DNA of 64,000 bases from Rhytidiadelphus loreus (taxonomy: Eukaryota; Streptophyta; Bryopsida; Hypnales; Hylocomiaceae). Where the stretch lies: assembly GCA_947034895.1 (NCBI GenBank), contig OX344761.1:89727447-89791446 (forward strand), given 5' to 3'. Made by a program: the position numbers and the translations under genes. This document shows positions 1 through 64,000 of this stretch, one piece after another (position 1 is the stretch's first letter; every line of letters starts with the position of its first letter). Below the pieces are notes generated by a model that worked only from the letters and a program-made list of their open reading frames with translations, did not search any database and had not been told where the DNA came from.

Positions 1-157
1 TATCATTTACCAGAATTTCATAAAATTGATCGTTAAGGAAGGTTTTCTTTTCAAAATTGAAGTGTTACATTGGATGAATGAAAAGTTAGTTGGACAAAAC
101 AGCGCTTTGAAGCCCTCTGTTCATCGTCCACTTTCTGGACGTCGACGCAGTTAGGGG
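1..157. mobile_element. Remnant ending in a CCCCTAA-type terminus
   Basis: The stretch ends in TTAGGGG followed by TTAA (158-161), the same terminus and target seen on the TTAA-flanked elements elsewhere in the window. Only one end is inside the window, so the assignment rests on that short match. Confidence 0.3.
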
Positions 158-161
158 TTAA

Positions 162-539
162 TGACCAGTCAGCTGCGATTTCATTATCAATTCATATTCA
201 CGACAAAGTCAAATAACATTGAGAACTTCCAGTCTACTTCAAGAAGAACAACCTCATGTGTTCCGACTGCATCAAGGAACCAGGAAATGAGTGTTGGATA
301 CAGGCAAGAAGCAGAACAGCGGTGCACTAGCATTCAACAGTGACGATGTAACTCGGCCTTCCGTGAAAAACGTCAATGCAGGTACAAAGAACTGCGAATA
401 ACTTATCAGTCCAAATCGGAAGCAACATTGAGAGCGCAAGCCATATTTCCAGCACTACCTTGTTTTACTCTCCAGGGAGCTGGCTACGGGAGCACATAGC
501 CACCGAATTCTCAAGCTATAGCAACAAAAAACACCCAAG
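162..539. other. Intergenic, nothing recognised
   Basis: Short open frames occur on the plus strand but show no motif, no splice context and no sustained coding pattern. I see no gene here. Confidence 0.5.
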
Positions 540-545
540 AAAAAA
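540..545 (-). terminator. Pol III terminator of the tRNA array
   Basis: A run of six A on the plus strand reads as T6 on the minus strand, five bases past the 3' end of tRNA-Tyr. It is the only T-run downstream of the three tRNAs; the spacers between them have none. Confidence 0.7.
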
Positions 546-550
546 GGCTT

Positions 551-633
551 CCGACCAACCGGATTCGAACCAGTGACCTAAGGATCTCTGCACACTCTAC
601 AGTCCTCCGCTCTACCAACTGAGCTATGGTCGG
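551..633 (-). tRNA. tRNA-Tyr (GTA), with intron
   Basis: The reverse complement folds as a cloverleaf with acceptor CCGACCA pairing TGGTCGG, a D arm GCTC/GAGC and a T arm containing GGTTCGAATCC. The anticodon loop CTGTAGA gives GTA for tyrosine. The gene is 83 bases because roughly 11 extra bases lie just 3' of the anticodon. Short introns at this site are the rule in plant nuclear tRNA-Tyr, which argues against an organellar copy. Confidence 0.95.
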
Positions 634-639
634 ACGAAT

Positions 640-712
640 GCTTCCACTGAGAGTTGAACTCAGGACCTCCCGCTTACTAAACGGGTGCTGTAGCCAACTG
701 AGCTATAGAAGC
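640..712 (-). tRNA. tRNA-Thr (AGT)
   Basis: A 73-base cloverleaf on the minus strand with acceptor GCTTCTA/TGGAAGC, anticodon stem CCCGT/GCGGG and loop TTAGTAA giving AGT (threonine). The T loop is GTTCAAC. It lies 6 bases upstream of tRNA-Tyr in transcription order, with no T-run between them. Confidence 0.95.
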
Positions 713-719
713 TGGGCGT

Positions 720-791
720 GGAGAAGTGGGGTATCGATCCCCATACCTCTCGCATGCTAAGCGAGCGCTCTACCATCTGAGCTACATCCCC
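720..791 (-). tRNA. tRNA-Ala (AGC)
   Basis: A 72-base cloverleaf on the minus strand, anticodon stem CTCGC/GCGAG, loop TTAGCAT giving AGC (alanine), T stem TGGGG/CCCCA. It is the first of three tRNAs spaced only 6-7 bases apart. Confidence 0.95.
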
Positions 792-960
792 GAGCCACAT
801 TCCAGGGGTGGAAACCCCTAGACTGGATGGCCTTCGATGCACTCGGAGTCTAAGTTTCAAGTTTTAACAGGTTCTACGACAGTGTTCGTTGAAAGAAAAG
901 TCACTTCGACGTGCGCAGTTTCTCCTCTTCGGGACCTGACAACCCCTCCCTCCTCCTGCG

Positions 961-1020
961 AGGAATCTGCGACCCAAGAATCTGCGACAAAGAATCTGCG
1001 ACAAAGAATCTGCGACCCAA
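961..1020. repeat. Minisatellite, 14-16 bp unit x4
   Basis: Four head-to-tail copies of a unit based on AGAATCTGCGAC. The open frames overlapping it are by-products of the repetition. The remaining sequence from 792 to 1553 holds nothing I recognise. Confidence 0.85.
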
Positions 1021-1553
1021 AGTGTGAAAATACGGTCCAAATCCCCCCTGAAACCGACAGAAGGCCCGTGCTGGACATTTACAGGAGACAAGTTCCAAGA
1101 ATTTTAAGAAATTCTTAACCAGTTGCACTCCCAACTGATGGGCGACCCTTTGATACGACTATCCATCCCCTTCTCCATGGTTTGTCCATCGCCTTCTCAT
1201 GTTACAATAATACGGTTGCACCTAAATCCTACAAACCGGAGTGCCATTAGGCGCATAGCTACACTAACCATGTGCATATCACCATGTAGGGTAAATAATC
1301 TCTATATCAAAAAATAATAAAATAACAAGCATTCAGTGGGCTATCAAAATTCCAAGTAGACAAGATGGATGTCCATTTCTTTGAGAAGTGGGGGCAAGAG
1401 GCATTCATTTGCTCTTCCTTCTGGCAATGGCAATGTGAAATCGCTGCTACTACACATGTCCCCTATAGGTTTGTGCACTAACAAAGAGCTTAAAAGTCTA
1501 CCCCATCTCGGGTGATCCTAGGTAACAACATTTTGGAGTTTTAATTTAGATTA

Positions 1554-2104
1554 AGGTAAACTTGCCTATGACAAGGTAGAATGAGTGATTTGTTTTGTTG
1601 CCATTAGCCAAAAAATTCAGATTTTTTTCCATACAAAGACAAATGTGAGAAATGAAGGAAGAAATTGAAACCTTATTTTTGGACAAAGTATGAATTTGTA
1701 ATGAATTTTTGAAGTGTGCTACCCAATTGGTACAAAAGAGTCTATAGACTACCCCAAATCAACAAAAAGTGTTTCCATAATGATCATCTTACCACTTATA
1801 GCAATCACAACATTTTCTAATATGACTAAAAGATTTCCTAACATGGCCATGATATTAAAGGAATAAAAAAATAACCTCTTATGATGAGTATACACTAGAA
1901 AGGTGTAAGTGTCATATGATAATCACTAATAACTCCATGACCATCGCCCCAAGACATGGATTATGACCACAAATCAACCTAATGTAGTCAATCCTAACCC
2001 CATTTATTAGAAAAAGTCTGTCATGAGTTGATGTAAGACTCTAATGGATAGTTTTCCCTAGGTGCCTATCATGGGTAGATTGCCTGTGATAGGCAGGTTT
2101 ACCG
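1554..2104. mobile_element. TA-flanked inverted-repeat element, copy A
   Basis: Starts AGGTAAACTTGCC and ends with its inverted partner GGCAGGTTTACC, flanked by TA at 1552-1553 and 2105-2106. The interior matches the longer copy at 62430-63393 over several hundred bases. TA duplication fits Tc1/mariner-type (Stowaway-like) elements. No transposase is encoded, so it is non-autonomous. Confidence 0.75.
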
Positions 2105-2689
2105 TAATTAATACAAAGCTCTGAATTAGTTAGGGCACTCGCAATCCTCCTGAAAAGAGGTGCGAGTCGAAACGAAGCCTGGGCTCAACACGTCTTGTCC
2201 AAGCTCTGTGAAATGAAACAACCCATTATCAGCAATAAGTTCAGTTGCGGAGTTTTTGAATTGCTTCTCATACGCGGGCCAAGATGTGAATGCTGTTAAA
2301 GCTTCCATGAAGGGCTAAACGTTTTCGGTTACTTGAGAAACTCCACAATACGCATGCACAAGGTAAGGTATACCTGCGAGTAACCCTCCCAAACACACGC
2401 ACACATGGAGATTGTTGGGCAGCGCAATATTTCATTTTAAAAGAACTGATCACTCACTCGCCTTCATTCACAGACTGCTTGCTGACACTCAACTAACCTC
2501 TGGCTATTACGATCGTTCAGTCTTAGCAGCAATTCAATACCACGATAATCACGCTATCCTTAAGCCAAATGCCTACACTCCAGTACCAAGAATTCAGTCA
2601 CAAAAACAGGCGCAATATCCTTCAATAAAATGCATAGCCGGACATGTACTTCAGCGCCACAATAACTGACGACTTCAGGATCTCGATCC
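2105..2689. other. Intergenic, nothing recognised
   Basis: Slightly richer in GC than the flanks, with open frames on both strands, but no motif or splice structure I can support. Confidence 0.4.
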
Positions 2690-2695
2690 AAAAAA
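2690..2695 (-). terminator. Pol III terminator of tRNA-Cys
   Basis: T6 on the minus strand directly abutting the 3' end of the tRNA-Cys gene. Confidence 0.75.
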
Positions 2696-2766
2696 GGAGG
2701 CAAGCGGGGTTGAACCGCTGACCTATCGGACTGCAGCCGATTGCTCTACCACTGAGCTATACCTCC
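2696..2766 (-). tRNA. tRNA-Cys (GCA)
   Basis: A 71-base cloverleaf on the minus strand: acceptor GGAGGTA/TGCCTCC, D arm GCTC/GAGC, anticodon stem ATCGG/CCGAT, loop CTGCAGT giving GCA (cysteine), T loop GTTCAAC. Confidence 0.93.
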
Positions 2767-3117
2767 AGGCTGCGCAGAATGCGGCACGCCAGCATGTGAA
2801 CGAGCATCTTCAGAATATGCTGTCCTGCCTTGTGAGTGTCGTATCATTCCGTCGATATAAAGCAATCCAGTCAGACTTTCACTGACATTACGACGAACTC
2901 AGAGATAAACAAACGATAATAACTGAACCTGACGGACAAGTTACCACCAAACATTCATCCAGTTGAACTTTAGGACGTCCAAGAACTTCACGGTTTTCGG
3001 TCTTCACACATCCGATGTCTCTCGCTGTTCCAATTCAAACTCAACACTAATCTATGTGCAAACATAGAAACAGCAAATAAGTTACCTCCAGTGCTTCTTC
3101 TTTTTTTCTCATTTTTT

Positions 3118-3395
3118 TATGATGTGCCTAATTGGCGGTATAAATGTTATAGTGGTGCTCCAAATTTCAACACTCATCCACATATTGGATAGAAAATATC
3201 ACATTAACATACTCCTATATCACATATCCATGACCCTGTTTTCATCACAATCTATTGATTTAATTTAAGATTTTCTTTTAATTTGAAGTTTTCTGGTGAA
3301 AACCTTCATGGTTTGTTATTATTTTCTAGCCAATTTTATTTTCTTCTGATGCAATCTGGCACTATAAAGCCCAAAAAAAAGCCCTGGTTACCTCT
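3118..3395. repeat. Dispersed repeat D, copy 1
   Basis: Closely matches 22495-22771, sharing for example GTTATAGTGGTGCTCCAA and CATCCACATATTGGATAG. The second copy forms the left flank of the large Mutator-type element. Function is unknown and there is no coding potential. Confidence 0.7.
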
Positions 3396-3541
3396 CTCTT
3401 GCATGTCGTTTCAGTGAAGGAGAGTTTCGAGAGTCTGCAACGTCCAGCACTGCGCTTTGACCAGATCTGCATAGAACGAGATCGACTACCTCATGAATGT
3501 TAGCATCGAAAACAATAGTAGAACAGACACCACAGCATTAA

Positions 3542-4255
3542 CCCCTAAATGCGCTTGGCACTAAATTCTCTTGTCAACAAAACTTTTGAAGTTAAATAAA
3601 ACCTTATCAAGTTACTATTTTTTGACAAAGTCTTTTATAAGTCTAGTTTTAGCATCTAAAATTGGATTTTGAAAATGTATGATCATGATTTTTCTATTCA
3701 AGATTTTGTGCAAGGGTGTCCTTTTGCAAATCTTGATTTTCTAGTTTGATGGCTCTTGGAAATGAACCTCAAATACACAGACTAAATCTTGGAGAAAAAG
3801 TCACAGAAGAAATTCATTTAAAAAATTGTAGAGTAGATTTTGAGAAGCTGTAAATTGATTGGGGTTATGCATGCTATGTCCTTCATCCGCATATTTTTTT
3901 GGTGACACTCAATTTTAGATTTGACATGTGAAAAGAAGATTGAAAGACTTCAAATCACTTTCACAATTTTTCTCACCCTTGTGATCAAACATTATAATCT
4001 TCCAATCCATCTATGATATTGTGTTTTTTTTCCCATGTGATCTCTAACATGTTTAGTTTGTTTAGTTTGAATCTGTACAATTATATATGGATTTTTTTAC
4101 ATGTAGTTTTGAAGGTTAACTATTGGAAGCTTTCATTTTCACTAAAAAAGATAAATATTTTTTTTAAATTGATAAAACTTAGCAAAATGTCAACTTTTTG
4201 TTCAATTTAGAGTGTATTCCAAGAAGTTAAAAAAAAAGCCTTGATCATTTAGAGG
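3542..4255. mobile_element. TTAA-flanked non-autonomous element, copy 1
   Basis: Left end CCCCTAAATG and right end CATTTAGAGG are inverted copies, each flanked by TTAA (3538-3541 and 4256-4259). It is 714 bp with no coding capacity. TTAA targets and CCC-type ends are typical of piggyBac-like elements; the superfamily assignment is inferred from ends alone. Confidence 0.7.
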
Positions 4256-4689
4256 TTAAAGCAATAGTTTGTACAAAAAGAAAACAGGAAAGTTAAAGAC
4301 TCAACTTAAGTGGAAACAAAGAATCCATATTGCGAGCAAGGGCACGTACCTGGGACGGCATGTCACATGAGCGAAGTCCCATCGAAGTCAACTCCCAGGC
4401 AAGACTTCCGGCAGATTAATTCGTTCCACAGGCTGCCTGTATCAAGAATCGGCATCTATGAAGCATATAAATTTTGAAATCTAATAAGAACAGTCACACC
4501 CATACATAACTGCTAAAATGCACTCTTAGTCCTCTTTCGGCAACAGCCAGGTCACATTTCTCTTTAACCAGAAGATTTAACATCAAGATTTAAGGCAGAA
4601 CAAAATCCAAAAATTATCTAATACAATCATGAAGAATGGCTGAGGATGTGTAGCGCTAGAAATGTGGATCAAGAACAGACAGTTCACAC

Positions 4690-5580
4690 ATTAGAGAACT
4701 GAACTCAAATGTTTCCACTCTGCCAGAAACAGTCTACGTAACATATTTCTAAATTCCGCTTGAAACACTATATAACCTGGCCATGAGCATTACACATGCC
4801 GAAGTTCTCGACAGCGTTCTTAGTAACACTAAATAAGCTCATAGTAGATCAAAAACTTTCTAATCCACAAGAACCTACACATGATAAAGCAAGAGCCTAT
4901 ACTGTCGTTCGGCTCTGAAAATCCGGCACATTCTCAAACGTAAACAAGAAACCGATATCGGGAGCAATAATAACGGGGAAAAAAATCTCTAAGCACGGAA
5001 ACTACCAGTAAGAACAAGTAGAATGGACTTGATGACGACAGTGATAGCAAAATGTTTCAACTCTGCAAAACAATTTAGTTACCACATTTCTCAAGAAACT
5101 CGCAGAAACCTGGCCATGAACATTTCGTACCTGACATGCCAAAGGACTCCACAGCACTCTTAAGAATAAATTAAACCAGTAGCGCACAATTTGTCCGTGA
5201 GAAATTACTTATCCACAAGAACCTACACGTGATAAACCAGGTGCCTATATAGCTTCTCACCACTAAAATGTGGCATAACCTCATACGACAATCAAGGAAC
5301 CGATATCACAAGCAATAGTAACGAAAACCTAATTCCTAGAAGGGAAACTGCATAAAATTAACGAACGAGAAGCATAAACTAGGTCGAGAACGAATCAAAC
5401 ACCGCAGTCAATATCTTAAGAAAAAATTACAGAAAAAATTACCTATCCACAAGGACCAACACATGATGAAGCAGCCACTTATACTGTCTTTCAGCACTGA
5501 CATGTGACACATTCTCATACTAACGACAAGAAATCGATACCTCAAGCAATTGGAACGGACAGCAAATGTTTCAAATGTCT
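4690..5580. repeat. Diverged tandem repeat, about 350 bp unit
   Basis: Two full units (from about 4705 and 5051) and a shortened third (from about 5401) share blocks such as ACCTGGCCATGA and ACAAGAACCTACAC. Divergence is high and no frame is conserved, so this looks like old non-coding tandem duplication. Confidence 0.6.
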
Positions 5581-6484
5581 CGGAAACTACAAGAAGCATC
5601 AAAATGAGAACGCGTCCAAATTTTCTATCAAAATGCGGAACTAATACGCGAGATAACAGATTTATTTCGAGTTTTTCAAGCAAGTTGTTAGAGCGGTAGA
5701 GAACAGAGAATGAAATCCAAAATGAAAGCAAGAAGTTGCATAGTGTTTGGAATGTTGGGCATTTAGTTATAATTTCTGAAAATGAAAGCTAGTAGGCCAA
5801 TATTTTAGTTCATAGGTGCTGTAGTAATCACACGGCATAATGGGCCGTGATGTATCCCAAAATATAATACAAAAATTGATAGAACGTGTTATTAGTAAAT
5901 GTCCACTGCTACGGGTATTTTGTCATATTGAAAAATTCAAAAAGGATATGAAAGGAGATTTAAGAGGGCTTAGCCATCACTTGTGTGACAATTACAAATG
6001 ACATACTAATGGTTGTGGCAACATCACATGGCATACTAATGGCCTGATGAAGAAAGGAACCCTCATGGATGAATGAGTTGTTGGAATTCTCTTGGATGAA
6101 TGAGATTTGGAGGAAAAAATAGAAAAAAATGTTCTTTTACTTTTGGTAGAACATACAAAATTTTTAAAACCCCTCAAATTACACTAGTTCACCACCTATA
6201 AATGATTTCTTCTTTGATTCTTGTATTTCATTGTGGTAATTTTATTATTCTCCCTTCTATCTCTTAGCTTTCTCTCTCTTTTCCATTATTACCTTAAAAA
6301 AATTTGTTACTTAAATCTAGATCACATTCATATTATTCATTTTCACATCATTTTCTACTTTAACAACTGTGAAGAACATCAATCTTAGTATTTTTCCGTT
6401 TCATAATTTATGGACAAAAGTAAGTGCAATGGGCAAGTTTGGCAAGTAATATATTGCAGAAGTTGCAACACACAATAGTACATC
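5581..6484. other. Intergenic, nothing recognised
   Basis: AT-rich sequence without motifs or convincing frames. Confidence 0.5.
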
Positions 6485-6752
6485 ATGAAGAGTATGTCAA
6501 ACTTGAATGTACCAAATGATGTTCCTATAGGATCTTTGGCAATGTATGTTGGTGATGAAAGACACCGATTTGTGATCAAAGCTGAGATCCTCAAATATGA
6601 TGTGTTTCTAGTATTGTTCCTCAAAGATAGTCAAGGAGTTTGGATACAAGTATAATGGAGGCTTGATTATTGCTTGTGATGTAGCATTCTTTGAGCATCT
6701 CTTGTGGCTTGTTGAAACCAAGAGCCCAAACCTTTGTCACATGAACCTGTAG
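6485..6752 (+). pseudogene. SAUR-like auxin-responsive gene, frameshifted
   Basis: From the ATG at 6485 the frame reads into a SAUR core: VPIGSLAMYVGDERHRFVI, then an ILKYDVFLVLFLKDSQ segment. At about 6635 the match moves to the next frame and continues as EFGYKYNGGLIIACDV and FFEHLLWLVE, ending at the TAG at 6750. This is the order of the SAUR domain (VPxGxxAVYVG, RRFVI, EFGYxHxGGL, FEHLLWLxE). SAURs are small intronless regulators of auxin-driven growth. One extra base at about 6635 breaks the gene. The sequence lies just upstream of a TTAA element in AT-rich repeats, as expected for a dead copy. Confidence 0.8.
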
Positions 6753-6881
6753 GATTATTGGGCCTTTACACCTAATGAGACCACTTATCATATGGTTAAA
6801 TGATTTATAATGGTTACAAGAAAGGTTTCAGATAAGCTTAGTACAACTTAAAATTGAGTGTGTACTCAAAGCTTGCCTTAA

Positions 6882-7682
6882 CCCCTAAGTGCCTAAGCCT
6901 TTCCAAGTGTGTTTTTCCCATGAAAAAAGAACATGGGCTTATAGTTATCTCCATTGAAACAAATTTTTTTTTTTTCAAAATCTAACCGTATGGATGTTTA
7001 AAGAGCTTGCTTATTAGTATGTATACCAATTTTGAGTGCAAAATTCCATAAGAGTTGTGAGATTATAATAAGAGAAATGTACGTTTTCTATTTTTAATAT
7101 GTTGTCCCTCTCCACAATGTTTCAGAAATTTGCACATAAAAGCTTTTGGGGATTAGAAGTGACATGAACAACTACAAATTATGTTAGCACACTAAAATAC
7201 CCTTTCAAAAAACTTAATATCACTTGAAAAGCTATTAAACTCATTACACAATCCACCTTGCAATTGTTGAGATGCAATTTTTTTAATAAGTATAATTCAC
7301 AAATAACTCCAAATCAACACTTGCTTGTTTAAATTTTCAATGGTGAAAATTATGAAAACACTTTACTCTTTCGATTGGGACCATTTTCAAAGCAAATGAA
7401 TAAGTGGAAGTTTTTAGATCTCAAATCAAGTGAAATTGCTCAAAGTTGAAAAATGAAAAAAAATTAGCAAGCTGTACTCTTCCATTAACGGACATAAATG
7501 GCTTTGGAGACCTCTCAACACTCAAATATGTACCTTTTTCAGTGAAAAATGAAAGTTTTGAATAGTTAACCCTAAAAACTGCCCAAATTTTTTTTAAAAC
7601 GGGCAAACAAATTTAACTGCCCACTTCAAAATGAGCCTGAAATTTCAGATTGACCATATATGGTCGATGAGGCAATTAGGGG
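6882..7682. mobile_element. TTAA-flanked non-autonomous element, copy 2
   Basis: The ends CCCCTAAGTGCCT and AGGCAATTAGGGG are inverted copies with one mismatch, and both are flanked by TTAA (6878-6881, 7683-7686). The 801 bp interior has no gene. A stretch near 7540-7590 resembles, in inverse orientation, the interior of the 3542-4255 copy. Confidence 0.75.
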
Positions 7683-8161
7683 TTAAGAAAATGTAGATAA
7701 TAAATTGATATCCATAGATGCATAGTCAATATGATTCTAGTCACATCCAAAATTGCATAAGATCCAAAATTTTAATTTGATTAGATGTTGAGTTGGTATA
7801 CATTCAATTTACAAGCAAAAGACAACAATGGATTGTGGTTCAGTAGGAATAAAAGTATACTAAGGTAGAAGGTTGAGAAAGCAGTTGTTTACTTTGTGAT
7901 TGAAGCTAAACTCCTAATACTTTTATGAATTTTTCTTGAAAGACAAAATAGATGTAGCATCAATCCCTAATGGTCTCAACTTTTTTGGACCTTTGAAAAA
8001 TTATTTATGAAATTTTGAAATTGAAATGATAGAGGGCTATAAAAGCATAATGTTCACTATTGGTACATTCAAAACTTTGATATGCACCTTTGTATTATAA
8101 GACACTTTTAAAAAACATTTTTGCACCATTTTATGTTAAGGTTGGGCTCATTTGGCCTTAA

Positions 8162-8770
8162 TCCCTAAAGGACCAAACTACATTTTTGGCAACATGGCGA
8201 TTTTGGACGACTCACTACGAATGGAATTTTTATTTATTTTTCTTGGAAATTCAGTTTCATGCAACATGTGGAGGGTTCTTTTTAAGGTCCAATGATTTTC
8301 ATAATTTTTGACTACATGGTTAAAAAATTATTATATGAAATCATTAGACAAATTTTAGGCCTTAAAAGGGACACAAGAAAAGGTTCTCCAAGTTGTAAAC
8401 TTGCGTAGTGCTGACTTGATTATTTAACCCCTAAACGTCAAAGACTATGTTTTCACCAAAACTGCTCCAAAATTGTCATTTCTAGGACAAGTACTAAATT
8501 TTTAACAATTTATTTGTGGAATTGAAAAATGCCAATCCCAATGGTTGTAATGTTGCAATAAACAATAAGCACCTAATGTTTTTATTGTTTTTCCAAAAAT
8601 ATTTAAAATTGAGTTAAATAAAGGACTTCAAAGTTTATTTTAAAGTAGAGATTCTATAACTACCTACAAACTAATCCAAACTAAAATTCCTCATAACATT
8701 CATCTCATTAATCAAAATGGAATGATTCAAAGCTATTCAAAGCTTATCAGAGAGAAAGTCTTACTAGCAT
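8162..8770. mobile_element. Two arms of TTAA-family elements, rearranged
   Basis: TTAA followed by TCCCTAAAGGACC at 8158 starts an inverted copy of the family right arm. TTAA followed by CCCCTAAACG at 8424 starts a forward left arm that runs into the family interior. Neither arm has its partner end nearby, so these are truncated or recombined copies. Confidence 0.55.
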
Positions 8771-9036
8771 TAGAGAAAAAAGGAACTAGGAGTCACCCCA
8801 TTTCTGGGCTCTTTCTTTCCATTCAAGATCAAGACAATTTCTTTTCAATGTCAATAAGCATCTCGTAAGTACCAAACCTCCTTGTCAGTACCACGTTGTT
8901 ATAACGCTGATCAGTAATTCACGTTCCATGGATTGATGAATTTATTCTTGATGATAGTATATCACCCTGACTCAAGCTCTTCGGGAAATAAATTGAGGAT
9001 TTTCAAATAGTTGGATATAGTCACGATATGTTGTGA

Positions 9037-9374
9037 CTAATATCACTCTGCTAATCCAAGAACCAATCCAGTTGACTTACAACCTAATCCAGATTTTACA
9101 ATATGATTCGATTCATCTGACTTTCATATCTATCACATGCATGTGTGCACAGAAATGAGACCAAACCTCACCAGTAACAGCAGGGTCTTATTCAACCAAG
9201 ATTTATACGAGGCTAATATCATTCTGTAGATCCAAGAATCGTTTATCTTGATTTACAAACTAAACCAGATATAACAAACTGATTCATTTTATTTGACTTC
9301 CATATCGAGCACACACTAGTATGTACACAAGTATGAGACAGAACCTCACTAACATAGTAGCAGCAGAGTTTTAC
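9037..9374. repeat. Tandem duplication, about 170 bp x2
   Basis: Units starting at 9037 and 9213 share CTAATATCA, TCTGACTTTCATATC-like and ACCTCAC blocks. The duplication is diverged and no reading frame is preserved. Confidence 0.6.
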
Positions 9375-12300
9375 TCCTTCAGCATTAATACCTCCCAACG
9401 TTTTCTATTACAGTATCATCCGGGAAGGCGGGTGGGCACTCTAAGCTTCTCATAAGGTGGCTGAAAATTCTCTCACACCCGCTTATGAGTACACAATCAA
9501 TTGCTCGCAAAAATCTCTCAATATATTCTTTCGTCGAAACACACATCCAGAAGGATTGATGTTTAATAGTGGCTTTTACGATAATTGTTAATTTAGCTTG
9601 AGAGATCAAGATCGACATGGTTAAGTATAGCTATTCAGAAGTATATTCTCAGCCAAATGATATCACCCTTGCATGACTTTAACACAACCTTTAAGTCATG
9701 AATCATGACTGCTCCATACTTAAGAGGCCAAGATTCCTATGACCCGTAATATAAAGTAAAGGGCATCTAAATAATGTTTGGGCGGGAGGGCTTGACCAGC
9801 ATAACTCCAAACAAACTTTGTAGATGACTCCTGGTTTCAAACCCGTTGTATTTCTCAAATAAGAATGTATACAGGCATGTCAGTCACGGTCTCTTTTGGT
9901 CGATAAACTTGCTACTAAATCACTGCACAATACCGTGTTACCCTTCAAACTTTACGGCATCAAGATCGATAAACACCGTTTGTACTACATGGATACACGA
10001 CACCCTCTACTCATGAACCATGTAGTTAAGATTTACGGTATTATAGTTATGCAAACCACAACCCTTATAAAATTTCGACCCATGTCTATAAAAGACTCAT
10101 ATAGTAACAAGAATTACATGGAATCTTGACCCTCGATCCTCAAGAAAACCTGGCTTATGTCTGTCCATAACCCTCAAGTGAAGATTCACAAATAGTATAG
10201 TTTCTTGATTCATGAATCATATAGATTCACAACACATATATATACACGTATGATACTGCATTTATTTTACTGCAATTTATTTTACAGGAAACACATAAAA
10301 AAACCCAGACGATTATCAAAGTTCAGAGTAAGAATTTAAACAGCCTTAAGTCTGGAGCAGAGCTCTGATCCTAGGATGTCATGCCTCACTTGCGCCCATG
10401 CACCCCAACACACACAAAGTTTGTCAGAATATGTACGCAAGGTGTCTATAGCATGACATCAGTTGTTATCCAGATCGAGGAACATAACAACGCAACCAAA
10501 CTAGCTTCAGCACAGTCTTGATCATCGCCTGTTACGAACATGCAAACGTCAAAACATCAATGCAACATAACCGGCTCTCAAATGAATTTGAATCGTCCAT
10601 GGAACCTGGTTTGCCATCTCAATATCCATGGCATCCGGAGCCGTAAACAAGAGCCGTAGTTTTGCACAGACAAAACATGGATGGCCGCGTACGAAAACTT
10701 GTCAGAGCAGCACTGCAAAAATTATGAGCTCAAATGGGCGAGCGTAGCGTAGGGCGGCCTGAAGTGGACCGATGTCCTGTTCTTTACCCCACTCATGGAG
10801 TTGATTGGGACGTGGGTTGATACCCGTTGCAGCTTAAGGTTATACTTAGGTGTACATTTATACCCATTTACATGAACCCCACGAGGTTTGGATTTATCAC
10901 CATATACCTGTTTCAAAGCGGTTCATTCACTATGACTGAGAATAAAATGTTTTCAGTTGTACTTATCCCTTTATATGCATGAATATGCATATCACAACTC
11001 CAGTAACTTTGTAGAAAAACTACAAAATCATCCAAAGTTCTCAGATGAGGGAGTTTGCTGGTGCTTGGAAATTCATTATTTGCATTCTTAGAGAAAGAGA
11101 GAGAGAGAACGATTCATCGCCCTGTCAAGGCAGCTTCTAGTCATTTCAAAAAAAAAACTCCACATTCCGACACCAGTCATGCAATCATCCCGCGGTGTTA
11201 TCCATTACACCTACTTGTCTAGCAAGTGTATCTCATGATTGAGATGGAGGGATGGGTAACTTAATGGCTAATCTTCCAAAGCATTTTGATCATCTACGAA
11301 AATTTGTCTGGAGCCACTACTCACGTCTTGACACTTGCTTGCCTAAGTGTGATTAACCCACTTTTTGGTAATTCTCAAGTACGTTACTATAACCTGCATT
11401 CCTTGCTGGACTGGACAGAGTAATGAGTTCTAGAACGAGTCCCTCATTTTTTGACACCTTTGCTAGACTTTCCTACGTATCATTCTACAGAGCAAGTTTT
11501 TGTATCATCGCATTACTTTGGAGAAAAGTTCCGCATGCATAATACTAGCTATAGCAATCCTTCCATAATAAAACTTCCTAAATCCAGAGTTTGCTACAAC
11601 ATGTCCATGATTTCCTTGCCCCATCTCCTTACTGAATCTGCAAAAAACTTGCAATTGAGGGTCCGTGCCTCACCTGCACCCATGCCATAATCCAAACAAA
11701 AAATTAGAATCGTGATGTATGCAAGGTGTCTTCAGCACGACAACTAGTTGTTATCCGTATCACAATCACAAGTCTCTAAGATCCATAAGAAGATATTGTG
11801 TACACTCTCCATCTCTGTCTGACCTTTTCGCCTATGTTGACACCGCACAAAGATCCCTGCTGCAGTTCGCAGTATCGTCAAGCAATGTAGTTGCGATACT
11901 TTCACGTTCTTGTAATAGCAAGTTTATACTGTGGATCACTCACTAGTTTGCCCTGAGCTTTGCCTTCGCACTTGCTCCCATTTACACACTGGATGGCTAG
12001 TCAAGGATGAGCCCCCTGGGGTGCTGTTTCCTTTTAGTTACATTTTTTGAAAATCTGAAATTAAACCATTAGCTTGCATATGGCGGTGGTCATTTCCACC
12101 TGTGGTCCTTTGGGTACAGGCGTCTGACTGGTTGCTCAAATCAGCTACCCACATTAAGGTTTCCTGGTTCTTTTTGCAAATGACGCTCTTTCATTGCTCC
12201 GACCAGTTTTCCTGACTTACATGGTCCCAACGTACCATCATCAGTTCTGTAACTCCAAACCTGCCATGGTGCCGTCAGATTCATCATTTTCATAAATCCA

Positions 12301-12513
12301 AATACTTGTGTGTTTTTGTACATATTGTTGTTTGTTTCACAAGTAATTATCTTTATATAATTGCTTGGATCTGGTGTATATAATAATCCATTGTTTGTCA
12401 ACGACGTATTGCAAACTACGTTACGGTATCGGTATTCAATGGGTGTACTGTACAGCATTTCCTGCTTGGAAGAAGATCTTTGCTGTATTAGACTAGAGAG
12501 AGAGGGAGAGAGA
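9375..12513. other. Gene-poor region with degenerate duplicated blocks
   Basis: Several short blocks recur here and again at 19.4-20.2 kb: GGGCGGGTGGGCACTCT-like (9430, 19600), GCCTCACCTGCACCCATG-like (10385, 11668, 20056) and GCAAGGTGTCT (10439, 11720, 20108). They look like remnants of an older duplicated unit. Open frames at 9385-9618 and 12141-12674 (minus strand) carry no motif I know. A GA-rich microsatellite lies at 11092-11108. Confidence 0.4.
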
Positions 12514-13024
12514 GACTCAAGGGGCACTCCAAGAAGCCAAATCACGCAGTACCACGTTACTGTGTGTTGAGTGACATCGTCAGGTGAAGGACATGCCTGC
12601 ATGCGGTATGATTTCCACAACACCGGGTCGACAGGAATGTGCTGTGCAATGCGGGAAGGCCATGTGGGCCTCACTCAAGCACCGTCGAGTTCAATTGATA
12701 CCCGGATATTATACTACCGATTCTCATGTCCATGTATACTTGTAAAGGAAAAATCCTTCATATTGGCCGGGTAAGTACTGTTCTGGTACTATATGCGTTG
12801 CAACATGTAGCGCACAGATTTTACAGGAGCTTCTCACATAGGTTAGCTTACAACAGAAGACTCCTTTCAATAGCTAGCTAGTAGCTTGAAATGATCTTGT
12901 AAATTTCCGTATTTATTGTATTTTTTCCGAGGAAATTTTTGTCCACGAACAGTTTGTAATACCTAAGTTTGTGTGACATTAGGCAACATATTACAAAGAC
13001 TGGAGAGAGAGAGGGAGAGAAAGA
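12514..13024. repeat. Direct repeat, copy 1, flanking the RT block
   Basis: About 510 bp that recurs at 20350-20868 in the same orientation with roughly 13 substitutions, nearly all transitions. Both copies end in GA-rich microsatellite. The copies bracket the reverse transcriptase gene, whose 3' end lies 230 bp inside this copy. They could be LTR-like ends of one element or a segmental duplication. Confidence 0.8.
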
Positions 13025-13255
13025 GACCCGCCACCAAAACCCTTGGTGAGCGACCTTCTGAAAGAATGAGACCTGGCATGTCAACACTCTACTCAGAGGT
13101 GCATACCAGGCTCTTCTATTTTACACTCTCAAATCAAATTGTATGGAGATAATACTCCGAACAGGAATGTGAAGTAAAGATCTACCTCAAAGGCTGTAAG
13201 ATATGTAGCTTTTAATGGTACTGAATGCAAGACATTCCGATGACCAGGTGGTACT

Positions 13256-15340
13256 TTACGGGGTACTCAAGTTGCTTAGAGCATGTCGGATTGACAAAAT
13301 GTTTATTTTAGTTTCCGGGAAGTGGCCCTTTGTTAGCCAGGATATCACCAGTTGTCGAAGTCGTGTGCGTTGGAATCCGTTACCTTCCAATGTACTAATC
13401 AGTAGCTTGATCTCATCAATAGCTGACTGAGTATCATTGGAGATATACAGGATGGGTAAAACTTGTGATATGATGATATTATACGCATTTCTAACCGGGC
13501 GGTTAGATTTGAATTTTATAAATTGGGTGTATTTGAAGGGTAGAGCCCTCCGTTTGTCAAACTTCTTCATTAAGAAGCGATCACAGTGTATGAAATTAAC
13601 GTTGATTTGTTCATTCATGAAGTGCTCTGAGATCCCTCTTGTAGGGTCATCTTCAGCAAACTTCTCAATTTCCGGTTTGATTTCCAGCACATGGAGAGGG
13701 TATATCCAAAATGGATTGCTCATAATGCGTGGTTGAGTAGGATCCAGGAAGTCCTGGGGATTTTTTACGTTGAGCCAGCAAATGTCATCGATATATCGAA
13801 AGGCATGCTGGAACTTAGCCATGAGGTCAGTGCGACCCAACTTTGCTAAACGTTGTATGAACTTAACCTCATATGATGTTAGATAAATATTGCACCATAA
13901 AGGTGAACAACTGAAACCTATAGGGATTCCTTTTGCTTGGCGCCAAACGCGATCTCCCAAGGTGACCATGCAGTTACACACGAGCCACGAATGTAGCTTC
14001 ATCAGTCTCTCTTGAGGCATAGGAATCCAACAACCATGCTGAGGTTGTGTGGTATCCCATTTCGCTGCTACATGGGTGTTGCTTTGATCGATTCTGACCC
14101 ACAGCATAGTTGCTGCTGTAGGGTGGGTGAGAGAGGCTTCTTTGTAGCCTGTTTTGATAATAAAATTCACAGCATCAAGTAAATTATTAGGCCCGGTAAG
14201 TGGTATTGATTCAAAACATTTGGTAATATCAGCCACATAGATATCATGAATCTCATGAAGAAGATTGAGTGTATCCTGGAGAATAGAGTCCACCATCTAA
14301 AAAATGGACGTGCTGGTCTTGAGGAATGAACGATACCCAGCCACGGTTTTTCTTGCCCATATACGAAACATTTCGAGGACTTGCATTGTGGCTATTGTGA
14401 GGAGCGTTGCGACATTGGTATACACTGTATGGGAGGCATTCGTGAGCCACCTATATTTTAATTTGTGCTGCTTAAACGTTGCCATGAGCAGGGCTTCGGG
14501 TAACAATTCAATGAGCTCGTCTCTAACTGTGTCGAAGATGGATGTGGGTAAGACCCAAAGTATACCTTCCATGCACGGATTGAAGTCCTCACTGGACAAT
14601 CAATGAAATGCTTGCATACGTATGTGTTTGATACATAGAAAGCACGGATTATTGTTGGCTTTGTCAAGTCCTGAGACATATAAGTGGGAAAGTAGCCACT
14701 TTAGCTCGTTGTTTACCGAAGGTATCGACAACAGAGCAGGACCAAAGTGTTTGAAACCAAATGTATTCAATCGTGATGTTGTTTGAAGTCTGTCAAAACA
14801 GAGCTTTTTAAATACTAAAGACGCTACATCCAAGTCTAGAGCAAAGTTGTATAGCTTTAGGATGGAATATAAGCGGATGAAAGCATCAACTGCTATGTCA
14901 AGGGCTTGTTTAATATCCGTAGGAGACAACGGGATATGGTTAAGACCATGACTCAGTGCTTCTCGCAACTTTGGATTTTGAATAATATTGAGGTCAGTAG
15001 TACGAACATGCGGACTGGATTCAAAGGATTCAGAACATTCAAGTACCGTAAGAGGATCAATGAAAGCATGAAAACATTTAGCCTTGGTGCAATTACATGC
15101 ATCATCTGGATCAAGCAGATGTACAAATGAAAAATGTTTGAAAACCTCAGAAGGTTTATAAACCGATGTAGCTAAATTCCTATCATACTGCCAGGAAAAC
15201 GCAATGGAATCCAAATCAACCTGCTCAAGTAAGCCATAGTGAGAAAGGACTTCTCTGAGCATTTGCCGAAGATTGAGCCACTCCATTGCACGGCTGCTGT
15301 AAATGATGGGGAGGTATTTGATCCTTGTTTTTGTTTTCAC
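13256..15340 (-). pseudogene. Reverse transcriptase, interrupted by two stops
   Basis: One minus-strand frame of about 694 codons is interrupted only by TGA at 14600-14602 and TAG at 14297-14299. The C-terminal 346 codons carry RT palm motifs in order: motif A YVADITKCFESIP, motif B KGIPIGFSCSPLWCNIY, motif C FRYIDDI. The N-terminal part has a Cys/His cluster (CNCTKAKCFH) and TTDLNIIQNPKLR, a pattern I associate with Penelope/rvt-like or related RTs rather than gypsy/copia Pol. No RNase H, integrase, protease or GIY-YIG domain is visible. The track start at 15338-15340 is GTG; the frame stays open upstream to a TGA at 15455-15457, adding a CVICAD motif, so the true N-terminus is unclear. Both stops are one transition from a sense codon. 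Decay is most likely; readthrough cannot be excluded. Confidence 0.8.
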
Positions 15341-15930
15341 ACGTTGAATATGCTTGCGTCCATACGCATCCTTTGTTATTACTCTGTCAGGAGCGTCTGC
15401 ACAGATAACACAAGCCTGAGTTGTCGACGTTGTCCCAATTGAGGAAGCGGCCTTTCATAGAAGAGCGTTCAAAACGCGTAGCTGTCTTCGCAGTTGAAGA
15501 GCCTTCGTTATGGATAGGAGAAGACGAATGGTTGTACGCCATCGACAAACCACTTGGAGGGCCTCGAGAATGAGTATGGTGTGATTCCGCAGGGGATATC
15601 TACCCTGTGCTTTGTGGAGGAGCTGTGGAACGGTAGGCTGGGCCTATGAAGATAAACGCCTCATTTGGATTAGGGGAAGGATTCGCCATCTGTGGAGTAT
15701 GTCCGGCACGTGGAGGTGCTCGCTGTTGGGGAGCTGACTAAGGAGTACAACGATACTTTCTATTATAGCCGCCACAACCACCGTGTTGCGTACTTCGTGG
15801 AGCATTACGAGGTAGGGCTTGTGGGGTTCTCTCTCCCATGTAGGTCGATCTGGGGCGCTTGTTCACGTTGCCAGGACCTGTCGATGTTGGATTTGCAGCA
15901 GAGAATCTTGTTGGTTTGATCCATCTTTCT
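15341..15930 (-). other. Interrupted Pro/Ser-rich frames upstream of the RT
   Basis: GC content rises and two overlapping minus-strand frames stay largely open, broken by stops near 15644 and 15455 in the RT frame. The other frame gives Pro/Ser/Gly-rich text (for example SAPQQRAPPRAGHTP) ending close to a CYLC motif. This could be a decayed N-terminal or gag-like region joined to the RT by a frameshift. Confidence 0.35.
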
Positions 15931-15971
15931 ATCTATCGGACGTTAGCACCAGGCGGGTAGAATGAAAGTAA

Positions 15972-16763
15972 CTAGGCATTAGGATCAACTGCGAATTGCA
16001 TTGAAGCATCCACCATCATGTCACGCATGTGGTGAAAAATAATTTGGTGGCGTATAGCAACACGTGTTGCATCGCTAAGCCAGATAATAAAGGCAGCAAA
16101 CTTAGCAGAAAAGGTGGGGTATTCATAGTTAAAAAACACATGGAGGTTATTAACCATAAACCAGATGGCGTGGTCAAACCACATCACATCACCCTTGCAT
16201 CCTTTTGCTGAATCTGATTTACAAGTACATCTGAAATATGGTCGTTCGCAATTCCAAAGTACTAAAGAATATTTGTCAATGAGCCCATAGTTACTATTCA
16301 CCGCCTGCTTTGTATGAATTCTCAGGTCGCTAGATGAGCACTTTTCATGATCATACATATTCAGCGGGAAGGCACCAGAGATTGGTTGTCCTTCCTTAAT
16401 TCGTCCAGTGCCATGGATCGCATGCATTTTAAGGGAATCTATTTTCGCCATAGGCATATTCGTCCAGGTCCGCTACATTGGAATCAAAATCGGTGCCATC
16501 AGATTAATATTTGGGAGGCCCCAGCATCGATGTACCTTGAAGGCGACTTGTGCTTCTACCGATCTTGACAGAGTAAACGGAACTACAGGTCCCTTCCCCG
16601 ATACCATGAGTAACGCCAGATCTTTTTCCACTTGCGACATTTGTATTGTCTCGGCTAAATCATCAAGAGCAGCCTTCTGAGACGGATCGATATTCAACCT
16701 GCTAAGGAATAGATGATTGGCCGTAGAGGAAGGCTCGATAAGTGTTGCGGTGTGCTTTGACAT
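15972..16763 (-). pseudogene. Unrecognised gene B, one in-frame stop
   Basis: The frame opens at the ATG at 16761-16763 and runs 263 codons to 15972, interrupted by a single TAG at 16473-16475. The second half has a cysteine-rich stretch (WNCERPYFRCTCKSDSAKGC) followed by aromatic-rich, hydrophobic segments. I recognise no family. It is transcribed in the same direction as the RT and lies upstream of it, so it may belong to the same element. The TAG is one transition from CAG or TGG. A stop-free allele elsewhere would show whether the gene is recently dead. Confidence 0.5.
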
Positions 16764-16980
16764 CTCATGCGGATTCGTGTTGTCCTGTTGTACATTTGTT
16801 CATAGTATAAAAACATATTATAATATGTATTATTGAGTAGCTTCATGGTGACGCTATTTTGTTGAATAACTTCAAGATGACGTTTTGTGGAGGTACATGC
16901 CATCTATTTAAAAGGATGATTTTGTTTTAGAGTTTCATTGAAATCCATTAGTGATATTTGTTTTCCACTTTATAGTCAAA

Positions 16981-17439
16981 ATGTCGAACTGGAGGTTTTT
17001 TTCAGAGTCTCAAGAAGAAAAAGAAGAATCAGAGCCTGAATTTGAATTTTCATTGTCACAACTACCGGATCAACCTCTTCTGCCGCTAAGTCTTGCGCCG
17101 CCGCATGAGCGTCCACAAGAAGAAGCTGGGCCTTCTCGACCGCCAAAGCAACCTTGTGTGGAGCGGCGATGGCACGGGAATCTTCAATGTGACGCTCGAG
17201 CACTGGTGATTTTGTTGCAGGTTGGATGTGTTGAGCCCGGCAGCCGAGATGTGACATTTGAAGGATGTTTCGAAGGTCTCAATGTCGATCAATATTACTG
17301 CATGATGAAGCCTATTGAAGGAAGTCGTGGTCACCAACGTTGGTTAGAAGGACCAGTGAATCCTTTAATAAAGGCGGATCGTGTTGATTACATCGCTGCG
17401 ACTATCAAGCGCATTCTCAAGTTCTTGCAAATGGAGTAA
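16981..17439 (+). CDS. Unrecognised 152-residue protein (gene C)
   Basis: An intact frame starts at the ATG at 16981 and ends at TAA 17437-17439. Residues 1-60 are acidic and proline-rich (runs of Glu, then PLLPLSLAPPHERPQEE) and likely disordered. Residues 65-152 look folded, with cysteines in CVERRWHGNLQC, VGCVEP, EGCFEG and YYCMMK, and a C-terminal helix ending ILKFLQME. I know no matching family. It is divergent from gene B across 217 bp and sits inside the direct repeats bracketing the RT. It could be an accessory protein of that element or a resident gene. Confidence 0.5.
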   Translation: MSNWRFFSESQEEKEESEPEFEFSLSQLPDQPLLPLSLAPPHERPQEEAGPSRPPKQPCVERRWHGNLQCDARALVILLQVGCVEPGSRDVTFEGCFEGLNVDQYYCMMKPIEGSRGHQRWLEGPVNPLIKADRVDYIAATIKRILKFLQME

Positions 17440-18946
17440 AATTAGCCTTGGAATTCTAATTTTTTTACCTCTAATAGGCATTGGTTTGATGTTAGTACTT
17501 CAATCCATATTTGAAGTATTTTGTTGAAATCATTTTGTTTGGTTATAGTTGTAGAAGGAAAGAATGGAAATAGTTTGGACTTTGAAGTGATTTTCTTTCT
17601 AAGTTAAAGATAAAGATATAGATGTGGGGCCAAATATGAAGACCATTAGGTGTAAGTTGTCTTTAGGAGGGAGTTAAGGGTTGATGTACACTTGTTTAGG
17701 TGGGGGCCAAAGGTGTTGGAAAAGGGGAAGAAAAGATGGACATTATTCATCGTCTCTCCCAATGTTGTTTTGGAGGGAACCGAGTGTTTGGAAGCTCATT
17801 GTGTATTGTGTTTTTGGAATTTGGTAATGAAAATTGGAGAAGTTGTTTATCATACTGTTAGCTTTTCAAATTGTTCTCTTTTGCTTTATTTGAACTTGTG
17901 AGTTGAGATTTGTGCTTGTTTGAGTGGAGGGAGGTCTGCTGCCTTCTATAAAGAGGGGCTGAGACTTTGACCGACCATAGAAAACGGACGGGTCTTTTGT
18001 TCAAAATAAAACTTTGATGGAGTGTATTAAATGTTGTTAGCTTTCTATAAAGATATCATTCATTCAATTTGGAGCATTTATGAGTGAGTTGTGAGTGTGG
18101 GAAGGTGAGAGAGTCTCTTGCTTTCACCATCTATGAACCGAAACTTTGAGAGGTCATAGAAGTTGAATAGAGTTTTGGACTTGAAAGTTGTAGGAGTGAT
18201 AGGAAATTTTGTTAGCTCTCAGAAAAGCTATCAATCTTTTAATTTGAAGAAGAAATGCAAAAGTTATAAGTATGGAAGCGTAGGAAGGTCTGCTGCCTTC
18301 TTTTTTTGAGTGGAGTTTAGGTAGTTTGAGGATGAAATTGGAGTTTTTTTAGAGTTTTGAAGAGATTTTGAAGAGATTTTGAAGATGTGAAGACTTAAAG
18401 ACTTGAAGATGAAAATTTGAAGAGCTTTGAGGGTCTTCAGTGTGTTGTGGCTTGTGGTTCGTTTTCATTTTTGTTATTCCCAACCGGTTTTGGAGGCTAA
18501 TTGCAATTCAATTTCTGCATTGTAAACCTGTTGCAAGCCGTGGTTATCCAATAAGCACTCCATTTCGTGTTTGTGGCGACGAAGTGGGGTTAATGGCCCA
18601 CATGGTCAATCTTATTTGTTGTTCCCACTAGTGAAAGGCGCTTCCTGGTCACCGTGGGTTTGAGGTTTATGAGCCATTTTTCAGATGGCCAACTCGTGGA
18701 TTGGCCGTCTCGTTTTACCCGTCCGAGGCCTTGTTTCTTATCACAAACCCTTACCCTTGACTCTATAGAACCACCACATGATAGGTCAACGGAAGATTGA
18801 AGTGAAGATCAAGCGAAGATTGAAGTGAAGATCAAGCGAAGATTGAAGAGAAGATCAAGAGAAGATTCAAATTTTGTTACTTACCTTCCATCTACACTCA
18901 CAACCTACAGCCAGACACCCCATGTGTTCCCTAAGCGCGCTCTTCT
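17440..18946. other. Intergenic with one small tandem repeat
   Basis: Apart from a 23 bp unit repeated about three times at 18792-18866 (GAAGATTGAAGTGAAGATC), I see no gene. Confidence 0.5.
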
Positions 18947-19333
18947 CTACCCGACAGCGTTCTTGATGGCAGCATCTACAACAATTGCGTCTTTCTCCGC
19001 TTGAATTAGTTCATCCGTCTCCCAATCCAACATATCTGCCAACTGTAAATGGGCAATACGTAGATGTCTTGAGGCCTTCTCCGTCGAATTTGTAATAGTA
19101 ATATTGAGTATCAGAGTCCACTGCGAGAAGTCAAGGGTAGAAACGAGAAGGAGAGCATGGTCACCTTCCTCGTCACAGTCTAGCATAGTTGCACGATCTT
19201 GTTCTTGGATGAATGCATGGATCTCAGGTGCCTTAAGAGATGCCAGCGTTGCTTGGACCGAAAGGGATGGAGCCGGTAATGCGTCATCGTATCCCAACGC
19301 AATGAGGTCTGACGCCCATTGACCATGTACAGG
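18947..19333 (-). CDS. Putative terminal exon, unknown product
   Basis: On the minus strand a good acceptor (TGTTCACAG) precedes a 129-residue frame, starting VISATPVHG and ending in KNAVG before TGA at 18947. The text is balanced and protein-like (LxLADMLDWETDELIQAEKDA), with no motif I recognise. Upstream exons would lie above 19333, but I could not define them. It lies inside the direct-repeat-bounded block. It may be a fragment. Confidence 0.35.
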   Translation of the reverse strand, partial: PVHGQWASDLIALGYDDALPAPSLSVQATLASLKAPEIHAFIQEQDRATMLDCDEEGDHALLLVSTLDFSQWTLILNITITNSTEKASRHLRIAHLQLADMLDWETDELIQAEKDAIVVDAAIKNAVG

Positions 19334-20349
19334 AGTAGCCGAGATAACCTGTGAACATAACGCACAGGCTTGAAATGTTAGAAAGCAAAGGAAATTCACC
19401 ATTTCCAAGTGGATGTAATGCAGAGAGAAGATACTTTTCCAGTCACCCCTCGATAGGGTACTTTCTGACATTTCAAGTCCAATCGATACTTCTACAGGTC
19501 ATACACAGCAATAGATTCTTGCTAATTCGTACTGAATATTTTAGCGTCTATGTAGCTACACCATAATCTAGCAGTATCATGTACAGACAGTACAAGGTCG
19601 GGAGGGCGGGTGGGCACTCTCGATTTCTCATTGATGTAGTATAGTTCTTTATCAATCACAGTTCGTAAAACCCGGTGTAAACTACATTGTCACAAGGTGT
19701 ACATGTGCATCTTTAGTATGCACCCCAAAAGAACCAGTATTAAACTAGTTGTGATTTCTTTTCGGTAGTAACCATTTCTCATAAGAAGTCAGTATTGACC
19801 CTATTAGTATGTAAACAGATGAAGCAAGTTTGTAAAGCTTTGTTAGAAGCAACAGCCCCAGTTACGACAAAAAAAATCTCTGGCATCTAATATGGTATCA
19901 ATTTTGATAACCACAGAACCAACCAGCATTATCAAGCTATCATATGATCTGAATCCTACTGCGGAGCAGACATCACATTGGAGGCACATTTCATTTTGAA
20001 ATTGATCCTGCACACACAAAAATATATATATGCGGCCAAATCTTGAGGAGACACGCCTCACCTGCACCCATGGCCACAAAATGAAATAGTAAATTAGTGT
20101 TCAACCGTATGCAAGGTGTCTTTAGCGCGTCTCCAAGTTGTTATCCTAGCCAAAGATTTAGTCACATAAACCGTTTGCAAGCATTGAATCTAGTGAAAGA
20201 ATTCAACCAAAACGACAAGAATCCATCAACATTTGATCCCCACTCTTCTCGAGACACTCTAGAAGCAAAACCTGTGTGGACGGTTCAGTATCCATGGCGA
20301 TGCAAGTGCGTCAGAGCACCGTCACACACGCTTAGACTCAAACCGCCTG
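19334..20349. other. Degenerate duplicate of the 9.4-12.5 kb blocks
   Basis: Carries the same short conserved blocks as the left side (near 19600, 20056 and 20108). A minus-strand frame below an acceptor-like GTGTGCAG near 20008 encodes a CLQCDVC motif but cannot be extended into a gene. Confidence 0.35.
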
Positions 20350-20868
20350 GACTCAAGGGGCACTCCAAGAAGCCAAATCATGCAGTACCACATTATTGTG
20401 TGTTGAGTGACACCGTCAAGTGAAGGACATGCCTGCATGCAGTATGATTTCTACAACACCGGGTCAACAGGAATGTGCTGTGCAATGCGGGAAGGCCATG
20501 TGGGCCTCACTCAAGCATCGTCGAGTTCAATTGATACCCGGATATTATACTACCGATTCTCATGTCCATGTATACTTGTAAAGGAAAAATCCTTCATATT
20601 GGCCGGGTAAGTACTGTTCTGGTACTATATGCGTTGCAACATGTAGCGCACAGATTTTACAGGAGCTTCTCACATAGGTTAGCTTACAACAGAAGACTCA
20701 TTTCAATAGCTAGCTAGTAGCTTGAAATGATCTTGTGAATTTCCGTATTTATTGTATTTTTTCCGAGGAAATTTTTGTCTACGAACAATTTGTAATACCT
20801 AAGTTTGTGTGACATTAGGCAACATATTACAAAGACTGGAGAGAGAGAGAGAAGGAGAGAGAGAGAGA
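20350..20868. repeat. Direct repeat, copy 2, flanking the RT block
   Basis: Partner of 12514-13024, same orientation. It ends in a GA microsatellite and is immediately followed by a TTAA-family arm, which may have inserted at or truncated its end. Confidence 0.8.
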
Positions 20869-20904
20869 ATAAATTTTAAATTTTTTTTTTTTTTAAAAGT
20901 GATT

Positions 20905-21133
20905 TTCAAAGAGTTTTTTTTTTGCTTGAGCTACCTGCTGAATACTAAAAATTACATATCATGCAATAACTTTTGAACTATGTAGTCAAAAGCTATGAAA
21001 ATTGCTGGCCTTAAAGTTACTCCTTGAGCACATGTTGTGTGTAAATTTTAAAGAAAAAAAATAAAAATTCCATTTGTAGTGAGCTGCCCAAAATTGCTAT
21101 GTTGCCAAAAAATGATATTTGGACCTTTAGGGG
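20905..21133. mobile_element. TTAA-family right arm
   Basis: Matches the right end of the 35335-36276 copy, ending CCTTTAGGGG then TTAA (21134-21137). The left end is missing. Confidence 0.65.
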
Positions 21134-21529
21134 TTAATAATAATAAATAATAAAATAATAAAAATATTTTAAAAGTATAAAAACCAATAAAATAATCATA
21201 AATATAAAATGATAAAATAATCACAATTTGATGTGGCACTAGTAGGGCCACATTATTTGATTAATTTTATAATTTTGGATTTAATTTTAAAATAATGTTT
21301 TTAAATCATTTTTAATGTGTTTCTTGAAATATTTATTAAAATTGTCCCAAGCCAAACAAGCTATTTTTTAATTTTTTTAATTTAAAAAAATAATCATTTC
21401 ATTTCATTTTTTCATTTTTTCGGCCCTTTTTAGGGTTCACACTTCTTATAATGGTAGTTTTTTCTTTGTTGGGTAGTTCAAGAAAGAAAATCTTTTCTTT
21501 ATAAAACTAAAATTTGAAATTGGTTTTCT

Positions 21530-22107
21530 AGATTTATATACATGTAGAAAGCGTTTAATCATTCCATTTTGATGAATGAGATGAAAGTTATGAAGAGTTT
21601 TAGTTTGTGGGCAATTATGGATCTTGCGACATCCTGCAATAGTTGGTCTTGCGACGTTTTCATAGTTTGGGAACTATAGAAAACTTGCAATTTCCCAAAA
21701 GCTCCAACAATCACATAATGTTATTTTGTTCCTATATGTTGTACAATTCTAGATGGTCTAAAAATTTTCAAGCATGCAACCAACTTGCCTTGAAGAGTGA
21801 ATCCAAAGAACCACCACTGATATGGACATTTTTTCATACAAATGTGACCTTATGAAGTGCAGTTGCCCTGTTTCTTACAGGTCTCAAAAAAGGATTTTCA
21901 TCAATTCAAACACTAATATCTTGCAATCCACATGGTGGAAATTTTTGAAATCTTTTCCACATCTTCTTAAACCAGTGTTTTACAAGATCTAATGGTTACA
22001 TGTATCCAAACCTTTTTTTTTCTTGAAATTTGGTACTTGTATTAGAAATGGCAATTTTGAAGTGTTTTGGGTGAAAACATGGTCAAAAAACTTGAGGAGT
22101 TAAGTTA
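21530..22107. mobile_element. TTAA-family left half, inverted and decayed
   Basis: Inverted match to the left half of the 35335-36276 and 56748-57672 copies, including the CTTGCAATCCAC and GAAGTGCAGTTGCC blocks. The terminus near 22100 is degenerate. Confidence 0.6.
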
Positions 22108-22494
22108 AGCTCCAAACAAAAATATAAGACCCCACTAATATTTGTTTCCTTGTTGTTTTCAATTAAAACTATTGTGCCTTGTGTTGTTGCCACAATGTAA
22201 AAGAAAAAAGGAATTTTCTAATTTTGAAATTCATAAAAACTTTGAAATTCAATATATGTTATTCTAGAAGTTGGAATACCACAAAACAAAGCCCATGCAC
22301 CCCTCCATGTTGAGGTTTCTCCGAAGGTACCAAAAACGTGATTGAGGGATGCATAGTTTAGGAGATCTCACCATAACAAACAAAACAAAACAAACAACTA
22401 GCCTAACTTAAGGTATGGATGAAGTGAAATCTAATGTTGAACTTTATGAAACAAAACACACATGTGGAAAAACATTAGCACTTTTTTGTTCATT

Positions 22495-22771
22495 GTTTAT
22501 GAAGTGCCCAAGTAGCAATAGAAAATGTTATAGTGGTGCTCCAAGTTTCAATATTCATCCACATATTGGATAGGAAATATCACATCAATACATATCTCAT
22601 ATCCATGATTTTGTTTTCATCCACAATCTGGCAATGTTCTCGAACTTTTTTTTTAATTTACAATTTTCTGGCAAAATACTTCACAATTTGTTGTCATTTT
22701 TTAGCCAAATTATTTTTTGCTGGTGCAATCTTGCACTATTTCGCCCGTCCCCCCACCCCCAAAAAAGTGTT
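22495..22771. repeat. Dispersed repeat D, copy 2
   Basis: Second copy of the 3118-3395 repeat. It abuts the left target duplication of the Mutator-type element, suggesting the element landed in or next to this repeat. Confidence 0.65.
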
Positions 22772-22782
22772 GGAAGACGCCC

Positions 22783-22885
22783 AGGGTTGCTATTTTGTGA
22801 GCCTGTGAGCGTGAGCGTGTGAGCATGCGAGCATACAATTTTTTCTGTTGGAAATTGATGAAGTACCTATGACCGTGGAAATTGG
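22783..22885. repeat. Left terminal inverted repeat of the 12.3 kb element
   Basis: Dense GTGAGC/GCGAGC motifs, then a single CTATGACCGTGG box. Inverted similarity to 34860-35048, strongest over the outer 45 bases. Confidence 0.7.
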
Positions 22886-23332
22886 AATGAGGACTACACC
22901 TCACAATATATGATGGGAAAAAATAAATTGTGATTTAAATTTTCTGATTGTAGAGTAACTAAATCCATTATCAGTGAAATTCATTGCAAATTTTATTGAC
23001 ACTATGTTAGGGTATTTATAAAGAAAAAGATAATTAGTCTACAAATCACAATTGCACTGAAATAAGGCTATTTATTTTTGGGGTTGATGATGTGAATTTC
23101 ATCCATAAAAATAAATTGTTCATGATGTTTGTTTACATACTGAAATATAGCTTGTAGAATGCAGTTTTTGATTCAATAGAAGATTTGGATCAGGGTTTAG
23201 GGTATGAAGTTGTACCTCTAATTATTTGTTCTTGATCAGGATTATGTAGATAATTCTAATTGAAGTACACAAAACAACGTACAATAAACAATAAAATAAA
23301 AATCAACGCCTGAAAACAAACAAAAAATAGAG

Positions 23333-26300
23333 TCATGTAGATGACGAAGACATAGAATGAGAGTCGTCACTACTCTCAGTGGATGAGATCTCCTGCTCTG
23401 ATTCTAGGGCTGTCTCATCTATAAATTGCAGAATTGTAGGGTCTAAAGACTTAGACTTTCTCCGTCTACAAAAATCCTCTTGACAGGCCAATGTCCCAGC
23501 GACAGCCTCTGCATATGATGGCAACAAAAAGGGCTTCTCCGGGCTTGGAAAAAAAGATGGTAGAGTGAAAAATGGCCGGAGAGCCACCGAATTGTAAGTC
23601 ATGCTGCAAATGAAAAAATGATAATTAGGAATGGCAAGAAGTTCACGATCACGATGAAAGAAGCTTGGAAGAAAAACTTGAAGTGAAAATAATGAATAGT
23701 AGACATCTCTCTTTAGGAAATTTTGGAAAAAAGCAAGCATGGGTAGACTTACTTATTGAAACGAGATTTCTTCACGATGTGGGGAACTTCAATTTCCTGA
23801 CCTTCATCATCGTCAGAATCCTGTACAACGGCAACAACTATAGGTGGAACATCTTTCGGTGCGCGAATCATTGGGGCCAAAATTGCCTCAAAAATGGCTT
23901 TGTCTTCTTCAAGTGCAATGATGTGCCTGCAAGAAATCCTGCAAGCGTGGATGGAAGCCCCTAATCCACAAAACAAAACAAATCCAATTACTACAAAACT
24001 CAATGAGAATTGAAGAAAAAATTAGGATCAACAAAAACAATAGAAGACATTGAATGTTCATGCACATACCGGTCGCAGCAGTGCAATCAATAACAACATC
24101 ATTGGCAAACGTTGATGCTTCTATCAACATCTGCATGAATTGGGGATCCTTTTCTCTTGCACCCCTCCAAGGCTTGAATTTGCTATCCATGGTCAATGTC
24201 TCTTTCTTCGTGAAATTCTGAATAACATCATCAACTGCCACATCTACTCCTAGCTCCCTCAGCTTTGGGCATGGCTGGAATTGAAACTTGGAAGGACCAA
24301 TACCATCCAAGTTCCTGACCAGCAACATGATGCGGAAGAATTGAGTCTACAAGAGCGAAGAGATACACGGTGAATTAGTCCAAATTGAATGATCAAATAT
24401 GAACTATTAGTTGCCATAACAAACCCATAGAAGTAGAAATGTAATCAATTAAGAGAATCAAAATAGAAGTAAACAAAAAATACACCACCTATAGTACATT
24501 ATGTCATATTCAAGAATGATAGCATTTTTGTCAAGAGAAGACGAATCCATGAATAAAATAGGGAAAAGTGAAGGATGATCATACCGTACATCCAGTAGAG
24601 ATTGGTGAGGCCAAATGAAGCCAATTCATTCCCCACCAATCCTTCATCTTCTTAAACGAATATGTTGCAGCATACTTCAAAATCGTAGCCTTGACGACAG
24701 GACTCCGAGAATGAATAATGAGTAACGCACTGTCATCGTACAAATGACCATCAACAAACTTGAACACCGCCTCTAGCCCAGAAGGGTGGACCATGTTCCA
24801 TTTTGGAACAGTATGTGCAGGTGCCGATAGACCTGGGACAGGCAAATCCTCGGGCATGTCCGCAATGACGAGGTCCACTCGGGGTTTATCACTCCGAACA
24901 CCACGGAAGAAACGCTCCTTCTCTCCTTTGTGCTGCAAAATGATTTAATCAATAGCAAACAGACCAATAATGTTAAAGAGCAAAAACCAAAGTAAAAAAT
25001 GGAAGAAAGTGAAAATGCAAACCTTGTCAACAAAACTGACAATGTCATGGTATACTTGGGATAGAGGATCGGCCAAGACATCAGTAAGAGAGTAATTTAG
25101 AACCAGCTCGGCAATCAATATCTCCAAATCCTGAAGGTACTCTACAGCGGATGGACCATGTTGCATCTCGTCATTGCTAAGTGAAGCATACTCAGAATCA
25201 CGCTTAGTGCCACGTGAATTGGAGCGTTGATGTTGGGAGCCCTCGTCTTTTGTGGATGAACGTAAGACACCCTCTTCGGGATTCTTCCCTTTCCCCTTTC
25301 CCTTCTCCGCCGCTAGTACCTGCTCCGACTTAGTAAGCTTCTTTGTCTTCTTCGTGGCTCTCTCCTTTGCCTTGTCCACGGCCTCGGAGTTCTTGAGTGC
25401 AATCTTCTTGTCAACGTCGTCTCTCCTCTTGATTGCCTTTGCCTTGGCATCGTCATCAAGGCCGGCAAACTCGTCAACATCTTGAACCACAGCATCAGTA
25501 TTGATCGACCGCTTCAAATGGTCCTCAGGCAACGGCGTGAATTCCGGCGGGCAATCCAAATACCACGCACCGGTTTTCAAATGCAAACTCGTCCACCATC
25601 TCAATTGCGACGCCGAGAACATGCAATGCTCTGATGAAACATCCAACCATGTTCCCAAAAACGCAGGTAGATCGCGCTTTGCAATTGTCCCCTTAGGCAA
25701 CAGTTCATACTTGAAATACCTGTACAGACCAAACTCTTCAGAATACAGAAAATGATTAAACATCGGCAGTAAACAAACTTAATGAAGCATATCACAATGG
25801 CATTAAGATATCAAATTCTTACCGGTAGATCACCCGTTTGACAACTAGATCAGAGCCCATGTGTTTCTTGAAGTCATCTAACTTTCTGAAGACATCGTGT
25901 CCCCGAAATTGGGGCAAGAAAGCGTGGTCCCACACTCGAATTCTCCAGTCCTCAACATACTCTAGAAAAGTCTCGGGCTCTTGGGGAGAGTCCATAGCTA
26001 ACTTCAACTGGTCTTTCTTCACAATGTTATCAAACATTTCAGCTCCCGTGTCTTGTATCTACAAGGCCATTAAAAGTCGTCATGTATAGTAATAGATTAC
26101 ATCGCAATCCAAATTGCACTAACCATCTAATGTCACCGTGGACTAGATCACAACCCGAAAACGAGATGACTAAAACATGAATGAAATGAAATAAAAACAC
26201 TTACCCCTGCATACCAGCACGCCTTCGATAGGAAAGACTTCAGTTCTATCTCTCCAGTTGGCTTCAGTGGGAACCTTCTTGCCTCCCTCGTTTGAACTGA

Positions 26301-29300
26301 TGAGTTCCACCATGTAAGCCACTTAACCTTATGCTCCTTGCTCACATTGCATGTTGCAATCAACTGCAACTTCTCCAGAGTCATTTCTGGAGTGATGTTG
26401 GAGCTCCAATGACGCTCGATCTGAAAGCATAAATCACTTGAAGCTGAATAAACTAAATGAAACGAGAAGAAGACAAAAACGAGAGGTCTAAAGAAATGTC
26501 ATCATACCTCCTGGAGCCACTCATTTCCCAGATTGGGATTGGCCACAGCAATCAGCTTTCCCAACTTCTGCACTAACCTTGCTGTCTTCTCCTTCGTACC
26601 TAACCTCATGGCAGCCAAGACACCCGCCTCTGACTGCAGATCCTCAGGTGTCTCTTCCCTATACAACCTAACTGCTATGTCGGCAGCCGCAGCTATCTCA
26701 TACTGCAAAACAATATGGAAGTAAGCAAAACATTGGAAGGATTAATGCTTCTACACAACTCAAACATACAAAGAATACGGACACATTGTGTGAGAATCAT
26801 TACCCGATAGATGAATGAAGTGAACACCTCAACGGACATCGAGTACCAACTTTTCCGGAGATTCTGGTGGCACTGAGTCATCTCAGACTCACTCAAATGC
26901 TCTGAGAACTTCTCAAGCGGAAGCATGCCATATTTCTGAACACGATAAAGCGTATGAACAAGACTAGTCTTGATGAACGAACTTTCCGTATGCCTGAAAC
27001 AGAAAACAAAAACGTCAAAATCATCTTAAATGATTACATGGTAAACCAAAAATAAAAAAATGCCTGAATGGGAGCACTTACTTATTGATGTCGTGCATAG
27101 CATGCATGACATCACCAATCTTGCCCTTCGTGTCAAGAATGATCGAGTCCACTGATATATGCCAATCCTTCTCACGGTCGTGGTGTTTACTGATATAAGA
27201 GGTCCATGCCAGAAGTCTATGGTTTCCATCACAAACGAAGAACTTAGACCCCTTGAAGTTCTGCAAACCTGGTGTGGCGTCCAAAATTGCATTGAAGATG
27301 TCATTCTCTTCATTCCACATTAGCCCCCAAGCCTCTCTTTCCGCATCAAACACCATCTCAGTCTCCCCCTGCTCATTAGTGAGTGACACATAAAAAACAT
27401 TTGATCCATCTCTATACCCATGAACGAACTCTTGCTCCAATTTCGTGAGATCACTCTGAAGTGCGGGTCTAACCATGGGCATCTGGACAAGGCGACATAA
27501 CGGAATCCGCAGCCGAAATATGGAAGTAGGTTTCAGACGTAAGTCGGCGATGGAGGCCACAGAATTCACCTTTTGTGACCTCCTGTAGGCATCCTCGGAT
27601 TTGAATTCCTCGTGAGCCTCCCCCATGTCTTGGTCAATATTCACGATCATGAGGTCATTGACAGCAGGTGTGATATTCTCCATTGCAGACTCCGAAACTT
27701 GAACCGGTCCACCTACTTGCACCTGAAACATAAAGGACAACGAAAAAGATCATTACATAGACAAATGCATTGTTGGAGGATAACTTTCGCGGATCAGACC
27801 CTGGGTGCGCAGCCCTTCCCCTCGGCGCCGATGGCATGGCTCGAGGGGGAGCTCTCTGATCAGCATTCATAAAACGAAAAAAAAATCACAAAGAATGTTT
27901 CGGGGCCCAAGCCTGCTCGGATCAGACCCACGGTGGGCAGCCCTTCCCCTCGGCGCCGATGGACAGGCCCTGGGGGGTGTTCTCTGATCAGTATTTATAA
28001 AATGAAAAAAAGGTCACGAAGAACGTGTCGGGCCCAAGCCTCCTCAGATCAGGTCCACGGTGGGCAGCCCTTCCCCTCGGCGCCGATGGACAGGCCCTGG
28101 GGGGTGCTCTCTGATCAGCATTCATGAAACGAAAAAAAGGTCACAAAGAACGTGTCGGGCCCAGGCCTCCTTGAATCAGGCCCACGTTGGGCAGCCCTTC
28201 TTCTCGGCGCCGATGGCCAGGCCCTGGGGGTGTTATTTGATCAGCATTCATAAAACGAAAAAAAAATAACGGAAAAACGTACCTTGGCCCTATCTTCCTC
28301 GGATCAGACCCACGGTGGGCAGTCCTTCCCCTCGGCGCCAATGGATAGGCCCTGGGGGGTGCTCTCTGATCAGCATTCATAAAACGAAAAAAAGGTCACA
28401 AAGAACGTGTCGGGCCCAGGCCTCCTTGAATCAGGCCCACAGTGGGCAACCCTTCCCCTCGGCGCCGATGGCGTGGCCCTGGGGGGTGTTCTCTGATCAG
28501 CATTCATAAAACGAAAAAAAAGTAACGGAGAAACGTACCTTGGCCCTATCTTCCTCAGATTAGACCCACGGTAGGCAGCCCTTCCCCTCAACGCCGATGG
28601 ACAGGCCCTGGGGGGTGCTCTCTGATCAGCATTCATAAAACGAAAAAAAGGTCACGAAGAACGTGTCGGGGAACAAACCTCCTCGGATCAGACCCTGGGT
28701 GCGCAGCCCTTTCCGTGGGTGCCAATGGCGTGGCCGTTGGGGGTTGCCCTGATCAGCATTCATAAACCAAAAAGTTGCGAAGAAACGTATCTGGGCTCAA
28801 GCCTCCGCGGATCAGACCCTCGGTGGGCAGCCTTTCCCCTCGTCGCCGATGGCGTGGCCCCTGAAGGGGTACTGTAATGAGGAACGTGACCGGTGATTAA
28901 ACCCTATGTGGGCCGTGTCTACCTGCTCGGATCCAACCCTCTACAGGATTTACTTCCTCTCGGCACCGATGGCATGGTCGGGGGTTTGGTCGGGGGTAGC
29001 CTTACCCTAAAACAAAATTCGAGAATCTCTATCGAAGACTTACGTTTGCGGGACAAACCCCCAAAACGATCAACAATCCAGTTTACTCTGTATTCATGTT
29101 TCTGCCCTCGGCTAGGATTTCTAGTAATGGTAGAATGATGAATACCTCAGAGCCCGCAGTTGGCGGTTCATCCGTTGTGTTCACCTGATCTGGCCTCTCC
29201 TCCGCAGAGCCCGAAGTTGGTGGTGCAACCATCGTGATCACTTGATGCGGCCCTTCTTCCTCAGAGCCCGCAGTTGGCCGTGCATCCGTCGTGTTCACCT

Positions 29301-29334
29301 GAGGCGGCCCTTCTTCCTCATCGTTGCTGTTCAT
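23333..29334 (-). CDS. ParB-like / DNA methyltransferase-like fusion, 11 exons
   Basis: Spliced model in transcription order: 29334-29146, 27722-27082, 26993-26804, 26702-26508, 26420-26205, 26058-25823, 25719-25023, 24932-24585, 24346-24070, 23960-23753, 23603-23333. All introns are GT-AG, all phases join, and the product is 1155 residues. Residues 1-63 hold three copies of a 19-20 residue repeat (EEEGPPQVNTTD). CDGNHRLLAW at 227-236 resembles the GxHRxxA core of ParB/sulfiredoxin folds. A basic, Lys-rich segment lies near 640-700. FRG...DLVIADMPED (808-817) sits where motif IV (DPPY) would be. EKDPQFMQMLIEAS (969 on), DVVIDCTAATG (987-997) and IIALEED resemble motifs X/I/II of beta-class N4/N6 methyltransferases, in the order IV then I. 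DPPY and FxGxG are altered, so catalysis is doubtful. The tail is Ser/Asp-rich. An in-frame stop just upstream supports the ATG at 29334. Fold calls are by eye; the gene model is stronger than the function. Confidence 0.7.
27778..28990. repeat. Minisatellite in intron 1, 127 bp x about 9.5
   Basis: CGGCGCCGATGG recurs at about 27822, 27951, 28078, 28206, 28335, 28460, 28588, 28713, 28840 and 28963, a period of 123-129 bp. Each unit also has GATCAGCATTCATAAAACG. It is GC-rich against its surroundings and lies wholly within intron 1 (29145-27723) of the methyltransferase-like gene. The period is not a multiple of three, and all six frames are partly open, so the array is not coding. Confidence 0.9.
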
Positions 29335-30723
29335 ATCGTGCTCTTCACTTCTTTGAGCCTCCGCGACCGCGCTCCTAGTGGTTCATCTTCTCGCCATTTC
29401 AGTCTTCGTGTTGACAAGAAATACGTCAGTGATCCGTGATTAAGGATTCAGTCCTTCAATGAAGGATGACTACGAACCCTAACCTCTTAGGAACTTGCAC
29501 AAGGATTGAACCAACGCTCAATGTCTTAGATTCTACAAAGCTTACTGTCCGACCATTAGTCTTCGTGTTTAGGACAAGTGATCTATCAAAATTTCATACC
29601 TAATGTGGTGGTGAGATTATTTGTAGAACTCATTTACTTTGAGGATGACTACCTGATTTATGAAAGTACGTACTACCACATCCAAATACATCAGTAGGTA
29701 TAATAATGGTATCGCCAATACACAATATTGCGAAGAGGTAGCAACTATGAAGGGAGAGTAGATTCACTTACGAAATTACGCAATCGCCTGTGGCCAATGT
29801 TGTTCCTCTGCGGCCCTTCTTCTAGGCTCGTTACAATATGTTGACTCTCAACAATGAGATCTCCATGGAAGTCGTTTTCTTGCATTTGAGCAGTTGCAGT
29901 TCCTTCCCACGACTCAGACTCACACAGTAATGCAACCTTCTTACTTCTATTCCTTGACTTGTGCAACTCCCTACTAGAAGAAAATAAAAGTTTTCTTCTC
30001 TTCCTCCTTTTCCTATATGTATGCCCAATTCCATCGCGTGTGCAATCTGGCGTAAGCATATGACTAATAGTATATACAGTCGACCATATTGTTGATTATT
30101 AGTGGGAAGTGAGGTATTATATTGAAGTAGAACAATTGTTACCAATGATGCTATCATCACTACATCTGCTAAGCAGGCTTCAGTACTTTTAATATTATAA
30201 TTCGTCTCAGGCGTACATGATTTGAACCTACTAGTCATTTGAATTACTATAATTGATATTTTTAAATACCACAAGATTGTCTAACCCGATCTTTGAAATT
30301 GCACATTATTAGAATAGAGTACTCCATTTTCACTAGCGTGTGCCTATAATTTTGTTGGTGACTGGTGACACTTTATGTTTAGACTCCATAGTCGGCGCTA
30401 CTTAATTTCTAGAAGGAACGATCTCCTTTACGTACTACTAACCTTAATAAAGTTCATTTCATTTGGCTTTGGTGTTAATTTTATTCAATGGATAGGTGAG
30501 CGCATTTCCTTAATTACAACCGCAACCGTTTGTATCGTCTGCGCTTCCAAGTACATTGTATACGGATTCTATTTCATTAATGGATATTGATTGCAGATAC
30601 TGACACTGAAAATTCTTTATTATCAAATCTGTTTGGGAGAGGCTCTAGATTCAACCTTTCTTGAGCGCTGCAGAAGTTTAGGTCATATTGTCATTGTCGA
30701 TGTTGTTCTTTGATTTCTGAAAG
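29335..30723. promoter_or_regulatory. Divergent intergenic region of the element
   Basis: Lies between the two divergently transcribed genes and must hold both promoters if the element is one unit. I see no defined TATA box. A possible orphan minus-strand exon at 29772-29973 has acceptor TTTTCTTCTAG and donor GTAAGT and encodes SLEEGPQRNNIG, faintly like the EEEGPPQ repeat of the neighbouring gene. I could not splice it in frame. Confidence 0.4.
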
Positions 30724-30960
30724 ATGGCCTCCCTCAGAGCGGATGGCCACGAGATTCTTCTCATACTCCCTCTAGGAGATGGAGATTTTGTGGCGGTGTC
30801 TGCTCACCTTCTTCATGTACGTTTTGGATTTGCCCTGTCTAGTATCTATGTTGAAGAGGAGGTACTGTCTGAGTCTGGCATTTTGAGAGAGTCGATCCAT
30901 ATGCAGAGAATGGTAGTTGATGACAATCATGTCTGGCATCTTCGTCGAGGGCGTTATTGA
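30724..30960 (+). CDS. Upstream frame, possible transposase N-terminus
   Basis: An ATG at 30724 opens 78 codons (MASLRADGHEILLILPLGD...) ending in TGA at 30958-30960. The frame is the same as the transposase frame starting at 30982, only 21 bases on. This may be the original N-terminus cut off by a CGA/TGG to TGA change, or an upstream ORF that tunes transposase translation. Confidence 0.4.
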   Translation: MASLRADGHEILLILPLGDGDFVAVSAHLLHVRFGFALSSIYVEEEVLSESGILRESIHMQRMVVDDNHVWHLRRGRY

Positions 30961-30981
30961 GCTTATGGTTTACCGTCTGTG

Positions 30982-33900
30982 ATGAGTACAGACTCCACTC
31001 AGATCTTACCTCGGCATTCCGAGCATTCTACAGTGGATATGCCTCCTTCCCATCGTGACAACCGTAACACTTTAGAACGTGAGCATGTTAGGAATGTTGT
31101 CAATCCTCTTCCGTTTGTCACCATCAAGAAGGAACCAAATGACTATGTCATAGATCTCTCGAGTGAGTCCGAGGGAGAGTCTCCAAACCAACCAGCACTT
31201 CCTAGTAGAGTCTCTGAGGGGGCCCACATGACACCGTCTAGTTTAAATTTAACGCCTTCTAGTAGTCCTGCTCTGTCTACGCACTCGCGTCCACCAACAT
31301 ATCCTAGTTGTGCATCTGCGATTAGTATTGTTGGTTGCCTACGCAAGCTAGCGGCGATGCATGGTTCTCGGAACGAAGTAGCTTCGATAGACTATGATGC
31401 ACTCATCCATCATAAGGTGCAATACCTTCCTACAAATTTTAATGGAGATGTAGTTTTTGAGTTGCCTTCTCTTCCAATTTCGATTTCGTCGTCCTCTGCT
31501 GGGAAGTTACAGGGCATGGATAAACGATACGATGGTCACGCTTGGTGTAGGACAATGACGTCTAACATCAACAATCGCGATGGCCTAAAGTTCAGAAAAT
31601 CTTCCTGTGCTGGCCATCTTATCTGTAAGAATTCAGAATGCGACTACTTGAAGCGTTCTTCTCATCCGAACGAGACTGAGTGGTGTGGTTTTACTCCTGG
31701 GCCATTTTGTATTGGTGCATTTCCTCCAAAGGATTCTACTCTCCTCTGTAAGATATGCAAATGTCCGCCTCATTGCATCAATGTCTGTCATGCTCGAATC
31801 TATTACGTTTTTGGAGATTCTGCAAGCATGACTAGAGCTTACATTCATTTGGGGAATCACGTGCATCCTGTAGCTTCAGGAACATGTAGAGAGTCCTTAG
31901 GTGCTGTAGCCGGACTCATCGCTGGTGAGGTTTCGAAAACCCCTAGTGCCACTAACTTTGCCATTGCCCTAGCAGCTAGCAAGAAATTTCTTGATAACCA
32001 CTTGATACACAACGGTGAAGGTCCAAAGCAGATGTTGCGGGGAGATTCGTTAGATGATGTCATAGACAAGTTCCAAATACTAAGTTCTCCTAATATCCGA
32101 AATGTTATTTCGTCTTTCCGTTCAAGTGGCAAAAGTGGGATAATAGATAGTATCATGAATATGAAAAGAAATTTGCGGTTTGAGTACATCCATGACAGTG
32201 TGTTTCCTAGTCAAGGCAAGGAGAAGGTTTATTTGTTTAAAATGCTAGTAGAAGGACCAGGGAGTGGTGTGGACCTTGTGAATCGGATGCAACCGGGCGG
32301 AGATCTGGAGAACGCATGGCTCATGTTTGACCATGTCAAGCGAGTTAAAGATTGGACAACCATGGCCTACCACGTTTATGATACAGGTTGCAGGAAAGTC
32401 ATGACAATTGCTGTGTGTGATATGCAATCTGAGGACACTGTGGTTCAATGCATCATGTGGAGATCTCTGAACGGAGTCATGAGACGCAATGGCGTTGAGA
32501 ATCCAAACTTTAAAGGCTTTATGGCAGACAGTGCACAAGCGAATTGGAATGCCGTTCGAATTGTCTACGGATCAGGAGATCCTAAAATAGAGATGGTGAA
32601 TCGGGAGCGAACATGTCTTTTACATTGGAGTACCTCTTTGCATCGCCATACACAGAAGCTCATCAAGCCGGACTTGCAACACCAACATACTCGACTTTGT
32701 AAGCAATACAAAGACTCCAAATCTATGGACGAAGCTGAGATGCGTTACCTAGCGATACGATCTTGGTGGCTTTCATGTGGAGCAGCCTCGGAAGATGCTA
32801 TGAGGGAATTGGAGTTGTGGCTTGCATTTTGGCACTTCAGATATCGTCAATGGGGCGGCTTTATGCAAATGGTATTTCTTCTACCTAATTATTTTCATTC
32901 TGCAATCTTATGGATCCACTTTTATTTTTCTGAAATCAAATTCGGAACAAATATTTCTGCCTTGTTTGGAGATATTCATCACTCTAGGGTATCGGGGATT
33001 CTCCCCTCGGCGCTGAGGGGAGCCTTTGCCGCATAGTGGTTAGATCAAAGTTTAACTGTGTCATTGTAAATGAGAACTATCAGTGGTGATACTTAATTTT
33101 TCTTTTACTTTGTCTTTGATATCATTGTTTCAGGACTTAAATGTTGAGGAGATGGCGGATATGTCGTCATGCAACTTATCCGAAACAGTCCATAATAGGT
33201 GGTTGCAGCAGTCAGGTAATCGGGGTAATGATTTGTTTGCCGCCACTTCTGATGACTGCATTCGAGCTTTCATGCAAATGACCAATTATCGAGCTTTTCT
33301 TAATGGCAACATATCAAGGTCAGGGCCATCCAAAGAGGAGTTAAAGTTACGAGGCGCTAGACGTAGCGGTGATCCAAAGAAGATTGCGGAGGCACTCAAT
33401 GAACTTCCTAGAGGGGCCGGTGTTGCATCACGTATTCCGCATTTGGAAGGCGAAGAAGTATTTGGTAGCAGTAAGCGCAAGCTTGACCTTCCGATTGGGT
33501 CAGATGGTGACTCCCATCGTCCAGACAAGGTAAACTTCTCTCAGCCCCGAGTACAGACACGATCGACACGTTCACCCACGGTTGCCTCTAATGAAGCAGA
33601 CACACCGGTTGATTCTGCCCATGTACCACATGTGACAACTGCAATGGAGAGTAAATGTGATACTTCACAGTGGCATATTGCAAGAATTTTGCACAAGTCC
33701 AATTGCAAGTGTCACGCGCAACAAAGAAGTTCAAACATCCATTGTGTTGCCAAAATTGCAAAGGGATCTAGAGGTACACCAGCTCCGACCTACCGTGGTA
33801 GAAAAAAACAATATGGCGGAAACAAAGAGATCATGACCGACTTCTGGTTTTGCCCAGATGATATTGAACGATGTGTACGAGGATCTAAACGTAGTTGGGT

Positions 33901-34540
33901 AATTGATTGGCCCCAAGTCCCGGATGTGTGGCATGTACTAACAGGCACTAATTTGACCCGCTAAGAGACGTTGCTGTTGCAGGAGGCTGGTTTCCAGCTA
34001 CAACAACGGCCAGCTATGTCCCCTCGACGTTTATTCACCATGTCCAATGTCTTCCAGGCCATCTACTATGATCACCCTAGTCCTTTACATGCAGACGCAA
34101 ATCCAACTACTCGAAGGAGCAAGGCTATTCGACGTATTGCAAATGCTCCTACAACAGAGCACCGCAATAAATGGGAGAGCACTGGTAATGTCAAGGGAAC
34201 GATTTTGGGAGTAACCTTGCTCCCCTTCCCTGGACTTGGAGCCATAATCTCCCTTCAATCCGGACTTGAGCCAAAGCAGAAGCTTTATCGCATTACACTT
34301 GGCATGTATCCAGAGTGTACTTGTCCCAATTTTGTCGACATGGCCATTTCAGCAATTGGTGGACGCCAACAGTATGTTCATTGCAAACATCTTTATTACT
34401 TACTTCGCTACTTCAACAAAATGAATCCGACAAAGGATAACTTCATACATTCTCCAAGCTTCAGCTTCAATGAAGTGAAGCTCCTTCTCACAAAGGCCGG
34501 TATCATCAAAGTTTCGGAGGATAGTCTTCAACATGTTTAG
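30982..34540 (+). CDS. Mutator-like transposase, Cys/His N-domain plus SWIM
   Basis: Three exons (30982-32871, 33134-33898, 33983-34540) joined by two phase-0 GT-AG introns of 262 and 84 bp give 1070 residues; the second intron has a perfect TACTAAC branch site. Residues 1-130 are Ser/Pro-rich. Residues 180-297 hold a Cys/His cluster (SSCAGHLIC, CKICKCPPHC, YIHLGNHVHP), reminiscent of the WRKY-GCM1 DNA-binding superfamily found in some MULEs. A MULE-type DDE core follows: LMFDHVKRVKDW (about 450), MTIAVCDMQSED (about 475), FKGFMADSAQANWNAVR (about 512-528), CLLHW. The C-terminus has a SWIM finger C-x-C-x19-C-x-H at 997-1021. The enzyme would cut and join the element's ends. Apart from the upstream TGA at 30958 the gene is intact. 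Confidence 0.8.
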
Positions 34541-34787
34541 AAGTCCAACAATACCTAAGTGATCGGTGTTAATGATTGAAGGATTGTAGACTAAAGTTAG
34601 ATGTCTAGCTTCAAAAGTACCATTTTGTATTTGGACAAATACAGTAATTCCTTGAAGTATTCAGTACAGCCTATTTTCAATCAGAATTTGCATTTTCCTA
34701 TAGGTCATCTGTTTGCCTTTCACAATATGTACTTCTATTACTGTAACCAATGATTAAAATTAAAAAATTTATACAAATTGTACATAA

Positions 34788-34885
34788 CCACGGTAATAGA
34801 TCCATGGTAAGAAGTCATGGGTGCTAAGTCCACGGTAACCGGCCCATGGTGCTAAGTCCACGGTCATAGGTCCACGGTCATTGTG
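34788..34885. promoter_or_regulatory. Subterminal CCACGGT/CCATGGT repeat cluster
   Basis: Six copies of a CCAYGGT core within 100 bp, several preceded by TAAGT or TAGGT. One inverted copy lies near the left end (22870). Clustered subterminal motifs of this kind are candidate transposase binding sites. Confidence 0.5.
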
Positions 34886-35048
34886 TCCTAAAATTTACTC
34901 AAAATAGTAAGTTTTATAATAATTATTAAAAAAATTCTATTTTTTGAAATATTACTCAGTTTTTTATAATTTCAGAACTCCACGCTCACATACTTCCTGC
35001 TCAACGCTCGCAAGCTCGCGCTCACACGCTCACAATCTAGCACCGTTG
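34886..35048. repeat. Right terminal inverted repeat of the 12.3 kb element
   Basis: Its reverse complement starts CAACGGTGCTAGATTGTGAG and continues with GTGAGC/GCGAGC motifs matching the left end at 22783-22836. Confidence 0.7.
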
Positions 35049-35334
35049 GGAAGACGCCCACTGAGTTTTGATTGATGCTCAAGCCATTGCTCAACAGGAG
35101 TTTCACCCAGTGACCTCTTTAATATCACCACTCTAATTTCCATCCTTTTGAGTTCACACCAAACCTTATAGAATGGACAATGAGCTTATTTAATTTACCG
35201 AATTCAAAGCTCATTTTGCATCCTCACTATCACATTTTGATATGTCACAAGAAGCTTTGTGTACAAGTGTGAAATTAAGAAGATTGATAGTGGTAAAAGG
35301 GTTCTAGTCATTAGATCATCATGGTACTAATTAG

Positions 35335-36276
35335 CCCCTAAAGGTCACAGACTATGTTTTCAACAAAAACGCTCCAAAACTGCCATTTCTGATACAAGTA
35401 TCAAATTTTAGATTAAAAAAACATTTTTGGACACATGTAACCGTAGGATGTTGTAGTAAAATAGTTTGAAAAGATGTGGAAAAAATTTCAAAATTTTCCA
35501 CCGTGTAGATTGCAAGATATCAACATTTGAAGTGACGAAAATCATTTTTTTGGCCCTGTGAAAATACGGGCAGCTGCACTTCACAAGGTCACATTTGTAT
35601 GAAAAAATGTGCAAAATGGTGGTTACTCTTTGGATTCATTCCTCAAGTCAAGTTGGCTACATGCTTGAAAAAATTTAGATAATTTGGAATTGCACAACAT
35701 ATAGGGAAAAAATAGTAAGTAGAAAGAAGTAGAAAGTGATTCAAAACACTAAATTGTTAAGAATTTAATTGAAAAATTGAAAAATTCCAATTCCAATGGT
35801 GGTAATGTAGTAATAAACAATCTACATAATATTCTTTTATTTTTTTCAAAAAATATAAAAAAATGAATTAAATAAAAGACTCCCAAGTTTATTATTGAGT
35901 AGGGAATCCATAAGACCATAACTACCCGCAAACTAGAACACCTCATAACTTTCATCTCGTAAATCAAAATGGAATGATTCAAAGATTTCCACGTATATAT
36001 AAATCTATAAAAGCAGTTTCAATTTTTTATTTTTAAAAGTGATTTTTAAAGAAGTTTATTGGGCTACCCAAGCTACCCGTCGCCTGCTAAAAATTACATA
36101 TCATGCAACAACTTTTTAACCATATAGTCAAAAGCTATAAAAATTGTTCTCCCTTAAAGCTACTCCTTGGGCACACATTGTTTGAAATTTTCAAAGAAAA
36201 AAAAGAAAAATTCCGTCTGTAGTGAGGTGCTCAAAATCGCTATGTTGTCAAAAAATGGTGTTTGGTCCTTTAGGGG
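35335..36276. mobile_element. TTAA-family element, full-length copy
   Basis: Starts CCCCTAAAGGTCAC after TTAG and ends GGTCCTTTAGGGG before TTAA (36277-36280). The 942 bp interior matches 56748-57672 closely throughout. Non-coding. Confidence 0.75.
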
Positions 36277-36855
36277 TTAAGATACTGGTTTTGGTAAAGG
36301 TGTAAATATAGTGATATTGGTATGAATAACCTTCTTTGATATCTAATAAAACCTTATGCATTAATATGGGTGCTAAACGTAGGTGTATCCAAAATTGATC
36401 CTAGATTTATAAATAGATGTTGTATATTTTTAGGTTAGAATGAATAGAAGTTAGTTTTAAAATTTATGAGTTACAATTAGGTGCAATTAGAGAATTTATA
36501 AGCGTAAATCAAAACAAAGGTCAATTTGCCAAATTCTAAACTTTCTTTTACAAATGGTACATTAGCACAATAAATGATGGAGATTCATTTTGCTTTTTGT
36601 GTAATGGGAGACTTGGAATTTTTTTTATCCCTATGAGCTCCAACATTTGTATTTTAGAAGATGAACAAAGTGCTTTAAGTCAGTGTTTCATCCAAATACC
36701 TTCTTATTAATCCATAGTAACACTTCAATCTTTAAAAGAGAATATTTCATTTTGACCAATTTTATATTATTGCAGTAAATTATAGTGTCACCAAATTTAA
36801 GTTGAGTCAATTTTTTTCCTACATTCTAGTTGTGATTGTTCAATTCACTATTTAC

Positions 36856-37400
36856 CCCCTAAAGACCAAGTGGCATTTCTTTGGCAACATAGAGTTTTGG
36901 GTCATCCATTTACAAATGGAATTTTCATTTTTTTTCTTTTTGAAATTTTCACACAACATGTGGTCAAGGAGCGGCTTTAAAGATCAACAATTTTCATAAC
37001 TTTTCATTACATAATAAAAAGGTTATTGTATGATATGTATTTTTTGTTGTTGCTTTGGAAGCTAAAAAAATCACTTTTTTAGGATATACAAATTTGAACT
37101 TGGTTTATTAATATATACATGGAAATCTTGAATCATTCCATTTTGATTAACAAGATGAAAGTTATGAGTTTTAGTTTGTAGGCAATTATGGAATCTCTAC
37201 TCTAGTATACTTTGAAGTCCTTTATTTAACTCAATTTTCAATACTTTTGGAAAAAGAAACTAATCATTAGATGTAGATTTTTTATTACAACAATACGTAC
37301 AACCATTGGGATTGGCATTTATCAATCCCATGACTAAATTCTTAACAATTTAGTATTTTAAATCATACTCTACTTCTACTTACTCCTTTTTTCAAGCATG
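36856..37400. mobile_element. TTAA-family element, inverted and truncated
   Basis: CCCCTAAAGACCAAG starts an inverted right arm that continues through the AATCATTCCATTTTGATTAA block to the family centre, then stops. The left third is missing. Confidence 0.6.
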
Positions 37401-38059
37401 AATATGAAATATTTTCCATTGAAATTTTTTGTATATATTCCCAACTTAGTTTTTCAATATATCATGGAGAGTTGCAAGTTGTAGGATCTACACATTTGTG
37501 TGTAAAAATTTTGAAAGATGAAATCTAACCATTTGGAATTTGGGACATATATGAGTTGAAAACACTTAAAAAAAAAGTCCAAGCATTATTATCTTGCAAT
37601 TGATAAGATTTCTTATTTTAAAGATTTAGAAGGGTGTATTCCAACAAATTAACTAAGAATCTTGTGTTTGGATTTGTTAATGAATAAATATAAATGAAGA
37701 TTTTACCCTTGCTCTAGGTTTGAGTACTTTGAAGTAGTTTTGGGCCTAAAAACATCAAATTGCTTTATGGATTAAAGGACGCATTTGGTGTGAGAAAGCA
37801 ATGTGGCCACTTATAACCTAAATTCTAGGATCCCACATGGATTGAGCCATATTCATTGGTATTAATAGTTTAATTATCTTGTCCTACTACCCATGCTCTT
37901 CATTGGAGGCTCACCTAATGATCACCAAATGAACTATAGTCAACACAATTTGGCTACTTTTCAAGTCCATTTGCCTTTCATGTTGACCACCTTTGCATCA
38001 TTATAACTTCCATGCCATATGTAATTCCAAAACAAGTTTCTTTTGCCTCTTGATTTAGG
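37401..38059. other. Intergenic, nothing recognised
   Basis: AT-rich sequence without motifs. Confidence 0.5.
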
Positions 38060-38780
38060 GGGTGATTGCAAGAAAGACCGAACGATTTTGGTAGCGTTCT
38101 ACCAAAACTACGATTTTTTGAGCTCAGAACTATGATTATTATAGTACTACAAAATAGAACAATCTCAGTCGTTGATCTGAAAAATCAACGGCCAATAGTA
38201 CTTTTGACTACTTATAAGTACTGAAACAATACTATTTAAAAAAAAGGACAATTTGTCACAGAAAGTAGATAAAATTAAGTACAAACTAATAATAATTAGA
38301 AAATCATGAATAAAAAAACAAAAATTGGCTGTTTGTAAAGACTTGATAGTGATTACATTTCACCAAAAACTAGAAGTTGAAACCATTATGAATGTTCATA
38401 GTGCTATGCGCAAGGGACCCCTATTCGCACGCATGTCAAAGACAAAGAATTGTGTTTTTTTGAATGCCCTTTGGTAGGAACATGCTCATCTAGTGTGGAA
38501 ATAGCCCACAAAAAATTCAAGTAAATATCATAATTTTGGGGTACTCCACAGTACTAAAAACCCCTAAACCGCAAAGTGTGACAAATTAGCTAAATTGACA
38601 TTTAATTATAAAATTATTTTTCAAAATTTATGAAAAATAATGAATCTCATGCTTTCTGGGTTATCCATCTTCAATAAAAATTTCAAGTCCACGGCTTCAT
38701 TTTCCAAAAGTTATGATTGATGGCAACTTCGTCACTTCAATTGTGACGCGAAATAGGACCGGTCTTTTTTGCAATCACCC
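38060..38780. mobile_element. GGGTGATTGC-ended element, copy a
   Basis: Left end GGGTGATTGCAAGAAAGACC and right end GGTCTTTTTTGCAATCACCC are near-perfect inverted repeats. 721 bp, no gene. The same ends occur at 59165-59924. No clear target duplication at this copy. Confidence 0.75.
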
Positions 38781-39526
38781 AAGGATGCTTTATACCTATA
38801 GGCTTGGGCTAACTTTTCCCTAAGGTTGATTGCACAAAATTTCATTTCATTTTGGCTTAGAGGCTGTCTTCAACTACTTGTTAGAATAAGATTATAATGA
38901 GGGTCAATTCCTCCATATGTAAAGGCCTTGGAGCAAAAAAGTCAAGTCAATTCAATAAAACTTAGAAGATAGAGATAGAAGGGCCGCTTTACACCTAGAA
39001 GCTAGGGCAATTCTCCTTGAGGCTGATTGCACAACATCCAATGGATTTGATTTGTTGAAAAAAATAATATTTTTTTAAAAACATTTTTTTAATTGAAATC
39101 TAACATTGGCCCCCTAGACCTAGGATTCAGTGAGTTTGGACCATGTTAGATCATGTCTTTTTTGAATAAAAAATTCATTTACCAAATTAGCCCGGCCTCT
39201 AAGTATAAAGGGGTTGGAACCGAATTCAGGGTTTTGTCCAATCACAAGTGAGAATTCTTGAACTTTGCCACAATAAATTAACTTGACCTCTACATGTAAT
39301 TAAAGTGACCCTTACTTGTTAAAGCTCACTAGCATTAACTACAAAGGTTTTCGCATGTTATCTTTTCCAACTAAATTATTTGCCTTCTACATGGTCTATC
39401 ATGGGGTTCATTTGGAAGTGGACTACATGGCAAGCTTTAAGAGCATAAATAAAGAAGTTCTAGAGCTTGCCATGTATAAATTTGAAAATAAAATTAGTCA
39501 AATTTGGAGTGTAAAGGTATAGAGGA
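38781..39526. other. Intergenic, nothing recognised
   Basis: AT-rich with short open frames only. The last eight bases (39519-39526, ATAGAGGA) are the left target duplication of the hAT-like element. Confidence 0.5.
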
Positions 39527-39789
39527 CAGGGTTGTCATATTGGACGGGTCGGAGTGATTGGACGGGACGGACGGACGGGCAAACCGGACCGGACACTCCG
39601 GACACCATTCATTTTTGAAGCCATAGAAATTTCCCAAGTGAAAAGTTCCTTCCAGCGTGGCTGTCCACGTTGGAATCAAGGCGTGGACTTCTTGTCAGGG
39701 CGGGGACTTCTTGTCAGGGCGTGGACTTCTTGTCAAGGCGCGGACATGAAGGAGGACAATGAAGGGGGGTTGAACTTCAGCTTCACATT

Positions 39790-40600
39790 TGAAATGGGCA
39801 TGGGATTCCTCCTTCCTATGAAGAGGGGGAAACCATTAATGTAGTTAGCCTTTAATTTGAGCTTGGGGAATATTAACAAGTCAATGGCTGCATGAAGAGG
39901 TTCAACCACTTTTTGAGTTCAAAGACAATTCATGGAAGGATGTGGCTCCTTTCTTGTGCCTCACTTGGCCTTCTTGGCTTCCCCAAGGACTTGAGAACTA
40001 GTTTCCACCTATAAAAAAGTAGATTTCAGAAAATGAAAATTAACTTGTACACTTGTCCAAAAAAAAATGAATTGGATGCTAGAAGTTTTTGGATTTCTAA
40101 CGGAAGACAAGGTACACATTTAAAAAAATTCAAGTTGAAAGGTGCATTTTTTAATTCTTCAAATAGAAACTAAAAGGGTTCGGAGTTCAAAAAACAAATC
40201 AAACACAAGTTATATTTTGTAGACTTCTAATTCGATGGGTTTATTTTTGGTAATAGGGGCTACAAGGATTTGGAATTCACATCATTAATGTATTACAATG
40301 TATTCAAATGTAGTTGAAGGGTTTATTTTTGAAAATAGAGGCTACAAGGATTTGGAAAGGAAACAAAATGCAAGTGGTTTGGAAGTAAGTTCAAGGCTTT
40401 AGTCTTGTTACTAGATGCTACAAGGATTTGGATTTCAAATCAAATAGAAGTTATGTTTTGTTTAGTTATAGTTGAAGACTTGAAGGCTTTATGGTGTTGA
40501 TAAATTGGTGCTTCAAGTATTTAAAATTCAAATCAAATACAAGTTAAATGTTATGTGCTTGTAGTTCAAGGGCTTCAAGTTGTAAGTACGGGTTATAAGG
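39790..40600. repeat. Internal direct repeat of the hAT-like element
   Basis: Recurs at about 44915-45720 in the same orientation with high identity, for example GGCTACAAGGATTTGGAAAG in both. The two copies flank the 40630-43480 block, suggesting duplication or recombination inside the element. Confidence 0.7.
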
Positions 40601-41489
40601 GTTTGGAAATCTCTTGAAAAACAAGTTTATAATGCCGCGGAGTGTGGGCGCTTATTTACCCACCCTTGGTAAATTGGCGAACACAACCAGGTTCTAGTCC
40701 TATGGTGGTTTTCTACTCTAATGGGTGTCTAAGCGTCAATCTATTGTGCCTTCCAAGCAATGGATCTTTTTTGCTAAGTCCCTAATCGTGACTCTCTAAT
40801 CGTGGTTCTAAATGACTCCTAAGTTGGCTATCTTGCTATGTTATGTTTTGTGTTTCCTATTTCTAAAGTTTACTCTATTGTCCTAAGGTAGGAGATTATC
40901 TCATGCCATTTCTAAAATCCTAAGACTTGTTCAAATTGGACTTTCTGGTGAGCCGCTATGAGCAGATGAAGTTCTGACCGCAAGCTATCAAACTTCATCC
41001 ATAGTTTTCTATGGGTTTCCAATTTTGGTTCAGGGTGAAATTTGACCTACGGACCTGACTCCCTATTTTCTATCTAAATCCTAAGTCCCAACTTGGTTGG
41101 ACGAACACTTCCAAGCTTCATCCATTTTGGGCTCTAAACTTCATCCATCGATATCTTGGGCATCCTAACTCCGATTCCTACGTGTCTTATGTTTTTGGAA
41201 ACCACTCTGGGTCTACTCTAAGCTTATCTAATCAAATCCGACCTGACTTCAGTCCTAGTGGTACCTAGCTCTCGGCCTTGACTAACAATTGACACCTACA
41301 AGTCTAAATGAAAGAAAACTCTACCTTTTAACGCCTTCAACCACCCCCTTACACCTTCAACAATGAACCCACTCACATTAAGCACTAGAGGCCCTCCAAA
41401 GCGACATCGCCAAGGTATGGCGGAGGGTACCTCTAGGGTTAGTACAACCTTTCCCAATCCACTCAAGAACACACCAACTATCACCACAA

Positions 41490-41690
41490 TGGGGGTAAAA
41501 GTGTTACCCCTCAACAGTGGGACCCAAGCAAGCTCAACACAAAAGCTATCACCACAATGGAGGTAAAAGTGCTACCCCTCAAAAGTGGGACCCAAGCAAA
41601 CTCCAACACAAAAGTTATCACCACAATGGAGGTAAAAGTGCTACCCCTCAAAAGTGGGACCCAAGCAAACTCCAAACACAAGAAGTAACT
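41490..41690. repeat. Tandem repeat, 69 bp x3
   Basis: Three units based on GGAGGTAAAAGTGCTACCCC, starting at about 41490, 41560 and 41629. Confidence 0.85.
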
Positions 41691-42230
41691 ACAATGGAGC
41701 CAACAAAGCTCTAAAGCACCGTTGCAAAGTGTCTTGGCTAAAGTACTAAAAAAACCCACACAAGTTAAACCCAATAGCAATTGAGGAGGTTCAAAGCTTC
41801 GCCGTCCCAAAGGGACCAACAATAGCGGGGACTTAAGAGCCTTGGTTCCAACCCAAGGTCTCTCCAAAAGGATGTAACAACAAGACTAAAAGACTCTAAG
41901 GACTTGCACTCTAAAGAACCTTAAGACACACAAGGTAGAGGGACCCCCAAGGCCTCTACAAACTTGAGAAATAAGAACAATGGAACCCCACAAAGGCTCA
42001 AAAAGACTCTATTCAAAGTTGCTTGGCCAAACGCTAAGGCTCTTACAAGAATGGACCCAAGGATCCTAATTCTAAAGACTCAAACAAAGACCTTGAGAGC
42101 TTTGGTTCCAACCCAAAGTCTCTCCAAATGGAGGGGGCTTTTGGAAGGGAGAAGGGCCCCCTTTTATAGGGTTCTAAGGGTCCACTCCTCCCCTTGACTT
42201 GCTACTACGTCCATCCGGATTTCATCCTTA

Positions 42231-42445
42231 TCTTTTGAGATTTCCACCTCTCAAATAGTCAAATACCGACTACCGAGATAAGCATATCTCTTAGGATTTT
42301 CGTCCTCATCTTTTGAGATCTTCACCTTTCAAATATCGAGGTAAGCATATCTCTTAGGACTTCTATCTTTATCTTTTGAGATCTTCACCTCTCAAATACT
42401 AAGGTAAGCATATCTCTTATCTTTCGAGATTTTCACCTAGTTTGG
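42231..42445. repeat. Tandem repeat, about 70 bp x3
   Basis: Units contain ATCTTTTGAGAT, CACCTCTCAAATA and AAGCATATCTCTTAG in order. Confidence 0.8.
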
Positions 42446-43810
42446 TTTTTACGCTAGTCCTAACATCTAACTTTTGGAGTTTAACTCCGAATTGCAAACG
42501 GATTGCGCCAATGGCTTCAGAAGGCCATTTTTAGCCCGAAAGACCCCACCCCTATTTTTATCGCAAAAAATCCATCGGAAACTAGCGCCAACTAGGACCA
42601 ATTAAAAGGGTAAAAACCTAAATTTTGGAATTTACCTCTTTTGGCCTGGGTAACTAGCTAGGGTTGTTGGGGAGGCTCTAGGGAGCAAGAAAAGAATCCT
42701 CGATGTCTTCGTTCCAACTTCGTACGCTCCCGGGACACCAGTCAACTCCGCAAAGATCTTGCCGTAATTATTAATTGGGAGAATGTTGTTGATTTCAGCT
42801 GCCTCCCGCTATCGGAACACCATGAATTTGTCGGGGCGCGTTATTAACATAAAAGATGCTAGTCTAATTTTTAGTGAGATTTTACCGCGGCCTGGGCATT
42901 TTATACGAATTTCCCGTCGTGGCCTTTGGCGGTTGACTGCTCGAAAAAAGATCCTTTAGAGATCAGAAAAAAATCGAGACTTTTTTGGGGAACCTCTCAT
43001 GGAGTCCCCCAAGCCACGTGCCAAATCTTGGGCTAATCTGACACACAGTCGGTGGCGAGGTGAAAACTGACTTCGGTTGAATCACCGGCAGTCAGGGAAT
43101 CTTTCACACGTGAGGAAATCTTGGCGAATCGGTTTCGCTGTGGATACCCCGACATGTTCCAGATCCAAGAACACTATCCAGCGGCTGTGGATTCCTCCAT
43201 GCGGCCTGTTTTGGTCAAGTAACACCTGCAAGCTAACAATTTGGATTCCTAACATTTCGTCGATGGAATGGGGAAACTAGAACCTATGTTTGGAGATTTA
43301 TGTGGGGATCTCCCTAACTCTCCTAAGACCAATTTAGCCTATCATGGTCACATGCACTGGGTTTGGGCTATTTTGGATAAGTTCCCGGTAGCCCTATTGT
43401 TTCCTACTATTTATGGGTTCTAACCTATATACAAGTGGGTTTTGCGGGTAATCTATGGATAAAAGGCTATTTATGACCAAATGCTATACTGGTACGTGAC
43501 ATACCTATTTTGGTTCTACACTCTTTTTTGAGCTTTTTGTAGTACTTTATGCCTTAATTTGTAATAAACTAAAAAAAAGAAAACAATGAGTCCCAAGTGA
43601 CGAATTTGGGGCTCACATGGAGGTCCCACACTAAACTTTGGTATGAATTTAGTCATGGGATTCTTCCTTCCTATAAAGGAAGGAGAACCAATTAATGTAA
43701 TCAACCCTTAATTTGAGCATGGGGAATATCCTCAAGTCAATGGCTACATTAAGAGGTCCAACCACTTTTTGAGTTCAAAGACAACATATTGAAGCATGTC
43801 ACTCCCTTCT

Positions 43811-43890
43811 TGAGGCCGGACTTCAATTTCTTGCCTTCATCAAGCACTTGAGGCCGGACTTCAATTTCTTGCCTTCATCAAGCACTTGAG
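43811..43890. repeat. Tandem duplication, 39 bp x2
   Basis: AGGCCGGACTTCAATTTCTT plus CATCAAGCACTTG occurs twice head to tail with no differences. Confidence 0.85.
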
Positions 43891-44607
43891 AAGTAGCACC
43901 CATGTAAAGTTGGAAACCAAAAAAAAATTAGAAAATGAAATTGAACTTCCAAACAAGAAGGACAAAATTTGTATAAAAAAAATCCCAAAGGGTTTGGAGT
44001 CCTAATGAAAGTCAAGGTACATATTTTTTTAAATTCAAGTTCAAGGGTTTATATTTTATTCTTCTAAAGAAAAGGGATTTGAAGTTTACAAATCAAACCA
44101 TTACCAACGTATACTTCTCAAGGTTTTGGTTTAAGTCTTCGTTTTTTCAATACGAAGCTACAAGGTTTCAGATTTAAATCAAATACAAATTATAATACTT
44201 TAAAATATGCTTGAAGGGTTTTTTTCTGGAAAAAAAGGCTACAAGGATTTAGGTCTTGAAGACTTTAACAACAAATTCTTGTAATGGGAAAAATAAAAGG
44301 GGTGGGTATTGAAATGAAATACTAGTTAAGTAATTTTTTAATTCAAGGGCAATGGTTTATTTTGCATATGGGGATAGCAAAGCAGTTTGGGTCTTTGGGA
44401 ATGAAATGAAGCATTACCCAAATTGTTTATGATTTCAAATATTCAATCATTAGACATCACCCTTTAATTTGTGTAATGGGATCCTAAAACTCTAAACTCT
44501 AAAGTCTAGGACTTAGGAGGGGTGGGTATTGAAATGAAATACTAGTTAAGTGATTTTTTAATTCATGGTCAACAGTTTATTTAATTATTTTGGGCATGGA
44601 ATTTTCA

Positions 44608-44705
44608 AACCCTTAGAGGGAGTTCAAATTTGGCTTGGAGGGAGTTCAAAATTGGCTTGGAGGGAGTTCAAAATTGGCTTGGAGGGAGTTCAAGGAGGGA
44701 GTTGA
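44608..44705. repeat. Tandem repeat, 23 bp x3-4
   Basis: GAGTTCAAAATTGGCTTGGA is repeated, with a shortened last unit. Confidence 0.85.
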
Positions 44706-46619
44706 AGACTTGCTTTAAAATTGGAATTCTGAGTGGACGTCCACGACCGAATGTCCACGCCTAGGCATCCCTGCCCTGTCGGGACGTCCTCGCCCTATCC
44801 ACATGTCCACGCCCTTGTCCACACGTTTGTGCACTGACCCTCGGAGGAAAAAATATGCAAGAACTCCCTCCACCAACAATGGGGGGGAGTGAAATTGACC
44901 TTCAAATTTGAAATTGGCATGGGATTCTTCCTTCCCATAGAGAAAGGGAAAGTGGGAAATCAATTAATGTAGTCAGCCATTAATTTGAGCTTGGGGAATA
45001 TCTTGAAGTCAATGGTTGTATTAAGAGGTCCAACCACTTTTTGAATTGAAAGACAATTCATGGAAGGATGTGTCTCTTTTCATGTATCGCCCTTGTCCTT
45101 CTTTGCTTCTCCAAGGACTTGAGAAATAGTCCCCACACTCAAAAAATGAGATTTCTAGAAAATTAAAACTAACTTGCACACTTTCAAGAAAACAAATATA
45201 ATTAGATGCTAGAAGTTTTTGGATTCATAACAAAAAACAAGGTACTCATTTAAAAAAATTCAAGTTGAAGACTTAAAGGATGAATTTTAGAGTTCTCCAA
45301 ATAGAAACTAAAAGGGTTTGGAGTTCTCTAAAAAAATGAAACACAAGTTATATTTTGTAGAGTTCTAATACTTCTCAATTATTTTTTATAATTGGATCTA
45401 CAAGCTACAAGCTACAAGTTTTGAATTCACATCATTAACGTATTACAATGTATTCAAATGTAGTTTAAGGGTTATTTTTGAAAATAGAGGCTACAAGGAT
45501 TTGGAAAGGAAACAAAGTTTTGAAAGCAAGTTAAAGGCTTTGGTCTTGTTACTAGATGCTAAAAGGGTTTGGATTTCAAATCAAAGAAAAGTTATGTTTG
45601 GTTTGGTTATGCTTGAAGGCTTTATGGTATTTGGTAAATTGTTGTTGCAATTATTTAAAATTCAAATCAAATACAAATTAAATGTTATGCGCTTGTGCTT
45701 CAGGGGCTTCTGTAATCAAAGCATGTCAAGGTTGGGTAAGCATGTTCAAAGATAGAATGGAAAATCTTCAATTTAGTTCAACGGTCAATATTTGTAATTA
45801 GAAATGACAAGTTATATTTTCTGTAATTGGAGGATAAAAATCGTGCAGGGGTTTAAGGGTTGTCATCAATTTAAATTTTAAAGTTACTTGGTTTTTGGAT
45901 TCTAATTCAAACGTTCAATGCTTCATTTTGGTAACAAGAGTCTAATTATGTTTGGATTTAGGAATAGAAATGAAATACCTCTTCTTTTATTTTTTGTTTT
46001 TGTTTTTTTTCCCAAAACAAAGTAGATACTAGAATTGTTTTGGAATAAAATCGAATACAATTTGTTTTCTTTTCAGATTCAAGTTAAATGGTTCCTTTGA
46101 TAATTGCAATCTAGACATCTACTTATGTTTGGAATTCAAGTAAAGTACAATCGATTTTGCACTTGCATAAAAGTTCAATGTTTTGGCCTTTGGGGGTTTG
46201 GTAACAGGAATATAGGATAGTACATCAAGTTTTCAACCTCTAAATTCCTACTACAATTTGAGTTCACCATAAACAATGGAACTCTTGAGCACTAATTTTA
46301 ATTTACATATCTCATCATTCTCATGTGCGTTGTTGTACATCCTACCACAGTACCACCTCATATGCATATAAATATATAATGAACTCCCATTTCTACTCTC
46401 AAATGCAAAACATGATGATACATATTGTTTAGATATATGATGACATGATGACACATTTTTGCTTAGAAGAGCATCAAGCATGTGTATTTCACGGTTGCTA
46501 CACATTTCATACATAAAGATACGGACATATGGTGAATATCTTGTAATATGCAATTTGGTCTTTCTTCCATCATGACAGTTGTATGACTTCTGTGAATTTA
46601 TGAATGTGTAGTAAACAAA

Positions 46620-47318
46620 GTAACAAACAATTAATTATGTTTGAAATTGATTTTCTAGAGTTTGGTATACACAAAAAGCTTAGAATCATTCCATTTTGAT
46701 CAATGAGTCAAAAATTATGAGGATTTTTTGTTTGTGGGCAGTTTTGGATTTCCTACTCTAAAATAAACTTTGACATCCTTTATCTTATCCAATTTTCAAT
46801 ATTTTTGGACAAAAATTAAATTTTAGGATGTACATACATTATGACAACATTTCGACCATTGGGATTGGAAATTTTCAATTCCATATTTAAATTGTAAATA
46901 ATTTAGTATTTTTAATCATTCTCTACTAATACCTACTTACTATTTTTTTCCTATATGTTGTACTATTCCAAATGATCTGAAAATTTTCAAGCATGTGGCC
47001 AACTTGTCTAGGAAAACAAATCCAAAGAAGCACCACCATTTAGGTCATTTTTTCATAGAAATGTGAGCTTGTGAAGTGCAGCTGCCTTGCTTTTCGCAGG
47101 GTCAAAAAAATGATTATAGTTAATTTGAATGCTTATATCTTGCAATCCACCCGGTGGAAATGTCTGAAATTTTTACCACATGTTTTTAATACTATATAAT
47201 ACAACATCCTACAGTTAGATATGTCAAAAAAAAGTTTTTTATCAAAATTTTGGTAGTTGTACTAGAAATGACAGTTTTGGAGAGTTTTGGTGAAGACATA
47301 GTGACGGTCCTTTAAGGG
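46620..47318. mobile_element. TTAA-family element nested in the hAT-like element
   Basis: An inverted copy ending CCTTTAAGGG then TTAA (47319-47322), 90 bp inside the hAT-like right end. Interior blocks match the 56748-57672 copy in reverse. The distal end at about 46620 lacks the terminal motif. Confidence 0.65.
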
Positions 47319-47410
47319 TTAAAAAAAGTCAACTTAGTGTTGACCACATCGGACGGGCGAGACCTCTATCGGACAGGCGAACCGGACGTCCGTCCGGTAT
47401 GACAACCCTG

Positions 47411-48304
47411 AGAGAGGATGGTAGTGTGATCCAAAATGAATAGGCCCCTAAACTACACCAACTAAAAAGTTGGAGTTCTTTCTCTGTTCTCCCAGGTATA
47501 TTTCTATATATCTCCGATCCTTGCATTTGGCAAGGATAGGGTTGTGCTTGTGTTCACTTTTATTTCCTAGCTTTTTAGAGAGATGAAGAGTTGTCTAAAA
47601 ATTGCAACACTTTCAAGTATGTGTGACAAGCTCTTCCAACTTCACAAATGTTCTTTATTTCTTTAAACAAGAATAAGAGATCAACAATTATTGTCTCTCT
47701 TCTTTTCATTTTTTTCCTTAAAAAAACTCTTGAAATTTACAGAATCTTGAGAGAAATTTTGTTTTTCTTTGGTCTTGTTGGGTGACCATATACAAATAAT
47801 TCACCCACTTTTCCCCATGGTTGTGTGGATGGAGCATGAATGGAAGGTATAAGGAAAATGACAAAAGGGGTTCACATGAGGTACCCCCTCGTTGTTGATG
47901 CTCGTTTAAAACTCAAATCTCTAGCTTGGAAATCACAAGTAGATAGCAAGTGATAGTTTAGCAAACCTCCATAATATTGTAAAACTCAAGTCTCCAACTT
48001 GAGAATCACAAGTAGATAGCAAGTAGTAGTGTAGCAAACCTCCGTACTATTGTATAACCAGGGGCAATGGTTTCCCCTATGCTAAGAAGGTATTATGCTT
48101 TGCTAGATGCCTCTCCGAGGGACTTATCCGTTAATTCAAGGATTGGAGGAGCCAGCCATCAATAAGACAATGTTGTTCACTGTATGTTCACTGTAGGGGC
48201 TCCCTTTCAAGGATGCAAAAGGGATCCCTGCCTCATTAGAAAATAATAACATTATGTCAGCTCCTCAACGCTGACGACGCTTGGTACTTCGCATTGGTTT
48301 TACT
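47411..48304. repeat. Dispersed repeat R fragment and unannotated sequence
   Basis: The part at 48060-48240 (GAAGGTATTATG, TTCAAGGATTGGA, TTTCAAGGATGCAAAAGGGA) also occurs around 60690-61400. The rest holds nothing recognised. Confidence 0.5.
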
Positions 48305-48682
48305 ATGACGACCGTGACGACGACAATGAGGTAAGCAGACTTGAGCCGGCGTTGAATCTCCCGAAGAGTTGCCTGGGGCCAGCTACACTTACTGTAACCC
48401 CTCATGAAGTGATGAATCGTCCACGAATCTAAGCCACTGTCCAGATTGGGCACTGACCTTCCGTGGACTGAGAAGTTCCCATTGCAGACATGCATGCAGA
48501 TGCTGGAATCTGGACTTTCAGTTGGTGATTCCGTGTTGACGAACCCGGCCTCCTACGCGCCAGTTTACATGGCGTGGAAACTTGGAACACAGACAGCTCG
48601 GGAGACAGCCACTCAGCTGCTGTTGGCGAAGATTGGTTGCGCACATCCAGTTTCAACCAGAGATTCTCTCTTGCAGAGTTAA
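48305..48682 (+). CDS. Possible two-exon small protein, unknown
   Basis: ATG at 48305, donor AG/GTAAGC at 48331, acceptor CTGTCCAG ending at 48444, then an open frame to TAA at 48680-48682. It encodes 87 residues with text like GLSVGDSVLTNPASYAPVYM. The minus strand is also open here (48429-48830), which weakens the call. A further acceptor (TTGATTTCAG) at 49198 precedes a short frame encoding PKRKRPRIG. Confidence 0.3.
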
Positions 48683-50007
48683 CGTTCTCGAGGATTACAC
48701 TCAACCCTCTCCAATTGCTTGTACTCTGTAATTGGTAATTGTTCAGTCCTTGTTTGTCTATCAGGATGAATCTTTCAGGTTGCGTACAAATCTGATTGGA
48801 CAACTTCCACATGTCAAGTTTTAGACACATTCATAAGAAGTTCATGTTTATCATAAAGTGCAGTTAGGGTTGAGTGTTCTTTTGTTGTATTGGGGAATTT
48901 TTCAACTATTGAAAATATTCATTTTTAAGGTTCAAGTGTAAGGTAAGTATAATAGCAACAATGTATTTGATCCTGATAATTAGTATGATTGTAGTACATT
49001 TTTTGTCCCTAAATTTAGGATATCGATTTGTGGTAATGTCGAGTTTTGAGTCTTGTTGGTTTGGGGTATACTTACCTCTGTGATCTTCACATTCTACAAT
49101 GGTGTTCACCAACCATTAACTTTTTTGTCGCTGTAATTGCGTTCTGGTCGGCAGTTATGTGCTTTGTTTTCAATAGTAGTTCCCTTTCTTGATTTCAGGC
49201 TGTGGGAGGATCGATGCCAAAGAGAAAACGTCCAAGAATTGGAGCATCTTGAACACTGATTCTTCCTTGAATCAGTGGTTGGATTAGCAGTTGACTAGCC
49301 CTCAAGTCATTAGCAGTTGTATGGGGCTGCGAGTTTTACAACTGTCCCTTTTCTCGCAGTACCTTCTCCTGAACGTTACATCTTCAGCAACCACGGAAAG
49401 CTCCTTGAATGGATATGATCAACCTCCCATGGAAAAGTAACGTATGTACCTCTTTGTAGTTGTTCTATGCTCATTTCACATGGCAGGCAACAAGCCAACA
49501 ACAGAATCTGCCTCCTGTTCGCCACTTCCGGCCCACCGTGACTTTTTCAACAGAAGTTAGAGCTTTCCATAGGCTCTGTCTTCACTGCACCCTCTTTTCC
49601 TGCAAAGCAAACCACTTGTTACCAAATTTTAGATCCTCCAAATATCCGGTCTACATTCAATGTATGATAATGAATTGAAAGGTTCCGAATATCTTGGCCC
49701 TTGGGTAAAGTGAATCTCACAGTTGTACTGTCGACTACAGGATCAGGATATGAGGCAATGTCGCACCGCTGCATACAGAGCACAGAAGATTACTAACAAT
49801 GTACATATTCCAGCATCTCGGATGTGCCCTTACGGACACACGCGAGAAAACAATCACAAGATAATGCAACATACAAACAATGGGATTCACACGATACGCC
49901 GGCCAACACAGAAGATCGCATACTGAGATGCATAATTATACTAAAAAAAATTTGGAGACACAAATTTGTGAAGAACCCTAATTCTAAAGGAAGAGATTGT
50001 ACACTAT

Positions 50008-51276
50008 CTAGATCACGTAATCCGACCACTCCTTAATGAAGGAGGTGTGATTCATAGACCTCCCGGGAATCTCCTTCAACTGGGCAGGCTTTTGTTTCCC
50101 ACCTATCAAACGAGCAGGGTTTCCTACAGCTGTAGTATGAGGAGGCACATCAATCAGCACAATGGAACCAGCTCCAATCTTCGCCCCTTCGCCTATTGTA
50201 ATGTTGCCGAGGATGATTGCCCCAGCGCCAATAAGAACACCATCACGAATTTTGGGATGACGATCCCCTTCCACAGCGCCCGTGCCTCCCAGAGTAACAT
50301 GATGCAAAATTGAAACATTATTTCCTATGGTAGCCGTCTCCCCTACCACCAGCCCTGTGGCGTGGTCGAAAAGCACGCCGGAGCCTATCTTCGCCGCAGG
50401 ATGAATGTCGACATGGAAAACCTCGGAGACTCTGCTCTGAATCGCCAAAGCTAATGAGTGTCGCCCTTGGTTCCAGAGCCAGTGCGCGACTCTGTACGCT
50501 TGGCAGGCCAAGAATCCTTTATAATTGAGCAAACAATGGGAATACGAAACACATGCAGGGTCACGCTCCTTCACGGCTTCAATGTCGTCCCGAATCGCAC
50601 GCCGGATGCTGGCGTCTTCCATGAATGTGTCGTTGAGCAGGCTGAAGAGCTGTGTGCTTAAGAGTGTACTGTTGGAGAGCTTGTTTCCGAGGTGGAAAGC
50701 GAGCGATCTCTCCAGTGATCTGTGCGAAAGTATCGTCGAATATAAGTAACTGGCTAGGGCTGGCTCCTTGATGGAATCCCAGCGCGCCTCCTCTCTCATT
50801 TTGAGCCACAGATGGTCGACTTCCTCCATGGCTGGAAGATCCTCCACAACGCTGACATCCCTGTTGTCAGTCCGGGATGGCGACAGCAATGCGCTCTGAT
50901 ACTCCAGCAAGGGAATGACATCCCTAAAATTCTCCAGCACCTGCGAGTCCTTCGTGGAGCCTCGCCCTTCCATCAAGATAGCCATGGTGGACGGTAAACC
51001 CTGGCGCCGGCTCTTACGCGAAACGGTTACTGGCAAGGAGCTCGAAAAAGCTGCATTGGAAGACAACGGCGACGACGAGCACTCCGAGCGCTGGCAAGAA
51101 GACGCGCCGCTGTCTGACCGAAGCGCCAGCGACACGGGAGAACATTTCACACAGCCGCCCTCACAGAAACGAGGCTTCGCAGTGCCGTCAAGCCTCGCCA
51201 CCGAGCTCGCCACCTTCACCATGAGGTCGGCTCGCGGCAACGCCGCCGCGGCCATCCCTACTCCCGCCGCCTTCAT
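50008..51276 (-). CDS. SERAT: Serine O-acetyltransferase
   Basis: Transfers acetyl from acetyl-CoA to L-serine to make O-acetylserine, the entry step of cysteine synthesis, acting with O-acetylserine(thiol)lyase. An intronless 422-residue frame from the ATG at 51276; the TTG 18 bases upstream is not a likely start. Residues 1-100 are Ala/Arg/Ser-rich and basic, a plastid or mitochondrial leader. The N-terminal helical SAT domain spans about 150-280 (WLKMREEARWD, YKGFLACQAYRVAHWLW). The left-handed beta-helix follows: VDIHPAAKIGSG, FDHATGLVVGETA with the catalytic His region (304-308), VTLGGTG, GDRHPKI, IGAGAIILGN, VPPHTTAVGNPARLIGG. The C-terminus EWSDYVI is the tail that docks into OAS(thiol)lyase. 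No frameshift or stop. Confidence 0.95.
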   Translation of the reverse strand: MKAAGVGMAAAALPRADLMVKVASSVARLDGTAKPRFCEGGCVKCSPVSLALRSDSGASSCQRSECSSSPLSSNAAFSSSLPVTVSRKSRRQGLPSTMAILMEGRGSTKDSQVLENFRDVIPLLEYQSALLSPSRTDNRDVSVVEDLPAMEEVDHLWLKMREEARWDSIKEPALASYLYSTILSHRSLERSLAFHLGNKLSNSTLLSTQLFSLLNDTFMEDASIRRAIRDDIEAVKERDPACVSYSHCLLNYKGFLACQAYRVAHWLWNQGRHSLALAIQSRVSEVFHVDIHPAAKIGSGVLFDHATGLVVGETATIGNNVSILHHVTLGGTGAVEGDRHPKIRDGVLIGAGAIILGNITIGEGAKIGAGSIVLIDVPPHTTAVGNPARLIGGKQKPAQLKEIPGRSMNHTSFIKEWSDYVI

Positions 51277-52710
51277 CCGCCGCCGCTTCTTCAAATTCTC
51301 TCAGGAAAAACACAAATTTTTTTCCAAAAATTCTTCCAAAATTCGCAAATCTCAACCCTCCTCTCAAAATCGAAACAGGCTCACAGGTTCACAATCTCCC
51401 TCCAGAAACCAAATCACAATGAGCTCAAGTACAGACTAACCCCGAATTGTCCAGAAATACTCAACTGCGGCCCAATTTGGCCCGTTGTGCGCCTCGTTTG
51501 GAATTGCGAAACTAGAGCTACTCACGACAATAGTGGTGAAGATTGGAGGAGGGGCTTTGCGGAAGATTGTTGAAGACTGGTGGCAGTGGAGCGGAACTAA
51601 TATACTCACTCTGTATTCCGTGTCCAGCGCTCCACCCCCTTCGTTCGTGTGCTTCTTTCCCACCTTCCTCTCTTCCCGACTTTCTTTACCTCCCTTTCTT
51701 TATCTTTTGGGGGCTCCTCCTCGCCAACACCAAAGGACTTTCTTTTTGATTCCGGATTTCTTTTCCGGATCTTACTCAGCCAGGTTTCGTCTCGTTCTTC
51801 ATCCGCGTGAGAGTGTCCAGTCAAAGGGGTAGATTTCGGTATAAGTGTTGCAATGAGTTTATTAATTCTTTTTAGAAGTTTCACAAAGAAAAAAAGAAAA
51901 AAATGGGAATCAGTTGGATAGTTTTGTTGTTTACGCTACCAAGACCTCAAAAAGTGAGTTTGTTCAATATTTGATGTCTTCTTTTGAAAAGAAAAAAGAA
52001 AAATGATTAACACCTTAAATTTTAGATGCTTATTATATTATCGGTGTAACTCTCAAGTGAGTGAATTCCAAGTCGATGAATTGCACGTTGTTGTATACTC
52101 GAGGATGAATGTGTTTTCATCAAGTCATAGAAATGTTGATTTCATGCTTACAAATGCTGAGTTTATAGCTGATATGTAAAGATGGTGCAGGGCATACTGG
52201 TATAATATAGCTTTACGTGCCCTCTAACAGGGTAATTCAGTGTGGTGACTCGAACTGAAGGAAATTGCTATCGAATGCAGAGGTGAACAGCCTCCGCTCC
52301 TTCCTATGAGTAGTAATAAGGGTACTACTGTACAGAAACAGTCTGTCAGTTTATCGTTACAAACAGCATCCAAAATACCTCAATAGAAAAAGAGCTTCAA
52401 TTGGGGCCGGCAAGGGAGAAGATGAATTTCAATTGGACGGAAGAAGGACACTTGGCGAACCTCCTCTGGGCAAGGGAGTCCTCCGTCAACCGTGGCAGTT
52501 ATGTTGCACATCTGCCGTGGTTCTCAAATCTCAGCTTCTCAATCAAAAAGAGTCGAACTGTAACTGAAGAAATGATAAGTGTTGCCACGAGTCGGTTTGT
52601 CTCACTGCTGTGTCATGTCGGACCCCCCTGGCTGGTGCCGTGGTGGTTGGCTTTGGACTACTGTACGTATTCTACTTTTTGCCGTTGATACAAATTTCGA
52701 TTTAGAAAAG
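51277..52710. other. SAT upstream region, no further gene recognised
   Basis: Purine/pyrimidine-biased sequence follows the SAT start and probably includes its promoter and leader. Open frames at 51485-51832 and 52401-52688 carry no motif. Confidence 0.4.
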
Positions 52711-52790
52711 AAAAGAAGAAGAAATAATAGTATTAGTATTAATATTATTATTATTAACAACAACAACAACAATTTTTTTTTTTAAAAGCT
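52711..52790. repeat. Compound microsatellite
   Basis: AAG, TAT/TTA, AAC and T runs follow one another directly. Confidence 0.9.
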
Positions 52791-54264
52791 TCAGTCAGTT
52801 GTTTGTACAGACCCAACTGTATGACCGACCTGTTTTTTTCTTCCCTGTGTCTGTCTTTCACAAACAGATTCTGGTTTACCAGGTAACTTCCGGACTTCGC
52901 AGTTTCCCAGAACTCAATTCTTTTAATGGGAACAAACTGAATCTCCTGCCATCCACAACAGACTGAAGCTTCCTCGAGATTGAAATGAGTTTCCTTGTGG
53001 TTCACTCTTGCACGGAGGTGAGTGGCCGGGACGGCGGGAGGTCGCTGTTAGAATGCTTGCTTGCCGAATTTAGCAATTGGTCCATCCTATCAATTACGTG
53101 TGGAAGTCATTTGATACTGGGTATCAGTGATGCTGGGGTGGTGTCACGGCACATCAGTCTGCTTGAGGGAAAAATTGGAGAATCTGCGATGGATGCTCAG
53201 TTCTTTTTTTAGTTTTTTTCAAATTGTTGTGGCAATTGCTTGCTTTGACTCAGTGAGTGTGAGTCCGTCTGTTCAGTTGGGAAAGAAAATGGATTCACTT
53301 TTCCTTGCAATTTCCATGATCTGGGCATGGAAACGAGGAAGACTGAGCTTTTTACACAAATTGTTGTGAAGCTTTTCTGTAGGTAAGGTAGGAGGCTCTG
53401 TAATCGTGCATCTAAGGGGGAAAAAAGCTTGTGGTGCGAAATCAAAGTAGACAATCATGTCAAGAATTTTGAGGCATGTGAAGAAGTGACAAAGGCGTGA
53501 GTCCCCTTTTTTTCCGAAATTTTTGAGGCAAATTGAAATTATGAGGGAATTTCAAACTGACATGCAGTAGGGCTCTAGTCTTGCTCATAGGTATACTAGT
53601 AAGCAATCACAGCATGTCTGTAAGTCACTGAAGTTTGGCCTGAAAGTAAGTACAATGTGCTTTCATGTAATTCATAATCCATTGTAAATAATAAGTCCAA
53701 GTATTTCATTACTTATATTAGTTTTTTATTCCCTGAATTCATAAAGTGCTATAGCACCCAAGTACACTCACGATAGTATGTATTCTAAAGTTAGTAGAGT
53801 TCAAAAACGAAACACCTGCAATCTCATTTTTTGGATTCAAAATCACTCAATCTTTTCCAGAACATACTGCACGATTAATGGCCAGCCTATGATGGTCGAT
53901 TGAAAATGACCCTCCAACAATCGAGCCTCCTACCTTAAGTAGACTGCGTACGTCATGGAGGCTCACATTCAGCTCATTTCAAACCATGGTTCCTAAGCAA
54001 CAAACTCTTGTTCAATCTGATCGATTTATACTCTCTCCGTATTCCCATCATGTTCCCACTATTGCTCCCTCTTTGATCTTTGAATCACGACATGAATTTA
54101 GGGATGGAGTGGCAAGCAACAATATGTTGGGATATTGTACTTTGTATGCCATTGTCTTTTCCTGTATATATGTTTGAACATTTATTCTCATATTCAACTT
54201 TGTACAACACCGTTTGGGGGCAATGAAATCTACAATATTGACTACTACGTGGCATCACCTCCAA
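52791..54264. other. Intergenic, nothing recognised
   Basis: Short open frames on both strands with no protein-like motif. Confidence 0.45.
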
Positions 54265-54268
54265 TTTA

Positions 54269-55154
54269 CCCCTAGAGTCCCACCCAAATCTACCATTTTC
54301 AATGCAAACAACAAAAAAAATTAACATTTTCTTTTTAGCATATCCAACCATAGGATCTTGCACTAGACTAGTATGAGAATTTCCAGAAGAAATCTCAATT
54401 TTTTTTACCATCTTGATCACAACACATAGGCATTATGGTCAAGAAAACAAGTGTTTTTGTTCCTAACTTGACTAAATTATAAGGTTTTGAATCCTCTTAA
54501 CTTAAAATTTTTGTACTACAGAGTACAAATTAAAAAAAAAGTTATATTGAAGATTTGAGTTGAGAATTTGGGAATTTATTTTTAAATATTGTAATTTTCG
54601 TACTTTAAAAAATTGCTAAGTCGAAGTAGGTACTAAATAAAAACTAAATTGTTGATAGTTCTAAGATGGAATTAAAACACACTAATTTCAACAATGAGAT
54701 TGTTCTAAATAGAAAACTAAATGGTGTGTAATTTTTAGTTTTCTTAAACTATTAAAATTGAATTAAAAAACGGATCCAATACTAACATTATTTTCTTAAG
54801 AATTTGCTAAAATTGCCCACAAAACAAGAAGTTTCGTAACTTTACAATACTTATCAAAATGGAATGATCAAATCTTTTTACATAGACAAAAATATAACCT
54901 ATTAGAATTTTTTTTTAAATTAGATTATTTCAAGTTTTGAGGTTTGTTTTTTGTGTTCACCTTCTCATGTTTTGGGCTTATTGTGGCATAACATTTGCTC
55001 CCAAGCATTGATTGAAATAAAAATTATATTTTGAAAAAGCTAATCAATCTTTTTATTTTGAAAAAAAAATCCATAAATCTTGCCAAAGATTGAGATCATA
55101 GGTACTTGCCCGAACCTTCAAGAGTCCCCCAAGGGACTCTTTAACCTTTAGGGG
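54269..55154. mobile_element. TTAA-family element, diverged copy
   Basis: CCCCTAGAGTCCC after TTTA at the left and AACCTTTAGGGG before TTAA (55155-55158) at the right. The interior aligns in parts with 56748-57672, for example around GATCTTG at 54355 and 56869. Confidence 0.55.
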
Positions 55155-55158
55155 TTAA

Positions 55159-56499
55159 AACATTTGCATTATAAGCAATGCCCCCATTGCAATCTACAAT
55201 GAAGATCATTGTAAGATAGTACCCATAATGTTAACGATTTTGCTTAGCCATACTTGTAAGGTACATCATGAAAATAAGTAACATTGACACAATGTATAGT
55301 TATCAATCAACATTTAATTTTTTGGTACCATAACCAAAATCTTAGTTGAATTTGGTATTGGCTACCAATATATTCAACAAAATGAAAAAATGGGAATGAA
55401 TTAGTCAAAATATCTCCAAGAATAAAAGACTTGCCAAATTTTGGATGATGTTTTTAACTATTATTATGGATAAAGGTACAATATTGATGGATGAATTTCC
55501 AAAAATGTATGATGGTTTTGACCCCTTCGCATTTCAAGGAGTGTATTGGGTTAGCAACTAAGGTAGAACAATCCAATGTCATTAGTCATCCAATCCCAAA
55601 ATCTACCGGACCCTCCCATTTGTGTCAATCTCCTACCCATTATCACAATCTTAGCAACCCTTTAGCATCATAACAATGCACTTGGGGATTATAAAACATC
55701 ACATAAAACATGAGTTTCTTATAGTATTTCCTCTTAGGATACAAAAACAAAAAATGTCAGCTAGTGTGTATTGAATGCAACAAGGTTTTCTTCTAGTGTT
55801 ACCTTAGCATGCGTAGACCCCACACTTTACCAATTTAGGCCCAACCAACTTTGGAAAATCACATAAAATTCATTTCTTGTTGGAATGTCTTCATTCTACT
55901 TGCAAATGTCTTTATCCTACTTGCACACAACTTCATTCTATTGACAAATGGCTTCTCTCAAACTTTTTAATCTCTAAAAATCATGTAAATTGACAAAATT
56001 AGCTATTCCAAAGTACCCAAATAGCACATTTGAATTGTAATAGGTTGATCTACCTTAGAAACCATTGATTGTAGTCCTTGATAAATGGTAAAATATACTC
56101 CATGTTCACATCTGTTAGCTAGTATTTGCCACATCTATCATTTGTCTATGATGTTGCGCCACCATTCTTAATTAAGGCCACATCATGCAATGGAAGAACA
56201 CATAAGGTGAAAACACCGTCCCTATACTTGTATTAAAGTGTCCTTGAAAAGCATTATTAAACTGTCTCCATACTAAACTATGATTAGTTGGCTACAAATT
56301 TTGTGAGATTTCGGTTTCAGATCTACCTATATGATGGATTCAATGATCTATGGAGTTTTTCACTTTGAGAATTCATAGAAATTACATGCTATATCCAAAA
56401 AAATCTTTTTAGGAAAAGGTCCCTCCAACTATGTTGAATTGCTTATTTTGACATTTTTCATTGTCGCTTCCACCATAATTATGAGGATTAGACAATGGA
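55159..56499. other. Intergenic, nothing recognised
   Basis: AT-rich sequence without motifs. Confidence 0.5.
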
Positions 56500-57780
56500 T
56501 CCATAGAGTGAAACATCATATTCACCAACCAACACATCACCCACACAGTCTCCAGTAACTATCCAAAAGTTCTCATTTAAAGTAACTACACCTAATTTCA
56601 ACCTCTTTCTAAAACCGACCACTCTAGATTCTTGCCTAAAATGTATTCCTAAGAGTTTATGGTCAATTTTTGAAACTTCTATTTTCAACACTTTGTGAAA
56701 ATTCATAGTTTATTCATATGATGTCCAAAAAATGCATTCTAAGATAACTCTTAAAGGTTAGAGACTATGTTTTCACCAAAAACGCTCCAAAACTGCCAAT
56801 TTTGATACAAGCACCAAATTTTAGATGAAATTTTTTTTGTAGACATGTGACCAGAGGATCTTGTAGTAAAATAGTTTGAAAAGATGCGAAAAAAAATTCC
56901 AGAATTTTACACCGTGTAGATTGCAAGATATTAACGTTTGAAGTGACAAAAATCATTTTTTGGGCCCCTGTAAAAATACAGGCAGCTGCACTTTACAAAG
57001 TCACATTTGTATGAAAAAATGTCCAAAATGGTGGTTACTCTTTGGATTCATTATTCAAATCAAGATGGCTTTTCAACACTCAAAATTTTAGATCATTTGA
57101 AATAGCACAACATATAGGGAAAAAATAGTAAGTAGAAAGAAGTAGAAAGTGATTCAAAACACTAAATTGTTAAGAATTTAATTATAAAATTGAAAAATTT
57201 CAATCCCAATGGTAGTAATGTAGTAATAAACAATCTACATCACATTTTTTTAGTTTTTTCAAAAAATATAAAAAATAGAGTTAAATAAAGGACTCCAAAG
57301 TTTATTTTCGAGTGGGAATCCATAACTATCTGCAAACTATAACACCTCATAACTTTCATCTTGTAAATCAAAATGGAATGATTCAAAGCTTCCCACGTAT
57401 ATATAAATCTAGAAAAGCAAGTTTTAAAAATTATTTTAAAAAAAAAGTTTTTTTAAGAAATTTTTGGGTTGCCTACCAAGCATTGAAAATTTCATATCAT
57501 GCAATAACTTTTGAACCTTGTAGTCAAAAGTTATGAAAATTGTTGGGCCTTAAAGCTACTCCTTAGGCTCATATTTAGTGGAAATTTCAAAGAAAATAAA
57601 TAAAAATTCCATTTGTAGTGAGCTGCCCTAAATTGCTATGTTTTCAAAAAACACAATTTGGTCCTTTAGGGGATAATCTAGGATCCCCTTTTGATCCCCT
57701 CAAAAAAATTCAATACAATAATGGAAACCATGTTGAATTGCCTATTGGTGCAATTTGAGGTGTCGTTACCTCATAATGTG
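56500..57780. repeat. Dispersed repeat R, split by a TTAA-family insertion
   Basis: 56580-56747 and 57673-57780 match, in order, 61070-61360 (CTACACCTAATTT, ATGTCCAAAAAATGCA, TGGAAACCATGTTGAATT). The 925 bp between them is absent from the other copy. Confidence 0.7.
56748..57672. mobile_element. TTAA-family element inserted in repeat R
   Basis: CTCTTAAAGG and CCTTTAGGGG ends flanked by ATAA on both sides (56744-56747, 57673-57676). The paralogous uninserted sequence at about 61230 shows a single copy of the target region. Closely related to 35335-36276. Confidence 0.8.
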
Positions 57781-58257
57781 GGCACCTGCGAATGCGCCAC
57801 TGATCCCAAACCACCATCATCATTATGGATACATCTCTACAATCAATATGTACCTATGTGGAAGAAATGATTTTAGAACCTCTACCAAAAAACACTTGTT
57901 CCTTTCATATATAATTTTTGCATACTGAATCTGAATGTCGCATTCTTTAGTATGTTGGAACCTCCTTTCACATGCCAATAAGAAAAATATGGAAATCAAA
58001 CTAGTCTAACAATAGTAATAGTAACTAGGCATAGTAGCAAATGGTGGCAGGTTTGGGGGTACTCACCTTGAGTAGAGTTCACTATGCACCCAAAAGTGAC
58101 AGTCACACATTTGGTTTGCCATTAGTTGCCTCCTCCTCTCCCAAAAATGAATAGGCCGTTGATTTTTTTTTAAATGCTTCCCCCTCCAGAATGCCATTGA
58201 TTTCTCAAAATTTCTTAAGTCGTTGATCTTTGAGATTGAATCTAAGCCATCCATCCA
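57781..58257. other. Intergenic, nothing recognised
   Basis: No motif or gene seen. Confidence 0.5.
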
Positions 58258-58420
58258 AATACAAATCAGAATACAAATCAGAATACAAATCAGAATACAA
58301 ATCAGAATACGGATATAGATACAAATACGGTACCAAAATACGAATAGAAATACTTGATATTGGAATATTGTACAATACAAATACAAATACAATATACGGG
58401 ATACGGGATACGGGATATGG
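58258..58420. repeat. Short tandem repeats
   Basis: ACAAATCAGAAT is repeated four times, followed by degenerate ACAAATACG units and three TACGGGA units. Confidence 0.85.
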
Positions 58421-59164
58421 GATTTTCATTGTCCCATATTGTTTGTCATGATAACCTCATTCAAAAAATTAAAAGTAGGGGGAGGGGGATGAAAATTTAA
58501 GAAATTAATTTTAATTAAATTTCTTTTTTAAACCCAAAGTGGGGGGTCTGGAGTGGAGTTTAAAATTAATTAATTAAAATTTTGAGTGCATAATGACAGA
58601 AGTGACCATGCATGCCTAAGAACAATATTTAGAGGCTCACTTCACAAATTTAAAGTAGAGCTAAGGTAGTGTATAGTATGTCCTACTAGTATAATTTGTA
58701 TTGACCTTTGGGACTTGATGTGGTGGGATCCTAGATGAATCCTACATGAACAAATTCCTCTTTTATACCAATCTTAGAAAGAGGTTGGAGTTGGGGCTAG
58801 TTCTCACTAACACTCCAAATTTCATTAAATTCTCTAAATTTTTCTAGTGAAAATTTGAAGAATTAGGACTTGGTGTTTCACACTGTGTCTAAAATTTGAA
58901 GTCCTAGTTCACTTTACTACTAAGATTTCAACATTGTGTTTCACTAAAAAAACACTTGTAAGATATTAGCATTCAAATTTTTATTTATTTATTTTGCACC
59001 TTGCTATACTTGTTTTTTAGACTATAAATTTTCTTTACTTAGAGTTTTTGCATAATGGAGTTTTGAGCTTTAAATCTTTATAGTAGAAAATGCAGAATTT
59101 TTTTTTTCAAACAAAAACAAATCAATATTCATTCTTTAAAATATTATTATATAATTTTATTTTA
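58421..59164. other. Probable left part of a TTAA-family copy
   Basis: No gene. The part after about 59030 resembles 54830-54960, so this and 59925-60102 look like two halves of one TTAA-family element. Confidence 0.4.
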
Positions 59165-59924
59165 GGGTAGTTGCAAGAAACACTTCACGTTTTTCGTTCA
59201 AAATTGCATTTTTTGGCCATAGGACTGGCAGTACTATGCAATACTACTAATACTACATTTTAGAAGTGCCCCGACAAATCTGTACCATTGATTGAAGGCG
59301 ACTGCAAATCTACACTGTTGATTTAGTACTATGTTGTACTATGCAGTACTACGGACTACTACGAAGTACTGTAGAAGCCACTGGGAACAAAAAATAGCAA
59401 AAAAAGAGTATGTAGAGATTTTCATTTTTAGTAATTCAAAAAAAATTCAAAAAAATTCCATAAAAAAAGTCATTTCGCTAGTGAAGACTGCACTTGCATT
59501 GCACCAAAAAATTCATGAAGGAAATTTTTTCCCTCTTCATAGCTTTCACACAAAGGTAGGTCACTTTGACCCCATGTGTGCAATCGACATGATGCTATTT
59601 TCATAAAAACTCAATGCCACCCCTTTTAGTGTTAGTAGACCTCCAACATGTCCAATTTGTGGCTTCAAATTCGCATTTTTGGGTCAAAAATAGGACTAAA
59701 AACCTCCAAAATGGCCAAGGTAGACATCCAATTGGGGGCAGATTAAAAATAATAAACTAATTTTTAATTTGTTTTTAAAAATTACTCAAGGTCTGTAACT
59801 TTAGCATCTACCTTCATTCCAAATTTCATGCCAAATGGACAAGCAACGCAAAAGTTATGAACAAAAAGTCAATTTTTAAGGGCGAGGGGACAAGAAATAG
59901 GACAAGTGTTTCTTGCAATCACCC
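59165..59924. mobile_element. GGGTGATTGC-ended element, copy b
   Basis: Left end GGGTAGTTGCAAGAAACACT, right end AAGTGTTTCTTGCAATCACC(C), flanked by TTTA on both sides (59161-59164, 59925-59928). 760 bp, non-coding. Many GTACTA/AGTACT palindromic trinucleotide blocks lie in the left third, as in copy a. Confidence 0.75.
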
Positions 59925-60102
59925 TTTAGGACTATGTAACATAATCTTCCAAGCACCAATTGAAATAAAAATTATGTTCACAAAAATCTAGTACATTCTT
60001 TTCCCTTCAAGAAATGTTCAAAAAATAAAATAAAAAATTGACATAATAGGAACTTGCCCAACATTGATAGGAAACTACTATAAGACTCTGAACCTTTAGT
60101 GG
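59925..60102. mobile_element. TTAA-family right arm
   Basis: Matches 54970-55154 and ends CCTTTAGTGG followed by ATAA. The element at 59165-59924 is inserted in it. Confidence 0.5.
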
Positions 60103-60753
60103 ATAAACGTTCCTACTTAGAAACACTTGTAGGGAGTTTGATGTCAAGGAGTTGGGACTTAGAGTAGGAATTGGGATTCTATTTTTACTAGGGCCAACTC
60201 TTGCTCCAAGTTCCAATTGTTGTTTTGTATATAATATGATAAGAATACCACAAAATCAAGACATCTTTATTTGTTGATTTTGTAAACAAATATGTTCATT
60301 GCAAATTCTATGCAAAAGGTACTTGACATAAAATTTATGATTGTATAGAGTATTGCACTTGTATTGAGATCAACCTATACCAACCTCTTACATTTTGAAT
60401 TACTATATATAAATCCTTTGAAGTGTTAGTGTAAGCAAGTTGCCCTGTTAATCTCTCAATGGCCAAATGGCCAATGTTTGCAATTCCTAGTGGCTGTGTT
60501 TATTGGAAATTGCTTGATTATAAGCAATCTGAAAGTAAACCCTAGAGTCTCAAATTGAGAGGGTTACATTTTAAAGAATTCTAGATGGAAAGATTTTAGT
60601 TATAGAATCAAAATGAAAAGTTAGTAAATTTTAACCTTCGAGGGTTGGCTTGCATAACATTGCATAACCAAACAACAATCCTCTCCATGTTGGGAAGGTA
60701 TTATGTTTTGCTAGATACCTAGGAGAGACTTATCATTTAATTCAAGGATTGGA

Positions 60754-61018
60754 TTTGGTAGGATGCTAAACACGTCCTACAAATTGGGCCCAACAAGGTG
60801 AATTTACCCTTGGAAAAAATACAAGAGTTTTTAAATTTGCCACACGTGACAATATTTGCAAATTTTGAATTCATACTTGCAATTACAGATCCCAAATGAA
60901 ATAGGAGAGGTGAAGAACATAGAATTAACAAGGCACAAAATAGGGGGCTTTTTTTCACAACTACCCTGTAAATCACAAAATTCACCTTGTTGGGAAGACG
61001 AGTTTAATATCCTACTTG
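60754..61018. mobile_element. 265 bp MITE with 8 bp target duplication
   Basis: GTAGGATGCTAAACACGTC at the left and CGAGTTTAATATCCTAC at the right are inverted, followed inward by CCAACAAGGTGAATTT and its inverse. GGATTGGA flanks both sides (60746-60753, 61019-61026). The paralogous site at 48150 has one GGATTGGA and no insert. An 8 bp duplication suggests a hAT-type MITE. Confidence 0.75.
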
Positions 61019-61026
61019 GGATTGGA

Positions 61027-62427
61027 CTAAAGAACCATCAATGAGACAATTTTGTTTATTGTAAGGTAACTACACCTAATTTTGACCATTTTCTAAAACC
61101 ACACAGTCTCCATCTTTGCCTAAAATGTACTTCCACTATTCATGAGAATTTATGGTTGATTGTCCCCATTCCTATTTTCAACACTTTGAAAATTCTTAGT
61201 TTATTCACATGTATAATGTCCAAAAAATGCACTCTAAGAGAATCTAAAATTCCCTTATGATTGCCAACAAGACCCTCAAAAAAATTCTTCAATATAATAA
61301 TGGAAACCATGTTGAATTCTTATTTGTACAATTTTAGGTGTAGTTATCTTAGGAGTCTCCTTTTCAAGGATGCAAAAGGGACCCGTGTCATTGGTAAACT
61401 ACATGATGTGATGTCACCAAAGGCAAGCCGACTTGTATTCTCGAGGAAACTACATTTGTAATGGCCTGATTTTACGGCAGAAAAGCCATATTATCTTTTA
61501 CAGCAAAAAGCATATCTTTTGGGTATATAATGGTCATGGTGATGATTGAGCACCAAAGGCATATTCTCTTGACATGTGGCCAGCAGGTCTTGTGACATCG
61601 GGGCTCCAGCAGCAGCCACTAACATAAGGTAAGTTACAACTGCCCATTACCTCAGCATTTGCTATCTAAGGTGAAGGCACCCATAACTGATCAAATAAGC
61701 AATTCTGGACATGATTTGGGGTAAGCTTAGTACAAGGTAAAGCAAATATTTTCAGAGGTGCATTGACAGAAATGATGGGGATTGCAAAAAAATTGGAAAT
61801 TTTATCGCTTGAATTGAAATTACTATGAATTGGGGGAGGCAAAAAGTGCAACAGATTCATAGCCAATGTCTAGGCTCTGCCAATTCTGATCATTCAAGAA
61901 CTGCTTTCCTACTCATTGCTTCATACTTTCTTGCTCACTTATTGGTCCAAACCTTGAAAAAGGAAAAAAACATGCATTCCAAAGAGAAAATGGAAATCTA
62001 TCCAGCCTTGGTTGGAAATATGGCACTCTATTGATTGTCGATGGGGTGCCGGTTAGTAATGGGTGCCTTTACCCTAGATACTTGGGAGAATCTATTTGTT
62101 GATTGAAAAGTTTGAGAGAAGTCAATTCCAAAAAGAATGAAGACATTCAACAACAAGAAGTGAATTTTCTATGATTTTTCAAGGCTGAAATGTTAAAGCA
62201 TGAGTAGGCCCTTGTTGAAGTATATATAGGCAAACCTTTGTTAAAGCGTGGGCTAACATGTTTGCTCCCCCAATGCATTGCCATCATGATATAGGGTTGT
62301 AAAGATTGTGCTAATAGATGGGCCACTAACGCAATTGGGAGGAACTTGTAGGCAACGGAATTGAGTGGATGGTGGTATTAGGGAGTTTTACCATAATTTA
62401 GTTTTGTTGACATTTTGCATGACACAC
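61027..62427. other. Repeat R remainder and unannotated sequence
   Basis: 61070-61400 is repeat R. Beyond that I see no supported gene; a plus-strand frame near 61730-61830 reads protein-like but has no start, splice sites or motif. Confidence 0.4.
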
Positions 62428-62429
62428 TA

Positions 62430-63393
62430 AGGTAAACCTGCCTATGACAAGCATAATGAGTGGTCTGATGTGTTGCAATTTGCCAAAAATTTCAGATTTT
62501 TTTCCACATAAAGATAAATGTGAAGAATGATGACATCAATTGAAATTGTATTTTTTAGACAAAGTATGAATTTCCTATAAATTTTGGAAGTGTGCTGCCT
62601 AATTAGCTCAAAAGAGTTTGTAGACTACCCCAAATCAACCAAAAGTGTTTTCATAATGGCCATCTTACCACCTAAATCAGTCATAACATTTTCTATCATG
62701 GATACCAAATCTCCTAACATGGCCATCACACTGAAGAAATAAAAAAATAACTTTGATTGACAAGTTTACACTAAAAACGTGTAAGGTTCCTAACTTCCTA
62801 CGACAGTCTCTAATAACTCCATGACCATCTCCCAAGGCATTAATTTTGGTCACTAACCACCCTAATGAAGTTCTAATGTCATTTATTAGCTAAAATCTGA
62901 AATGGGTTGATGTAAGACTGTAATGGGGGTGTTTCTAGATGTTTGCATTAAGGTAGGTGGCTTAAAATCTACCCCTCTTCTTCAGATTGTCCTGTAGGTA
63001 GCTGTAGAATGGATGCAAGGTGATCCTTGAATGGACCTCTTTGCTCTGTTAATGAATTTAAGAAGAATTGTTTTTTTTATTGTAAGAACCAATCATTGGC
63101 TGTGATTTCTGCACATTTCTTCATAAGTCACAAGGGGACGGATTTTGGGACACCTATGGTCACAAATAGGTGCCTATGACCCAAATCTTTGAAATTTTAT
63201 AAGTAATTCAAAAATGCTTGGAAAAATATGAAACTACTTGTGTTGGATTCCACATCTATTTTTCTTTCTCTGAAAAATGAGCTAAAAATCATTTTGTCCT
63301 TGGAAACCTGTGAAAAAGGTGAATCAGCCCTTAAAGTGACCGTTTATGAGCACACTACCTTAGGTGGCTTGCCTGTCGTAGGCAGGTTTACCT
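62430..63393. mobile_element. TA-flanked inverted-repeat element, copy B
   Basis: AGGTAAACCTGCCTATGACA at the left and its inverse TGTCGTAGGCAGGTTTACCT at the right, flanked by TA (62428-62429, 63394-63395). Its left half matches 1554-2104. About 400 bp (62950-63350) is absent from that copy. Confidence 0.8.
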
Positions 63394-63395
63394 TA

Positions 63396-64000
63396 TGTCC
63401 TTAGGCATTCAAATTTTGTTAGTAAAAGCTATCTATATTCATTACCTTAGTTGAATATGTTTTGTTTGTTATGATGAGATCTTCCATTAGGAAAAATTTC
63501 AGGCCTGTAAAAGGCTACTAGTTTTTTATTTTCGGCAACTTTGCAATGCAAGTACAGAAAAAAATAGAATAATTTTTTTAAATTTTTTTTAAAATATTAA
63601 AAAAATATTAAAAAAGTCACCAGTATGATGGTGTTGATGTGGCATGTCAGATCGGGGGATCCCTAATTGCACCAGGGGACCTTGCAGCCCTTTGCACGCC
63701 TTAGATTTTTTCTAATGGTAACCTTGCATCCCTTGTTGCAAAGACCTCTACAAGGCGAGGTATATGCACTTTGTTTCATGACATTCTAACTCATGGCAGA
63801 AAAGATATTGAGTTTCAAAGTTTCTATGAATTAAAAAATTTAGAAATTTCTTTTTCCTTTTATTTTATTATACATATAATGGCAACGGCAAAGGGCACAC
63901 TAGTCCATATTGAAAACTTCCAATCGTGGAATGAATTTTACTTTTATTTGAGTGGTTTGCTGGATGCTTTAGGTTCCAGTTGCATAAATTCTGAGCCGCC
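63396..64000. other. Intergenic, nothing recognised
   Basis: Includes an A/T low-complexity stretch at about 63565-63615. No gene seen. Confidence 0.5.

Follow-up and report, generated by a model that had tools for sequence, protein, structure and literature searches.

A copy of a transposable element in the moss Rhytidiadelphus loreus, with two divergent genes between inverted ends, raises the question of whether both genes belong to one mobile unit and, if so, what the protein of the second gene would do there. The locus was analysed in a window of 64,000 nt (OX344761.1, 89,727,447 to 89,791,446), to which all positions refer. In the stretch 22782-35048 of the window (copy L031) lies a complete transposon of the Mutator type, bounded by 21-bp terminal repeats and flanked by a target duplication of 10 bp (Table 1), and it is near certain that it represents the anatomy of a two-gene Mutator-type (MULE) family in an early-diverging land plant. 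The direct flanks reported in the preliminary description are present as a duplication, with a length of 10 bp and not 11 bp, the eleventh flank base (C) being the first base of the element and thus outside the duplication. Its other structural features hold as described. The terminal repeats match at 16 of 21 positions, as did none of 100,000 random pairs of 21-mers from the window, and the GTGAGC-rich inverted sequences correspond to a 29-nt repeat just inside the terminal repeats. Over the entire length of the window, the inverted box inside each end, CCTATGACCGTGGA, has a single occurrence per strand, at 22866 (+) and 34857 (-). The two divergent multi-exon genes end 554 bp (second gene) and 508 bp (transposase gene) from the respective element ends.

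Table 1. Features of the window copy, in window positions.
Feature	Position	Strand	Basis or remark
Left target-site duplication GGAAGACGCC	22772..22781	.	flank comparison
Left terminal inverted repeat CAGGGTTGCTATTTTGTGAGC	22782..22802	+	end comparison
GTGAGC/GCGAGC-rich inner inverted repeat, left arm	22804..22832	+	83% complementary to 35006-35034
CCTATGACCGTGGA box, left	22866..22879	+	starts 22866
Second gene, 11 exons, 1,155 aa (model)	23336..29334	-	introns GT-AG; related exons in L061-L064
Motif I site, DVVIDCT continuing AATG	24080..24100	-	alignment of members
Motif IV site, DLVIADMP then E	24852..24875	-	alignment of members
Exon 2 of second gene, conserved domain with DGNHRL motif	27082..27722	-	exon matches across copies
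Intron-1 tandem array, 127-bp unit	27750..28980	.	x8.4; CCACGGT in 4 units
Exon 1 of second gene, mainly 57-bp (19-aa) tandem repeat x3.1	29146..29334	-	gene model
Transposase gene, 2 exons	30724..34540	+	exon 1 30724-32871, exon 2 33134-34540
First catalytic-type Asp, RNase H core, MFDHVK	32329..32331	+	D288
Second catalytic-type Asp, MADSAQ	32527..32529	+	D354
SWIM-like zinc-finger motif CxC...CxH (ECTCPNF...VHCKH)	34316..34410	+	translation read by eye
Four CCACGGT boxes near right end	34788..34878	+	including inverted CCTATGACCGTGGA box 34857-34870
Inner inverted repeat, right arm, overlapping terminal repeat	35006..35034	-	29 nt
Right terminal inverted repeat	35028..35048	-	29/30 copies reach last base
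Right target-site duplication GGAAGACGCC	35049..35058	.	flank comparison

A search of the host genome, proposed earlier as a check, yielded further copies with the gene pair, common right ends and 10-bp duplications. The right ends of 30 copies (L031-L060) have the same stop point and differing flanks, with some single-base differences inside and with L058 one base short. Both ends were read in 15 copies, the window copy included, and the target duplication is 10/10 in 12 of them and 9/10 in two, while L065/L040 is the sole case in which it is absent (the 10-base reading was made by eye from a scoring in the 11-base register, and the row of L067 was added by eye). These duplications around the pair show that the transposase and the second gene move together. 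Chance flanks or ends were also considered and rejected, in view of the common right ends, the duplications in 14 of 15 copies and the random-pair control.

The association extends beyond the closest copies. All 29 transposases of at least 83% identity, including that of the window, have a divergent exon-2 match of the second gene within 25 kb upstream, and the same is found for 27 of the 35 transposases at 71-76% identity; exon-7 matches recover 6 of the remaining 8, so that the second gene lies upstream, divergent and within 25 kb in 62 of 64 scored transposase matches. Here, the exon-2 pairing used 106 of 151 matches, about 45 more diverged ones (52-61%) being left out, and the exon-7 pairing used 10 rows picked from 142 matches. 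One further transposase has its second gene at about 43 kb, and only three of the exon-2 matches located within 25 kb have an unexpected side or orientation. One gene without the other, an observation that the preliminary description had set against its own proposal of an integral second gene, is rare among the tested copies: a single transposase out of 64 lacks a second gene over a distance of 60 kb, and of the 34 second-gene exons with an identity of at least 79%, two stand without an adjoining transposase or right end. The second gene is integral to the element, as the pairing and the duplications around it show, and the two genes have been kept together while the subfamilies diverged to 71-76% transposase identity.

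We have also considered two explanations in which the second gene would not belong to the element. The wide spacing of the genes in some copies (14.5 and 20.7 kb for two members of the window copy's family, and about 42 kb for one of the next subfamily) could indicate two adjacent, independent repeat families that only seem to be one element. However, the longer spacings may reflect nested insertions, and the duplications around the pair refute this explanation for the 14 copies that have them; we give it almost no weight. Only marginally more credible is a chance capture, in which a host gene or a piece of one would have become the second gene as a Pack-MULE-like passenger. The capture of host genes by MULEs is known, according to the available portion of PMC6446971, but the pairing across subfamilies, the common exon structure and the slow change of the protein largely refute such an origin. 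A Pack-MULE proper, i.e., a captured host fragment without transposase, was rejected on the presence of the transposase and the 62/64 pairing.

The assignment to the Mutator type made in the preliminary description is upheld by a DDE transposase with a MULE/IS256-type RNase H core, by the terminal inverted repeats and by the 10-bp duplication (14/15 copies), which falls inside the Mutator range. Target duplications in the Mutator superfamily are 8-11 bp long; MuDR of maize differs from the present element in this respect, the maize Mu duplication being 9 bp. The residues D288 and D354, both nearly invariant in a 37-row alignment, are likely the catalytic-type aspartates of the core, D288 being placed in the first core strand of the predicted model and D354 just past a core strand. 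In a fold search with this model, the core resembles the transposase of ISCth4, a bacterial insertion sequence of the IS256 family, with an identity of 9-13% and TM-scores of 0.22-0.32. SWIM zinc fingers are frequent in Mutator/MULE transposases, and a SWIM-like motif can be recognized by eye as CxC...CxH in the translation, with no match in Pfam. The transposase of the window copy contains in-frame stop codons at 30958 and 33962, and 7 of 30 copies are free of stops over the aligned part. A protein search with the transposase returned 154 proteins.

At its C-terminus, the second protein has a domain that resembles amino-methyltransferases of the circularly permuted type, and motif IV of this domain reads ADMPE instead of DPPY. 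Motif IV precedes motif I, a permuted order that aligns to 5hfj/5hek (E of 0.03, the motif IV segment alone being not significant). The methyltransferase-like character suggested in the preliminary description is supported by matches to PF01555 (best E 2.6e-5) and to type II methyltransferase models (best E 1.1e-6) in 4/4 members, both covering the motif I region, while the PF01555 scores of 18.4 and 20.9 (the latter for the window member) are below the Pfam curated cut-off of 26.7. When the complete second protein was scanned against Pfam with a limit of E <= 5, solely PF01555 and CCDC47 were returned.

The same description had called the protein possibly dead, which agrees with the replacement of motif IV in all four aligned members, ADMPE departing from the (D/N/S)PP(Y/F/W) pattern of beta-class enzymes. 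The ADMPE pattern has 71 matches in the genome (none for the reversed-pattern control), as compared to none for the exact DPPY version, and the second protein is therefore probably a pseudo-enzyme. With motif IV replaced, catalysis appears unlikely, yet the change is compatible with some activity. Of the 142 exon-7 matches, 110 were taken for a proximity test, in which 66 of the 71 ADMPE matches lie within 600 b of an exon-7 match and 44 of the 110 exon-7 matches have no exact ADMPE pattern inside that distance.

The remainder of the second gene contains both conserved and rapidly changing parts. The intron-1 array varies between copies, from a 127-bp unit x8.4 in the window to x24.4 in L062 and a 106-bp unit x18.5 in L064. 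The CCACGGT motif occurs 12 times in the window (scanned over 22794-35037), with three occurrences outside the array and the ends, one in another intron and two in transposase exon 2; it occurs once in L061 and not at all in L063 and L064, and the parts scanned in these three copies include just one element end, the left one of L061. Repeats of CCACGGT within one array are not independent of each other. Between subfamilies, dN of the second gene is 0.17-0.26, while synonymous change has reached saturation along the full protein in 5/5 comparisons, and within the family one pair gives a dN/dS of 0.35. The ParB label that had been given to the exon-2 domain, on the basis of the DGNHRL motif seen by eye, gained no support: searches for ParB with Pfam, NCBIfam, PHROGs and PDB profiles gave only weak unrelated rows, hhalign against phage P1 ParB gave a probability of 0.1, and the predicted model of the domain, with a pLDDT of 38.6, is of too low quality for a comparison.

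We propose that the second protein has lost, or strongly altered, its base methylation and would survive as a sequence-specific DNA- or cofactor-binding protein. The putative binding sites are the intron-1 tandem array and the CCACGGT boxes near both ends, and binding there would counter host silencing, by analogy with VANC of the Arabidopsis VANDAL elements. In this manner, the second gene might allow the transposon to escape the DNA-methylation control of the plant or to turn it to its own advantage. To the statement as a whole, a two-gene MULE family whose probably non-catalytic second protein would bind element DNA and counter silencing, we assign slightly less than even confidence. The analogy has its basis in the VANDAL/Hiun MULEs, which, in the available text of PMC5735166, are likewise Mutator-type plant elements with extra genes; their intronic and upstream tandem repeats gain and lose copies, much as the intron-1 array varies here, and the VANC introns hold dynamic tandem repeats with target motifs. 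VANC carries DUF1985 and DUF287 according to the same text, whereas the moss gene ends in a methyltransferase-like domain, neither DUF appearing in the Pfam scan mentioned above. The anti-silencing activity of VANC, with demethylation or activation of element copies, is for the moss protein a prediction.

Two other functions have to be weighed against this proposal. The second protein could be a transposition helper similar to mudrB, which binds the subterminal boxes and aids synapsis or integration, leaving host silencing untouched. Such a role, possible but rather doubtful in our estimate, is consistent with the CCACGGT boxes being subterminal at both ends and with the strict pairing of the genes, and it has a precedent in MuDR of maize (mudrA/mudrB), also a two-gene Mutator element, whose second gene is apparently needed for integration (PMC6446971, available portion). 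However, it leaves both the use of a SAM-methyltransferase fold and the fast-changing intronic array unexplained. Alternatively, the protein could be an amino-methyltransferase that is active in spite of its atypical motif IV (D-M-P-E) and that marks element DNA for masking or for recognition by the transposase. This would account for the D and G of motif I and an acidic EED that are invariant in 4/4 members, and for the retention of D and P at positions one and three of DPPY; moreover, an N4-methylcytosine enzyme of the same class works in bdelloid rotifers, as stated in the accessible part of PMC8885841. We consider this improbable, in view of the replacement of the aromatic fourth residue by E in all four members, the lack of exact DPPY matches in the genome and the DLPT seen by eye at the comparable place of Riccia P0001.

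A bolder form of the anti-silencing proposal can also be formulated, namely that a plant Mutator lineage acquired an amino-methyltransferase of bacterial type, which then lost its catalytic motif and became a sequence-specific anti-silencing protein co-evolving with a fast-changing target array in its own intron. It would then be an independent counterpart of VANC made out of a DNA-modification enzyme, of an age sufficient for its subfamilies to have reached 71-76% transposase identity within a single genome, and with distant relatives in Riccia sorocarpa; we put this forward tentatively, as an unlikely but attractive scenario. More generally, a conserved and probably non-catalytic methyltransferase fold in a plant element of many copies would illustrate how the arms race over silencing turns enzymes that modify DNA into proteins that bind it. 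The system, in early land plants, is open to testing through several intact-looking transposase copies and a visible candidate target array.

In the open-access literature (most subscription papers being outside its scope), no such second gene was found. According to the excerpted text of PMC12730594, few DNA transposons are known to have epigenetic tools of their own, i.e., VANC in Arabidopsis, a TET/JBP dioxygenase in fungi and a SET histone methyltransferase in oomycetes; the latter two resemble the moss element in carrying an epigenetic gene and differ in enzyme and host, neither being an amino-methyltransferase. Mobile methyltransferase-type domains are described, in the parts available of PMC3627910 and PMC3266345, for virus-integrated Mariner elements that carry a gene for a methyltransferase and for DIRS1-like retrotransposons with an MT domain; unlike the present case, these belong to Mariner or to the retroelements with a tyrosine recombinase. 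Amino-methyltransferases of bacterial type that eukaryotes have put to use are represented by N4CMT of bdelloid rotifers, of the permuted PF01555 type (PMC8885841, accessible part), and by the 4mC methyltransferase of Marchantia; both, set beside the moss protein by description only, are host genes with reported 4mC activity and are not transposon-borne. Two relatives of the second protein itself (R1sor_014411 and R1sor_001606) occur in the liverwort Riccia sorocarpa.

The preliminary description had taken the second, methyltransferase-like gene to be an integral part of the Mutator-type transposon, and the genome comparison bears this out. We compared 64 transposase places in the host genome (407 Mb; the five large contigs seen are 51-94 Mb) with 106 of the 151 matches to exon 2 of the second gene, about 45 rows at 52-61% identity being omitted. 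A divergent exon-2 match lies at most 25 kb upstream of all 29 transposases having at least 83% identity and of 27 of the 35 at 71-76%. Re-examination of the eight unpaired places with 10 exon-7 rows picked from 142 paired six within 25 kb and one more at ~43 kb; the transposase at C4:74282177 has no second-gene partner among the exon-2 and exon-7 matches compared. In total, 62 of the 64 transposases have the second gene within 25 kb, and three exon-2 matches lie on the wrong side or strand. Conversely, of the 34 exon-2 matches at 79% identity or more, 28 are accompanied by a transposase no more than 25 kb off on the expected side; for four the sole partner is a right end 16-45 kb away, and for two neither lies within 60 kb. 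One gene without the other, which the same description had set against its reading, is thus a rare exception in the subfamilies compared, the exon-2 matches at 52-61% being outside this count. Those ~45 rows are more diverged second-gene relatives, many of them open-framed, which may represent further element subfamilies or domesticated copies.

Features of the window and their coordinates
Feature	Position	Strand	Remarks
Mutator-type element	22782-35048		10-bp direct repeat GGAAGACGCC on both sides
Second gene	29334 to 23336	minus	11 exons, GT-AG introns, 1155 residues, no stop
Serine acetyltransferase gene	50011-51300	minus	
RT-like ORF	13259-14296 (within 13256-15454)	minus	

The target duplication described earlier is present, with a length of 10 bp rather than eleven, since the eleventh base is the first C of the element. 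The right ends at 30 loci (L031-L060, L031 being that of the window) share a common stop point with differing flanks beyond it; 29 reach the last base of the element, while L058 ends one base earlier. The terminal repeats agree at 16 of 21 positions, a value that 100,000 pairs drawn at random from the window never reached. Both ends are readable in 15 copies, namely the window, L061/L032, L065/L040, and 12 whose left end lies in a short stretch (L067-L078). The 10-base duplication is perfect in 12 of these and matches at nine positions in two (L067 and L075). The scoring script used 11 bases; the 10-base register and the L067 row were read by eye. L065/L040 is the copy of the 15 with no target duplication; in this region (contig C3, ~7809378-7823784, with L065, L062, L004, and L040) both ends are present and the target duplication does not match, perhaps owing to recombination between copies.

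The second gene is stop-free over all 11 exons in the copy L062, over exons 2-11 in L063, and over exons 2-10 in L064. L061 has the 11 exons too, carrying two stops, and its exon 2 is disrupted; the interruption lies in L061:2000-4230, where the repeats are strongly unlike the array of the window. Between subfamilies dN is 0.17-0.26, with synonymous sites saturated over the whole protein in all five comparisons, and the single pair computed within the family gives dN/dS = 0.35 (L061 excluded from the set). The second protein has therefore been under purifying selection.

Its C-terminal region is matched by PF01555 (best 2.6e-5) and by type II methyltransferase models (best 1.1e-6) in all four subfamily members, the window member scoring 20.9 bits for PF01555 against Pfam's curated 26.7, and PHROG methyltransferases match the window's protein at 8.2e-5. 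The region aligned in these matches is that of motif I. With the DpnA-type structures 5hfj/5hek (E 0.03), a motif IV stretch that is not significant by itself aligns ahead of motif I, the order known from permuted beta-class enzymes. In the four aligned members motif IV is ADMPE. A degenerate ADMPE pattern has 71 matches in the genome versus 0 for the reversed control, 66 of them no more than 600 b from an exon-7 match (110 compared); for 44 of these 110 no exact ADMPE match lies within that distance, and the DPPY version has none in the genome. Two distant relatives occur in the liverwort Riccia sorocarpa (E 5e-27 and 1e-15), in one of which (P0001) DLPT stands close to the comparable place, as judged by eye. 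The aromatic residue of motif IV normally stacks on the target base. As read from these sequences, it is missing at every place where the motif was observed, and because of this we consider it probable that catalysis has been lost. An active, unusual methyltransferase comes third among the roles considered.

Intron 1 of the second gene contains a tandem array of very unequal size among copies, with a 127-bp unit repeated 8.4 times in the window and 24.4 times in L062. In comparable places L064 has a 106-bp unit repeated 18.5 times, upstream of exon 2, and L063 has shorter repeats. Exon 1 is mostly a 57-bp repeat. The CCACGGT box occurs 12 times in the element versus 0.73 expected (four in the array, one in another intron, one near the left end, four near the right end, and two in transposase exon 2) and three times in the remaining 51.8 kb of the window. 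L062 has 15 boxes and L061 one, and none was found in the parts at hand of L063 and L064.

According to Hosaka and co-workers (PMC5735166), the tandem repeats in VANC introns are dynamic and include the target motifs of VANC, and VANC proteins contain tandem peptide motifs. The likeness of the present element is one of layout, not of sequence. Because of this parallel in array and repeat layout, we favor a role in which the second protein would bind DNA and counteract silencing, the main rival being that it is a transposition helper. Epigenetic genes in elements are already known, among them VANC, TET/JBP, and SET (PMC12730594), viral Mariner elements with methyltransferases (PMC3627910), and DIRS1 with MT (PMC3266345). 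The open-access literature searched yielded no Mutator element described as having an amino-methyltransferase-like second gene.

The ParB label given previously to the second protein should be dropped until shown. A DGNHRL motif and the IPL...L start recall ParB; profile searches (Pfam, NCBIfam, PHROG, and PDB) returned weak unrelated rows and nothing matching ParB, P1 ParB aligned with an hhalign probability of 0.1, and a structure model was useless.

Elsewhere in the window, the best named relatives of the serine acetyltransferase, among the 120 of 7998 matches listed, include those from Physcomitrium patens and Sphagnum (82% each), Selaginella (81%), and Marchantia (79%); the same list has other sequences with higher identity, up to 97%, and a cotton entry at 69% that scores above these. 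The host would thus be a land plant close to early-diverging lineages, perhaps a moss. The RT-like ORF has a YIDD motif and matches PF00078 at E 4.7e-5, under the curated cut-off, and the adjoining ORF has no Pfam match; the stretch is probably a decayed retroelement.
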